A stretch of 49,712 nucleotides of DNA from NCBI GenBank assembly GCA_021204025.1, contig JAJQAC010000080.1, forward strand, positions 1 to 49,712. Direction: 5' to 3'. Below the pieces are notes generated by a model. That model was not told the origin of the DNA, did not search any database, and saw only the letters and a list, made by a program, of their open reading frames with translations. Both the position numbers and the translations under genes were made by a program. The DNA comes from Clostridiales bacterium. GTDB lineage: Bacteria; Bacillota; Clostridia; Lachnospirales; Lachnospiraceae. Within the stretch, counting starts at the first letter, position 1. Each line of letters starts with the position of its first letter. Below are positions 1-49,712 of the stretch, one piece after another.

Positions 1-1
1 C

Positions 2-3000
2 CTGTTGACGAATAAGGCCGACGAGACGGTGAGCGCGGAGATCGCGGTGGGCAATTTGGAGACCGGGACTGTATCCATCCTTGCGGCGGATTCCTTTGGT
101 GTGGAGATCAATAACTCCGTATCCGCAGGAAGCACAGCGGTCAGCAGCACGACGGCAGTCAGTACTGGTTCCGGTTCCGGCGGTGGATCCGGGCGCGGGT
201 TCAGCAGCGGTGGGGCGGCATCCGCAGCCAGTGAGACTGCTTTGGAGGATCTGACCGGGGAAGTGTCCGCGGATATAGAAGCAGCATCTCTGGAAGAATT
301 GGAAGATTCATCCGCAGAAGGATACGAGATCGTGATCTCAGACGATGAGGATGCGGCAGGCACATCGGAGGAAGCGGAGGAAGAAACCGACGTACATATC
401 GTGGATGATACCGCCGATCAGTCCGGATCGGATGACAGCGAGGATTCCGCAGCTGACCATGCAGACGACAGCCAGGCGGAAGACCCGGAGACGGAAAATA
501 CAGAGGACACTGAGAATACAGAAGATACAAATGATACAGAAAATACAAACGATACAGAGGATACAAACAATACAGAAGAAACCAACAACACAGAAGATAC
601 CAACGATACAGAAGATATAAACGACACAGACAATACAGACGACAGTGACGCCGGTTCAGAAGACAGCGATCCGTCGTCTGATACCGGAGAAGCGTCAGCA
701 GACGATGACAAGGACGAGGATACCGCCGATGAGGATAGCGCGGATACCGGAACAGACGATACGGATGATATCACGGAAGACAGCGAGGTAAGCGTCAGCC
801 TTTCATCCATCTCTCTTCATCGGACAGAGATCCTCACAGCAGGAAAGGCTACTGCCTCTGACGCCGAGACCGCGAGTGCGTCCGATGCCAGCCCATCCGA
901 CGCCGACCATCAGGCGGAGGGCGTATGGTATGAATCCGTATGGTTTGACCGCAAGGGCGCAGCGGCGTTTGTGACGACGGCAGCGGACCTGTGGCTGAAC
1001 GCAAATCAGGACGGCCGGAAAACCCTGAAATCCGAAGGAGAAGACTATCGCGTAGAAGTAAACTATGACCTGGAAGCCGGACTCCCGAAGAATGTGGAGC
1101 TGACTGCCGACGAATATGAGAAAGACTCTGAGACATATCTGGCGCGCTACGAAGAAGCAGCCGCTCTTTATGGTTGGGCCGAAGGCGCGGAGAACGATTT
1201 CCGGCTGTTCAACATTACTCTGTCCGCAGATGGGGAGGAGGTAGAACCGGACTCCGAGGTAGACGTGACGATCTCCTTCCTGGAGAAAGAAGATCTGGCG
1301 GAGTATGATGTCATCCACTACGGCGAGGACGAGACGGAGATCATGGAAGCGGTGTCCGATTATGAAGATGGGACGCAGAATATCAGCTTTAGCACCGATG
1401 GGTTCACGGATTATGCGACATTGACAGCGTCTAACGACGAGATTGGCACTGAATTAGATGGTGATTATGCGTACCTCTCGGATGTGGCTATGGTGGAGGA
1501 CAGCACAACGACATCTGGATATGCCATGCGTACCGGTACGTCTCCCTGGGATGATGACGATACTGCCGGTAACGACAGCACGGATCTCAACAATAGCCTG
1601 AGAACTTATGATATTGCCACTTATACGGTGACCTTTACCAGCCGTGTGCGGGACAACGCCCCTTACAAGTTCTATTATCAGGGCAATCTGTACTTTGAGT
1701 TTATCCTTCAGGGCGACAGCAGTGAGGCACAGTTTGAGACGGGCAGTATGGGCTGGCTGGATGCGAAAAATGCAACCTATACCGTTTCGGAAGAAGTGAT
1801 AGAAATGGAAGTAGAAGATGAAGAAGGAAATAAAACAACGAAGGATGTCGATTGTCAGGTGCTTCGCGGTTACTACTCCTGGCAGCCTGCCTCTGGCAAT
1901 GACCACGCCATCGGAGAAAGCACGCAGGAGCTGACTCTGGCAATCCGGGCGTTGGCGTTAAAGAATAACAGCAAGATTCAGCCCACATTTACTTTCTGGC
2001 TGGAGGGAAATAATGTTGGCGTGGACTATTCCAAGTGGGGTACGAAGGACTATAGTGAAGGAGTGGTGACTGGAAGTAGTTGTTCTTGCGGAACCCATAA
2101 GGAAGAAGAATATCAGACGATAAAAGCTCCTAGAATCACGATTTCCGCTGCGGCTAGATATAATATAGCGGTGAAAGCAAGTAACCAGACGACCACCGGC
2201 ACATTTAATTTTAGTACAGGAACAGACAGCGTAATGAACAAAACCGCTGGGACCGTTACCGGACGACTTGGGAGTTATGGTATCACGATACAGATAGTAG
2301 GAAAGTCTGCAACGGAAGGTTTGAGAGGAGTGGAGCTGCCAAAATCGGGAGAACCCATTACATTTGATCTGGCGTTATCGTCTGCGGCTCAATATTCAAC
2401 TGGAAATAAGGATACTACAGATGCATTTACGCCTTTGGTGTGGAGCTTAGAAGGAAATTCGGGCAGCTCTTCACAGTCTGATGGGAGATCTCTGCCGACT
2501 GAATTGAACCTTAAGTATGCAGTTAATGCTCCTTTAAACAAAAACACAAGTGGTGCATATAATAGTTGCTATAACGGCGGCAGTTGGTCGGGGAGCCAGG
2601 AGGGTAAAACTGTTAGCGTGACCATTAGTGACTGGAAATTAAATATGGATCTGGATTTCCTGCCATACGCAAATGCAGGTAGTTCATCAGAGACTAAGAC
2701 TTATTATGATCCGGACTCGGTGTCAAGCTACTGGGACATACAATATGCCTGTATATCTGCCGGTGAATTGTGGGTGTTGCAGCCGTTCTACACCACTGGA
2801 GGGGAGCATATCCTGGATTACCTAGGTACAGATAACGTAAGTTTTGTAACCACAATAAAAGATAGCAACCTTTCTATGCAGGATGAAAGTGGCAATACAG
2901 TTACGGAACAGGCCGTTACGACTGACGATACTGCTACGCAGGATATGGCTTTGACCAAACCGGGTTCTATTAGTCAAAGTATCGCATACAAGAAATATAA

Positions 3001-6000
3001 TCCATCGGCATGGAATGACCCTCTCACAGAAGGATGTTGGGAAAACCCGAAAGACTGGATACTTTCGGGCAATCCGCTTGCTATTTACGACTATCTTGTA
3101 AATGATGGTTCTGAGGGAGAATATACTGCAGTTGCCTATGATCAACTTATTAAATTTGATGATACATTCTTTGAACCAAATGGAACCACAAGTGCAAGTA
3201 CGCTCAATAGTAGTGTAAAAGCAGTGAAACCGGTTATTTTATATGGCGCTAAAGCAGATAAGTCAGGATGGGATCATACCGATTCAGCGGGGGGAGTATT
3301 AACTCCGGGGGATGATGGTTATGATATGGAAATGATTTATGCTACAACAGATGATCTGGTATATTTCAGCAGCCTTACAGAGTTAAAAAAGGAAGGATAT
3401 GCCTGTGTGGCAGTATTGGTGGAATATAGAGGCCTGGCGTCTACAACTTATAACCATACAGATGTAACAATTAAAGGTTCCGCAAAAACAACAGCAGAAA
3501 CGGATTCCGTCTATATGGTTACTCATTATGGACGTTCATGGAACCGGAGTGATCTGGCTAGTGCTTATACGGAAAAATACAGCGCCAGCTGCACCGCAGA
3601 CGATATTTTAAGCAAGGATGCTGATGAGATTAAAAGATTGGTGGATGAACTGATACCATCGAGAGCATCTACAGCAATAGATGCGGGTACGCCAGATGAT
3701 TCACTTTTGTACAGCAGGGATTATCCTCCCAGTTGTTACTGGATCAATGGCGGCAGCGACGGGACAAGCAGCAGCACAGGATTGATTCAAAATTACATCA
3801 AGGCTTCTTATGATGAAAATGGATATGTGAGTGGGGCAACTTCCGGCGTCTTTTATGGTGATTCCTGTCTGTTGGTGGGCTACACCACTGGCGTTACTCT
3901 GAATGTAGCTCAGACCACTACCGGAGATGCAGAAAAAAGAGCTTATGATATGGACACCAGCCAGCGTATTGTGGATTATGCCCTGCAGGCCAACATTGCC
4001 CGAAACGCCGGAGAGGGTGAAAGCGAGGCACAGGAAATGACCACTACTGTCACCATGACAGTCACGATTCCCGCGAAACTGACCTATCTGGAAGGATCCT
4101 CTTACATCGGTGGAACCTATACCACTAAAGGAGAGGGCGTTCAGGGAACCGTAACGGGTGGTACTCTGCTGGAAGAAAATAAAACCATAACTGTAAATGA
4201 CACCAACGGTAATCCGCTTTATACCGTATATCTGAAGCTGGATGAAAATGTAGACGGAACCACTACCCTGACTTATACTTTGACAGGCGTAACTTTAACC
4301 GGCACGGAGCTGACGAAGTATCTGGATACCATTTACTTCTCTTGTAAGATCGGTACCGAGGGAAACGAGAAAACGGATGTTAGTAACGGCGATAGCCTGA
4401 CTGTATCTGCCACGGTGGAGAGTACAGAAGACTGTAACCGTGACTTTACAGCTAGCAACGAGAATTATTCCGAATGCGGTATTCAGATCAGCAAGAATAA
4501 TGCTGTCAATCTGGCAAAGTTTGCGGATCAATCCGTGGTAGAAGTCGGAGAAGGTATGAGCTTTGAGATGTATGTCGGAAATAACAGCGTCAATTCGAAA
4601 TCGATCTTAGCTGTTGACAGTCTGCCATATAGTACAGATGGAGTCTCCAGTTTCGATGGAGATGTGGAGGTGACAGGATTTAGAATTTACAGTTCGACAA
4701 CAACAGATGATGATGGCAATGTAACCGATTATGTCTATAATGGCACGGATTTTTCAAATATTATTTTCTATTATACTACTAATGAAAGCTATCGAGGTGC
4801 CGTAAGCACTGATCTTGCATCGGAGGACTTTAGTGTTGGTGATAACTGGAAAAAATTAGATATTAACAGTGGCGGAGTCGCAACTTTGCCAGATAACTTC
4901 AAGCCGGTAGCGATTGTTGCCAAGGGTACTTTGCCGGGCAGTACTACATTAAAAATGCACATCACCATAAAACTTACGGAGGGCGAAGGTGGCGACGTTG
5001 CGGTTAACAAGCTGAGCGATGGTAACCTTTCCAGCAGCGCACGGTGCAGAATTGTTGATCGTTCTTTGAGCGGCTTGGCGTGGGTTGATATGGATGGTGA
5101 CGGTGTTCAGGATAGCGGTGAATACACGATTTCCAACGTTATGGTGGAGCTTTTGAAACTTAAGGATAACGGCGACGCATCGAAGGAAGATGACTACAGT
5201 GTCGTTGCCACGACTTATACCGGTAAAACATACGATGTCAATACAAATACGGAAGATACCTATAACGATGGCTATTATAGGTTTACCAGTCTTTCGGAAG
5301 GAACCTACACTGTGAAGTTTACTACACCATCTGGTTCGGTTACTAAAAAAGCTATAATCAATGACTCAGACAGTACAGAATTCGTAATGTCAGGTTATGT
5401 TGCTTCGCCGGAAAATGTGGGAAGTACTGAAGAGGATGATAAAAAGGATTCCGATGCGGTAGGAGACTACACGGATTGCATTTTGGGGAGTACACTCATA
5501 ACAGGCATTAATATGCCGGCTGCCTCGACACTTACTTACAGTTCCTATGCTGATGACAACAACGACAGCGGTTTCTTCCAGTATCTGTTGCAGATCACGA
5601 AGGTGGATAGTGTCACCAATTCCTATCTGGATGGTGTGACATTCAAACTTAATAAGATCGGTGACAGTAGCTTTGAACTGACAAAAACAACTGGGGAATC
5701 CAATAATGGTATTGTTACCTTCGGTGATCCGTCGACTTATACCGGTCTGACTGCCGGCGTGTACACACTTACAGAAACGCAAGCAAAGGATGGTTATAAT
5801 AAACTGACAGACACTATCACCATTACGATAGGGACAGATAGAAGCATTACTGCTACAAACACAACGGATACAAGTGTTATATATGATACGACCGGAAGCA
5901 ATTCTCCATTGTTGAAGGTGACTGTTACCAATACTACCGGCTCGGTTCTTCCTGAGACCGGCGGTCCTGGCACTCTTCCATTCCGCGTAGCGGGCCTGCT

Positions 6001-6067
6001 TATGATGAGCGTATCCGCTTACCTGATTTATGATAGCTTAAAACAGCGGAGGATTTCCGCGTCCTAA
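2..6067 (+). CDS. Large LPXTG cell-wall-anchored surface protein (5' end outside window)
   Basis: The frame is open to the left edge and there is no signal peptide at the first possible start (TTG at 5), so the N terminus lies upstream. Counting from that TTG, the 2020 residues run as follows: a Gly/Ser segment; a very acidic Asp/Glu/Thr/Asn linker (about 95-260); a long beta-rich, Thr/Ser-rich region; an SdrD_B-like domain near 1685-1790 (GLAWVDMDGDGVQD, a Ca-binding-type loop); and a SpaA/Cna_B-type domain near 1861-1945 with a possible isopeptide Lys (ITKVD) and Glu (LTETQAKDGY). The C terminus is a classic sorting signal: LPETG at 1982-1986, a hydrophobic stretch, then KQRR. Sortase A-type attachment to peptidoglycan is therefore expected. 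The ligand is unknown. It is probably an adhesin or pilin-like stalk protein, and a hairpin terminator follows it. Confidence 0.9.
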   Translation: MLTNKADETVSAEIAVGNLETGTVSILAADSFGVEINNSVSAGSTAVSSTTAVSTGSGSGGGSGRGFSSGGAASAASETALEDLTGEVSADIEAASLEELEDSSAEGYEIVISDDEDAAGTSEEAEEETDVHIVDDTADQSGSDDSEDSAADHADDSQAEDPETENTEDTENTEDTNDTENTNDTEDTNNTEETNNTEDTNDTEDINDTDNTDDSDAGSEDSDPSSDTGEASADDDKDEDTADEDSADTGTDDTDDITEDSEVSVSLSSISLHRTEILTAGKATASDAETASASDASPSDADHQAEGVWYESVWFDRKGAAAFVTTAADLWLNANQDGRKTLKSEGEDYRVEVNYDLEAGLPKNVELTADEYEKDSETYLARYEEAAALYGWAEGAENDFRLFNITLSADGEEVEPDSEVDVTISFLEKEDLAEYDVIHYGEDETEIMEAVSDYEDGTQNISFSTDGFTDYATLTASNDEIGTELDGDYAYLSDVAMVEDSTTTSGYAMRTGTSPWDDDDTAGNDSTDLNNSLRTYDIATYTVTFTSRVRDNAPYKFYYQGNLYFEFILQGDSSEAQFETGSMGWLDAKNATYTVSEEVIEMEVEDEEGNKTTKDVDCQVLRGYYSWQPASGNDHAIGESTQELTLAIRALALKNNSKIQPTFTFWLEGNNVGVDYSKWGTKDYSEGVVTGSSCSCGTHKEEEYQTIKAPRITISAAARYNIAVKASNQTTTGTFNFSTGTDSVMNKTAGTVTGRLGSYGITIQIVGKSATEGLRGVELPKSGEPITFDLALSSAAQYSTGNKDTTDAFTPLVWSLEGNSGSSSQSDGRSLPTELNLKYAVNAPLNKNTSGAYNSCYNGGSWSGSQEGKTVSVTISDWKLNMDLDFLPYANAGSSSETKTYYDPDSVSSYWDIQYACISAGELWVLQPFYTTGGEHILDYLGTDNVSFVTTIKDSNLSMQDESGNTVTEQAVTTDDTATQDMALTKPGSISQSIAYKKYNPSAWNDPLTEGCWENPKDWILSGNPLAIYDYLVNDGSEGEYTAVAYDQLIKFDDTFFEPNGTTSASTLNSSVKAVKPVILYGAKADKSGWDHTDSAGGVLTPGDDGYDMEMIYATTDDLVYFSSLTELKKEGYACVAVLVEYRGLASTTYNHTDVTIKGSAKTTAETDSVYMVTHYGRSWNRSDLASAYTEKYSASCTADDILSKDADEIKRLVDELIPSRASTAIDAGTPDDSLLYSRDYPPSCYWINGGSDGTSSSTGLIQNYIKASYDENGYVSGATSGVFYGDSCLLVGYTTGVTLNVAQTTTGDAEKRAYDMDTSQRIVDYALQANIARNAGEGESEAQEMTTTVTMTVTIPAKLTYLEGSSYIGGTYTTKGEGVQGTVTGGTLLEENKTITVNDTNGNPLYTVYLKLDENVDGTTTLTYTLTGVTLTGTELTKYLDTIYFSCKIGTEGNEKTDVSNGDSLTVSATVESTEDCNRDFTASNENYSECGIQISKNNAVNLAKFADQSVVEVGEGMSFEMYVGNNSVNSKSILAVDSLPYSTDGVSSFDGDVEVTGFRIYSSTTTDDDGNVTDYVYNGTDFSNIIFYYTTNESYRGAVSTDLASEDFSVGDNWKKLDINSGGVATLPDNFKPVAIVAKGTLPGSTTLKMHITIKLTEGEGGDVAVNKLSDGNLSSSARCRIVDRSLSGLAWVDMDGDGVQDSGEYTISNVMVELLKLKDNGDASKEDDYSVVATTYTGKTYDVNTNTEDTYNDGYYRFTSLSEGTYTVKFTTPSGSVTKKAIINDSDSTEFVMSGYVASPENVGSTEEDDKKDSDAVGDYTDCILGSTLITGINMPAASTLTYSSYADDNNDSGFFQYLLQITKVDSVTNSYLDGVTFKLNKIGDSSFELTKTTGESNNGIVTFGDPSTYTGLTAGVYTLTETQAKDGYNKLTDTITITIGTDRSITATNTTDTSVIYDTTGSNSPLLKVTVTNTTGSVLPETGGPGTLPFRVAGLLMMSVSAYLIYDSLKQRRISAS
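498..640 (+). repeat. Imperfect low-complexity repeat encoding an Asp/Thr/Glu/Asn linker
   Basis: Units of the type GATACAGAAGATAC/AACGATACAGAG recur roughly every 12 bases and encode runs such as TEDTNDTENTND. The frame is maintained throughout. It probably forms a flexible, highly acidic stalk in the surface protein and may vary in length between strains. Confidence 0.7.
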
Positions 6068-6116
6068 GCAGAGATTTTAGAGTTCAAAGCAGATAAGATG
6101 ACGTTATCTACAAGTA

Positions 6117-6166
6117 GCCCCTGCGGCAGATACTCTTTATGAGGATCGCCACAGGGGCGTTTTTTC
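6117..6166 (+). terminator. Rho-independent terminator after the surface-protein gene
   Basis: The perfect 7-bp arms GCCCCTG (6117-6123) and CAGGGGC (6152-6158) are followed by GTTTTTT. It lies 50 bases after the stop codon and is on the coding strand. Confidence 0.8.
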
Positions 6167-6305
6167 TGATAAATTTCCTTCACAAACTGGCATATACTCA
6201 TTGAGTACTTGCCTGGGTTTATTCTGGTTTCCATCATCCATAATATAACCGAACAATTAATGTTTAGTAAGGTAAGCACTTGAATTTTTGGTTCTGAGAA
6301 ACCAA

Positions 6306-6334
6306 TTGCCTTATCAATCCGTTTCGTATATACT
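6306..6334 (+). promoter_or_regulatory. Sigma-A-type promoter before the Rpn-like gene
   Basis: TTGCCT (6306-6311), a 17-base spacer and TATACT (6329-6334) lie 36 bases ahead of the ATG at 6370. The rest of the 6167-6369 gap shows nothing coding. Confidence 0.6.
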
Positions 6335-6369
6335 ATCCGTACAGGGTTCCTCTTTATGAGAGGACAGGT

Positions 6370-7192
6370 ATGGTAAAAAAGTTTCAGGAACTGACAATCA
6401 AAGATTCATTTATGTTTGCTACGGTTATGACTGACGAGAAGATGTGCCGCTCGATGCTGGAAGTAATATTGGGGACGCATATCCTGGAGGTGACCGTCAT
6501 TACCGAGAAGACTATAGACTATCATCCGGATTACCATGGTGTGCGTCTGGACGTCCTGGCGGTCGAGAACGGGGCGCAGAGGAGATTTAACGTAGAGATG
6601 CAGGTCAAACGCCCGAAGGATATCTTCCGGCGCTGCCGTTTTTATCATTCCGGTATGGATATGAATTTGCTGCGTGGCGGTATTGACTACGAGATTCTGC
6701 CGGATGCCTACGTCATCTTTATCTGCGATTTTGATCCGTTTAAAAAGGAGTTGTACCGATACAGTTGCCGCATGACCTGTCAGGAGACAGGCGAAGTTGT
6801 CGAGGACGGGAGTACAACGATTCTTTTAAACACCCATGGGAAAAATCCGCAGGAGATATCACCAGAGCTGCTTCAATTTCTGGAGTATGTAAAAGATCCG
6901 GAAGTCTCATTAGAAGCTGTGGGGGGATAATCGCTTCATAAATGATCTGGAAAACTGCGTTACCGCAGTCAAACAAGACCGGAACTGGGAGGTGAAGTAT
7001 ATGCAGTTCAGGGAAATGCTGAGAGAGGAACATGAGGAGGGCCTAAAGGAGGGCCGTCTGGAGGGCTTAAAGGAGGGTCGCCTGGATAGTATTCGGGAAT
7101 TGATGAAAAATCTGCAATGGTCAGCGGAGCAGGCGATGGATGCGCTTGGTCTGTCTGCGGAAGAACAGCAGAAATACCGCGATATGATTTGA
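6370..7192 (+). pseudogene. Rpn family (PD-(D/E)XK) nuclease / putative transposase, frameshifted
   Basis: Residues 1-186 match the Rpn/PDDEXK_2 family: an N-terminal KDSFMFATVM-type start, then a nuclease core with LDVLAVENG and FNVEMQVKR, where the Asp and the Glu-x-Gln are the expected catalytic residues. The frame stops at 6928-6930, right after a run of six G (6921-6926). Removing one G joins it without a gap to the next frame (DNRFINDLENCV...), which continues through a coiled, charged tail with EGLKEGRLEGLKEG to the stop at 7190-7192. This tail is the usual end of the family. The gene is thus a full-length member disrupted by one extra base, either a real lesion, a slippage-switchable tract or an assembly error. 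Family members are reported to promote recA-independent recombination; the role here is unknown. Confidence 0.8.
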
Positions 7193-7635
7193 CAGAAGAA
7201 AGAATCAGACAGGATAAATACTACTATGAAAGATAAAGTGAGAAGGATCACGGGAAACGATAGATTATTTTTTATAGAGAAGAGGGATCCTGTTTTACGG
7301 ATAAGATAAGCCGGGGATGTGATTTGGAACGGGCAGGAAAGGAATAAAAAGAATCCGGCGGAAGTGATTTTGCCGGATGAGTAAGAAAGAAGAAAAGAAG
7401 GACGTGGGTGATATAGTCATCTGCGTCCTTTTTCCTGTCTTGAAGAGAATCTTACTTTGAAAAATATACGCAGTTTTTTCACAAAAATAATACATTTCCA
7501 TTGTAGAATAATGCGACATAACACAAGAGGGAACGGGGGAAAAAGCTGTCCATAGAGATAGCGCTATGGGAGTCGGGTATGGGAACGCTGCGAAGGGTAT
7601 ACGAGGCATTGTCTGACTGAGAGGGGGCGCCCGCT
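7193..7635 (+). other. 443-base intergenic region, no convincing gene
   Basis: Purine-rich DNA with two hairpins: ATCCGGC/GCCGGAT (7353-7359 with 7372-7378), and the terminator-like one at 7398-7433 described separately. The stretch 7530-7620 is GC-rich and can fold (CCATAG with CTATGG), but it matches no riboswitch I recognise. An SD-like GAGAGGGGG just precedes the next gene. No strong promoter was found; TAGAAT at 7504-7509 lacks a well-placed -35. Confidence 0.5.
7398..7433 (+). terminator. Probable Rho-independent terminator
   Basis: AAGGACG (7398-7404) pairs with CGTCCTT (7424-7430), and the run continues to TTTTT. It probably ends transcription from the Rpn-like gene and insulates the following envelope cluster. 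Confidence 0.6.
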
Positions 7636-8682
7636 ATGATGGATCGAATGGTTGTGATGATCCCGGCTTTGAATCCGGATGAGAGGCTGATTGGTCTGGT
7701 AAAGGAACTGACAGAGAAGAAGTTTTCTCATATCGTGGTGATTGATGATAGGAGTGAGGATTGCTGTCAACCGGTGTTTCAGGAGCTCAGACGCTGTGGC
7801 GTTGTGGTAGCGGTGCATGAGAGAAATCTGGGAAAGGGTGCGGCGCTCAAGACGGGAATGCGGACAGCGATCGAGCGGTTTGGCGAGGGCAACTCGTATC
7901 TTACCGCGGACGCGGACGGACAGCATCTGCCGGAAGATATCCGGGCGGTGGGGGATGCTCTTGGGGAACACCCGGATTCGCTGGTGCTGGGCGTGAGGGA
8001 TTTTCACAGTCCGGATGTGCCGTGGAAGAGCCGGTATGGCAATCGGATTACATCATTCTTTTTCGGCCTCACCAATGGGATGATGTGTCCGGATACGCAG
8101 ACAGGTCTGCGGGGGATACCGGCCAGACTGGAAAAGCTGGCGCTCTCGGAAGAAGGAGAGCGGTACGAATATGAGATGAATTTCCTTATGGACGCGGCTG
8201 GGGCAGTGCCGTTTGTCTATGTGCCGATCCGGACGGTATATGAGGACGGCAATCAGGGATCTCATTTCCGGCCGGTCGCGGATTCGCTCCTGGTATATGG
8301 CAGGCTGCTGCGGTACATAGCCGGTTCCCTGGCGGGGGCTGCGGTGGATTATCCGCTTTTTTACCTGTTCACTGTGCTGCTTCCTTTTCCGCAGATTCAG
8401 AAAGTGTTTATGGCTTCGGTCTTTGCGAGGATCGGATCAGGCATTGTCAATTACCTGCTGACGAGGTACTGGATTTTTCACAGCAGAAGATCGATCGGCG
8501 GCGAGGTGGCGCGCTATGGATTGCTTTTCGTCGTGCAGATGGCTGCCAGCGCGGGTCTGGTATCGCTGCTGTCTCTGCTCTTATGGCCGGTGGCGGCGAA
8601 GCTGGTTGTTGATACCTTCCTGTTCTTTGTGAGCTTTATCATACAGAAAAACTGGGTATTCCGGAAGGAGGAGGTCCGATGA
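7636..8682 (+). CDS. Bifunctional GT2 glycosyltransferase / GtrA-like membrane protein
   Basis: The N-terminal 230 residues form a family 2 glycosyltransferase: MIPALNP start, VVIDDRS nucleotide-binding Asp pair (about 37-38) and DADGQH (92-97) as the metal-binding DXD-type motif, as in polyprenyl-phosphate sugar transferases of the DPM1 type. The C-terminal 110 residues hold about four hydrophobic segments with the GtrA signature (VNYLLTRYWIF, IIQKNWVF). Such fusions are expected to make or flip lipid-linked sugars for envelope glycans. Two adjacent ATGs (7636, 7639) follow GAGAGGGGG; either may be the start. The end overlaps the next gene by ATGA, so the two are co-translated. First gene of a six-gene cluster; the substrate is not predictable. 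Confidence 0.87.
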   Translation: MMDRMVVMIPALNPDERLIGLVKELTEKKFSHIVVIDDRSEDCCQPVFQELRRCGVVVAVHERNLGKGAALKTGMRTAIERFGEGNSYLTADADGQHLPEDIRAVGDALGEHPDSLVLGVRDFHSPDVPWKSRYGNRITSFFFGLTNGMMCPDTQTGLRGIPARLEKLALSEEGERYEYEMNFLMDAAGAVPFVYVPIRTVYEDGNQGSHFRPVADSLLVYGRLLRYIAGSLAGAAVDYPLFYLFTVLLPFPQIQKVFMASVFARIGSGIVNYLLTRYWIFHSRRSIGGEVARYGLLFVVQMAASAGLVSLLSLLLWPVAAKLVVDTFLFFVSFIIQKNWVFRKEEVR

Positions 8683-9668
8683 AAGGGGAGAAAGATGAGA
8701 GGAAGAAGTTTGAAGAAAATCTGGTCGGTCAAAAGGATGAGAATCATCACAAATCCCGCAATCTCTGGCCCCCGGTTTTCGCGGTAATTCTGACGGCTTA
8801 TGCAGCGTTTACTCTGCTGGATGCCTTTGTGATACCCGGTGATGTGGTTTCGCTGGAGGAACTTGCGCGATCGGAAGATGCGGTGGAAAGTGAATTGCCG
8901 GATGAAGTCTCCGGGGAAGCATCCGGGCCCGTGATTACGGAAAGCAGTTATACGAGTGACGGGATTGCGATCACGATCACAACGCTGGAGCGGCATGATA
9001 CGCAGATTTATGTAGCGGATGTGGTCCTGTCGGATGCTTCTTACTTAAAGACAGGACTGGCGGGCGGGACTTTCGGACGCAACATCAGCGAAACGACTTC
9101 TGAGATCGCCAAAGAAAATGACGCGATTCTGGCAATTAACGGAGATTATTACGGATTCCGGAAGCGGGGCTTCGTGATGAGAAACGGTTATCTCTACCGG
9201 GACATGGCTCAGAATGATTCCGGACAGGAGGATCTGGTCGTCTATGAGGACGGAAGATTGGAAATTGTCACAGAATCAGAGGCAGATGCGTCAGAACTGG
9301 CAGAGGCGGGCGCGGCACAGATCTTTTCTTTTGGACCGGGACTGATCGAGGACGGCGAGATCGCGGTGGAGGAGGGCAGTGAAGTGGAGCAGGCGATGCG
9401 GAGCAATCCGCGGACGGCAATCGGTGAGATCGAGCCTCTGCATTATGTCTTTGTGGTCTCGGACGGACGTACAAAAGAGAGCGCCGGGCTGACGCTTCTG
9501 GAGCTTGCAGAGGTGATGCAGGAGCTCGGCTGTGAGACGGCGTATAATCTGGACGGCGGCGGTTCCTCGACGATGTGGTTTATGGGCGGGATCGTCAATC
9601 ATCCGACCAACGGTCACCGGAGCGGGGAAAGGAGTGTGAGCGATATTGTTTACATCAGTGAATCATGA
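8679..9668 (+). CDS. Membrane-anchored phosphodiester glycosidase (NAGPA domain) protein
   Basis: 329 residues: a charged cytosolic N terminus, one transmembrane segment at about 31-52, then an extracellular domain. The domain carries the conserved NAGPA features: AINGDYYGFR, NPRTAIGE, and NLDGGGSSTMWF near the C terminus. Family members (the human uncovering enzyme, bacterial YomE-like proteins) hydrolyse sugar-phosphodiester bonds. Acting outside the membrane, it could trim phosphodiester-linked sugars or teichoic-type polymers. It overlaps the upstream glycosyltransferase (ATGA) and the downstream gene, so it is part of one operon. GGAGGAGG just upstream is a strong SD. Confidence 0.85.
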   Translation: MKGEKDERKKFEENLVGQKDENHHKSRNLWPPVFAVILTAYAAFTLLDAFVIPGDVVSLEELARSEDAVESELPDEVSGEASGPVITESSYTSDGIAITITTLERHDTQIYVADVVLSDASYLKTGLAGGTFGRNISETTSEIAKENDAILAINGDYYGFRKRGFVMRNGYLYRDMAQNDSGQEDLVVYEDGRLEIVTESEADASELAEAGAAQIFSFGPGLIEDGEIAVEEGSEVEQAMRSNPRTAIGEIEPLHYVFVVSDGRTKESAGLTLLELAEVMQELGCETAYNLDGGGSSTMWFMGGIVNHPTNGHRSGERSVSDIVYISES

Positions 9669-10095
9669 AGATAATCGGGACGAAGGTACGTTGCAGGCAG
9701 AATTGGCAGAAAGAGCGGGGCTGTATGAGCGCGGTTTTGCGAAACGAAATGCCGGGATCTATCTGGGGATAACGGCCTTTTGTATCATTTTTTATCTGAT
9801 TTACAATCAGTTTTCTCATGGCGTGCATTCTCCGTATATGACATTTCTCTTTGCATGGCCGCTTTGTCTGGGAGCAGTACCATCACTCCTTTTATGGAAG
9901 ATCCCGGCGATCCCGCCGCAGGGAAGGATTTCCGCGAACCTGTATCACTCAGGGGTGGCCGCAGTTACGGTGAGCAGTCTGCTGAGAGGGATTTTTGACA
10001 TTGCGGGGACAGCCTCGGACTATCAGGTATGGCTGATGGCTGCGGGCGCGGGATTGCTGGTCGGCGGAGTGGCCGCATGGATCCTGAGAAAATAA
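9646..10095 (+). CDS. Small integral membrane protein of unknown function
   Basis: 149 residues with four predicted membrane segments (about 32-50, 59-79, 97-116, 126-146) after a charged, Glu/Arg-rich N terminus. I do not recognise the family. The likely start is TTG at 9646, 11 bases after GGAAAGGAG and inside the end of the glycosidase gene; an in-frame GTG at 9658 is the alternative. The overlap and tight spacing show it belongs to the cluster. It could be a scaffold or partner of the neighbouring membrane proteins, but nothing in the sequence defines an activity. Confidence 0.7.
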   Translation: MFTSVNHEDNRDEGTLQAELAERAGLYERGFAKRNAGIYLGITAFCIIFYLIYNQFSHGVHSPYMTFLFAWPLCLGAVPSLLLWKIPAIPPQGRISANLYHSGVAAVTVSSLLRGIFDIAGTASDYQVWLMAAGAGLLVGGVAAWILRK

Positions 10096-10142
10096 GATTG
10101 ATGGTTGCAGCGTGAGATATGATACCATCAGAAAGGGGCGTG

Positions 10143-10937
10143 ATGAGTATGAGAGAAAAACCGTACATAGGATCAGCAGCTGCGGGAGCAGAACCGTTGC
10201 AGGATGGGGAACGCACCATATTGTACAGTTTTCAGCGTTATGAGACGAAATATCTGCTGAAACAGGATCAATACAGAAAACTGCTGCCGCTGCTTCGTAC
10301 AAGACTGACGCAGGATGCCGGCGGTGTTTATACGATCTGTAATATTTATTATGATACGGACAACTTCGACCTGATCCGGGCCTCGATTGAAAAACCGGTA
10401 TATAAGGAAAAATTCCGTCTGCGCAGCTATGGGATACCCGATGAAAACGGAATTGTTTTTGCGGAGATTAAGAAAAAATTTGACGGAATTGTATATAAAC
10501 GGAGGATCGACGCGTCTGTGGGGGATATCCGGGAGTTGATTGAGAAGGGAACGGAAATCCATCGGGAGCAGCAGATCCAGCGGGAACTGAAGTGGTTTTT
10601 CTGTCGTTACCGGCCGGTTCCTAAAGCGTTTATCGGCTATGAACGTCTGGCGCTGATCGACAGGGAAGACGCGGATCTGCGGGTTACCTTTGACTGGAAT
10701 GTCCGCTGGCGGGACCGGGGTCTGGATATCTGTGCGGGAGACCAGGGGGAGCCTCTGTTTGAAGATGACCGGGTCGTGATGGAAATCAAATCAGCGGCAG
10801 CGATCCCTCTCTGGCTGGTATCTATGCTGAGTCAGCAGGGAATCTACCCGACTGGTTTTTCCAAATACGGGACCTGCTATCAGAAATATCTGGCACAACA
10901 AAAATTCGGGAAAGGAAGGGTGAAAATCTATGCTTAA
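10143..10937 (+). CDS. VTC-domain protein, putative polyphosphate polymerase
   Basis: About 264 residues matching the VTC/triphosphate-tunnel-metalloenzyme fold. It has alternating charged beta strands that line the tunnel: RYETKYLL near the N terminus, YKEKFRLRSYG, EIKKKFDGIVYKRR, VMEIKS, and the closing GFSKYGTCYQKY. In yeast Vtc4 this domain polymerises ATP gamma-phosphate into polyphosphate, and the basic and acidic strand residues are all present here. ATG at 10143 follows AAAGGGGCGTG and is preferred over the upstream in-frame ATG at 10119. It has no membrane segment itself and overlaps the DUF4956 membrane protein by 8 bases, which suggests a membrane complex. The substrate and product are inferred, not shown. 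Confidence 0.85.
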   Translation: MSMREKPYIGSAAAGAEPLQDGERTILYSFQRYETKYLLKQDQYRKLLPLLRTRLTQDAGGVYTICNIYYDTDNFDLIRASIEKPVYKEKFRLRSYGIPDENGIVFAEIKKKFDGIVYKRRIDASVGDIRELIEKGTEIHREQQIQRELKWFFCRYRPVPKAFIGYERLALIDREDADLRVTFDWNVRWRDRGLDICAGDQGEPLFEDDRVVMEIKSAAAIPLWLVSMLSQQGIYPTGFSKYGTCYQKYLAQQKFGKGRVKIYA

Positions 10938-11592
10938 CAGTATTTTTGGCAGTACCATTACCTTACAGTCACTGTTGATCTGTTTTGCGACGGCGCTGGC
11001 TCTGGGTGTGCTGAACGCGATGGTTTTTTTGTATAAGAGCAGGCACAGCTCTGGATTTGCGATGACGCTCGCGCTGCTTCCGATGGCTGTGGCAGTTGTT
11101 ATCATGCTGGTAAACGGCAATGTTGGTACCGGCGTGGCGGTGGCCGGGGCATTTACCCTGACCCGGTTTCGCAGTGTGCCGGGAACCGCTCGGGAGATCG
11201 CGGCGATCTTTGTAGATATGGGGATCGGGCTGGCCCTTGGCATGGGTTATGTGGGATTTGCGGTAGTCTTTTTTATCGTTGCCGCGATGTTTGTGCTGGC
11301 GCTGACGTTGCTGAATTTTGGAGCGGCATCCCGCCGGGAGAAAGAACTTCGGGTTACGATACCGGAGAATTTTGATTATAACGGCCTTTTTGATGATATT
11401 TTTACGAAATATAAACTTCACGTCGAACTGGTTAAGGTGCGCACCGTCAATATGGGTACGCTTTTTGAACTGACGTATCATGTAACATTTCCGGATGACC
11501 GGATTCCCAAAGAACTGATCGATGAATTGCGATCAAGAAATGGCAATCTGAATATCATAATCGGAGATGTTGCGGATCGGGAGATGTTATAG
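10930..11592 (+). CDS. DUF4956 family membrane protein
   Basis: 220 residues: about four transmembrane segments in the first 135 residues, including the conserved GVAVAGAFTLTRFRSVPGTAREIAAIF-type core (I see TLTRFRSVPGTAREIA), then a soluble C-terminal alpha/beta domain. DUF4956 genes are very often next to VTC-domain genes in Clostridia. The membrane part has a charged RFRS loop that could form a conduit. I infer a channel or anchor for the polymer made by the VTC protein; the function has not been established to my knowledge. The ATG follows AAAGGAAGG at good spacing and overlaps the previous stop. Confidence 0.85.
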   Translation: MLNSIFGSTITLQSLLICFATALALGVLNAMVFLYKSRHSSGFAMTLALLPMAVAVVIMLVNGNVGTGVAVAGAFTLTRFRSVPGTAREIAAIFVDMGIGLALGMGYVGFAVVFFIVAAMFVLALTLLNFGAASRREKELRVTIPENFDYNGLFDDIFTKYKLHVELVKVRTVNMGTLFELTYHVTFPDDRIPKELIDELRSRNGNLNIIIGDVADREML

Positions 11593-11628
11593 TGCGAGGT
11601 TATATTCAGAACCTCAGGAGGAGATCAG

Positions 11629-13785
11629 ATGAAAAGACAGGTAAAATATCTTGCCGTCGCGGCCCTGTGTCTGATTGCCGCAGGAGGCGCGTTTTACGGG
11701 ATCCGTTATGGGACGACAACGAGTGAACAGTTACAGATAAGTGATACCGGTGCTGCGGCTGCGTCCGTCGACGGCGGAAATCTGACAGCAGATGCAGAGG
11801 ACGCCACACAGATTGTATTTAGCGGGGATGAGATAATGGTGACCGGTGAGGGCGCGGGCGTGTCCGGATCTGTGGTTACGATCAGCCGGTCAGGGACTTA
11901 TGTCCTGAGCGGCTCGATGGAGGAAGGTCAGGTGTATGTGGATGCGCAGGGCGACGATACCGTGATCCTGCTGCTAAACGGCGTGTCGCTTGGCAGTCAG
12001 TCGGAGTCTCCGATCTATGTCAATAATGCCGGGATAACACAGCTTGTCATCTTGAAAGATACGGTCAATGAGATCCGGAGCGGAACAGGGACGGAGGTCC
12101 TGGGAGCAGTAGAAGATGCTTCGGGAACGAATGATGAGACGCAGGAACCGGCGTCAGATATTGTGGGAGAATGGAATGCAGAAAGCGAAGACCGGTCAGA
12201 AAGTGAGTCGGATGAAGCTGACAGCGAAGCGGAAGACGCTTCCGGCGGCGCGATTTACGCCAGAGATGACCTGACGATCACAGGCACAGGGATTTTGCAG
12301 GTCTACGGCTATCTCAATAACGGCATCCAGACGTCTAATAACCTGGTGATTGAAAGCGGTACGATTGAGGTCACGGCGCTCAATAACGGTATCAAGGGGA
12401 AAGATTCGGTCACGATCAAAGACGGCGTAATCAGCGTGGTATCCGGCGGCGACGGGATCCGATCGAATGACACGACCGGCGACGGATACGGCGTGATTAC
12501 CATCAACGGAGGAAGCATCTGCATCGAGTCCGGCGGCGACGGGATCCAGGCGGAGACCGTACTGGATATCTCAGGCGGAGACTTCTCGATCGTGAGCGGA
12601 GGCGGAAGCGCAGAAGCGGTTTCTGTGGCTTCGGGATTGATCTTTGGCAGCGGTGGTCGGGCCGGCGGCGACCAGGGAATCAGCGTCGGAGACCGTGGCG
12701 GCGACCAAGGAATTAGTGCCGGAGACCGTGGCGGCGGCGACCAGGGAATCAGTGTCGGAGGCTTTGGCGGCAGAGGTCCGGGCGGCGGAAGGTTCGGCGG
12801 CGGAGGTCCGGGCGGCGGAAACTCCGGTGACGCGGACAGCGGAGACTCCGGCAGTGCCGGCGACGGATCCGGATCAGGAGTTGTATCGGATATCAGTGAG
12901 AACTGGGATATGGAAAATGAAGCCGCGACCAGCACGAAAGGATTAAAGAGCGGGACGCAGACGACAATCAGCGGCGGCACTTTTGCACTGGATACCTGTG
13001 ACGATGCGATCCATTCCAACGGCAGTATTTTCATTAGCGGCGGAGATTTTGTGATCGCAACCGGAGATGACGGGATTCATGCAGATACAGAACTGACGAT
13101 TGATGAGGGAACGATCCGGATCACGCAATCCTATGAAGGGCTGGAAAGCAATCAGATTTTGATTGCCGGCGGCACGATTGACGTGGTCTCATCAGATGAC
13201 GGGATCAATGCCTATGGCGGTTCAGGTAACTGGGGCTTTGGCGGAGGTCCGGGCGGCGGCCGGATGCAGATGCAGACGACGAAAGATGTGCCGGATGAGA
13301 TGCCTGTGCTGCGGATCACCGGAGGCGATATTACGATCAATGCAGGCGGAGACGGTCTGGATTCGAATGGAGATCTTTATGTAGATGGCGGCCTGGTTGT
13401 GATCAACGGTCCGTCAAACAGCGGCAACGGCGCGATTGACGCCGGTATCGAAAACGGCGGAGTCTGCGAAGTAAGCGGCGGGACCGTGCTGGCAGTGGGA
13501 AGCTCCGGCATGGCAGAGAGCTTTGACAGTGGTTCTGCCCAGTGTTCGTTCCGATATGATTTCTCTGAGGCGTTTACAGAGGGAGAGGAACTTACAATCA
13601 CGGACGCTGAGGGCAATGTCCTTTTCACACATACGATTGTAAAAAACGGCTCTTCCGTCGTATTCAGTTCACCGGAACTCGAACTGGGAGAGACGATCCT
13701 GCTGATTGCAGGAGAGCAGAGCGCTGAGATCACACTGGATTCTGTCTCGACGAGCGTCGGGCGGAGCGGATGGTGGGGATGGTAA
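11629..13785 (+). CDS. Cthe_2159-like carbohydrate-binding beta-helix protein
   Basis: 718 residues with an N-terminal signal/anchor (about 5-27), an acidic linker, then many short turns of a right-handed parallel beta-helix such as ITGTGILQVYG, TISGGTFALDTCDDAIHSNG and DITINAGGDGLDSNG. The repeating GGDGI/DGLDSNG loops resemble Ca sites. This is the pattern of the DUF4353/Cthe_2159 family, whose Clostridium thermocellum founder binds cellulose and polygalacturonate. A Gly-rich insert at about 340-405 contains three GGDQGIS repeats followed by GGRGPGGGRFGGG. The protein ends in a Trp-rich WWGW and has no LPXTG. It is the last gene of the cluster and is exported, so it probably holds or organises a surface polysaccharide. 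SD AGGAGG precedes the ATG. Confidence 0.85.
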   Translation: MKRQVKYLAVAALCLIAAGGAFYGIRYGTTTSEQLQISDTGAAAASVDGGNLTADAEDATQIVFSGDEIMVTGEGAGVSGSVVTISRSGTYVLSGSMEEGQVYVDAQGDDTVILLLNGVSLGSQSESPIYVNNAGITQLVILKDTVNEIRSGTGTEVLGAVEDASGTNDETQEPASDIVGEWNAESEDRSESESDEADSEAEDASGGAIYARDDLTITGTGILQVYGYLNNGIQTSNNLVIESGTIEVTALNNGIKGKDSVTIKDGVISVVSGGDGIRSNDTTGDGYGVITINGGSICIESGGDGIQAETVLDISGGDFSIVSGGGSAEAVSVASGLIFGSGGRAGGDQGISVGDRGGDQGISAGDRGGGDQGISVGGFGGRGPGGGRFGGGGPGGGNSGDADSGDSGSAGDGSGSGVVSDISENWDMENEAATSTKGLKSGTQTTISGGTFALDTCDDAIHSNGSIFISGGDFVIATGDDGIHADTELTIDEGTIRITQSYEGLESNQILIAGGTIDVVSSDDGINAYGGSGNWGFGGGPGGGRMQMQTTKDVPDEMPVLRITGGDITINAGGDGLDSNGDLYVDGGLVVINGPSNSGNGAIDAGIENGGVCEVSGGTVLAVGSSGMAESFDSGSAQCSFRYDFSEAFTEGEELTITDAEGNVLFTHTIVKNGSSVVFSSPELELGETILLIAGEQSAEITLDSVSTSVGRSGWWGW

Positions 13786-13826
13786 AAAGAGAAAAGTGGA
13801 GCTGAAAACATTATAAAACAAAATAA

Positions 13827-13880
13827 GACCGTGAATGAGTCAATCTGATATGCTCAATCAACTCATTCACGGTCCCATTT
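13827..13880. terminator. Bidirectional terminator between convergent operons
   Basis: GACCGTGAATGAGT (13827-13840) pairs perfectly with ACTCATTCACGGTC (13861-13874). T-rich DNA lies to the right, and A-rich DNA (AAACAAAATAA, T-rich on the minus strand) to the left. It can stop both the envelope cluster and the PTS operon. Confidence 0.85.
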
Positions 13881-14252
13881 TTATTTTCCAAACTTTTCCT
13901 TCAACCGCCTCTTAATCACGCCCATCAGCGTCAGCGAGCGCACCATATGATCCGAAGGGACATACTTATTGATCGCCCGCAGCAGCACTTTCGGCTTTTT
14001 TGCCGCGAAAGAAAAATCGCGGTGTGCCCTGGTGCGGACGGTAAAACGGGGAATGTATTTTCCCTGAAACATCACGGATGCGATCACATAATCGACGTCC
14101 TCCCAGGGAATCTGGATATAATCCTCGACTTTACGGCTGTTGTAATACTCAAAAGCCCGGTCGCCGATCATGATCTTCCCATAGGAATTGAGCCCTGAAT
14201 AGGAGGTCGCATCCGTGACATAGTCAACTTTGGTATTTAATGACTGCGCCAT
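13881..14252 (-). CDS. manO: DUF956 family protein of the mannose PTS operon
   Basis: 123 residues matching the DUF956 (ManO) family, found as the last gene of mannose-type PTS operons in Gram-positive bacteria: short beta-rich start (NTKVDYVTDATSYSGLNSYGKIMIGDRAFEYYN), IPWEDVDYVIASV and a basic tail. ManO-type proteins are thought to modulate the expression or activity of the transporter. It starts 6 bases after the stop of the IID gene and ends at the shared terminator. The family assignment is good; the biochemical role is not known. Confidence 0.83.
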   Translation of the reverse strand: MAQSLNTKVDYVTDATSYSGLNSYGKIMIGDRAFEYYNSRKVEDYIQIPWEDVDYVIASVMFQGKYIPRFTVRTRAHRDFSFAAKKPKVLLRAINKYVPSDHMVRSLTLMGVIKRRLKEKFGK

Positions 14253-14258
14253 ATGGCA

Positions 14259-15173
14259 CTACATCAGACCGATTACGTGGAAAAGGATACCAACCACGAA
14301 CAGGCCAAGGATGATAACGATCGGGGAAATATTTTTCTTAAGCAGCCACATGCAGAGCAGAGTCAGCAGCACTGCGGAGAATCCCGGGATCAGAGAATCC
14401 AGGTTATCCTGCAGGGTGGTGACAGTAGTCGGCTCCAGCGACATACCGGACAGGTACTGCTGGAAAGCCATCTTGATGCCTTCGCCGCCGCCCGGGAGCT
14501 GATCCCATTCGATGTAAGCTCCCTCAGAGAGCTGTACCGTGGATACGACCGGCGTCCAGTTGATCGATACCCAGCGCTCGATCAATGAGCCCAGGACAAA
14601 CATACCCAGGATGGAAGCGCCCTTGGTAACCTTCTGCAGCAGGCCGCCGGAGAGGTCGTCCGTGATCGCGCTGCCTGTGCGGTAGCCAAATTCCTGCGTG
14701 TACCACATAAAGCACCAGCGGATGACATTCCAGAGAACGAAGAAAAGAATCGGTCCGAGAATGTTGCCGCTCATTGCCAGGGAAGCGCCCAGTGCGCCGA
14801 GGATCGGGCGTACGGTGTACCAGAATACCGGATCGCCGACACCGGCTAACGGTCCCATCATACCGATCTTAACACCCTGGATCGCGACGTCGTCAACCGG
14901 AGCGCCGTTGGCTTTCTCTTCCTCAAGAGCCAGAGTAACGCCCAGTACCGGAGATGCGACATAGGGATGTGTATTGAAGAATTCCAGGTGACGCTTTAAA
15001 GCAGCGATCTGGTCTTCCTTATTGGGATAGAGTTTCTTGATCGCGGGGATCATGGCGAAGCACCATCCGCCGTTCTGCATACGCTCATAGTTCCAGGAAC
15101 CCTGAAGGAAGGTAGAACGGATTGCAACTGCTAAATGATCACTTTTTGATAAGGTAATTTTTTTATCTGCCAT
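14259..15173 (-). CDS. PTS mannose-family transporter subunit IID
   Basis: 304 residues from the ATG at 15173, chosen because GGAGGG lies just upstream; an in-frame ATG at 15203 is less likely. It has the IID hallmarks: FLQGSWNYERMQNGGWCFAMIPA near the N terminus (family signature of N-terminal helices), IGMMGPLAGVGDPVFWYTVRPIL, and hydrophobic helices towards the C terminus (LLTLLCMWLLKKNISPIVIILGL). With IIC it forms the sugar channel. Mannose-family systems carry mannose, glucose, fructose, amino sugars and others, so the substrate cannot be named. Third gene of the operon. Confidence 0.93.
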   Translation of the reverse strand: MADKKITLSKSDHLAVAIRSTFLQGSWNYERMQNGGWCFAMIPAIKKLYPNKEDQIAALKRHLEFFNTHPYVASPVLGVTLALEEEKANGAPVDDVAIQGVKIGMMGPLAGVGDPVFWYTVRPILGALGASLAMSGNILGPILFFVLWNVIRWCFMWYTQEFGYRTGSAITDDLSGGLLQKVTKGASILGMFVLGSLIERWVSINWTPVVSTVQLSEGAYIEWDQLPGGGEGIKMAFQQYLSGMSLEPTTVTTLQDNLDSLIPGFSAVLLTLLCMWLLKKNISPIVIILGLFVVGILFHVIGLM

Positions 15174-15192
15174 TTCTTTTCCCTCCTTCTTA

Positions 15193-15996
15193 TTAATAAT
15201 CATTCAGAATGTCATCCAGAGGATCGCCGACATTTCCGCCGCCACCGCCGGTGCCGCTGCCGCCGCCTTCAGACAGCTTCAGATAGATCAGGGCGATTGC
15301 GATCGCAATCGCGCCCAGAGCGATCAGAGTCAGCTGGGAGACTGCCGCCAGACAGAAGCCGATGATGAAGAAAGGCCATACTTCCGCGGTTGCCATCATG
15401 TTAATAACCAGTGCGTAACCAACTGCTACGACCATGCCGCCACCGATGGACATACCGTCGGTCAGCCATGCCGGCATGGAGTTGAGCAGACCTGCCACGG
15501 TCTCAGTCGGGATAAAGAGCAGAGCTGCTGCCGGGAGCATGATACGCAGACCCTGCATGATAATGGCGATGATGTGCCATGCCTCTACACCTGCGAAGTT
15601 ACCCTGCTCGGCAGCTGCGTCCATACGGTGAACACAGGCAACTGACAGAGTACGTACGATCATGGTGAGGAAGAGGCCGGCGACTGCCAGCGGGATCGCT
15701 ACCGCGATCGCGGTGGAAACGCCTGCTACGCCCTGTCCGCCCTTGACCAGGATCAGAGAAGAAGCGACAGCTGCAAGAGCCGCGTCCGGTGCGACAGCTG
15801 CGCCGATGTTTGCCCATCCGAGAGCGATCATCTGCAGGGAACCGCCCAGAACGATGCCTGCTTCCAGGTTGCCGGTTACCAGTCCGATCAGCGTACACGC
15901 TACCAGCGGCTGATGGAACTCAAATTCATCCAGAATACCTTCCATACCGGCGAGGAAGGCGACAATCAATACCAGAACTACAGATATAGCTGACAT
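15193..15996 (-). CDS. PTS mannose/sorbose-family transporter subunit IIC
   Basis: 267 residues, hydrophobic, with the IIC signature GLVTGNLEAGIVLGGSLQMIALG near 40-60 (substrate translocation motif of EII-Sor) and several further membrane segments. The C terminus is an unusual Gly-rich tail (EGGGSGTGGGGG) ending in acidic residues; this is not part of the conserved domain. SD AAGGAGG lies ahead of the ATG at 15996. It sits between IIAB and IID in the standard order. Confidence 0.93.
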   Translation of the reverse strand: MSAISVVLVLIVAFLAGMEGILDEFEFHQPLVACTLIGLVTGNLEAGIVLGGSLQMIALGWANIGAAVAPDAALAAVASSLILVKGGQGVAGVSTAIAVAIPLAVAGLFLTMIVRTLSVACVHRMDAAAEQGNFAGVEAWHIIAIIMQGLRIMLPAAALLFIPTETVAGLLNSMPAWLTDGMSIGGGMVVAVGYALVINMMATAEVWPFFIIGFCLAAVSQLTLIALGAIAIAIALIYLKLSEGGGSGTGGGGGNVGDPLDDILNDY

Positions 15997-16012
15997 TGTT
16001 TTTCCTCCTTCT

Positions 16013-16999
16013 TTACATCTTTAATTCGGTTCTCGCCCGCTCGATGATTGCGTTCATGTCCTCCTTGGAATCAGAAGGCACCTTGCGGACGTCAAATCCG
16101 ATCCCCAGTTCCTTGAGACGGTCAAAGGTCTTGATGTCGTCCGGACCCAGGGAGAGAACCTTATTGACAGCGACTTTGCCGACAGAGTGAGCCATGGAAC
16201 CGATATTCAGTTCTTTGACTTCTACGCCGCCCTCGATCGCGCGCAGCGCGTCCTGCGGCGTCTCAAATAAAAGCAGAGCCTTGGTATTGCCAAAACGCGG
16301 ATCCTTTGCGACCTGGATCATCTTATCGATCGGGATCACGTTTGCCTTTACTCCTGGCGGCGCCGCCTCGGTAATCAGCTTTTTGCGCAGATCGTCATGA
16401 GCAACGCCATCAGAAACGACGATGATGCGGGTCGGCTGTACGGTCTTGGACCATGCGGTGGCAACCTGTCCGTGGAGCAGACGGGAGTCGATCCGTGCGA
16501 GGACGTATTTGATCTTGCCGTCTCCGACGACTGTCCCCTCTGGCAGTCTTCCTGTCGGAGCAGCGACTGCAGCTGCTTTGGGAGCCTCTTTCTTGGGTTC
16601 GAGAGATTCCGGATTGACCTTCACACCGTCTCTGCCCGGCTGCAGGATCGCGGCCGCTACCTCGTGCGCGGTCTGCATCCCCATGCGGTCTGCGTAAGCT
16701 TCGATCAGCATCGGCAGATTGAGGCCGGTGACGATGGCCCATTTGTCTTCGTGTCCGGCAATCAGCGCGCTCGCCTGGTTAAACGGAGTACCGCCCCAGA
16801 GATCGACAAGAAACAGAACGTTGTCAGGGTCCTCAAAGGACGCGATCGCGTCTTCCATCTGCTTGCGGATATCCGCGGGTCCCATACTGGGCTGCAGACA
16901 ACAGGCAGCAAGGTTGGGCTGTTCGCCAAAGACCATCGAGCCGGATTGCATGATGCCCTTCGCAAATTCGCCATGACTGGCTAAAATAATTCCAACCAT
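16013..16999 (-). CDS. PTS mannose-family fused subunit IIAB
   Basis: 328 residues from the ATG at 16999, placed after AAAGGAGGGG; the upstream in-frame ATG at 17038 overlaps the regulatory inverted repeat and is unlikely. Residues 1-130 are EIIA-Man with phospho-His9 in LASHGEFA and the LVDLWGGTPFN motif. An Ala/Pro linker (135-160) follows, then EIIB-Man with phospho-His176 in RIDSRLLHGQVATAW. Phosphate passes from HPr to His9, to His176 and then to the sugar. First gene of the four-gene operon. Confidence 0.94.
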   Translation of the reverse strand: MVGIILASHGEFAKGIMQSGSMVFGEQPNLAACCLQPSMGPADIRKQMEDAIASFEDPDNVLFLVDLWGGTPFNQASALIAGHEDKWAIVTGLNLPMLIEAYADRMGMQTAHEVAAAILQPGRDGVKVNPESLEPKKEAPKAAAVAAPTGRLPEGTVVGDGKIKYVLARIDSRLLHGQVATAWSKTVQPTRIIVVSDGVAHDDLRKKLITEAAPPGVKANVIPIDKMIQVAKDPRFGNTKALLLFETPQDALRAIEGGVEVKELNIGSMAHSVGKVAVNKVLSLGPDDIKTFDRLKELGIGFDVRKVPSDSKEDMNAIIERARTELKM

Positions 17000-17029
17000 T
17001 CGTAAATTCCCCTCCTTTACTTTGTATAA

Positions 17030-17044
17030 AGTTACCATGTAACT
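17030..17044. promoter_or_regulatory. Inverted repeat in the PTS-AraC intergenic region, candidate operator
   Basis: AGTTAC, CAT, GTAACT: perfect 6-bp arms with a 3-base centre. It lies between the presumed PTS transcription start and the IIAB ribosome-binding site, so a bound protein would block the PTS operon. AraC-type proteins more often use direct repeats, so the binder may be another factor. Confidence 0.45.
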
Positions 17045-17052
17045 AAAATATT

Positions 17053-17085
17053 ATTATAGTGCATTTAGGTTGAATTTTCCTGCAA
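17053..17085 (-). promoter_or_regulatory. Possible weak PTS operon promoter
   Basis: On the minus strand TATAAT (17058-17053) is a perfect -10. The best -35, TTGCAG (17085-17080), is 21 bases away, which is too far for a strong constitutive promoter. That is what one expects if an activator is needed, such as the divergent AraC protein. Confidence 0.4.
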
Positions 17086-17098
17086 AATTGGGTATGAT
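17070..17098 (+). promoter_or_regulatory. Sigma-A-type promoter for the AraC regulator gene
   Basis: TTGAAT (17070-17075), a 17-base spacer and TATGAT (17093-17098). It overlaps the PTS promoter region back to back, so the two units can compete. The leader of about 190 bases to the gene holds no convincing ORF. Confidence 0.6.
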
Positions 17099-17292
17099 AT
17101 TATCAATATTGTATTTTGTATGATGGATCAGATGGAATCGCAGGAAGAGAACGCTCATGTTTATTCTGACCTGCAGGAGATTTTTTATGCAGAAGACAGC
17201 TGATCGGAAGTTCTGCGAAGCCGTCATTTTCGTTTGGCAGAAAGGATCAAAGGGGAAGAAAGCGCGGCATCGCGTGTGTCAGGGAGGAGAGA

Positions 17293-18168
17293 ATGAAACT
17301 TTCACTGGTGGTATCTCCGGATTTGTCGGAGAAACTGAACTATAATATAGAGGGATTGCCGGTTTTTGCGCGCAGAGAAGAATTAATAGAATCAGAACAT
17401 ATGTCGTTATGTCACTGGCATCCGGATCTGGAGTTTATAAAAATTGAGCGCGGATCCATGTGTTATTTTGTAAATGGTGAGATTATCCGGTTAGAGGCGG
17501 GACATGGACTTTTTGTAAACAGTGGACGGCTGCATTATGGGTTTTCGCCGGGAAAGATTGACTGCGAGTATTCCATTATGATCGTTCATACGGATCTTTT
17601 TGCTAAGAATTGTCGGTCAATTGATGATTACCTGATGGCAAAATTCGGTCTGAATAATGAAGATTATGTCTGTTTGTCTCCGGTTATTCCCTGGCAGAAC
17701 CGGATCCTGGGGGACATATCAAAGATGGGGGAGAACATATTAGAAGATCCCCTTTTACTGGTGTCCAGGATTGCCATGATCTGTTCGGGCATTGGAAAGC
17801 ATATTCGGGTCGTCAGAGATCAGCACGTGGATAACAAACATTATCAGGAGTTCCTGCTGATGACGGATTATATCAGAAATCACTTTTCGGAAAAAATGAC
17901 GATCGATGATATGGCATTGTCCGGGAGAGTCTGCCGGAGTCTGTGCTGCAGCCTGTTTCAGGAATTTGCCTCTCAGACGCCAACCCAGTTCCTGACGAAA
18001 TATCGGTTGCTGAGGAGTTGTCAGGCACTGAGAGGAACCCGGTTGTCGGTCACGGAGATATCCGGCTTTTGCGGGTTTCAGACGCCGAGCTATTATGCCA
18101 GTGTATTTAAGAAAAATTTTGGCATGACGCCGCAGGAATTCCGCTCCCGCAAAAAACCGGAAAATTAA
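17293..18168 (+). CDS. AraC family transcriptional regulator
   Basis: 291 residues: an N-terminal cupin-like sensor (HWHPDLEFIKIERGSMCYFVNGEIIRLE, split here as HWHPDLEFIKIERGS and LEAGHGLFVNSGRLHYGF), then a C-terminal double helix-turn-helix of about 100 residues ending with GFQTPSYYASVFKKNFGMTPQEFR, the classic AraC signature. The SD GGGAGGAG is 4 bases before the ATG. Its divergent position next to the PTS operon suggests that it controls that operon in response to the transported sugar or its phosphate. The first HTH is unusual, with Cys-rich VCRSLCCSLFQEF. Confidence 0.9.
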   Translation: MKLSLVVSPDLSEKLNYNIEGLPVFARREELIESEHMSLCHWHPDLEFIKIERGSMCYFVNGEIIRLEAGHGLFVNSGRLHYGFSPGKIDCEYSIMIVHTDLFAKNCRSIDDYLMAKFGLNNEDYVCLSPVIPWQNRILGDISKMGENILEDPLLLVSRIAMICSGIGKHIRVVRDQHVDNKHYQEFLLMTDYIRNHFSEKMTIDDMALSGRVCRSLCCSLFQEFASQTPTQFLTKYRLLRSCQALRGTRLSVTEISGFCGFQTPSYYASVFKKNFGMTPQEFRSRKKPEN

Positions 18169-18177
18169 GAAAGATAT

Positions 18178-18190
18178 TTTGATTGACAAA
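18178..18190. promoter_or_regulatory. FabT-like box 1 upstream of accDA
   Basis: TTTG-ATTGA-CAAA, with the arm spacing of the MarR-family FabT operator. It overlaps the -35 hexamer TTGACA. No regulator gene of this type lies in the window. Confidence 0.45.
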
Positions 18191-18211
18191 TAGTGGGAAA
18201 TTGAGTATGCT
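18183..18211 (+). promoter_or_regulatory. Promoter of accDA
   Basis: Consensus TTGACA (18183-18188), a 17-base spacer and TATGCT (18206-18211). It lies just after the araC stop codon and 50 bases before the accDA start. Confidence 0.7.
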
Positions 18212-18221
18212 ATGGTAATAG

Positions 18222-18234
18222 TTTGAAAATCAAA
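18222..18234. promoter_or_regulatory. FabT-like box 2 at the accDA transcription start
   Basis: TTTG-AAAAT-CAAA, a perfect TTTGA/TCAAA inverted repeat with a 3-base centre. It lies about 11 bases after the -10, and its centre is 44 bases (about four helical turns) from the centre of box 1. Confidence 0.5.
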
Positions 18235-18261
18235 ATATTTTGCAGGGACGAGGAGAAAACA

Positions 18262-20172
18262 TTGAAAAATCCGTTTAAGCAGTTATTCAGGGGGCAGGAG
18301 GATCCGGTCGAGCGGGATGCGCAGGCATCGGAGGCACCGGTAGAAGAGCAGGAAACCACAGGGGAAGTGCCGGAGGAAAAACCGGCGGCAAAAAAGCCGG
18401 AAAAGATCCAGAGCCGTCCGACGGCATTTACACCGGAGGATCAGAGAGATCTCTGGAGACGATGCAATAAATGTGGCGAGCCGATCCTGGCTCAGGAAGC
18501 GAAGGACAATTTCTATATCTGCCCGAAGTGCGGCGGATATTTCCGCATTGACGCCTATCTGAGGGTCGAGATGCTTGCCGATGAGGGGACATTTGAAGAG
18601 TGGGACCGTGAGATGAAACCGGTGAATCCGTTAAAGTTCCCGGGATATGAGGGCAAGATCGCAGCGGCGAAGGAAAAAACGGGTCTGAACGAAGCAGTTG
18701 TTACCGGACGGATTCAGATTCACGGATATGATACCGCGATCGTTGTCTGCGACGGCCGTTTCCTGATGAGCAGCATGGGTCATAATATGGGTGAGAAGAT
18801 TACCCGTGCGATCGAGCGCGCGACGGCAGAGAAGCTGCCGGTTACGATTTATTCGGCTTCCGGCGGAGCGAGAATGCAGGAGGGCATCGTTTCTCTGATG
18901 CAGATGGCAAAGACTTCAGCGGCGGTCAAAGACCATTCAGACGCGGGACTGCTCTATATCAGCGTACTGACTGACCCGACGACGGGCGGTGTCACCGCGA
19001 GCTTTGCGATGCTGGGCGACATTATCCTCGCCGAACCGGGTGCACTGATCGGTTTTGCCGGTCCGCGTGTCATCGAGCAGACGATTAACCAGAAGCTGCC
19101 GGAGGGATTTCAGCGCGCGGAATTCCAGCAGGATCACGGTTTTGTCGACCGGGTTGTCGAGAGAAAAGACCAGAGAGATGTGCTGGGACAGATCTTAAAA
19201 CTTCACAGCCAGGAGCACAACTGGCATAACTGGTCGGAGGAAAATCACCAGCATCCTTCGGTGGCCGGGATGATATCTGAGAAGGTTTCCCAGCTGACTT
19301 CGGATAAGAGCGGGGAAAATTTAAAGAGCCGCATGGCGCCGTTTTCCGGCATCATGCGCCAGAAGACGCTGAATAAGATTATCGGCCGCCAGAAAGAACC
19401 CTGGGAGACCGTACATCAGTCGCGCAAAGCAGGACGTCTGATGGCAAGCGATTATATTCATATTTTATTTGACGATTTTATGGAACTGCATGGTGATCGT
19501 TATTATGGTGATGACAGCGCGATTATCGGCGGTATCGCTACGTATTGCGGGATGCCGGTGACGGTCATCGGACAGGAGAGGGGCAAGACGCCGCAGGAGT
19601 GCATGAAGCATAACTTTGGTATGCTGTCTCCGGAAGGATACCGTAAGGCTCTGCGTCTGATGAAGCAGGCGGAACGGTTTAACCGCCCGGTGATCTGCTT
19701 TGTCGATACGCCAGGCGCGTATCCGGGCAAGGAAGCAGAAGAGAGAGGTCAGGGCGAGGCAATCGCGAGAAATCTCTTTGAGATGTCTGCGTTAAAGGTA
19801 CCGGTTCTTTCGATTATCACCGGTCAGGGAGGCAGCGGCGGCGCGCTTGCGCTTGCTGTGGCAAATGAAGTCTGGATGATGGAGAACGCGACGTATTCAA
19901 TCCTGTCGCCGGAAGGCTTCGCGTCGATCTTATGGAAGGACGCGAAGAGAGCGGATGAAGCGGCGAAGGTGATGAAGATGACGGCAGAGGATCTGTATGA
20001 GATGGGCATCATCGAGCGCATTATCTGCGAGGACGAGCCGGCCAGCGCGGATAATGTAGAGGAGATCGGCCGTATCATTGACCGTCATATGAAGAACTTC
20101 TTCCAGTCCTGCGCAGGGAAAACATCAGAGGAGATCGTCGAACAGAGGCATAAACGGTTCCGGAATATTTAA
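18262..20172 (+). CDS. accDA: Acetyl-CoA carboxylase carboxyltransferase, fused beta and alpha subunits
   Basis: 636 residues from the TTG at 18262, preferred over an in-frame TTG at 18223 because GAGGAGA lies 6 bases before it and the protein then begins like AccD (KNPFKQLF). After an acidic and Lys/Pro-rich N-terminal extension comes the AccD zinc finger (CNKCG ... CPKCGG) and the beta crotonase-like fold ([27 protein letters not shown]). The alpha half, from about residue 370, includes [19 protein letters not shown] and [16 protein letters not shown]. Separate in E. coli, the two subunits are fused in many Lachnospiraceae. The enzyme transfers CO2 from carboxybiotin to acetyl-CoA, giving malonyl-CoA for fatty-acid synthesis. 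It stands alone, without accB/accC, in this window. Confidence 0.95.
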
Positions 20173-20195
20173 AACACCGGAAAATGGCGGTGTTT
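20172..20195 (+). terminator. Hairpin directly after accDA
   Basis: AAACACCG (20172-20179) pairs with CGGTGTTT (20188-20195), overlapping the stop codon. The U-tract is short, so it may be a weak terminator or a 3'-end protector. Confidence 0.45.
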
Positions 20196-20230
20196 CAACG
20201 ATAATCGGATAAAAATTTCCATTTTGCCTC

Positions 20231-20259
20231 TTGAAAGGTGTTGGTTAAAGTGGTATACT
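20231..20259 (+). promoter_or_regulatory. Promoter of the rimP-nusA-infB operon
   Basis: TTGAAA (20231-20236), a 17-base spacer and TATACT (20254-20259). Transcription would start near 20266, leaving a leader of about 170 bases. Confidence 0.7.
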
Positions 20260-20265
20260 CCAGAT

Positions 20266-20437
20266 GATAACGTAATAGATTTAGTTTAAGATAAGAGTGG
20301 ATTGACGTCCACTCTTATCTTTATGATGCGCAGAGCCGGGTAAGGAATTTTTGCGGCTGATGCCGCACCCGGCTCGCGCAGCGAGTATGAGGCGAAAAAG
20401 CCGCCTCCTACTCGATCGCAGGAAAAGAGGTGAAGGT
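20266..20437 (+). other. Highly structured 5' leader of the rimP operon
   Basis: Three successive hairpins. First, AAGATAAGAGTGGA with TCCACTCTTATCTT (20288-20301 and 20308-20321, perfect 14 bp). Second, a branched stem 20328-20379 (GAGCCGGGT with ACCCGGCTC, inner GCGGC-TGAT-GCCGC). Third, CGAGTA-t-GAGGCG with CGCCTC-c-TACTCG (20382-20394 and 20402-20414). The last ends just before the SD of rimP. The first has only a short T stretch after it. There is no tRNA and no known riboswitch pattern. It is probably an attenuation or stability element, perhaps NusA-responsive. Confidence 0.6.
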
Positions 20438-20905
20438 ATGAGTAAAAAAGAGGAGATTGAATCGCGTGCGGAGGCATTCCTCCTGCCGCTTCTGGAGAAG
20501 CACCATTTCGAGCTGGTGGATGTGGAATATGTACGCGAGGCCGGGAACTGGTATCTGCGGGCCTATATTGATAAGGATGGCGGGATCACCGTAGATGATT
20601 GCGAGATGGTCAGCCGGAGTTTCAGCGACTGGCTGGATGAGAAGGATTTTATCGACGACGCTTATATTATGGAGGTGAGTTCTCCGGGACTGGGGAGACC
20701 GTTAAAAAAAGACAAGGACCTGAAACGCAGCCTTGGCAAAGAAGTGGAGATCCGGCTCTACCGTCCGAGAGATAAGAAGAAGGAATTCACCGGTATTTTA
20801 AAAAGTTTTGATGCCGACAGCGTAATGATTGAAAACGGAGAGGGAGAAGAAACCACAATTAACCGCTCAGAGATCGCACTGATCCGTCTGGCGTTTGATT
20901 TTTAG
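20438..20905 (+). CDS. rimP: Ribosome maturation factor RimP
   Basis: 155 residues; ATG at 20438 after AAAGAGGTGAAGG. N-terminal alpha/beta domain (HHFELVDVEYVREAGNWYLR, IDKDGGITVDDCEMVSR) and the conserved EVSSPGLGRPL, then an Sm-like C-terminal domain. RimP is needed for 30S subunit maturation. It is the first gene of the operon and is followed by nusA after 20 bases, the standard order in Bacillota. Upstream in-frame ATGs fall inside the leader hairpins and are not starts. Confidence 0.95.
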   Translation: MSKKEEIESRAEAFLLPLLEKHHFELVDVEYVREAGNWYLRAYIDKDGGITVDDCEMVSRSFSDWLDEKDFIDDAYIMEVSSPGLGRPLKKDKDLKRSLGKEVEIRLYRPRDKKKEFTGILKSFDADSVMIENGEGEETTINRSEIALIRLAFDF

Positions 20906-20925
20906 GAAAGAGGAGAAGATGAGTC

Positions 20926-22101
20926 ATGAACAAAGAATTAATCGAGGCACTGGATTTGCTGGAAAAGGAGAAGAATATCAGCAAAGCGACTCTGATCGAG
21001 GCGATTGAAAATTCCCTGCTGACCGCATGTAAAAACCATTTTGGCAAAGCAGATAACGTGAAGGTTACCGTAAATCCGGATACCGGCGATTTCTCGGTTA
21101 CCGGAGAGAAGGTAGTGGTGGAAACCGTGGAAGATCCCGTGCTTCAGATCAGTCTGGCAGAAGCCAGGATGAAAGATCCGAGAAAAGATATCGGGGATAT
21201 CGTGACTTTCCCGATCGAATCAAAATCCTTTGGCCGGATCGCGACCCAGAACGCAAAGAATGTGATTCTTCAGAAGATCCGGGAAGAAGAACGGACCATG
21301 CAGTTTAATGAATGGTACCGTAAGGAAAAGGATATTGTCACCGGCATTGTGCAGCGTAATTTCGGCCGCAATATCAGCATCAACCTAGGGCGAGTCGATG
21401 CGGTTTTAAGTGAAGCAGAGCAGGTAAAAGGAGAAAACTTCCGGCCGACGGAAAGGATTAAAGTCTATGTGCTTGAGGTAAAGGATACTCCGAAGGGACC
21501 GAGGATTTCGGTATCGCGTACTCATCCCGACCTGGTAAAGCAGCTTTTTGAGGAGGAAGTTGCCGAGGTAAAGGATGGGACGGTAGAGATCCGGTCGATC
21601 GCGCGGGAAGCAGGTTCCCGGACCAAGATTGCGGTCAGCTCGAATGATGCCAATGTGGATCCGGTCGGCTCGTGTGTGGGTATGAATGGCTCTCGTGTGA
21701 ACGCCATTGTCAATGAGCTTCATGGGGAAAAGATTGATATTGTCACCTGGGACGAAAACCCGGCGCTTTTCATTGAGAACGCGCTGAGCCCGGCGAAGGT
21801 GATCTGTGTAGCGGCAGATGAAGAAGGACGGGAGGCACAGGTGATCGTGCCGGATTACCAGCTTTCTCTTGCGATTGGCAAGGAGGGGCAGAATGCAAGA
21901 TTGGCGGCGAAACTGACCGGATATAAGATTGATATCAAGAGTGAGACTCAGGCCAGAGAAATGGGCCTGTTTGAACAGATGGGCATTGATGACCAGGAGG
22001 AAGGAGTATACGAGGATTTCCCGGCAGATTTTGAATTCAGCGCTTCCGAAGACGGATATGATCCGGAGAATTATGACGGAGATCATCAGGAGCAGGAGTG
22101 A
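20926..22101 (+). CDS. nusA: Transcription termination/antitermination factor NusA
   Basis: 391 residues: N-terminal RNA polymerase-binding domain (1-125), S1 domain ([18 protein letters not shown]), then KH1 and KH2 ([21 protein letters not shown] and [19 protein letters not shown] carry the RNA-binding GxxG loops). An acidic C-terminal tail of about 40 residues replaces the acidic repeats of E. coli NusA, which is normal for Bacillota. It binds RNA polymerase and regulates pausing and termination. It overlaps the start of the rnpM gene (GTGA). Confidence 0.96.
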
Positions 22102-22394
22102 GGCAGGAGCAGAGCGTGAATAAAGTGAGTACAAAAAAATTCCCGCAGCGGCAGTGCGTCGGCTGCGGAGAGATTAAAAATAAAAAAGAAATGATCCGTA
22201 TCCTGCGGACGCCGGAGGGAGAATTTCTGCTGGATGTCACCGGAAGGAAAAACGGGCGCGGGGCTTATTGCTGTCCGTCCGCGGAGTGTCTGAAAAAGGC
22301 GATCCGCAGTAAAGGACTGGAGCGTTCCTTCAAGATGGCGATTCCGAAAGAGGTGTATGAGAAACTGGAAAAGGAGATGGAGCAGAGTGGATAA
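22098..22394 (+). CDS. rnpM: YlxR/RnpM family RNA-binding protein
   Basis: 98 residues of the DUF448/YlxR family: RQCVGCGEIKNKKEMIRI, then GRKNGRGAYCCPSAECLKKA, the conserved Cys and the basic GRGAY loop. YlxR (RnpM) is a small basic nucleic-acid-binding protein that modulates RNase P in B. subtilis. GTG at 22098 overlaps the nusA stop. GTG at 22116, 6 bases after AGGAG, is an equally good start and gives 92 residues. Position between nusA and the L7Ae-like gene is canonical. Confidence 0.9.
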   Translation: MRQEQSVNKVSTKKFPQRQCVGCGEIKNKKEMIRILRTPEGEFLLDVTGRKNGRGAYCCPSAECLKKAIRSKGLERSFKMAIPKEVYEKLEKEMEQSG

Positions 22395-22713
22395 CAGGCA
22401 GAAAATCCTGAATCTGATCGGTCTTACAGCCAAAGCAGGCAAGACAGCCAGCGGTGAATTTTCCACGGAAAAAGCGATAAAAGAGGGAAAAGCAAAATTA
22501 GTGATCGTCTCGGAGGAGGCTTCCTCCAATACCAGGAAATCATTCACCGATATGTGTACTTACTATAAAGTCCCTGTCTGCAGTTTTGGCGGCAAAGATG
22601 AGCTGGGGCATGCGATGGGTAAGGAGATGAGAGCTTCCCTTGCAGTGACAGATGAAGGACTGGCCAAAGCAATTGTGACGCAAATGAATATAAGCCATAT
22701 GGAACGGAGGTAG
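22387..22713 (+). CDS. rplGA: L7Ae/L30e/S12e-type ribosomal protein (YlxQ)
   Basis: 108 residues, starting at GTG 22387 within the end of the preceding gene, SD GGAG upstream. It has the L7Ae-like fold: [37 protein letters not shown], with the G-x-x-A-x-A-G start, then DNTRKSF-type and [19 protein letters not shown]. Members bind kink-turns in RNA. In this position it is the usual YlxQ between rnpM and infB. The substrate RNA is not known. Confidence 0.9.
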
Positions 22714-25700
22714 TGAGTGTGAGAGTAAGTGAGCTTGCGAAAGAATTAGGAAAAAGCAGCAGGGAAATTATAGATTTGCTGAAAAAAATGAATCAGGATG
22801 TGAAAACGCATCTGTCGAATGTGAGTGACGAGCAGGTGCAGATGGTAAAAAAATCTCTTACTTCCAGAGCTTCGGAGCCGGTAAAGGCAGCTGCGGCGGA
22901 CGCTCCGAAAAAGAAAGTAATCGCGGTGTACCGTCCGCAGAATTCTCAACAGAGACCGGCACGTCCGAAAACGCAGAGTCAGGCAAGACCGGCAGCGGGC
23001 CGTCTGCAGGCCGCTGGAGGCGCGGAGAAACCGGCGTCAAGACCGCAGGCTGCAGGAAGTGCGGAGAAAGCGGCGTCGTCAAATACCGAGAGACCGGCAG
23101 CGAAGCCGCTGACGGAGAGTGCTGCGGAGAAACCGGCGGTAAAAGCGCAGGCAGTGGGCAATCCGGAGAAAGCGACAGTGAGAACGCAGACCGCGTCAAA
23201 TACCGAGAGACCGGCAGCGAAGCCACAGACCACGGAAAGCGCGGAGAAACCGGCAGCCAGGACACAGCCGGCGGAAGGAAATGCGGCAAAGACTCAGCAG
23301 GCGCCGGCAGAAGTAGCGGCAAAGAGTCCGGTGCAGACAAGAGCGGAAGCGCCGCAGTCTCAGGCAGGCCGCGCAGGTGTGCAGGAGCAGAGACGCCAGG
23401 ATAATTATGCAGGCGGACGTGATGGCCAGAGACGTTCCGGAAATGGTCAGGGAAACCGTGACGGACAGAGTCGCCAGGGCAGTTATGCGAACCGCGATGG
23501 CCAGGGAACGAGAGACGGTCAGAGACGTGCGGGCGGCTATCAGAACCGCGACGGACAGGGAACGAGAGACGGCCAGAACCGTATGGGCGGCTATCAGAAC
23601 CGCGACGGACAGGGAACGAGAGACGGTCAGAGACGTGCGGGCGGCTATCAGAACCGCGACGGACAGGGCGCAAGAGACGGTCAAAGGCGTACGGGCGGCT
23701 ATCAGAGCCGTGACGGACAGAGTCAGAATCGTACGGGCAGCTATGGGAATCGTGATGGTCAGGGCCAGAACCGCGCCGGCGGTTATCAGGGAACGAGAGA
23801 CGGCCAGAGACGGACCGGAGGTTATCAGAGCCGTGACGGTCAGGGCCAGAACCGCGCCGGCGGTTATCAGGGAAGCCGTGACGGACAGAGCCGTTCGGGT
23901 GGATTCGCAGGTTCCCGTCCGGGCGGACAGGGACGTCCGGGCGGCAGAGATTCGGGGGCAAAGAGTTTTGATACGCCGCTTCAGACTAAGCCGACCAGCA
24001 GCCGTCAGATGAATAAAAATACACGTAAAAACGATCGGTTTGACCGTAAGAACGTCAATGATGACGGCCCGAGAAGCAAGGGCGGAAAAGTATCCAGACA
24101 TCCGTTTATCATGCCGCAGAAAACGGCAGAGAAGAAAGCGGAGGATACCGTAAAGGTGATCACAGTGCCGGAGCTGATTACGATCAAGGATCTTGCGGAA
24201 AAGATGAAGATGCAGCCGTCTGCGATCATCAAAAAGCTCTTTTTGCAGGGTGAGATCGTGACGATGAACTCCGAACTGAGCTATGAGAAAGCAGAAGAGA
24301 TCGCGGTCGAGTATGACATCCTCTGTGAAAAAGAAGAAAAGGTCGATGTGATCGCGGAGCTTTTGAAGGAAAATGAGGAAAATGAGGAAGATATGATCCC
24401 GAGACCGCCGGTGGTCTGCGTGATGGGTCATGTCGACCACGGTAAAACGTCTCTGCTTGACGCGATCCGTTCCACCAATGTAACAGCGCGTGAAGCAGGC
24501 GGAATTACACAGCATATCGGAGCATATACGGTAGAAATCAATGGCCAGCAGATCACATTCCTGGATACGCCGGGCCACGAGGCGTTTACTGCGATGCGTA
24601 TGCGCGGCGCGCAGTCAACCGATATCGCGATCCTGGTGGTTGCTGCCGACGACGGTGTGATGCCGCAGACGATTGAAGCAATTAACCACGCAAAAGCAGC
24701 AAATGTTGAGATCATTGTCGCGATCAATAAGATCGATAAACCGTCCGCGAATATTGAAAAAGTAAAACAGGAATTAATGGAATATGAGCTTGTGCCGGAA
24801 GACTGGGGCGGTAATACCATCTTCGTGCCGGTATCCGCACATACCCATGAAGGCATCCCGGAGTTGCTGGAGATGATCCTGCTGACCGCGGAGGTTAAGG
24901 AGCTCAAGGCAAACCCGAACCGCCTGGCGCGTGGTCTGGTCATTGAGGCAGAACTGGATAAAGGCAAAGGTCCGGTGGCAAGAGTTCTGGTTCAGAAGGG
25001 TACTCTGCATATCGGAGACAATGTTACCGCGGGACCATGTTACGGTAAGGTACGGGCGATGATGGATGACAAGGGAAGGCGTGTCAAAGAGGCCGGTCCG
25101 TCCATGCCTGTGGAGGTACTGGGCTTAAACGGCGTGCCGGGAGCGGGCGACGTCCTCATCGCGATGGAAAATGAAAAGGATACGAGAAGCTACGCGGAGA
25201 CCTTTATTGCCGAGGGCAAAAACCGGATGCTGGAAGATACCAAGATGAAGATGTCTCTGGATGATCTGTTTGATCAGATTAAGGCAGGCAATGTCAAGGA
25301 ACTTCCGATTGTTGTCAAGGCTGATGTGCAGGGCTCTGTGGAAGCGGTTCGCAGCAGCCTCCTGAAACTTTCCAATGAAGAAGTTGTGGTTAAGGTAATC
25401 CACGGCGGCGTCGGCGCGATCAATGAGTCCGATGTGACGCTGGCTGCGGCTTCCAACGCGATTATTATCGGATTTAACGTGCGTCCGGACGCAACCGCGA
25501 AGTCGATTGCGGATCAGGAAAAAGTAGATATGCGTCTGTATCGTGTCATTTATCAGGCGATCGAGGATGTAGAAGCGGCCATGAAGGGCATGCTGGAGCC
25601 GGTTTACGAAGAAAAGGTGATTGGTCACGCGATTGTCCGCCAGATCTTTAAGGCGTCCAGTGTCGGCACGATTGCCGGTTCCTATGTGATGGACGGTAAG

Positions 25701-25904
25701 ATTCAGCGGGGATGCACCTGCCGCGTAACCCGTGAAGGCGTACAGCTCTTCGAGGGTGCGCTGGCATCTCTGAAGCGTTTTAAAGATGATGTCAAAGAGG
25801 TAGCGACCGGCTATGAGTGCGGTCTTGTATTTGAAAAGTTTAATGACCTCCAGGAAGATGATATGGTCGAAGCCTATATTATGGTGGAGGTACCGCGCCA
25901 GTAG
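22713..25904 (+). CDS. infB: Translation initiation factor IF-2
   Basis: Up to 1063 residues; GTG at 22713 or, more likely by SD GGAGG spacing, GTG at 22719. Order: IF2N domain ([19 protein letters not shown]), an Ala/Pro/Lys linker with TERPAAKP-type repeats, an Arg/Gly/Gln repeat zone (about 231-415), a second IF2N domain ([20 protein letters not shown]), then the GTPase: G1 GHVDHGKTS (about 571), G3 DTPGHEAF, G4 NKID, followed by domains II, III and IV. It is GTP-dependent and brings fMet-tRNA to the 30S subunit. It is longer than B. subtilis IF-2 (716 residues) because of the disordered linker. Central gene of the operon. Confidence 0.96.
23405..23960 (+). repeat. 54-bp in-frame tandem repeats in infB
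   Basis: The unit [18 protein letters not shown] (18 residues, 54 bases) recurs exactly at 23531, 23585 and 23639, with degenerate copies on both sides (for example [16 protein letters not shown]). It forms an Arg/Gly/Gln/Asn-rich disordered linker in IF-2 and shifts the base composition locally. Confidence 0.85.
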
Positions 25905-26008
25905 TCTGCATGGCAAATCTGCGGATATCTCTGCGTAAACCGCAGATCCGCAGATATGGTGCAGAGTTGTATCAAACTGACATCCGCCGGCAGAAAGGAA
26001 TTTTGAGA

Positions 26009-26440
26009 ATGCGTAAAAACAGTATTAAAAATACCAGAATCAATATGGAGGTTCAGCGCGAGCTGAGCGAGATCCTCCGCAGCGGCATCAAGGATCCCCG
26101 GATACAGGATAAGATGATTTCAGTGGTATCCGCAGAAGTGACGACGGATCTGAAATATTGCAAAGCCTATATCAGCGTTTTGGGGGACGATGATACGGTG
26201 GCAGATGTGTTGGCGGGTTTGAAGAGCGCAACCGGATTTATCCGTCGTGAACTAGCCCGCAGAGTCAATCTGCGCAATACTCCTGAAATTCAGTTCATAT
26301 TGGATCAGTCGATAGAATATGGTGTAAACATGTCACACCTGATTGACAGGGTAAACAGGGGAGGTGTTTCGGATGAGCATACTGATACGGATGGCGGAAG
26401 CGGCGAAGACGATCGCGATCTTGGGGCATATACGTCCTGA
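26009..26440 (+). CDS. rbfA: 30S ribosome-binding factor RbfA
   Basis: 143 residues from the ATG at 26009 after AAAGGA; upstream in-frame codons have no SD and do not match the family. KH-like core: INMEVQRELSEILRSGIKDPRI, VSAEVTTDLKYCKAYISVLG, FIRRELARRVNLRNTPEIQFILDQSIEYG. RbfA binds the 30S subunit and helps 16S 5'-end maturation. The C terminus has an acidic tail (about 25 residues) that overlaps the next gene by 68 bases; the family is usually about 120 residues. Confidence 0.94.
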   Translation: MRKNSIKNTRINMEVQRELSEILRSGIKDPRIQDKMISVVSAEVTTDLKYCKAYISVLGDDDTVADVLAGLKSATGFIRRELARRVNLRNTPEIQFILDQSIEYGVNMSHLIDRVNRGGVSDEHTDTDGGSGEDDRDLGAYTS

Positions 26441-27341
26441 TGGCGATTGTGTAGGCTCCTGTCTGGCAGTATATAACTATTTGACGGAACAGGTTCCGGA
26501 AAGAGAGATTCAGATCTATCTGGAGGAACCGCCGGTAAAATTTTCCTACCTGAAAGGATTTGAAACAATCAGTCAGAACGCAGGGACCGGAAAGATCTAT
26601 GATCTCTGTATCTGTCTGGACGCCAGTGACAAGGCCCGCCTGGGTGATTTTGCTCCTTATCTGGACCACGCGCGGCACAGTCTCTGTGTGGACCATCATG
26701 TGACCAATGCTGGTTATTGTGAGAAAAATGAAATCCTTGCGGACATCAGTTCGACCTGTGAGCATCTGTGTCATTTCATGGAGAAAGACAGGATCAGCAA
26801 AGCAGTCGCGGAGTGCCTCTATACGGGAATTCTCCATGATACCAACGTTTTTAAGAACAGCAATACCTCTGGGCGGACTATGGAGATCGCCGGGATGCTG
26901 ATGGATAAGGGGATCGATTTTAACCGGATTATTAACGAGAGCTTTTACCGGAAAACCTATATACAGAACCAGATCCTGGGGCGTGCCTTGCTGGAGAGCA
27001 TCACGCTTCTCGACGGAAGGTGTATTTTCAGCGTGATCCGGGAGAAAGACATTGCGTTTTATGGCGTGACCGGGAGTGATTTTGAAGGAATTGTCGAGCA
27101 GCTGCAGATTACGGCCGGAGTGGAATGTGCAATTTTTATGTATGAGATCTCGGATCATTATTACAAGGTGAGTATGCGTTCGGGTGATAAGGTTGACGTT
27201 GCTAAGATTGCGTCATATTTCGGGGGCGGCGGCCATGTGCGTGCCGCCGGCTGCTCGATGGGCGGAAGCGTACATGATGTGGTAAATAATCTGACGTTAC
27301 ATATTGAGCAGCAGCTGAATGCCCGGGAACAGGAGATCTGA
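26373..27341 (+). CDS. nrnA: DHH-family bifunctional oligoribonuclease / PAP phosphatase (NrnA type)
   Basis: 322 residues, ATG at 26373 chosen because AGGGGAGG lies 8 bases upstream (inside rbfA). DHH motifs: GHIRPDGDCVGS, CLDASDKARLGD, VDHHVTN and TGILHDTNVFKNSNT; the DHHA1 substrate domain ends with FGGGGHVRAAGC. NrnA degrades nano-RNA and dephosphorylates pAp. The gene order rbfA-nrnA-truB-ribF is standard in Clostridia. The stop overlaps the truB start (TGATG). Confidence 0.93.
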   Translation: MSILIRMAEAAKTIAILGHIRPDGDCVGSCLAVYNYLTEQVPEREIQIYLEEPPVKFSYLKGFETISQNAGTGKIYDLCICLDASDKARLGDFAPYLDHARHSLCVDHHVTNAGYCEKNEILADISSTCEHLCHFMEKDRISKAVAECLYTGILHDTNVFKNSNTSGRTMEIAGMLMDKGIDFNRIINESFYRKTYIQNQILGRALLESITLLDGRCIFSVIREKDIAFYGVTGSDFEGIVEQLQITAGVECAIFMYEISDHYYKVSMRSGDKVDVAKIASYFGGGGHVRAAGCSMGGSVHDVVNNLTLHIEQQLNAREQEI

Positions 27342-28252
27342 TGGACGGGATCATCAACGTTTATAAAGAAAAGGGCTGGACCTCTCATGACGTCGTTGCA
27401 CGCATGAGAGGGATCCTGGGGATCAGAAAAATCGGTCATACCGGAACTCTCGATCCTGATGCGGAAGGAGTTCTGCCGGTATGTATTGGCAGAGCGACAC
27501 GCTTGAGCGACATGATGGCAGATGAGACAAAAACCTATCGTGCGGTGATGCTGCTGGGAGTCGTGACCGATACCCAGGACACGTCGGGCACGGTGCTGGA
27601 AAAGCGTTCGGCGGATGGCGTGACGCAGGAGCAGGCGTTTTCTGCTGTCAGTAGTTTTGTGGGTTCTTATCATCAGATCCCGCCGATGTATTCGGCGCGT
27701 AAGGTCAATGGCCGGAAATTATATGAGCTGGCCCGTGCCGGTAAAGTAGTCGAACGAGAAGCGAAAGAGGTGCAGATCCTGGACATTTGTGTAGAGAAAA
27801 TGGATCTCCCGCGGGTGACGATGACCGTGATCTGTTCCAAAGGAACTTATATCCGTACGCTCTGTCATGATATCGGGCAAAGACTTGGCTGCGGGGCGTG
27901 CATGGAAGATCTGGTGCGGACCAGAACGGGACGTTTTCGGATCGAGGACAGTCTGAAGCTGGATGAGATTGAGGCGCTGCGGGATGCCGGAGAACTGGAG
28001 AGGTGGATTCTGAGTCTGGATACCGTATTTGAGGATCTGCCGCCGCTTCGGGCAGTCGCGGGAACAGCAGGAGATAAGCTGCTGCATAATGGGAATCCTT
28101 TTTTGCCGGAACATGTCAGCGCTAGGTTCGCAGTACAGGAAAAATACGAAAGAGCCAGGGTTTACGACAGCGAGGGCCGCTTTATCGGGATCTACGGATA
28201 TGATCGGGAAAAGAAACGTTATCAGCCGCAGAAAATCTTCGGAGTTCCGTGA
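27341..28252 (+). CDS. truB: tRNA pseudouridine(55) synthase TruB
   Basis: 303 residues. Catalytic motif HTGTLDPDAEGVLPV with nucleophile Asp38, KTYRAVMLLGVVTDTQD, the Tyr in PPMYSARKVNG, and CSKGTYIRTLCHDIG. It converts U55 in the T-loop of tRNAs. The C-terminal PUA-like part (about 240-303) is present and ends RYQPQKIFGVP. The start ATG overlaps the nrnA stop by one base, so it is translationally coupled. Confidence 0.96.
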   Translation: MDGIINVYKEKGWTSHDVVARMRGILGIRKIGHTGTLDPDAEGVLPVCIGRATRLSDMMADETKTYRAVMLLGVVTDTQDTSGTVLEKRSADGVTQEQAFSAVSSFVGSYHQIPPMYSARKVNGRKLYELARAGKVVEREAKEVQILDICVEKMDLPRVTMTVICSKGTYIRTLCHDIGQRLGCGACMEDLVRTRTGRFRIEDSLKLDEIEALRDAGELERWILSLDTVFEDLPPLRAVAGTAGDKLLHNGNPFLPEHVSARFAVQEKYERARVYDSEGRFIGIYGYDREKKRYQPQKIFGVP

Positions 28253-28311
28253 AAATCATGCATAGCGATGACTTACGAAGCAGTCATTTCATTTTGTTTA
28301 GGAGACCGGGA

Positions 28312-29262
28312 ATGGAAATCATTGCAGGGACAAGACAATTTCAGATCGATGAGCCGACGTCGGTGACAATCGGGAAATTTGACGGAAGGCACAAAGGACA
28401 CCAGAAACTTTTGCGGATGATGCTGAAACTGCGGGAAGAACTGGGGTACAAGGCGGCGGTATTTTCCTTTGATATGATGCCGTCCAATGTAGTTGCCGGG
28501 GAGAAGCACGCGGTGATTACCACGAACCAGGAACGTCGCAACAATATGGAAAAAATCGGTATGGACTATCTGGTGGAGTATCCGTTTGATGAAGAGGTAT
28601 CCCATATGTCAGCGGAGGAATTTGTCAGACAGGTTCTGGTCGGACAGATGAATGCAAAAGCGATTGTGGCCGGTACGGACTGTGGATTTGGTTATCGGAG
28701 AGCCGGAAATGCGGAACTGTTACAGCGCCTTGCGCCGAAATATGGTTATCGGGCAATCATTATCGAGAAAGAGCAGGATGACCATCGGGATATCAGCAGC
28801 ACTTATATCCGTGAGGAGCTGGCGCGGGGAAATATCGAGAAAGCAAATGAACTTCTGGGAGAACCCTATGCGATTCATGGCATTGTCGTACATGGAAACC
28901 ATATCGGTGGGCCGCGTCTCGGCTTCCCGACAGCCAATATCCTGCCGCCTCCACAGAAGCAGCTCCCGCCTTATGGCGTCTATGTCTCGCGTGTTTATGC
29001 GGACGGGAAATATTATAATGGTGTGACGAATATCGGGAAGAAACCCACGGTAGAGGGCGATGCGCCGGTAGGAGTGGAGACTTACCTGTTTGAACTGGAG
29101 CAGGATCATCTCCTGTATGGGAAAAATATTGAGGTGCAGCTGCTTCATTTTGAACGGCCGGAGCGCAAATTTGAATCACTGGATGAGCTGAAAGGGCAGA
29201 TTGAGCGGGATAAGAGGGCGGCGGCGGATTATATTTTGAAGTGTCGGAAACAATTTGGTTGA
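28312..29262 (+). CDS. ribF: Bifunctional riboflavin kinase / FAD synthetase
   Basis: 316 residues from the ATG at 28312, 7 bases after TTAGGAG; in-frame codons at 28249/28258 would overlap truB and lack a match. N-terminal FMN adenylyltransferase: GKFDGRHKGHQKLL (nucleotidyltransferase HxGH) and ISSTYIREEL. C-terminal riboflavin kinase: GNHIGGPRLGFPTANI and GVYVSRVYADGKYYNGVTNIGKKPTV. It makes FMN and FAD from riboflavin and ATP. Last gene of the operon; a structured repeat follows instead of a simple terminator. Confidence 0.95.
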   Translation: MEIIAGTRQFQIDEPTSVTIGKFDGRHKGHQKLLRMMLKLREELGYKAAVFSFDMMPSNVVAGEKHAVITTNQERRNNMEKIGMDYLVEYPFDEEVSHMSAEEFVRQVLVGQMNAKAIVAGTDCGFGYRRAGNAELLQRLAPKYGYRAIIIEKEQDDHRDISSTYIREELARGNIEKANELLGEPYAIHGIVVHGNHIGGPRLGFPTANILPPPQKQLPPYGVYVSRVYADGKYYNGVTNIGKKPTVEGDAPVGVETYLFELEQDHLLYGKNIEVQLLHFERPERKFESLDELKGQIERDKRAAADYILKCRKQFG

Positions 29263-29269
29263 ATCATCC

Positions 29270-29456
29270 GTCCCTGAGAGAAAAGAATATCCTCTGAGGA
29301 CCGCTCACGCTTAGGTTTTCACGTAGCGGTACTCCCTATGACGTGTCACTGGCACGCCATAGGGATACTGAGGCATAAATTCGCAGGAAAAGCATCCTGC
29401 TCATTAAGTGCCGACGTGAAAAATGTCCTCTGCGGATATTCTTTTCTCTCAGGGAC
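29270..29456 (+). repeat. Dispersed structured repeat, copy A
   Basis: The outer arms are a perfect 23-bp inverted repeat: 29270-29292 (begins GTCCCTGAGAG) with 29434-29456 (ends CTCTCAGGGAC). Inside are AGGAC/GTCCT, TTTTCACGT (29316-29324) with ACGTGAAAA (29414-29422), and GGTACT with AGTGCC. At the apex are two more hairpins, CCCTATG-a-CGTG with CACG-c-CATAGGG, and GCAGGA with TCCTGC. The same family recurs at 37042-37179. There is no ORF, no T-run and no match to a known riboswitch. Confidence 0.85.
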
Positions 29457-29610
29457 TACTTTATTGGCATATAAAATATAACTTGATGTAAATGGTGTGA
29501 TCGGTTTCGGTTGTGGAGAAAATATCATCCGGGCTGGGGATAAATGGTAGGTGAAATGCTGTTTGTCCTCCATTTTTTGGCTCAAAAGTGGGGAGAAAAC
29601 CCATTTTCTT

Positions 29611-29639
29611 TTGCTTTTTATAGCTCAATATGGTATAAT
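29611..29639 (+). promoter_or_regulatory. Sigma-A-type promoter of the lipoprotein gene
   Basis: TTGCTT (29611-29616), a 17-base spacer and a perfect TATAAT (29634-29639), 90 bases before the ATG at 29730. Confidence 0.7.
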
Positions 29640-29729
29640 CAGACAATAAAAAAAGGTCAATGGTGGTGAACCGGATGTCTGTATCATCTGGTTGAAAATA
29701 AGCCATACTTACGTAAAGGGAAGAGAATC

Positions 29730-31142
29730 ATGAATAAGATGCATCAGGGATTGTTTTTGTGTCTCCTTTCGCTGATCTGGATTTTGTCTGGCTGTGCCGG
29801 AGTCGGGCGACCGGAAAATATGCCGACTTCGCCGGAACCGATTGTGGTGGAGCGTGGTGTGACAGTGGCGGACACAGAAGATTTGCCGGAGGTAGGAGAC
29901 GAGGGAACGGAGACGGAGGCGGAGCTGCAGACGGAGGAGCTGCCGCTGGAACTGCCGCAGGCAGGGGCACCGCGAAGGGAGCCTGTGAAAGTAAAAGGAA
30001 TCTATATTTCTGCCTATGTGGCCGGAACAACATCGATGATGGATGAGCTGATCGCGAAGATGGATGAAACTGAGTGTAATACGGTTGTCATTGACATCAA
30101 GGACGATTATGGTCGTATTGTCTGTGAGATGGATTCGGCGATGATTCAGGAGATCGGTTCGATCAAAAAATACATTCCCCAGGTACAGGAACTAACACAA
30201 AAACTTCATGAGCATGAGATCTATGTGATCGGACGGCTGCCGGCCTTTCGTGACGCATGGCTGGGAGAAGTGCGCCCGGACTGGTGTGTAAAACTGGCAG
30301 ATGGGACAGTATTCCGTGATCGTGACGGCAATTCGTGGATCAATCCGTATCGGGAGGAAGCCTGGGATTATCTGGTGGAGATCGGAAGACAGGCAAAAAA
30401 GCTGGGTTTCGATGAGATTCAGTTTGATTATGTGCGTTTCTGCACGGAAAAGGGAATGCGGGATGTTGCATTTGATGAGGGAGACACCCAGGGGCGATCC
30501 CGAACTGATATTATCCTGGAATGTATGGATTATCTGTATGAGAATCTGAAGTCTGAGGGCCTCTATGTATCAGCCGATGTTTTCGGCGCGATTATCAATA
30601 ATGACGTGAACTCGGATTCGGTCGGACAGATTTACGGGGAGCTTGCGAAGCATCTGGATGCGATCAGTCCGATGATCTATCCGTCCCATTATGGGAGTGG
30701 TTATTATGGCATCGATCATCCGGATCTTAGTCCCTATGAGACGATCACGGCTGCGCTGAATGATTCCCGCAGAGAGTTGTATTTTGCGGGTGCGGGAGGA
30801 GAGCCGATTGCTGAAGTGCGTCCGTGGCTGCAGGATTTTACGGCGTCCTGGCTGCCGGAGTACCGCGAATATGGGGCGGAGGAGATCCGGGAACAGATCC
30901 AGGCAGTTTATGACACCGGGTATGACGAATGGATGCTCTGGGATGCGTCCTGTAAATATGCCTGGGAAGGTCTCCGTTCGCCGGAGGAGGCAGAAGCGGA
31001 GAGTCTCGGGATCGCCGAATCCCGCGCTGCCCTGCCGGAGACGACATGGGCGGAGGAGACAGAAGCCGCTGAGCCCGAGCCTGTGGAAGAATCCGAAGCT
31101 GAGAGAATCGAGAATGTAACAGAAAACAAAAAGATTGAATAA
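29730..31142 (+). CDS. Putative glycoside hydrolase lipoprotein (DUF4015 family)
   Basis: 470 residues. Signal peptide with lipobox LSGC (Cys at about 22), then an acidic/Pro spacer, and a TIM-barrel-like domain from about 88: KGIYISAYVAGTTSMMDELI, VVIDIKDDYGRI, WINPYREEAWDYLVEIGRQAKKLGFDEIQFDYVRFCTEKG (read here as WINPYREEAWDYLVEIG and FDEIQFDYVRF), VSADVFGAI, ISPMIYPSHYG. These are the hallmarks of the DUF4015/putative glycoside hydrolase family, with acidic residues at strand ends. The C-terminal 50 residues are Glu/Ala-rich. It is probably cell-surface bound and acts on a polysaccharide that is not identified. A stop at 31140-31142 overlaps the next promoter region. Confidence 0.83.
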   Translation: MNKMHQGLFLCLLSLIWILSGCAGVGRPENMPTSPEPIVVERGVTVADTEDLPEVGDEGTETEAELQTEELPLELPQAGAPRREPVKVKGIYISAYVAGTTSMMDELIAKMDETECNTVVIDIKDDYGRIVCEMDSAMIQEIGSIKKYIPQVQELTQKLHEHEIYVIGRLPAFRDAWLGEVRPDWCVKLADGTVFRDRDGNSWINPYREEAWDYLVEIGRQAKKLGFDEIQFDYVRFCTEKGMRDVAFDEGDTQGRSRTDIILECMDYLYENLKSEGLYVSADVFGAIINNDVNSDSVGQIYGELAKHLDAISPMIYPSHYGSGYYGIDHPDLSPYETITAALNDSRRELYFAGAGGEPIAEVRPWLQDFTASWLPEYREYGAEEIREQIQAVYDTGYDEWMLWDASCKYAWEGLRSPEEAEAESLGIAESRAALPETTWAEETEAAEPEPVEESEAERIENVTENKKIE

Positions 31143-31163
31143 TATCGGATATCCGATTATAAT
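31135..31163 (+). promoter_or_regulatory. Promoter of the DUF1653-uvrC unit with a palindrome in the spacer
   Basis: TTGAAT (31135-31140), a 17-base spacer and TATAAT (31158-31163). The last 14 bases of the spacer (31144-31157) are the perfect palindrome ATCGGATATCCGAT. The -35 sits inside the end of the lipoprotein gene. Confidence 0.7.
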
Positions 31164-31181
31164 AGAACAGGAAATCGACAA

Positions 31182-31206
31182 TGAGCAGGGAAATCATCCC
31201 TGCTCA
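31182..31206 (+). other. Hairpin in the leader of the DUF1653-uvrC transcript
   Basis: TGAGCAGGGA (31182-31191) pairs perfectly with TCCCTGCTCA (31197-31206) over a 5-base loop, near the expected transcript 5' end. There is no T-run, so it is more likely a 5' stabiliser than a terminator. Confidence 0.5.
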
Positions 31207-31244
31207 ATTAACTCCTTTGAGGAGACAGTTTTGAGGAGACCGTT

Positions 31245-31760
31245 ATGAGAGAGCGCGAAGTACATCCGGGTGAATTTTACCGGCATTTTAAAAATCGATA
31301 CTATCAGGTGATTGCAGTGGCCATTCATTCGGAGACGGGGGAGCCGATGGTAGTTTATCAGGCGCTTTACGGAAAATTTCAGATTTATGTGCGTCCATAT
31401 GACTTATTTGTGAGTGAGGTGGATCATGAGAAATATCCGGATGTATCACAGCGGTATCGTTTTGAACGGGTATATCTGGGCAGCGGTGTAAATGGCGAGA
31501 CAGGTGCAAAACCGGATCCGCAGCCAAAACCGGATCCGCAGCCAAATCCGGATCTGCTGGCATTTCTGGATGCGGATGACTATGCTTTGCGCATGGAATG
31601 CCTGCAGCGTCTGGAAAAGAGCGCTTCTCAGTCAGATATCGACAGCATCTGTGTGGCGCTCGATATGCAGGTGCATCCGGGCGAGATCTGGTCGCAGATC
31701 GCGCAGATCCGTAAAAATCTTTCGCTGCAGGAGCATTACGATGGCAGCCGTCTGAGGTGA
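31245..31760 (+). CDS. DUF1653 domain-containing protein
   Basis: 171 residues. The first about 70 residues are the DUF1653 domain: [38 protein letters not shown] (seen as [16 protein letters not shown]) and [10 protein letters not shown] short Pro-rich hinge with the repeat KPDPQP leads to a helical C-terminal part ([20 protein letters not shown]) that I do not recognise. SD GAGGAGACC precedes the ATG. The gene overlaps uvrC by 4 bases or ends just before it, and shares its promoter. The function is unknown. Confidence 0.8.
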
Positions 31761-31765
31761 GAGTC

Positions 31766-33706
31766 ATGTTTGATCTGGACGAAGAATTAAAAAAACTTCC
31801 CGCGCAGCCGGGAGTTTATCTGATGCATGACGCAAAGGATGAGATTATTTATATTGGAAAGGCGATCAGCCTGAAAAACCGTGTTCGCCAGTATTTTCAG
31901 AGCAGCCGCGATAAGAGCAGCAAGATCCGTCAGATGGTTTCGCGGATTGCCCGCTTTGAATATATCATTACAGATTCAGAGCTGGAGGCGCTGGTTCTGG
32001 AGTGTAATCTGATCAAAGAACATCGGCCCCGGTATAATACGATGCTGAAGGACGATAAGGCTTATCCTTATATCAAAGTGACGATATCGGAGGAGTTTCC
32101 GCGGGTCCTTTTTTCCCGGACGATGAAAAAAGACAGGAACCGCTATTTTGGCCCATATACCAGTGCGGGAGCAGTGAAGGAGACGATTAATCTGATCCAC
32201 AGAATTTACCGGATCCGCACCTGCAGCCGCAGCCTCCCGCGGGACACCGGTAAGGAGCGTCCCTGTCTGAATTATCATATCCATCAGTGCGACGCGCCGT
32301 GCCAGGGAATGATCAGCCGGGAAAAATATGCGGAAAATGTCAGTCAGGCACTGGAATTTTTAAATGGACATTATGATAAACTGTTAAAGGATCTTGAGGC
32401 GAAGATGCTGGAGGCATCGGAACGGATGGATTATGAGAAGGCGATTGAGTACCGGGATCTTCTGGAAAATGTAAAAAAAGTGGCTCAGAAACAGAAAATT
32501 ACGAGCAATGATGAGGAAGACCGGGATATCATTGCGATGGCGCGCGCGGACCGGGACGCGGTTGTGCAGGTGTTTTTTGTACGGGAGGGTAAACTGATCG
32601 AACGGGAGCATTTTCATGTGACAGTCGGAACCGAGGAAAGCCGTCCGCAGATCCTGGGGAGTTTTATCAAACAGTTTTATGCCGGGACGCCATATCTGCC
32701 CAGGGAGTTGTGGCTCCAGGAAAAGCCGGAAGATGAGGAGCTGATTACGCAGTGGCTGAGTTCACGCAAAGGCCGCAGGATCCGGATCCTGGTACCGAAG
32801 GCGGGACAGAAAGAAAAGCTGGTCGAACTGGCAGAAAAGAACGCTCGCCTGGTGTTGTCACAGGACACCGAAAATATCCGCAGGGAAGAACTGCGTACGA
32901 TCGGAGCCATGAAACAGGTCGGCGAATGGCTGGGACTGGAACGGGTGCGCCGGATGGAGGCGTATGATATTTCCAATATCTCCGGATATGAATCGGTGGG
33001 ATCGATGGTTGTATATGAGGATGGACGTCCGAAGCGGAGCGATTACCGCAAGTTCCGCATCCGGACAGTGGTGGGTCCCAATGATTACGCGTCCATGCGT
33101 GAGGTGCTGCTGCGCCGGTTTACGCACGGTCTGGAGGAGCAGAAAAAGATCCGTGAGCAGGGAATCGCTGAGGAAATGGGGCGATTTTCACGTTTCCCGG
33201 ATCTGATCCTGATGGATGGCGGACGCGGTCAGGTAAATATCGCGCTGGAAGTGCTGGAGGAACTGGGCCTGGATATCCCGGTCTGCGGTATGGTCAAGGA
33301 TGATTATCACCGGACGAGGGGAATCTATTATCAGAATGTTGAAATCCCGATCGACCGTTACTCGGAGGGATTCCGCCTGGTCACACGGATTCAGGATGAG
33401 GCACATCGGTTCGCGATTGAATATCATCGAAGCCTGCGGGGGAAGGATCAGGTGCATTCGGTGCTGGATGACATTCCGGGGATCGGTCCGGCGCGCAGAA
33501 AGTCGCTGATGCGGATGTACCGTTCGCCGGAGGAGATCCGCGCGGCCGATGTGGAAGAACTGACCCGGATCCCTGGTATGAACCGGAGCGCGGCGGAGAG
33601 CGTATATCAGTTCTTTCATGAGAACCTTCACGGGAAAGAAGAACAGCCGCGATATCATGGAGTCAGCGAAATGAAATCCATAGATGACATTCCGGGTGAT
33701 TTATGA
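31766..33706 (+). CDS. uvrC: Excinuclease ABC subunit C
   Basis: 646 residues from the ATG at 31766 (SD GAGG 8 bases before; an in-frame GTG at 31757 is an alternative). GIY-YIG nuclease domain: [21 protein letters not shown] domain: [23 protein letters not shown]; RNase H-like 5' nuclease: [27 protein letters not shown] and [14 protein letters not shown] with catalytic Asp; C-terminal helix-hairpin-helix pair ([16 protein letters not shown] and [15 protein letters not shown]). It makes both incisions in nucleotide excision repair with UvrA and UvrB, which are not in this window. Co-transcribed with the DUF1653 gene. Confidence 0.97.
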
Positions 33707-33826
33707 TAGTATATGGATAGTGAATGATGCATTTGTTTGCCATTTACGATAATCCATCCGGGGGATACGCAGGGGACGGATTTTGTTTATGGTGGCGTGA
33801 ATGCAGGAAAAGGAGCAGTCTTGGTA

Positions 33827-34762
33827 ATGTATGGGGTTACGATAACGGAACTGATTCAGAAAATGAATCTGAGGAATATGGCGCCGGAGATCGATACGGA
33901 TAAGATTGTGCTGGAGTGTGCGGATGTCAACCGGCCGGCACTGCAGCTTACCGGTTTTTTTGATCATTTTGACCATGACCGGGTGCAGCTGATCGGTTCT
34001 GTGGAATACGCCTATATGATGAATATGGAGCCGAATGCCAAGGTGGAGATCTATGCGAAACTTTTATCCTGTGAGATCCCCTGCCTGATTTACTGTCGGG
34101 GGAATACTCCGGATGATATTATGCAGAATATGTGCCGTCGGTATCAGGTACCGCTGCTGGTGACGGAGGAGAGTACCTGCGGGATGATGGCAAAAATCAT
34201 TACCTGGATCTCGGCACAGCTGGCGCCGATGATCAGCGTTCACGGAGTTCTGGTAGATGTTTACGGCGAGGGCGTGATGATGATGGGCGAGAGCGGGATA
34301 GGTAAAAGTGAGGCCGCTCTGGAACTGATCCGCAGAGGTCACCGTCTGGTTACGGATGATGTTGTGGAGATTCGCAGGATCAATGAAGATACATTGATCG
34401 GCAGCACGCCGGATATTACGAAGCATTTTATTGAGCTTCGCGGCATTGGGATTATCGATGCCAAGGCTCTTTTTGGTGTGGAGAGTGTAAAGGAGACCCA
34501 GCAGATCGACATGGTGATCCGGCTGGAGGAGTGGAATAAAGAACGAGAGTACGACCGTCTGGGCCTGGAGGATCATTATATGGAATTTCTGGGGAATAAG
34601 GTCGTCTGCTACAGCGTTCCCATCCGTCCGGGCCGCAACGTGGCGGTAATTGTGGAGTCGGCGACAATCAATCACCGGCAAAAGAAGATGGGCTATAACG
34701 CGGCGCAGGAACTTTATAATCGTGTCCAGGCAAATTTTGGAAAGGCTGTGTTGAGAGGATGA
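33827..34762 (+). CDS. hprK: HPr kinase/phosphorylase
   Basis: 311 residues from the ATG at 33827; a TTG at 33821, closer to AGGAG, is an alternative. Walker A GESGIGKS at 154-161, the HprK signature ELRGIGIIDAKALFG and a conserved N-terminal domain. HprK phosphorylates Ser46 of HPr and Crh when fructose-1,6-bisphosphate is high and removes it when phosphate is high, linking glycolysis to catabolite control. It overlaps murB by ATGA. A possible substrate, the Crh-like protein, lies 1.9 kb downstream. Confidence 0.95.
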   Translation: MYGVTITELIQKMNLRNMAPEIDTDKIVLECADVNRPALQLTGFFDHFDHDRVQLIGSVEYAYMMNMEPNAKVEIYAKLLSCEIPCLIYCRGNTPDDIMQNMCRRYQVPLLVTEESTCGMMAKIITWISAQLAPMISVHGVLVDVYGEGVMMMGESGIGKSEAALELIRRGHRLVTDDVVEIRRINEDTLIGSTPDITKHFIELRGIGIIDAKALFGVESVKETQQIDMVIRLEEWNKEREYDRLGLEDHYMEFLGNKVVCYSVPIRPGRNVAVIVESATINHRQKKMGYNAAQELYNRVQANFGKAVLRG

Positions 34763-35685
34763 GTAGTTTTTCAGAAAAGCTGTTTCAGATTTTGCCGGCT
34801 GAGCGGATCCGCCGGGGAGAACCGATGGACGTCCACACGACGTTCCGGGTGGGAGGCCCGGCGGATTATTATGTGGAGCCGGCCGATGCCGGAGAACTGG
34901 CGGCTGTGCGGGAACTATGCCGCAGGGAAAACGTACCCTGTGAGATCCTGGGAAATGGCAGTAACCTGTTGGTTTCTGACGAGGGATTTCGGGGTGTGAT
35001 GATTTCATTAAAAAAAGGCTGGTCGGAGATCATCGTCCGGGGAGATGAGATCCGGGCAGGAGCAGCCGCGATGCTTGCGGGAGTGTCCCGACAGGCGCAG
35101 AAAGCAGGACTGACCGGCCTGGAATTTGCTTCGGGGATACCGGGTACTGTGGGAGGCGCGGTGGTTATGAACGCCGGAGCCTATGGCTCTGAAATGAAGG
35201 CGGTGCTTACGGGGGCAGTTATACTGACGCCGGACGGAGAGGAAGAGATGCTGCCTGTGGAAAAACTGGAATTAGGCTACCGCACAAGCAGTATCATACG
35301 AAACCGGTATGTGGTCCTGGGCGCGGTGATGAAACTTACCCGTAGCGACCCGGACGCGATTGCTCTTAAAATGGAAGAGCTGACGGAGCAAAGAAAGGAA
35401 AAACAGCCGCTGGAATATGCGAGCGCAGGGAGTACTTTTAAGCGGCCGGAGGGATACTTTGCCGGGAAATTAATTCAGGATGCCGGATTGCACGGATTTC
35501 AGATCGGCGGGGCACAGGTGTCCGAAAAGCACTGTGGTTTTGTGATTAACCGGGGCAAAGCGTCGGCAGAGGATATTTACAGACTGTGCAGACAGGTGCA
35601 GCAGAGTGTGAAAGAACAGTTCGGCGTCGCACTGGAGATGGAAGTAAAACTCCTGGGAACATTTGACTCCGGGGAGGAAACGTAA
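34759..35685 (+). CDS. murB: UDP-N-acetylenolpyruvoylglucosamine reductase
   Basis: 308 residues. FAD-binding motifs: TTFRVGGPADYYVEP, LGNGSNLLVSDEGFRGV and FASGIPGTVGGAVVMNAGAYG; the substrate part has YRTSSI, EYASAGSTFKRP with the proton-donor Ser, and AGKLIQDAGLHG. It reduces enolpyruvyl-UDP-GlcNAc to UDP-MurNAc for peptidoglycan. It overlaps hprK (ATGA) and is followed by whiA after 21 bases. Confidence 0.96.
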   Translation: MSSFSEKLFQILPAERIRRGEPMDVHTTFRVGGPADYYVEPADAGELAAVRELCRRENVPCEILGNGSNLLVSDEGFRGVMISLKKGWSEIIVRGDEIRAGAAAMLAGVSRQAQKAGLTGLEFASGIPGTVGGAVVMNAGAYGSEMKAVLTGAVILTPDGEEEMLPVEKLELGYRTSSIIRNRYVVLGAVMKLTRSDPDAIALKMEELTEQRKEKQPLEYASAGSTFKRPEGYFAGKLIQDAGLHGFQIGGAQVSEKHCGFVINRGKASAEDIYRLCRQVQQSVKEQFGVALEMEVKLLGTFDSGEET

Positions 35686-35706
35686 GGATTCTGACAGAGG
35701 TATATC

Positions 35707-36669
35707 ATGTCTTTTTCATCCGATGTAAAAGAAGAATTGTCGGGAAAGATCAGCCCGGCGCGTCATTGCCGGATCGCGGAGACTGCAGCGATGATCAGTC
35801 TGTGCGGCCGCCTGCAGCGCGGAGGGGAAGACGGAGCCGGATTTAAGGTGCAGACAGAAAATCTGTCGGTAGCAAGAAAATACTTTACATTATTAAGAAA
35901 AACCTTTAATATTGAGGTGGATATTTCCATCAGGCAGAGCTCGGGGAACCATCAGAACCGCACGTATGCCATCGGGATACCAGGACGGCGGGATGCTGAG
36001 AGAGTACTGGAGTCGTGTAAGCTGCCGGCTCTGGAGGAAAGCGGACCGGAGGCGTTGGCGCCGGTGCAAAGTGTGGTGACGCAGAACCTGTGCTGTAAGC
36101 GGGCCTTTCTGCGAGGCGCGTTTCTGGCAGCCGGATCGATCAGTGATCCGAAGCGGTTTTATCATTTTGAGATCGCATGTCTGTCGGGGGATAAGGCAGA
36201 GCAGATCCGGGATCTGATGTTGTCCTTTGACCTGGAACCGCGTATCGTGCGCAGGAAGAAATATGACGTTGTCTACATCAAAGAAGGCGATCAGATTGTC
36301 GATATCCTGAATGTGATGGAAGCACCAATGTCATTGATGCAGCTGGAAAATATCCGAATCCTGAAGGAAATGCGGGGAAGCGTCAACCGCAAGGTGAACT
36401 GTGAGACCGCAAATATCAACAAGACGGTATCCGCCGCTGTCAGGCAGATGGAGGATATCCGGTATATCCAGGACACCGTCGGCATTGGCAGTCTGCCGGA
36501 TAATCTCCGGGAGATCGCGCAGCTGAGACTTCAATACCCGGAGGCGACGCTGAAGGAGTTAGGTGACGCATTAAATCCTCCGGTAGGGAAATCCGGAGTG
36601 AATCATCGCCTGAGGAAACTTGGAGTGATTGCCGACAGTCTTCGGGAGAAAAAACCAGAGATGGAATAA
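35707..36669 (+). CDS. whiA: DNA-binding protein WhiA
   Basis: 320 residues: N-terminal LAGLIDADG-like fold (SFSSDVKEELSGKISPARHCRIAE start, AFLRGAFLAAGSISDPKRFYHFEI) and a C-terminal helix-turn-helix (NLREIAQLRLQYPEATLKELGDALNPPVGKSGVNHRLRKL, seen as LKELGDALNPPVGKSGVNHR). WhiA controls cell division genes in Gram-positive bacteria. In Bacillus the preceding genes are rapZ (yvcJ) and yvcK; here murB directly precedes it. Followed by the Crh-like gene in the B. subtilis order. Confidence 0.95.
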   Translation: MSFSSDVKEELSGKISPARHCRIAETAAMISLCGRLQRGGEDGAGFKVQTENLSVARKYFTLLRKTFNIEVDISIRQSSGNHQNRTYAIGIPGRRDAERVLESCKLPALEESGPEALAPVQSVVTQNLCCKRAFLRGAFLAAGSISDPKRFYHFEIACLSGDKAEQIRDLMLSFDLEPRIVRRKKYDVVYIKEGDQIVDILNVMEAPMSLMQLENIRILKEMRGSVNRKVNCETANINKTVSAAVRQMEDIRYIQDTVGIGSLPDNLREIAQLRLQYPEATLKELGDALNPPVGKSGVNHRLRKLGVIADSLREKKPEME

Positions 36670-36701
36670 ACGGCGGACAGTTAGAATTGAGGAGGAAAAT
36701 T

Positions 36702-36959
36702 ATGACCAAAAAACAGATCAAAATCGGCCTCGCATCCGGCCTGGAGGCCAGACCGATCGCGATGCTGGTTCAGATCGCAAGCCAGTTTGAGAGCAGTATC
36801 TATGTGGATATCGGCAATAAGCGGGTGAACGCGAAGAGCATCATGGGTATGATGACGATTGCGATGGATACGGGAGATGAAATTACGATCAGCGCGGACG
36901 GACCGGATGAGGAGACGGCGATGGCGGAGATCGGGAAGTACCTGAGAGGCGATAATTAA
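36702..36959 (+). CDS. crh: HPr-like phosphocarrier paralog of the Crh type
   Basis: 85 residues, ATG at 36702 after GAGGAGG. It has the HPr fold signature GLEARPIAMLVQIAS in which the phospho-acceptor His15 of HPr is Glu15, while Ser46 (KSIMG) is intact. This is the signature of Crh: no PTS phosphotransfer, but it can be phosphorylated by HprK and act with CcpA. B. subtilis Crh has Gln15. The gene follows whiA as in B. subtilis. Given its location and the His15 loss I infer regulation, not sugar uptake. The gene symbol is by analogy. Confidence 0.8.
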   Translation: MTKKQIKIGLASGLEARPIAMLVQIASQFESSIYVDIGNKRVNAKSIMGMMTIAMDTGDEITISADGPDEETAMAEIGKYLRGDN

Positions 36960-37041
36960 AGAGGTGTCATTCCATGGGCAGGTTCTTGCGGAAAGCGGGG
37001 ATCTGCCTGTTTTATGCACACGGGCGGATATGGAACCGTCC

Positions 37042-37179
37042 GTCCCTGAGAGAGAAAAATATCCTCCGAGGACCGCTCGCGCTTAGGTTTTCACGTAGCG
37101 GTACTAAGCTCGCAAAACCGTGCTCGCTAAGTGCCGACGTGAAAAATGTCCTCTACGGATATTTTTCGCTCTCAGGGAC
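37042..37179 (+). repeat. Dispersed structured repeat, copy B
   Basis: Outer arms 37042-37064 and 37157-37179 pair over 23 bases with one mismatch and begin and end like copy A (GTCCCTGAGAG ... CTCTCAGGGAC). The core keeps CGCTTAGG, TTTTCACGT, AGCGGTACT and AAGTGCCGACGTGAAAA. It lacks the apical CCCTATG hairpin of copy A. At two stem positions, the base pair differs from copy A with both partners changed (A-T to G-C, and G-C to A-T). Confidence 0.85.
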
Positions 37180-37203
37180 TACGTAGTTGGCGTCCTTTTT
37201 GGG

Positions 37204-37233
37204 TTGCAGATATAGTCGGCGGTATGTTATACT
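37204..37233 (+). promoter_or_regulatory. Probable promoter of dnaE
   Basis: TTGCAG (37204-37209), an 18-base spacer and TATACT (37228-37233), 75 bases before the dnaE start. Confidence 0.6.
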
Positions 37234-37308
37234 TTGAAATATTGGGTTCGGATAAAATTGTAGAATTATGACAGAAAATCAGGACGAGAGGAAAAGAGGG
37301 AAAAGGTT

Positions 37309-40300
37309 TTGGCGTTTACACATCTGCACGTCCACACGGAATACAGTCTGCTGGACGGTTCCTGCAAAATAAAAGAGCTGGCGGTGAGGGCAAAGGAACT
37401 TGGCATGGACAGTATGGCAATTACTGATCACGGCGTTATGTATGGAGTGATTGATTTTTACCGTGCATGCCGGGAAGTGGGAATTAAGCCGATCATCGGC
37501 TGTGAGGTCTATGTGGCTCCGGGCTCGCGGTTTGACCGTGAGGCAGGGGCGGGTGAGGATCGCTATTATCATCTGATCCTGCTGGCGGAGAATAATCAGG
37601 GATATGCCAATCTGATGAAGATCGTGTCGAAGGGTTTTGTCGAAGGTTATTATTACCGGCCTCGTGTGGATCAGGAGATTCTGGAGCGCTATCACGAGGG
37701 GATTATCGCGATGAGCGCGTGTCTGGCCGGAGAGATCCCGCGTAATCTGGAACGGGGGATGTACGATGAGGCAGTGGAAGCTGCCCGCAGATATGTACAG
37801 ATCTTTGGCAGAGATCATTTTTTCCTGGAATTGCAGGATCACGGGATTCCGGCGCAAAGAGACGTCAATCAGGCATTGCTGAGGATGAGCCGGGAACTGG
37901 AGATCGGGCTTGTCGCAACGAATGATATTCATTATATTCTGGCAGATGACGCTCAGGCACATGACATTTTGCTGTGTATCCAGACGGGTAAGCGGGTATC
38001 GGATGAGAAACGGCTGCGTTATGAGGGAGGGCAGTATTACTGCAAATCTGAGGAGGAGATGCGCAGACTTTTCCCCTACGCACCGGAGGCGATAGAAAAT
38101 ACGCAGAAAATCGCGGATCGGTGTCAGGTAGAGATCGAGTTCGGCGTAACAAAGCTGCCGAAATTTGACGTACCGGAGGGATATGATTCGTGGACGTATC
38201 TGAATCATCTCTGTGATGAGGGTATGGCAAGGCGATATCCCGGGGATGACGGTACGCTCAGAGAGCGGCTGAATTACGAATTAAATGTGATAAAAACGAT
38301 GGGATATGTGGATTATTTCCTGATCGTCTGGGATTTTATTCATTTCGCGCGGTCAAACGGCATTATGGTGGGACCGGGACGCGGCTCTGCGGCGGGCAGC
38401 GTCGTGGCCTATACGCTGGAGATTACCAACATCGATCCGATCCGCTATCAGCTGCTGTTTGAGCGGTTCCTCAATCCGGAGCGGGTATCGATGCCGGATA
38501 TCGACGTGGACTTCTGTTTTGAGCGGCGTCAGGAAGTCATTGATTATGTTGTCCGCAAATATGGCAAGGACAATGTGGTTCAGATTGTGACATTTGGCAC
38601 CATGGCGGCAAAGGCAGTGGTGCGTGACGTCGGGCGTGTGCTGGATATGCCTTACGCACGCTGCGACCAGATTGCCAAGATGATTCCGGGAGATCTGGGG
38701 ATGACGCTCGACAAAGCGCTCAAACAAAGCCCGGATCTGAAAAAAGCATATCAGGAGGATGAAGAGGTTCGTTATCTGATCGATATGTCGAGACGGCTGG
38801 AGGGGTTGCCGCGTCACACTTCGATGCATGCGGCCGGCGTGGTGATCGGCCAGAAGGCGATGGACGAGTTTGTACCGCTGTCCCGTGCGCAGGACGGTAC
38901 GATCACAACACAGTATACGATGACGACACTGGAGGAACTCGGCCTGCTGAAGATGGATTTCCTGGGGCTGCGTACGCTGACGGTGATCCGCGATGCGGTA
39001 CGTCTGATCGAGAAGGATACCGGCGTGCATGTGGTAATTGAGGATCTGGATTATCAGGATAAGGCAGTCTTTGATTCTATCGGCACCGGGAAATGCGAGG
39101 GGGTCTTCCAGTTAGAAAGTGCGGGCATGAAGTCTTTCATGAAAGAACTGAAACCGCAGAATCTGGAAGACGTGATTGCCGGTATCTCGCTGTATCGTCC
39201 GGGTCCGATGGATTTTATTCCTAAATATCTGAAGGGGAAAAATGATCCGAACGCGGTCACTTATGACTGTCCGCAGCTGGAACCGATCCTGGGTCCGACC
39301 TATGGATGTATCGTATATCAGGAGCAGGTCATGCAGATCGTGCGCGATCTCGCCGGGTACACGATGGGGCGGAGTGATCTGGTGCGCCGCGCGATGTCGA
39401 AGAAAAAGACATCCGTGATGGAGAAAGAACGCAAAAATTTCATATATGGAAATGAAGAAGAGGGCGTGGCCGGTTGCCTGAAAAACGGCATTGATGAGCG
39501 GACCGCCAATCGGATCTATGATGAGATGATCGACTTCGCCAAGTATGCGTTCAACAAATCGCATGCGGCCTGTTACGCGGTAGTCGCTTATCAGACCGCA
39601 TTTCTGAAATATTATTATCCGAAGGAATTTATGGCGGCGCTGATGACTTCCGTGATGGATAATACATCGAAGATCTCCGAGTACATCCTTACCTGTCGCC
39701 AGATGGGAATTGAGATTCTGCCGCCGGATATCAATGAAGGCGAGGGTGGCTTTTCCGTGTCAGGGAACGCGATCCGTTATGGCCTGTCCGCGATCAAAAG
39801 CGTGGGGCGGAGCGTGGTGGAAGCAATCATCGAGGAGCGAGATCGAGGCGGCCGGTACGTTACAATGGATGATTTTGTGGAGCGCATGGCAGGCGGGGAA
39901 GTCAACCGGCGTACGCTGGAAAACTTTATCAAATCCGGTGCGATGGACAGTTTGCCGGGCAATCGCCGCCAGAAGCTGGCGATTGCGTCCGATTTGCTGG
40001 AACAGAAAAATAAAAAGCGCAAAAATGGGCTGGAAGGGCAGATGACGCTCTTTGACTTTGCGATGGAGGAGGATAAAAAACAGTATCAGATCTCAATGCC
40101 GGACGTGGAGGAGTATCCAAAGGCAGAGCTGCTCGCGTTTGAAAAGGAGATTCTCGGTATTTATGTCAGCGGACATCCGATGGATGAATATCTGGACGTA
40201 TGGAAGAAAAACGTCACAGCGCAGACAACCGATTTTATCGTTGATGATGATACCGGAAAAGCAGTACTCAGTGAAAATGACTATGTGACGATTGGCGGTA

Positions 40301-40788
40301 TCATTACGGAGCGGGTGCAGAAAATTACACGAACCGGGAAGATGATGGCGATTATTACGTTAGAGGACCCCCTGGGCAGTGTTGAGGTGCTGGTATTTCC
40401 GAATCATTATGAAGATCACCGGGAACTCTATGCGGAGGAGAACCGGGTGTTTATCCAGGGACGGGTTGCGATGGATGACGGCGCTGCGGTTGGGAAAGTG
40501 ATCCTGGATCGGCTGATCCCCTTCGACGCATTGCCAAAGGAACTGTGGCTGCAGTTTGCCGATAAACAGTCTTATGACCGGCAGCAGAGAGAAATCATGG
40601 ATCTTCTGAGTAATTCCAGGGGCGAGGATACCGTTGTGATCTGGCTGGCAAAGGAACGTGGCAAAAAGGTCCTTCCGGCCGGCCGGAACGTGTCTGCGGA
40701 TCCGGATTTGCTGGCAAAACTTGAGAAAAGACTGGGAACGGGAAATGTTAAACTTATAGAAAAAGGATTGAAAAGCGGCAGAAAATGA
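37309..40788 (+). CDS. dnaE: DNA polymerase III alpha subunit (DnaE type)
   Basis: 1159 residues, TTG start at 37309 with AAGAGGG upstream; no better ATG in frame. N-terminal PHP domain (FTHLHVHTEYSLLDGSCKI, MAITDHGVMYG), family C polymerase core with PDIDVDF, then the finger and beta-binding parts, and a C-terminal OB-fold (VTIGGIITERVQKITRTGKMMAIITLEDPLGSVEVLVF, seen as GGIITERVQKITRTGKMM). Clostridia have PolC as the main replicase, and DnaE extends RNA primers on the lagging strand. Followed by pfkA after 38 bases. Confidence 0.96.
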   Translation: MAFTHLHVHTEYSLLDGSCKIKELAVRAKELGMDSMAITDHGVMYGVIDFYRACREVGIKPIIGCEVYVAPGSRFDREAGAGEDRYYHLILLAENNQGYANLMKIVSKGFVEGYYYRPRVDQEILERYHEGIIAMSACLAGEIPRNLERGMYDEAVEAARRYVQIFGRDHFFLELQDHGIPAQRDVNQALLRMSRELEIGLVATNDIHYILADDAQAHDILLCIQTGKRVSDEKRLRYEGGQYYCKSEEEMRRLFPYAPEAIENTQKIADRCQVEIEFGVTKLPKFDVPEGYDSWTYLNHLCDEGMARRYPGDDGTLRERLNYELNVIKTMGYVDYFLIVWDFIHFARSNGIMVGPGRGSAAGSVVAYTLEITNIDPIRYQLLFERFLNPERVSMPDIDVDFCFERRQEVIDYVVRKYGKDNVVQIVTFGTMAAKAVVRDVGRVLDMPYARCDQIAKMIPGDLGMTLDKALKQSPDLKKAYQEDEEVRYLIDMSRRLEGLPRHTSMHAAGVVIGQKAMDEFVPLSRAQDGTITTQYTMTTLEELGLLKMDFLGLRTLTVIRDAVRLIEKDTGVHVVIEDLDYQDKAVFDSIGTGKCEGVFQLESAGMKSFMKELKPQNLEDVIAGISLYRPGPMDFIPKYLKGKNDPNAVTYDCPQLEPILGPTYGCIVYQEQVMQIVRDLAGYTMGRSDLVRRAMSKKKTSVMEKERKNFIYGNEEEGVAGCLKNGIDERTANRIYDEMIDFAKYAFNKSHAACYAVVAYQTAFLKYYYPKEFMAALMTSVMDNTSKISEYILTCRQMGIEILPPDINEGEGGFSVSGNAIRYGLSAIKSVGRSVVEAIIEERDRGGRYVTMDDFVERMAGGEVNRRTLENFIKSGAMDSLPGNRRQKLAIASDLLEQKNKKRKNGLEGQMTLFDFAMEEDKKQYQISMPDVEEYPKAELLAFEKEILGIYVSGHPMDEYLDVWKKNVTAQTTDFIVDDDTGKAVLSENDYVTIGGIITERVQKITRTGKMMAIITLEDPLGSVEVLVFPNHYEDHRELYAEENRVFIQGRVAMDDGAAVGKVILDRLIPFDALPKELWLQFADKQSYDRQQREIMDLLSNSRGEDTVVIWLAKERGKKVLPAGRNVSADPDLLAKLEKRLGTGNVKLIEKGLKSGRK

Positions 40789-40826
40789 TTTAAACTAATA
40801 CCGGATTTTGGAGAGGAGGATGACTC

Positions 40827-41801
40827 ATGGCAAAGGAAGTGAAAACAATCGGCGTATTGACCAGTGGAGGCGATGCCCCTGGCATGAATGTGGCGATTCG
40901 CGCAGTAGTCCGTACTGCCTGTCATAAGGGCCTGAAGGTGAAAGGCGTGATGCGTGGTTACGCCGGACTTCTCCAGGAGGAGATCATAGATAAGGACAGC
41001 GCTTCTGTGTCAAGTATTATATACCGCGGAGGCACTGTATTGAATACTGCGAGATGTGAGGAATTTGTGACGCCGGAGGGACAGAAAAAGGGCGCTGACA
41101 TCTGCCATAAGCACAATATCGACGGCATGGTGGTGATTGGCGGCGACGGTTCCTTCCGCGGAGCCGGCAAACTGGCGGAGCTGGGGATCAACACGATCGG
41201 AGTGCCGGGTACCATAGATCTCGACATTGCCTGTACGGACTATACGATTGGATTTGATACCGCAATCAACACCGCGATGCAGGCGATCGATAAAGTCGTG
41301 GATACCTCAGCCTCTCATGAGCGGTGCAGCATTATCGAGGTAATGGGGCGCAACGCGGGATATATTGCCCTCTGGTGCGGCATCGCGAACGGAGCAGAAG
41401 AAATCCTCCTGCCGGAGCGATGGAACGGCAATGAACAGGAGGTTGTCAACCGTGTACTGGAGTGCCGCAAAAAGGGTAAGAAACACTGCATTATCATCAA
41501 TGCGGAAGGGATCGGACATTCAACGTCGATGGCACGCCGCGTAGAAGCAGCAACCGGTATTGAGACACGTGCTACCATCCTCGGTCATATGCAGCGCGGA
41601 GGTTCACCGACCTGCCGCGACCGCATGTTTGCGTCGATTATGGGCGCACGTGCGGTTCAGCTCTTACTTGAGGGCAAGAGCAACCGCCTGGTAGCGTACA
41701 AACACGGCGAGTTCGTAGACTTCGATATCCAGGAAGCCCTGCAGATGAAGAAGGATATCTCAGAAGAGCAATATGAGATCTCGAAGCTGCTGGTGCGATA
41801 G
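40827..41801 (+). CDS. pfkA: ATP-dependent 6-phosphofructokinase
   Basis: 324 residues, SD GAGAGGAGG. GVLTSGGDAPGMNVAIRA is the ATP site start. GGDGSF at 105-110 with Gly-Ser indicates ATP rather than pyrophosphate use. GTIDLDI has the catalytic Asp131, and GRNAGYIALW and LGHMQRGG complete the family pattern. The residue after TID is Leu where E. coli has Asn. It phosphorylates fructose-6-phosphate to the 1,6-bisphosphate, the same signal that activates HprK. Confidence 0.96.
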   Translation: MAKEVKTIGVLTSGGDAPGMNVAIRAVVRTACHKGLKVKGVMRGYAGLLQEEIIDKDSASVSSIIYRGGTVLNTARCEEFVTPEGQKKGADICHKHNIDGMVVIGGDGSFRGAGKLAELGINTIGVPGTIDLDIACTDYTIGFDTAINTAMQAIDKVVDTSASHERCSIIEVMGRNAGYIALWCGIANGAEEILLPERWNGNEQEVVNRVLECRKKGKKHCIIINAEGIGHSTSMARRVEAATGIETRATILGHMQRGGSPTCRDRMFASIMGARAVQLLLEGKSNRLVAYKHGEFVDFDIQEALQMKKDISEEQYEISKLLVR

Positions 41802-41836
41802 AGAGAGGAAGACATCGGACAAATTCCAACGAGGTA

Positions 41837-41871
41837 GTCCGTGCGGGAAGATATTATTTTCCCGCACGGAC
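41837..41871 (+). terminator. Strong hairpin after pfkA
   Basis: GTCCGTGCGGGAA (41837-41849) pairs perfectly with TTCCCGCACGGAC (41859-41871). There is no clear T-run, so it is a weak terminator or a 3'-end stabiliser. A second hairpin follows at 41912-41953. Confidence 0.5.
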
Positions 41872-41911
41872 GGATGAGAGAATATTCAGTATCCGTGTAT
41901 CATAAATTGGC

Positions 41912-41953
41912 CAGAAAGCCCGGCACCGCCAAAGGCGTCTGCCGGGCATTCTG
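41912..41953 (+). other. Nested hairpin before the small conserved gene
   Basis: CAGAA and GCCCGGCA (41918-41925) pair with TGCCGGGC (41940-41947) and TTCTG, with an inner CGCC-AAA-GGCG. It ends 16 bases before the SD of the next gene and could shield or expose it. Confidence 0.5.
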
Positions 41954-41981
41954 CGCGAAATCACGCAAAAGGAGAATCGAT

Positions 41982-42383
41982 TTGGGACGAGAAACTGACT
42001 GGGAAACCACAGAAGCCCAGGAGGAAGAAAATGTAGTTCTCTGTGGTTCTAACAGCTACAACCGGAAATATTATTTTAATGAGATGTTTGCCAATATTCC
42101 GCAGGAAGTACAGGATGAGCTGCAGATCCTCTGCGTCTGGTTTACCGAGGAGTGCGGCGGTATCCTGACGATGGAATTTAATGAGCGAGGCAATCTGCTG
42201 CTCAGACATACAACTTCGGAGTATGACGGATATCATGATGAGATCGGCGCGGATTTAAAGATTCGCCAGATCCGGAGAGAGCGGGAAGAATTGCTGTTGT
42301 CATTGGAACTCTATTATAAGACAGTGGCGTTGGGAATGACGCTGGAGGAGATCGAGGCGTCAAATCAGGAAGATGAAGAGTGA
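41982..42383 (+). CDS. Small conserved protein of unknown function (perhaps DUF6145)
   Basis: 133 residues. TTG at 41982 is chosen because AGGAG is 7 bases upstream; the in-frame extension to 41841 would read through two strong hairpins. The protein is acidic with a short beta/alpha pattern (NSYNRKYYFNEMFANIPQEVQDELQIL, ECGGILTMEFNERGNLLLRHTTSEYDGYHDEIGADLKI, seen in parts such as ECGGILTMEFNERGNL), and ends in a Glu-rich helix. I think it resembles a Lachnospiraceae-specific family (DUF6145) but am not certain. It overlaps dusB by 4 bases. Confidence 0.75.
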   Translation: MGRETDWETTEAQEEENVVLCGSNSYNRKYYFNEMFANIPQEVQDELQILCVWFTEECGGILTMEFNERGNLLLRHTTSEYDGYHDEIGADLKIRQIRREREELLLSLELYYKTVALGMTLEEIEASNQEDEE

Positions 42384-43390
42384 GCAGGATGACGGGAATG
42401 ACTTTGAATAAACTCCGGATCGGAAAAGTTGAAGTCGGGACACCGGTATTTCTGGCGCCGATGGCAAGCGTTACGGATCTGCCTTTTCGTCTGCTCTGCC
42501 GGGAAATGGGCTGCGGCATGACCTGCACGGAGATGGTCAGCGCCAAAGCAATCTGGTTTTCCAATCGCAAGACCTGGGATCTGATGAAAACCGGAGAGGA
42601 CGAGCATCCGGTCGCGGTGCAGCTTTTCGGATCTGATCCGGAGATTGTGGGAGCCATGGCGCATCGGATCGAGGGAGAACCCTTTGACATCATCGATTTT
42701 AATATGGGTTGTCCCGTGCCCAAGGTCGTCGGCAACGGCGAAGGTTCAGCGCTGATGAAAGATCCGCAGCTGGCTGCGCAGATCCTGACCTCTCTGGTAA
42801 AGAGCGTGAGAAAGCCGGTTACCGTAAAGATCCGCAAGGGCTTTGATGATGATCATATCAATGCGGTCGAAATCGCGAAGATAGCGGAGAATTGCGGTGT
42901 GGCGGCGATTGCGGTGCACGGCCGGACACGGGCGCAATATTACAGCGGCAGGGCTGACTGGGATATCATCCGGCAGGTGAAAGAAGCGGTAAAGATTCCG
43001 GTGATCGGAAACGGCGATATCTTTGAGGCAGAGGACGCTGCAAGGATGATGGAAGAGACCGGTTGTGACGGAGTGATGGTCGCCCGCGGCGCTCAGGGCA
43101 ATCCGTGGATTTTTCGCGAGATCGCCGCATTTCTGAAAACCGGTGAGCGGATACAGGGACCGGATACCAGCGAGATCACGGAGATGATTCTGCGCCATGC
43201 GCGGATGCTTGTGGAATTAAAAGGCGAAAAGACCGCGATCTGTCAGATGCGCAAACATGTCGCATGGTATACCGCGGGGATTCGGGGAGCGGCGTCGATC
43301 CGCCGGGATTCCGGTTATGTGGAGACCTATCAGCAACTGGAAGAATTGCTGCTGCCGGTTGCGCAGATGGAGCGTGTCGCGAGATCATGA
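42380..43390 (+). CDS. dusB: tRNA-dihydrouridine synthase DusB
   Basis: 336 residues. APMASVTDLPFRLLCREMG, the catalytic Cys in NMGCPVPKVVGNGEG, HGRTRAQYYSGRADW, and GNGDIFEAEDAARMMEETGCDGVMVARGAQGNPWIF (seen as GCDGVMVARGAQGNPW) are the DUS family signatures on an FMN TIM barrel. It reduces specific uridines of tRNA to dihydrouridine. GTG 42380, ATG 42389 and ATG 42398 are all possible starts; the last has AGGA 8 bases upstream. Translationally coupled to the preceding small gene. Confidence 0.94.
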   Translation: MSRMTGMTLNKLRIGKVEVGTPVFLAPMASVTDLPFRLLCREMGCGMTCTEMVSAKAIWFSNRKTWDLMKTGEDEHPVAVQLFGSDPEIVGAMAHRIEGEPFDIIDFNMGCPVPKVVGNGEGSALMKDPQLAAQILTSLVKSVRKPVTVKIRKGFDDDHINAVEIAKIAENCGVAAIAVHGRTRAQYYSGRADWDIIRQVKEAVKIPVIGNGDIFEAEDAARMMEETGCDGVMVARGAQGNPWIFREIAAFLKTGERIQGPDTSEITEMILRHARMLVELKGEKTAICQMRKHVAWYTAGIRGAASIRRDSGYVETYQQLEELLLPVAQMERVARS

Positions 43391-43395
43391 ACTGG

Positions 43396-43487
43396 GGCTG
43401 CGGCCGGGACGTAGTGGAGAACATTGCATCAGGATCCCGGCCATCTGCAATCTGAAGGCTGCGGCTGGGACGCAGTGGAGAACATGG
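43396..43487. repeat. Duplicated 31-base sequence downstream of dusB
   Basis: GGCTGCGG-C-CGGGACG-T-AGTGGAGAACAT at 43396-43426 recurs at 43457-43487 with three differences (28 of 31 identical), offset 61 bases. It lies just after the dusB stop. The intervening segment is not repeated. Confidence 0.75.
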
Positions 43488-43587
43488 TGCAGAGATGGGA
43501 GTGCTGTGATGCGGGAAAACCGGGATCATGTGTGAATCACACCGCAGATGGATTGTGTACTGCGGGCAGATGCAGCAAGTGTGTAGC

Positions 43588-43616
43588 TTGACAGGGTATG
43601 ATTCTTGGCATATAAT
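43588..43616 (+). promoter_or_regulatory. Perfect consensus sigma-A promoter for greA
   Basis: TTGACA (43588-43593), a 17-base spacer and TATAAT (43611-43616), matching the sigma-A consensus at all 12 positions. The strongest promoter in the window. Confidence 0.85.
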
Positions 43617-43761
43617 GTTAGGATATTGGGTCAGGAATGATCTGACCCGCTGATTTGCCATGGTATACGGAGGGTACCCGCAGGGCGTTTTATTGTCAGG
43701 CAGGTTCTGTCGTCTTGCCGTAAGGCGAGTCGTCGGGAAGATGTGAATAAGGAGAAAAAAG

Positions 43762-44241
43762 ATGGCAGAAAAGAAGCATATTTTGACCTACGCAGGCTTA
43801 AAGCAGTATGAGGATGAGCTGCAGGATCTGAAGGTAAACCGTCGGCGTGAGATTGCTCAGAAGATCAAAGAGGCGAGAGAGCAGGGAGACCTTTCAGAAA
43901 ACGCGGAGTACGACGCGGCAAAGGATGAGCAGCGCGATATCGAGCTGCGGATCGAGGAACTGGAAAAACTTCTGAAAAACGCGGAGGTCGTTGTAGAGGA
44001 CGAGATCGATCTGGACAAGATCAATATCGGATGTCTGGTCCGGGTTTACGATATGGAGTATGAAGAAGAGATGGAGTTTAACCTGGTCGGCTCCACAGAG
44101 GCCAACAGTCTCCAGAATAAGATTTCCAATGAGTCTCCGGTGGGCCGCGCCCTGATTGGCAGGAAGGTCGGCGAGATCGTGGACGTGGAGACTCTGGATG
44201 GGATTATCCAGTACAAGATTCTGGAGATCCAGAGAGTATAA
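43762..44241 (+). CDS. greA: Transcription elongation factor GreA
   Basis: 159 residues: N-terminal coiled coil with the acidic tip GDLSENAEYDAAKDEQ (the Asp/Glu pair that completes the polymerase active site), and a C-terminal FKBP-like domain (SNESPVGRALIGRKVGE). It reactivates backtracked RNA polymerase by stimulating transcript cleavage. SD AAGGAG precedes the ATG. The stop codon lies inside the first unit of a 100-base tandem repeat; lysS follows. Confidence 0.96.
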   Translation: MAEKKHILTYAGLKQYEDELQDLKVNRRREIAQKIKEAREQGDLSENAEYDAAKDEQRDIELRIEELEKLLKNAEVVVEDEIDLDKINIGCLVRVYDMEYEEEMEFNLVGSTEANSLQNKISNESPVGRALIGRKVGEIVDVETLDGIIQYKILEIQRV

Positions 44242-44460
44242 CTTATCGGAAGTTGCGTCAGGAACTTTCGATAAAAGGCGCATGCTTTTGCGCCGCAAAT
44301 CTGATTATGGGGTTCTGCGTCAGCAGGTTCCCATAATATAACTTATCGGAAGCTCCGTCAGGAACTTTCGATAAAAGGCGCACGCTTTTGCGCCGTAAAT
44401 CTGATTATGGGGTTCCGCGAAGCGAGTTCCTATAATATAACTTATCAACTTATCGGAATC
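44238..44460 (+). repeat. Tandem 100-base repeat with hairpins between greA and lysS
   Basis: Units start at 44238 and 44338 (offset 100) with a truncated third at 44437 (offset 99). Each full unit has three hairpins: TTATCG...AACTTTCGATAA, GGCGC...GCGCC, and ATTATGGGGTT...TTCCCATAAT (GTTCCTATAAT in unit 2). The first unit begins in the greA stop codon. No ORF, and no T-run after the stems. Confidence 0.8.
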
Positions 44461-44498
44461 GGAAAAAATCAAGTGTACAGATAACGAGGAGCAGAGGG

Positions 44499-46001
44499 AT
44501 GGCAGAGCAGCAGAATCAAAAGAAACAACAGCAGCAGCCGGATATTAACCAACTGCTGAAGGTCCGCAGGGAAAAACTTGCGGAACTCCAGGCAGCCGGT
44601 AAGGATCCGTTCAGAATCACGAAATATGATCAGGATACCCACAGCCAGGCGATCAAGGATCATTATGATGAGTATGAAGGAAAGGAAGTATCCATCGCCG
44701 GGCGCATGATGTCCAAACGTGTGATGGGAAAGGCATCCTTCTGCAATATCCAGGACCGGGACGGCAACATCCAGTGTTATGTAGCGCGGGATGATCTGGG
44801 AGAGGAATCCTACAAGGATTTTAAGAAGATGGACATCGGAGATATCGTCGGTGTGAAGGGATTTGTATTTACGACAAAGATGGGCGAGATTTCCGTTCAC
44901 GCAAAATCGCTGGTTCTTCTTTCTAAGAGCCTGCAGATCCTGCCGGAGAAATATCATGGCCTGACCAATACCGATCTCCGCTATCGCCAGAGATACACGG
45001 ATCTGATCATGAATGAGGATGTAAAGAAGACCTTTATCATGAGATCCAGAATCATCAGCGCGATCCGTCGTTATCTGGACGGCGAGGGCTTCATGGAGGT
45101 AGAGACGCCGATGCTGGTATCCAATGCCGGCGGCGCCGCGGCGCGGCCGTTTGAAACGCATTATAACGCGCTGGATGAAGACGTAAAGCTGCGTATCTCG
45201 CTGGAACTGTATCTGAAGCGTCTGATTGTCGGTGGTCTGGAGCGCGTCTATGAGATCGGCAGAGTCTTCCGCAATGAGGGGCTGGATACGCGGCATAATC
45301 CGGAATTTACCCTGATGGAGCTCTATCAGGCATATACCGATTATTACGGCATGATGGATCTGACCGAGAACCTCTACCGTTATGTGGCCCGTGAGGTGTG
45401 CGGGACAGATAAGATTACTTATTCGGGTGTGGAAATCGACTTGGGTAAGCCGTTTGAGCGTTTGACGATGATCGATGCGATTAAAAAATATACCGGGATC
45501 GACTTTAATGAGATCACGACAACTGAGGAAGCTAAAAAGCTGGCGGATGAGAAAGAACTCCATTACGAGGATCGCCATGTCCGCGGCGACATTATCAACC
45601 TCTTCTTTGAAGAATTTGTCGAGGAACATCTGATCCAGCCGACCTTTATCATGGATCATCCGGTTGAGATCTCGCCGTTAACCAAGAGAAAACCGGACAA
45701 ACCGGAGCAGGTGGAGCGCTTTGAACTCTTCATCTATGCGCGAGAGATGTGCAACGCCTATTCCGAACTCAACGATCCGATCGACCAGCGTTCCCGTTTT
45801 GAGGAGCAGGAGAAGCAGTTCGCCGCAGGTAATGAGGAGGCGAATCACACCGATGAAGATTTCCTGAACGCGCTGGAGATCGGCATGCCGCCGACGGGTG
45901 GCATCGGTTATGGTATCGACCGTCTGGTGATGCTGCTGACGGACTCGCCGGCGATCCGGGACGTGATCCTGTTCCCGACAATGAAGAGCCTGGAGAAGTA
46001 A
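44499..46001 (+). CDS. lysS: Lysyl-tRNA synthetase, class II
   Basis: 500 residues. N-terminal OB-fold anticodon domain ([29 protein letters not shown]), class II motif 1 (FMEVETPML), motif 2 ([24 protein letters not shown], seen as [18 protein letters not shown]) and motif 3 ([13 protein letters not shown]). It charges tRNA-Lys. The N-terminal 25 residues are Gln/Lys-rich. SD GAGGAGCAGAGGG precedes the ATG; a good terminator follows the stop. The promoter is presumably that of greA. Confidence 0.97.
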
Positions 46002-46013
46002 GCAGGGGCGAAA

Positions 46014-46049
46014 AGCACTCAATATCATTACGGTATTGGGTGCTTTTTT
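46014..46049 (+). terminator. Rho-independent terminator of lysS
   Basis: AGCACTCAATA (46014-46024) pairs with TATTGGGTGCT (46034-46044) with one G-U pair, followed by TTTTTT. Confidence 0.85.
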
Positions 46050-46144
46050 CGCGTCTGGCTCCTGCTGTTGGAAGCAGTTATGAGATACCCTTACTGTAGG
46101 GACAATCTGTTCTCCAAATGGGAATGTGGTGGCGAAAAAGGTTT

Positions 46145-46582
46145 TTAATCTTCACTTTCTTCTGTAGGGTCAATAATCCAGCATTCCTGAACGTCCGCAT
46201 CTGCATACAAATTCAACTTCCTTGCGTAATCATGTCCGGGATTGGATGGTGAAACGATTTCTATAACCCAGTCGGGCGCGCCTGTGCATCCTTTATCTGT
46301 AAGTTTGGAGCGGTCGCAGACTACGGTTATATCTGACTCAACAGTATCATCTTTATTTTTTCGTAATTTGACAGCAAAAGGAGCAGGATAGACACGGCAG
46401 GAACCATGTCTTGAGCGAATATGGAGTTTGATTTCAGTAAATAAGTTGCTTAATATTTCCTGGTGCATTCGACCAGGCGCAGATATATAATAAATCTTTC
46501 CATCAATTAGTTCTGCTCGGATATCTTCCGGGAGATTCCAATAATCATCTTCTGTGTAAATCTGCTCTTTGGGTAATGGCAT
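46145..46582 (-). CDS. Uma2 family protein (restriction-endonuclease-like fold), C-terminally truncated
   Basis: 145 residues from the ATG at 46582 with AAGGAAG upstream. Uma2 features: YTEDDYWNLPEDIRAELIDGKIYYISAP, RHGSCRVYPAPFAVKLRK, VESDITVVCDRSKLTDKGCTGAPDWVIEIVSPSNPGHDYARKLNLYADADVQECWIID (I see ESDITVVCDRS, PDWVIEIVSP and YADADVQECWIID). These carry the PD-(D/E)XK residues. Family proteins are about 180-190 residues; this one stops soon after WIID. The next frame downstream reads FPFGEQIVPTV, which resembles the usual tail, so the end was probably lost by a frameshift. Nuclease activity is presumed from the family only. Confidence 0.8.
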   Translation of the reverse strand: MPLPKEQIYTEDDYWNLPEDIRAELIDGKIYYISAPGRMHQEILSNLFTEIKLHIRSRHGSCRVYPAPFAVKLRKNKDDTVESDITVVCDRSKLTDKGCTGAPDWVIEIVSPSNPGHDYARKLNLYADADVQECWIIDPTEESED

Positions 46583-46597
46583 AGATTACACTTCCTT

Positions 46598-46705
46598 TCA
46601 TGCTGTGGGCTGGGTGTCGCGGCTGATCCGTTCATCAATGGCCTTTTTAATATAGCCGTTGACAGTTTCCCCAGCTGTGCTGGCAGTTAGTTTTGATTTC
46701 CTCAT
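46598..46705 (-). pseudogene. Remnant of a ribbon-helix-helix (Arc-type) antitoxin-like gene
   Basis: A 35-codon frame from ATG 46705 encodes STAGETVNGYIKKAIDERIS, matching the C-terminal part of RHH antitoxin/Arc-like proteins (A-x-GESVN-x-YI-x-x-AI-x-x-R). The upstream N-terminal part is out of frame (QKEKYEEIK, in another frame), so the gene looks broken. It lies directly upstream of the Uma2 gene on the same strand. Function and length are uncertain. Confidence 0.5.
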
Positions 46706-46832
46706 ATTTCTCTTTTTGTTGGATAGAGGTGTAAAAGAAGATTGAAAAACAAATTGTTGACGAGGATTTATATTACATCATACTGGACAAGGTTCAACTG
46801 CTGCTGGAATTTGTAAATTTTCGCCGGAACTA

Positions 46833-46861
46833 TTGCAACTCAGGGGAATTTTTGTTATACT
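46833..46861 (+). promoter_or_regulatory. Promoter of the TetR gene
   Basis: TTGCAA (46833-46838), a 17-base spacer and TATACT (46856-46861). Confidence 0.6.
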
Positions 46862-46946
46862 ACATGAGAAAAACAGAACGCGATCTGAATAATTTCTGGA
46901 AAATGCCTTTCAACTTGCATGGAAGTGCTGAAGGGGGATGTGACGA

Positions 46947-47642
46947 ATGGGAAGAGTTACACGGGAACAGAGTGAACTGAATAAGCAGATTATCATCAAT
47001 GCGGTGGCGGAGAGTTTTTTGGAGAAAGGCTTTACCAAAACCACGTTAAGGTACATCACTAAGAAGCTCGGCATCAGCATGGGAGCATTTACCGGACATT
47101 TTAAGACCAAGGAGGATGTGCTGTATGAGCTGGTGGGCTTTGTTTTGAATCAACAGTTTGCCGTTTCGGAAAAGCTGATTGCGGGTAAGACAGACGATAA
47201 AATTCTGCTGTATGCAGCGGAAACGGTCTTGCAGCTTTATATCGTGGAGATGAATGAGAACCTTCGTGATGTTTATTACAACGCATACTCTCTCCCGAAA
47301 ACCTCTGCTTTGATTCAGCAGACGGTCACGGGAAAGGTGGAGGCCATTTTCAAAGAAGAGCTGCCGCATCTGGAAACGAAAGACTTTTATCTGTTGGAGA
47401 TTGCCACAGGCGGTATTATGCGGGGATTTATGATTGTCCCCTGCAATATCTGGTTTTCCATGGACATGAAAGTAGAAGCATTCCTTAAGAATACGCTCCG
47501 TCTCTACTATGTGCCAGACGAAAAAATTCAGGAGGCGATCGACTTCGTGAAAACCATAGATTTTAAGCAGGCGGCGAAGGAAACTGTTGACGGCATCTTC
47601 CGCTATCTGGAAAAACAGAGGGAAAGTTTACAGGAAATTTAA
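46947..47642 (+). CDS. TetR/AcrR family transcriptional regulator
   Basis: 231 residues. N-terminal helix-turn-helix: IIINAVAESFLEKGFTKTTLRYITKKLGISMGAFTGHFKTKEDVLYELV (I see AVAESFLEKGFTKTTLRYIT and GAFTGHFKTKEDVL), with the typical Gly-x-x-x-FTGHFKTKE second helix. The C-terminal ligand domain is helical and not assignable. ATG after GGGGGATG. It precedes the microsatellite and the surface-protein gene, but no direct link is visible. Target and ligand are unknown. Confidence 0.85.
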   Translation: MGRVTREQSELNKQIIINAVAESFLEKGFTKTTLRYITKKLGISMGAFTGHFKTKEDVLYELVGFVLNQQFAVSEKLIAGKTDDKILLYAAETVLQLYIVEMNENLRDVYYNAYSLPKTSALIQQTVTGKVEAIFKEELPHLETKDFYLLEIATGGIMRGFMIVPCNIWFSMDMKVEAFLKNTLRLYYVPDEKIQEAIDFVKTIDFKQAAKETVDGIFRYLEKQRESLQEI

Positions 47643-47660
47643 GGGAATGAGGTTGACGTA

Positions 47661-47735
<75 letters not shown>

Positions 47736-48241
47736 CTCTGTCCCTTTCGGCTGTTCCGAAAAGAATACGCATTTTTACGAGGCGTGTTTCGTTCGTGGTA
47801 TTTCCATGGACGGGACGCGTCTTTTTTGCTGTGGCATATGGAAAAAGTTGTCGGCGGCAGGTTTCGTAGTTGTGTCGTCGTGAATTAAGAGGAGTATGTC
47901 GGTGGGGCAGCATTGATAAGGAACAACGCAGGATGGCGCTTGCACAGGTACAGAAGAATTCATAGCGGCACACTCCTGTCCGGCGTTCCTGATATACGGG
48001 AAGAAACAGGACGCAGATGGGAAATGGCTCCTTATTGCAGGCAGGAAGGAGGTGCAGATGGAGAGATGAAGAAGTCAGGGTTTCATGAGTTTGAAGGCTC
48101 AGTACTGGATATACGATGTTTTATGATGAATTGACAGGACGGTATATCGAGGAGTACAGGAATTTTAATGAAGAACCGGCATAGACGGTAAATGAAACAG
48201 CTTTGGGCAAATAAAATAGAAATTGAAAGGGGAAATCATAT

Positions 48242-49712
48242 ATGAAGAAGAAATTTCTTTCCTGGATGCTGGTGTTGGCATTGCTCATTTCCTTCACTGT
48301 TCCCACGACAATCGCTACAGCAGCAACTGTTGAAGCTACATGGACGATATCCGGAGATAACACGACATATAGAGGCACATTGAGCGATGCGTTCAGTGCT
48401 GCGGCAAATAATTCAAGCAGTATAGTGAATATTACTCTTCAAAGTGATATAAGTGTTGATTCTGATTATGTTTTTTCGGATGGGAATGCAACTTTGAATT
48501 TAAATAGTTTTAGCATTACCCGTCTCAACTCCAGTTCATCAGCATTGGCATTTTATGTTAGCGGAGGAGGCCTCACCATTACCGGCAGTGGAATAATTTC
48601 CGCTGTTATTCTTGGTCGCGGCGGTAACGTGACATTAAATGGTGATGATAGTTTAATAATTAATGGCGATATTTTATATAATGGTTATAGCGCCCGTACA
48701 TTTAGGATGTACGGTGGAACTGTGAATGGCTTCTTAAATTTTGGGCATGGTACGGCATCAATTTCTGGAGGAAAAATAAATTCAGCAGATGAGCATGCTT
48801 TAAGTATTGGTAGTGACAGTTCAGTCTCCCTTTCAGGCGGAACATTTTCTTCTGTATCTGGAGCCGCCATCGAGATTGTAAATAATCAAACGGGTGAACA
48901 AGAAAGTGATTATAATTCATACTCAGCAGTATTGGTAAATGGATATCTGTATACGATAGACGGTACATCTGCGGTTACAGACGGCAGTATTCTTTCAACG
49001 GCAACAACTGTCAGTGTTGTTGCTGATTCATGGACGGTAACATGGAAAAATGAAGACGGAACGGTTCTTGAGACAGACACTGGTGTGAAGTACGGAACCA
49101 CGCCGAGCTACGACGGAGAGGCACCGACAAAGGCAGCGGATGCGCAGTACACTTACACATTCGTAGGCTGGACGCCGGAAGTATCCGATGTGACAGGGAA
49201 TGTGACATACACGGCAACCTACAGCAGTACGGACAACACTTATTCAGTTGAGTGGGTGGATGAAGACGGAACAGTTCTGGAGACAGACACGGATGTAGCT
49301 TATGGCACCACGCCGAGCTATGACGGCGCCACACCGATGAAAGCAGCGGACGCATATTACACCTACACATTCGCAGGCTGGATGCCGGAAGTGTCTGATG
49401 TAACCGGGAATGTGACATACACGGCAACCTACAGCAGCACAGTCAACACCTATGCGGTAGAGTGGGTGGATGAAGATGGAACGATTCTTGAGACAGACAC
49501 GGATGTGGCTTATGGCACCACACCGAGTTACAATGGAGAAACGCCGATAAAGGCAGCAGATGCGCAATACACGTATACATTCGCAGGCTGGACTCCGATG
49601 GTATCCGATGTGACCGGGAATGTGGTGTATACAGCAACCTATTCCAGTACAGTCAATACCTATACGGTAGAGTGGGTGGATGAAGATGGAACGGTTCTTG
49701 AGGCCGATACGG
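48242..49712 (+). CDS. Secreted surface protein with InlB-type repeats (3' end outside window)
   Basis: The frame is open from the ATG at 48242 (AAAGGGG upstream) to the window end (at least 490 codons). Signal peptide: [18 protein letters not shown] then cleavage around ATA-ATVE (residue 27-29). Residues about 30-250 form a beta-helix-like region of short Ser/Gly/Asn-rich repeats ([22 protein letters not shown]). Then come 70-residue repeats of the Listeria/Bacteroides type: [47 protein letters not shown] (seen as [12 protein letters not shown]), starting near 49041, 49251, 49461 and 49671. Any anchor motif lies beyond the window. Probably an adhesin or wall protein. Confidence 0.88.
49041..49712 (+). 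repeat. 210-base in-frame tandem repeats in the surface protein
   Basis: Unit starts at 49041, 49251, 49461 and 49671 (offset exactly 210). Three full units and the beginning of a fourth are in the window. Copies differ at scattered positions, with several silent changes; the third and fourth are most alike at their starts. Each gives one 70-residue InlB-B-like unit. Confidence 0.9.

Follow-up and report, generated by a model that had tools for sequence, protein, structure and literature searches.

Several kinds of dispersed or palindromic hairpin have been described in bacteria. REPINs, BIMEs and GTAG-tagged REPs are scattered hairpins that occur in close inverted pairs and fall into stem subfamilies, and an asymmetric excision footprint is described for REPINs in the accessible part of PMC3116915. 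REP stems measure 5-13 bp according to the accessible text of one survey (PMC3733652), which covers other phyla and in which Firmicutes are not named. Pneumococcal BOX elements are dispersed repeats of modular build that fold extensively and may include an internal module, and a transposase that mobilises them has been proposed from similarity of the terminal repeats (PMC3049150, excerpt). ERIC, Correia and MITE-like repeats are palindromic intergenic elements of ~100-200 nt (excerpts of PMC2267715 and PMC3049150), and MITEs have terminal sequence in common with a transposon (PMC3049150, same excerpt). Finally, copying of one stem arm from the other by template switching has been proposed for hairpins of RNA genes, in which paired and sometimes multi-base stem changes are seen (PMC8794818, in its accessible sections).

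The element described here resembles each of these in part. Its best reading is that of a dispersed hairpin that works like a REPIN but fails REPIN membership on Y1 transposase association and on stem length. Like the REPs it has, in this genus, a GTAG-type unpaired tag at one end, it forms close inverted pairs and stem subfamilies, and one site has an asymmetric footprint. Unlike the REPs it has stems of ~20 to more than 90 matched pairs, a conserved apical core with a GNRA hairpin, a nearly free stem sequence and no association with Y1. Compared by description only, it differs from BOX in having free palindromes for arms and its conservation in the core, and from MITEs in that its terminal arms are the least conserved part. 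The hairpins maintained by template switching are RNA genes, whereas this element is a dispersed repeat that shows similar paired stem changes. No published description of this hairpin family was found, a weak negative given the thin coverage of subscription papers.

The window, meaning the whole stretch of 49,712 nucleotides that was analysed, contains three copies. Copy A (29270..29456, minus strand) is of the long type, and the gene upstream of it is ribF. Its core is flanked by stem P1 (29270-29292/29434-29456) and inner stem P2 (29296-29301/29425-29430). Hairpin P4 (29302..29315, minus strand) has the minus-strand loop GTGA, a GNRA tetraloop, and one side of core helix P3 (29316..29333, minus strand) carries a 2-nt bulge at 29325-29326, the other side lying at ~29406-29422. 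An extra apical hairpin at 29334..29364, given no strand, marks the long type, of which this genome has 19 further copies. The 5' foot on the minus strand is TGCCAATAAAGTA (29457..29469) and the 3' foot (29261..29269, minus strand) has the consensus CGGACGGTTCGCCAATAA. Copy B (37042..37179, minus strand), of the short type, lies between an HPr-family gene upstream and dnaE downstream. It has P1 at 37042-37064/37157-37179, P2 at 37068-37073/37148-37153, P4 at 37074..37087 (minus strand) with the minus-strand GNRA loop GCGA, and P3 with its apical hairpin at 37088..37145 (minus strand), the covariance model match being 37073-37147. In both copies the core is on the strand opposite to the neighbouring genes. 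Copy C (41823..41878, plus strand), which the preliminary description did not contain, is a stem-only remnant made up of TAG, a 12-bp stem and CGG feet. At its site the sister species has a full copy in the opposite orientation.

Copies A and B had been proposed as two related structured elements, and this is borne out by their inverted repeats (29270-29301/29425-29456, 94% complementary, and 37042-37073/37148-37179, 88% complementary), their fold energies against 200 shuffles (-102.6 kcal/mol, z -11.2, and -74.2 kcal/mol, z -9.5) and 65 core matches in the genome. The two copies align in two blocks with identities of 92% and 87%. Direct reading confirms that their outer 11 bases are the same and that the 23-bp stems differ by two changes of both partners with pairing kept (A-T to G-C and G-C to A-T); copy B has one further uncompensated position. 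The extra hairpin of copy A is absent from copy B, and the element is modular as had been suggested. The window also holds other repeats. Three ~100-nt units (TATAACTTATCGGAAGTT...) at 44222-44446 fold into hairpins and form a second repeat family, units of which adjoin several element copies elsewhere in the genome. Tandem repeats at 23445-23885 and 49035-49712 have unit lengths, 54 (and 81) nt and 210 nt, that are divisible by three; they are perhaps repetitive protein genes. A GACA simple repeat at 47684-47729 is a possible slippage site.

A DNA search of the genome returned 78 matching pieces. A covariance model of the core, R1, built on 26 sequences from 9 genomes, matched 65 times in this genome (G000), 53 times in the sister species (G006), 82 times in G021 and 40 times in G001. 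Within the genus the model found the core in 14 of 24 genomes and in none of the other 10, copy number ranging from 0 to 82, while the DNA search was positive in only 9 of the 24. In the sample of the bacterial family, presumably Lachnospiraceae to judge by how many genera it holds, scanned with stricter filters and at most 15 candidates scored per genome, so that copy numbers are lower bounds, 116 of 299 genomes (116 of 298 genera) had core matches and 183 had none. Roughly two fifths of the sampled genera in one bacterial family thus carry the element. A sample of the class gave 9 positives among 391 genomes, our own genome included, and all nine belong to the same family. Rfam 15 covariance models gave 0 matches at gathering in the window and, at E up to 5 in five loci, 4 matches that all lie in L050, far below gathering, with nothing relevant among them. 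The exact core pattern had 0 matches in IMG/VR, and blastn of phages and plasmids with two queries each way found no match. A covariance-model search of the kind that had been proposed for the genome and its relatives has revealed a widespread family whose conserved part is not the 23-bp stem, and the suggestion of a dispersed, structured, MITE-like element that is possibly a new RNA family is supported.

Close inverted pairs of elements a few hundred bases apart, resembling BIMEs, occur at L232/L253, L289, L282 and L073. At L293 and L294 (both G133) whole elements stand in tandem with a spacing of 164-187 bp, and tandem half copies also occur. Half-cores without a partner were sought in this genome as a hint of an autonomous copy. 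There were 64 pattern matches against 3 in a backwards control, and the one match outside known copies turned out to be an internal deletion.

The conserved part of the element is its apical core, a bulged helix and a small hairpin with a GNRA tetraloop. Read on the minus strand, the element begins with a foot that in this genus ends in TAG, followed by arm P1, a small internal loop and P2. P3 with its 2-nt bulge and the conserved CGGCACTTAG comes next, then a variable apical hairpin, CTTAGTACCGCTACGT, the hairpin AGYGNRARCG, the second arm and a CGGAC foot. The foot consensus is TATGCCAATAAAGTAG in 48 copies of this genome and similar in 34 copies of the sister species, a tag of the REP kind in which A and G are there by construction, the copies having been picked by an AG foot. 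Distant genera show no evident foot of GTAG type. The loop is GNRA in all 26 aligned rows, in 103 of 104 genus copies (the single exception being ACAA), a count not conditioned on GNRA, and in 60 of 60 distinct sequences from 67 model hits in 59 loci, a set found by a model that was itself built from GNRA sequences and that includes a few of the 60. The closing pair of P4 on the minus strand is C-G in 64, U-A in 35, U-G in 4, C-U in 1 and C-A in 0 of the 104 genus copies; among the 60 distinct sequences it is C-G in 51 and U-A in 9, with none broken. The second pair is G-C in 102 and A-C in 2 of the 104 copies and G-C in 55, A-U in 4 and G-U in 1 of the 60 sequences. The third, outermost pair holds less strictly, being paired in 85%. 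Double changes occur at 17 of the 20 core pairs, with a covariation score of 0.528 against 0.172 when shuffled (0/500), in an alignment fitted to the model, which favours the score. The tetraloop differs by species, GCGA in 48 of 55 copies of this genome and GCAA in 33 of 36 of the sister species, which shows turnover or conversion of copies within a lineage.

From its GNRA loop and the U-G intermediates, the core is likely, though not proven, to fold on the minus strand. One conserved P3 position runs counter to this, being C-A there and U-G on the plus strand, as does the A-C at the second P4 pair in two copies. GNRA-like loops can be stable in DNA too. The minus strand, opposite to that of the preliminary description, is more likely to be the functional one.

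The arms behave differently from the core. Their sequences vary among copies in this genome and between genera; within single genomes they vary between copies in G109 (in the outer part) and G229 and are alike across copies in G133 and G097. Arm length is ~20 bp in this genome and reaches over 90 matched pairs at most (94 in L260). Pairing is nearly perfect. In the 104 copies there are 2618 Watson-Crick pairs, 16 G-U, 17 A-C and 162 other mismatches, some of the last lying in the internal loop; the figures for 54 distant copies from 29 genomes are 2194, 55, 53 and 147, with 122 gaps. If a single RNA strand were under selection, G-U should be preferred to A-C, and since this bias is absent the arm covariation looks DNA-templated. 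The two double changes between the stems of copies A and B, which had been taken as one sign of selection for structure, are therefore not by themselves evidence of selection on RNA. The case for structure is weakest in this stem covariation and strongest in the core, whose GNRA hairpin and bulged helix hold the evidence that folding is under selection. In 8 orthologous pairs from the two sister species the stem changes were 18 paired and 3 unpaired, where 0.73 paired changes are expected if the arms change independently. Without two pairs that differ in long or short type, and that may be replacements, 9 are paired and 3 unpaired. Copy A, which is outside this count, contributes a one-base deletion in one arm. 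The paired changes fit templated copying between arms, and selection on a DNA hairpin would be compatible with them as well. The bulges beside the arms are conserved and not homogenised, so that any arm copying would not be unlimited.

Comparison of the two sister species shows how sites change. Copy A is common to both at the ribF site and copy B is absent from the sister species. At least nine sites have a full copy in both, after matching in which six of 15 rows were dropped for matching on one repeat-bearing flank only; L029/L073, matched there on its right flank, was retained, as both of its flanks match in a separate comparison. At 14 aligned sites only one species has a full copy, and the interval in the other was searched for traces. 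Five sites have none (copy B, L016, L007, L021 and L038), seven keep a stem or one arm (L029a, L010, L025, L166, L018, L002 and window copy C), L164 has only the 3' foot CGGACG left and L017 has a weak trace. At L002 and copy C the remnant stem has the opposite orientation to that of the full copy. Since nine of the 14 sites hold some trace, many of the differences are deletion losses and not insertions. Loss and rearrangement are frequent, and copy B offers the best case for clean insertion. Junctions are clear only at copy B and L164, and the two differ; no clear target duplication is seen at these junctions except for an A-run at copy B. Direct words common to the left and right flanks are in weak excess (4.95 against 4.63 permuted, with 2 of 300 permutations as high, 81 copies). 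The asymmetric footprint at L164 resembles the REPIN excision footprint, and the variety of remnants weakens any special reading of it.

It is established that the element is present in many copies, that it occupies sites which sister species do not share, that its copies are homogenised within each lineage, that its apical core is conserved and that its arms, nearly free in sequence, stay complementary. We tentatively favour, at somewhat less than an even chance, a non-autonomous dispersed mobile hairpin that would be REPIN-like in behaviour and not a REPIN member. The hairpin would move as a folded single strand recognised through its core and feet, the recognising and moving being done by putative machinery acting in trans. 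Arm pairing would remain perfect through the copying of one arm from the other by template switching during replication or movement of the hairpin, and not mainly through single mutations compensated under selection on RNA. The core would be kept because the mobilising machinery, or a function of a transcript, needs its fold. Several points tell against this reading: no mobilising protein turned up, Y1 being the family looked at, most of the unshared sites hold traces of the element, and constraint at a locus of G229 and G497, described below, suggests a host function.

A functional structured RNA family, either a new non-coding RNA or a processed RNA element with several to many paralogues, is a serious rival, if a less likely one. 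The minus strand would then be the RNA and the core would be under selection. The near-invariant GNRA loop, the P4 closing pairs that hold on the minus strand and the double changes and covariation of the core all argue for it, as do two loci of G229 and G497 in which the core is nearly identical amid diverged intergenic DNA. At one of them the element has 2 differences and the right intergenic flank hardly aligns. At the other the core has ~1 difference in 105 and the outer arms form palindromes in only one of the two species, although the neighbouring gene is highly conserved too. The best indication that some copies matter to the host comes from these two loci. Against an RNA family stand the wide range of copy number within the genus, the 183 family genomes without a match, the arms without a G-U signature and the A-C and C-A oppositions in P4 and P3 on the minus strand. 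Gene context is not fixed either. Among 78 copies of the two sister species 33 lie in co-directional and 17 in anti-directional tandem, 23 between convergent and 5 between divergent genes, as given by a crude ORF caller for which 80 of 91 copies had enough flank, 2 had no neighbour and 14 overlapped a called ORF. In distant loci (55 of 56 copies) the counts are 17, 23, 9 and 6. The tandem orientation bias of the sister species (33 vs 17, p 0.03) is thus not seen in distant loci (17 vs 23, p 0.43). As noted for copies A and B, elements tend to lie after genes in this genome and its sister; the distant loci lack that bias. A cis-regulatory reading from gene context was rejected, as the bias appears in the two sister species and not in the distant loci, and no general rule is drawn from it.

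Between an RNA family and the favoured mobile hairpin there is a further, rather improbable reading. The folded core, with its three-way junction, GNRA hairpin and bulged helix, might itself be the replicating and recognised unit of a new class of RNA-like mobile element, whose arms would be re-made by self-templated synthesis in each round and so be free in sequence and nearly perfect in pairing.

It is quite unlikely that the element is a REPIN or REP system moved by a Y1 (RAYT-type) transposase, although the GTAG-type foot at one end only, the long hairpin, the close inverted pairs and the footprint likened to that in the accessible part of PMC3116915 would suit one. Of the family genomes, 64 of the 116 with the element and 111 of the 183 without it have Y1_Tnp (odds ratio 0.80, p 0.40), and none was detected in 19 of the 39 genomes with at least 10 core matches. 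No element adjoined the 22 of 30 retrieved Y1 loci that were covered by a hairpin scan that sees only the genus-type foot. With no co-occurrence over 299 genomes and no flanking elements at the loci scanned, Y1/RAYT was rejected as the mobiliser; no mobilising protein was found, Y1 being the family looked at. The Y1 matches at L189 and L198 in this genome carry stops, and that at L193 in the sister species is only a fragment.

Purely mutational palindromes, made and mended by replication template switching as described in the accessible sections of PMC8794818 and having neither function nor mobility, are very improbable, since the symmetric mismatches, the multi-base paired changes and the locus-specific outer arms in G109 and G229 would be explained, but dispersal, the GNRA and bulge features and a core conserved in 116 genera would not, and the core contradicts this reading. 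A 3' UTR or terminator structure of upstream genes is just as hard to credit, for while only 5 of the 78 copies in the sister species lie between divergent genes and 23 between convergent ones, distant loci have 9 convergent and 6 divergent, neither copy A nor copy B has its core on the strand of its neighbours, and direct reading finds no T-run after copy A or B, as the preliminary description had said in setting aside an ordinary terminator.

A structured repeat that is present in 116 of 298 sampled genera, reaches dozens of copies in some genomes and matches nothing in Rfam represents either a missing class of mobile element or a missing class of RNA. It also offers a natural test set for selection on RNA structure against DNA template switching, as one molecule combines long stems, whose covariation shows no wobble bias, with a small hairpin that also covaries. 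Stem covariation alone is the usual sign of a functional RNA, and here it could mislead.
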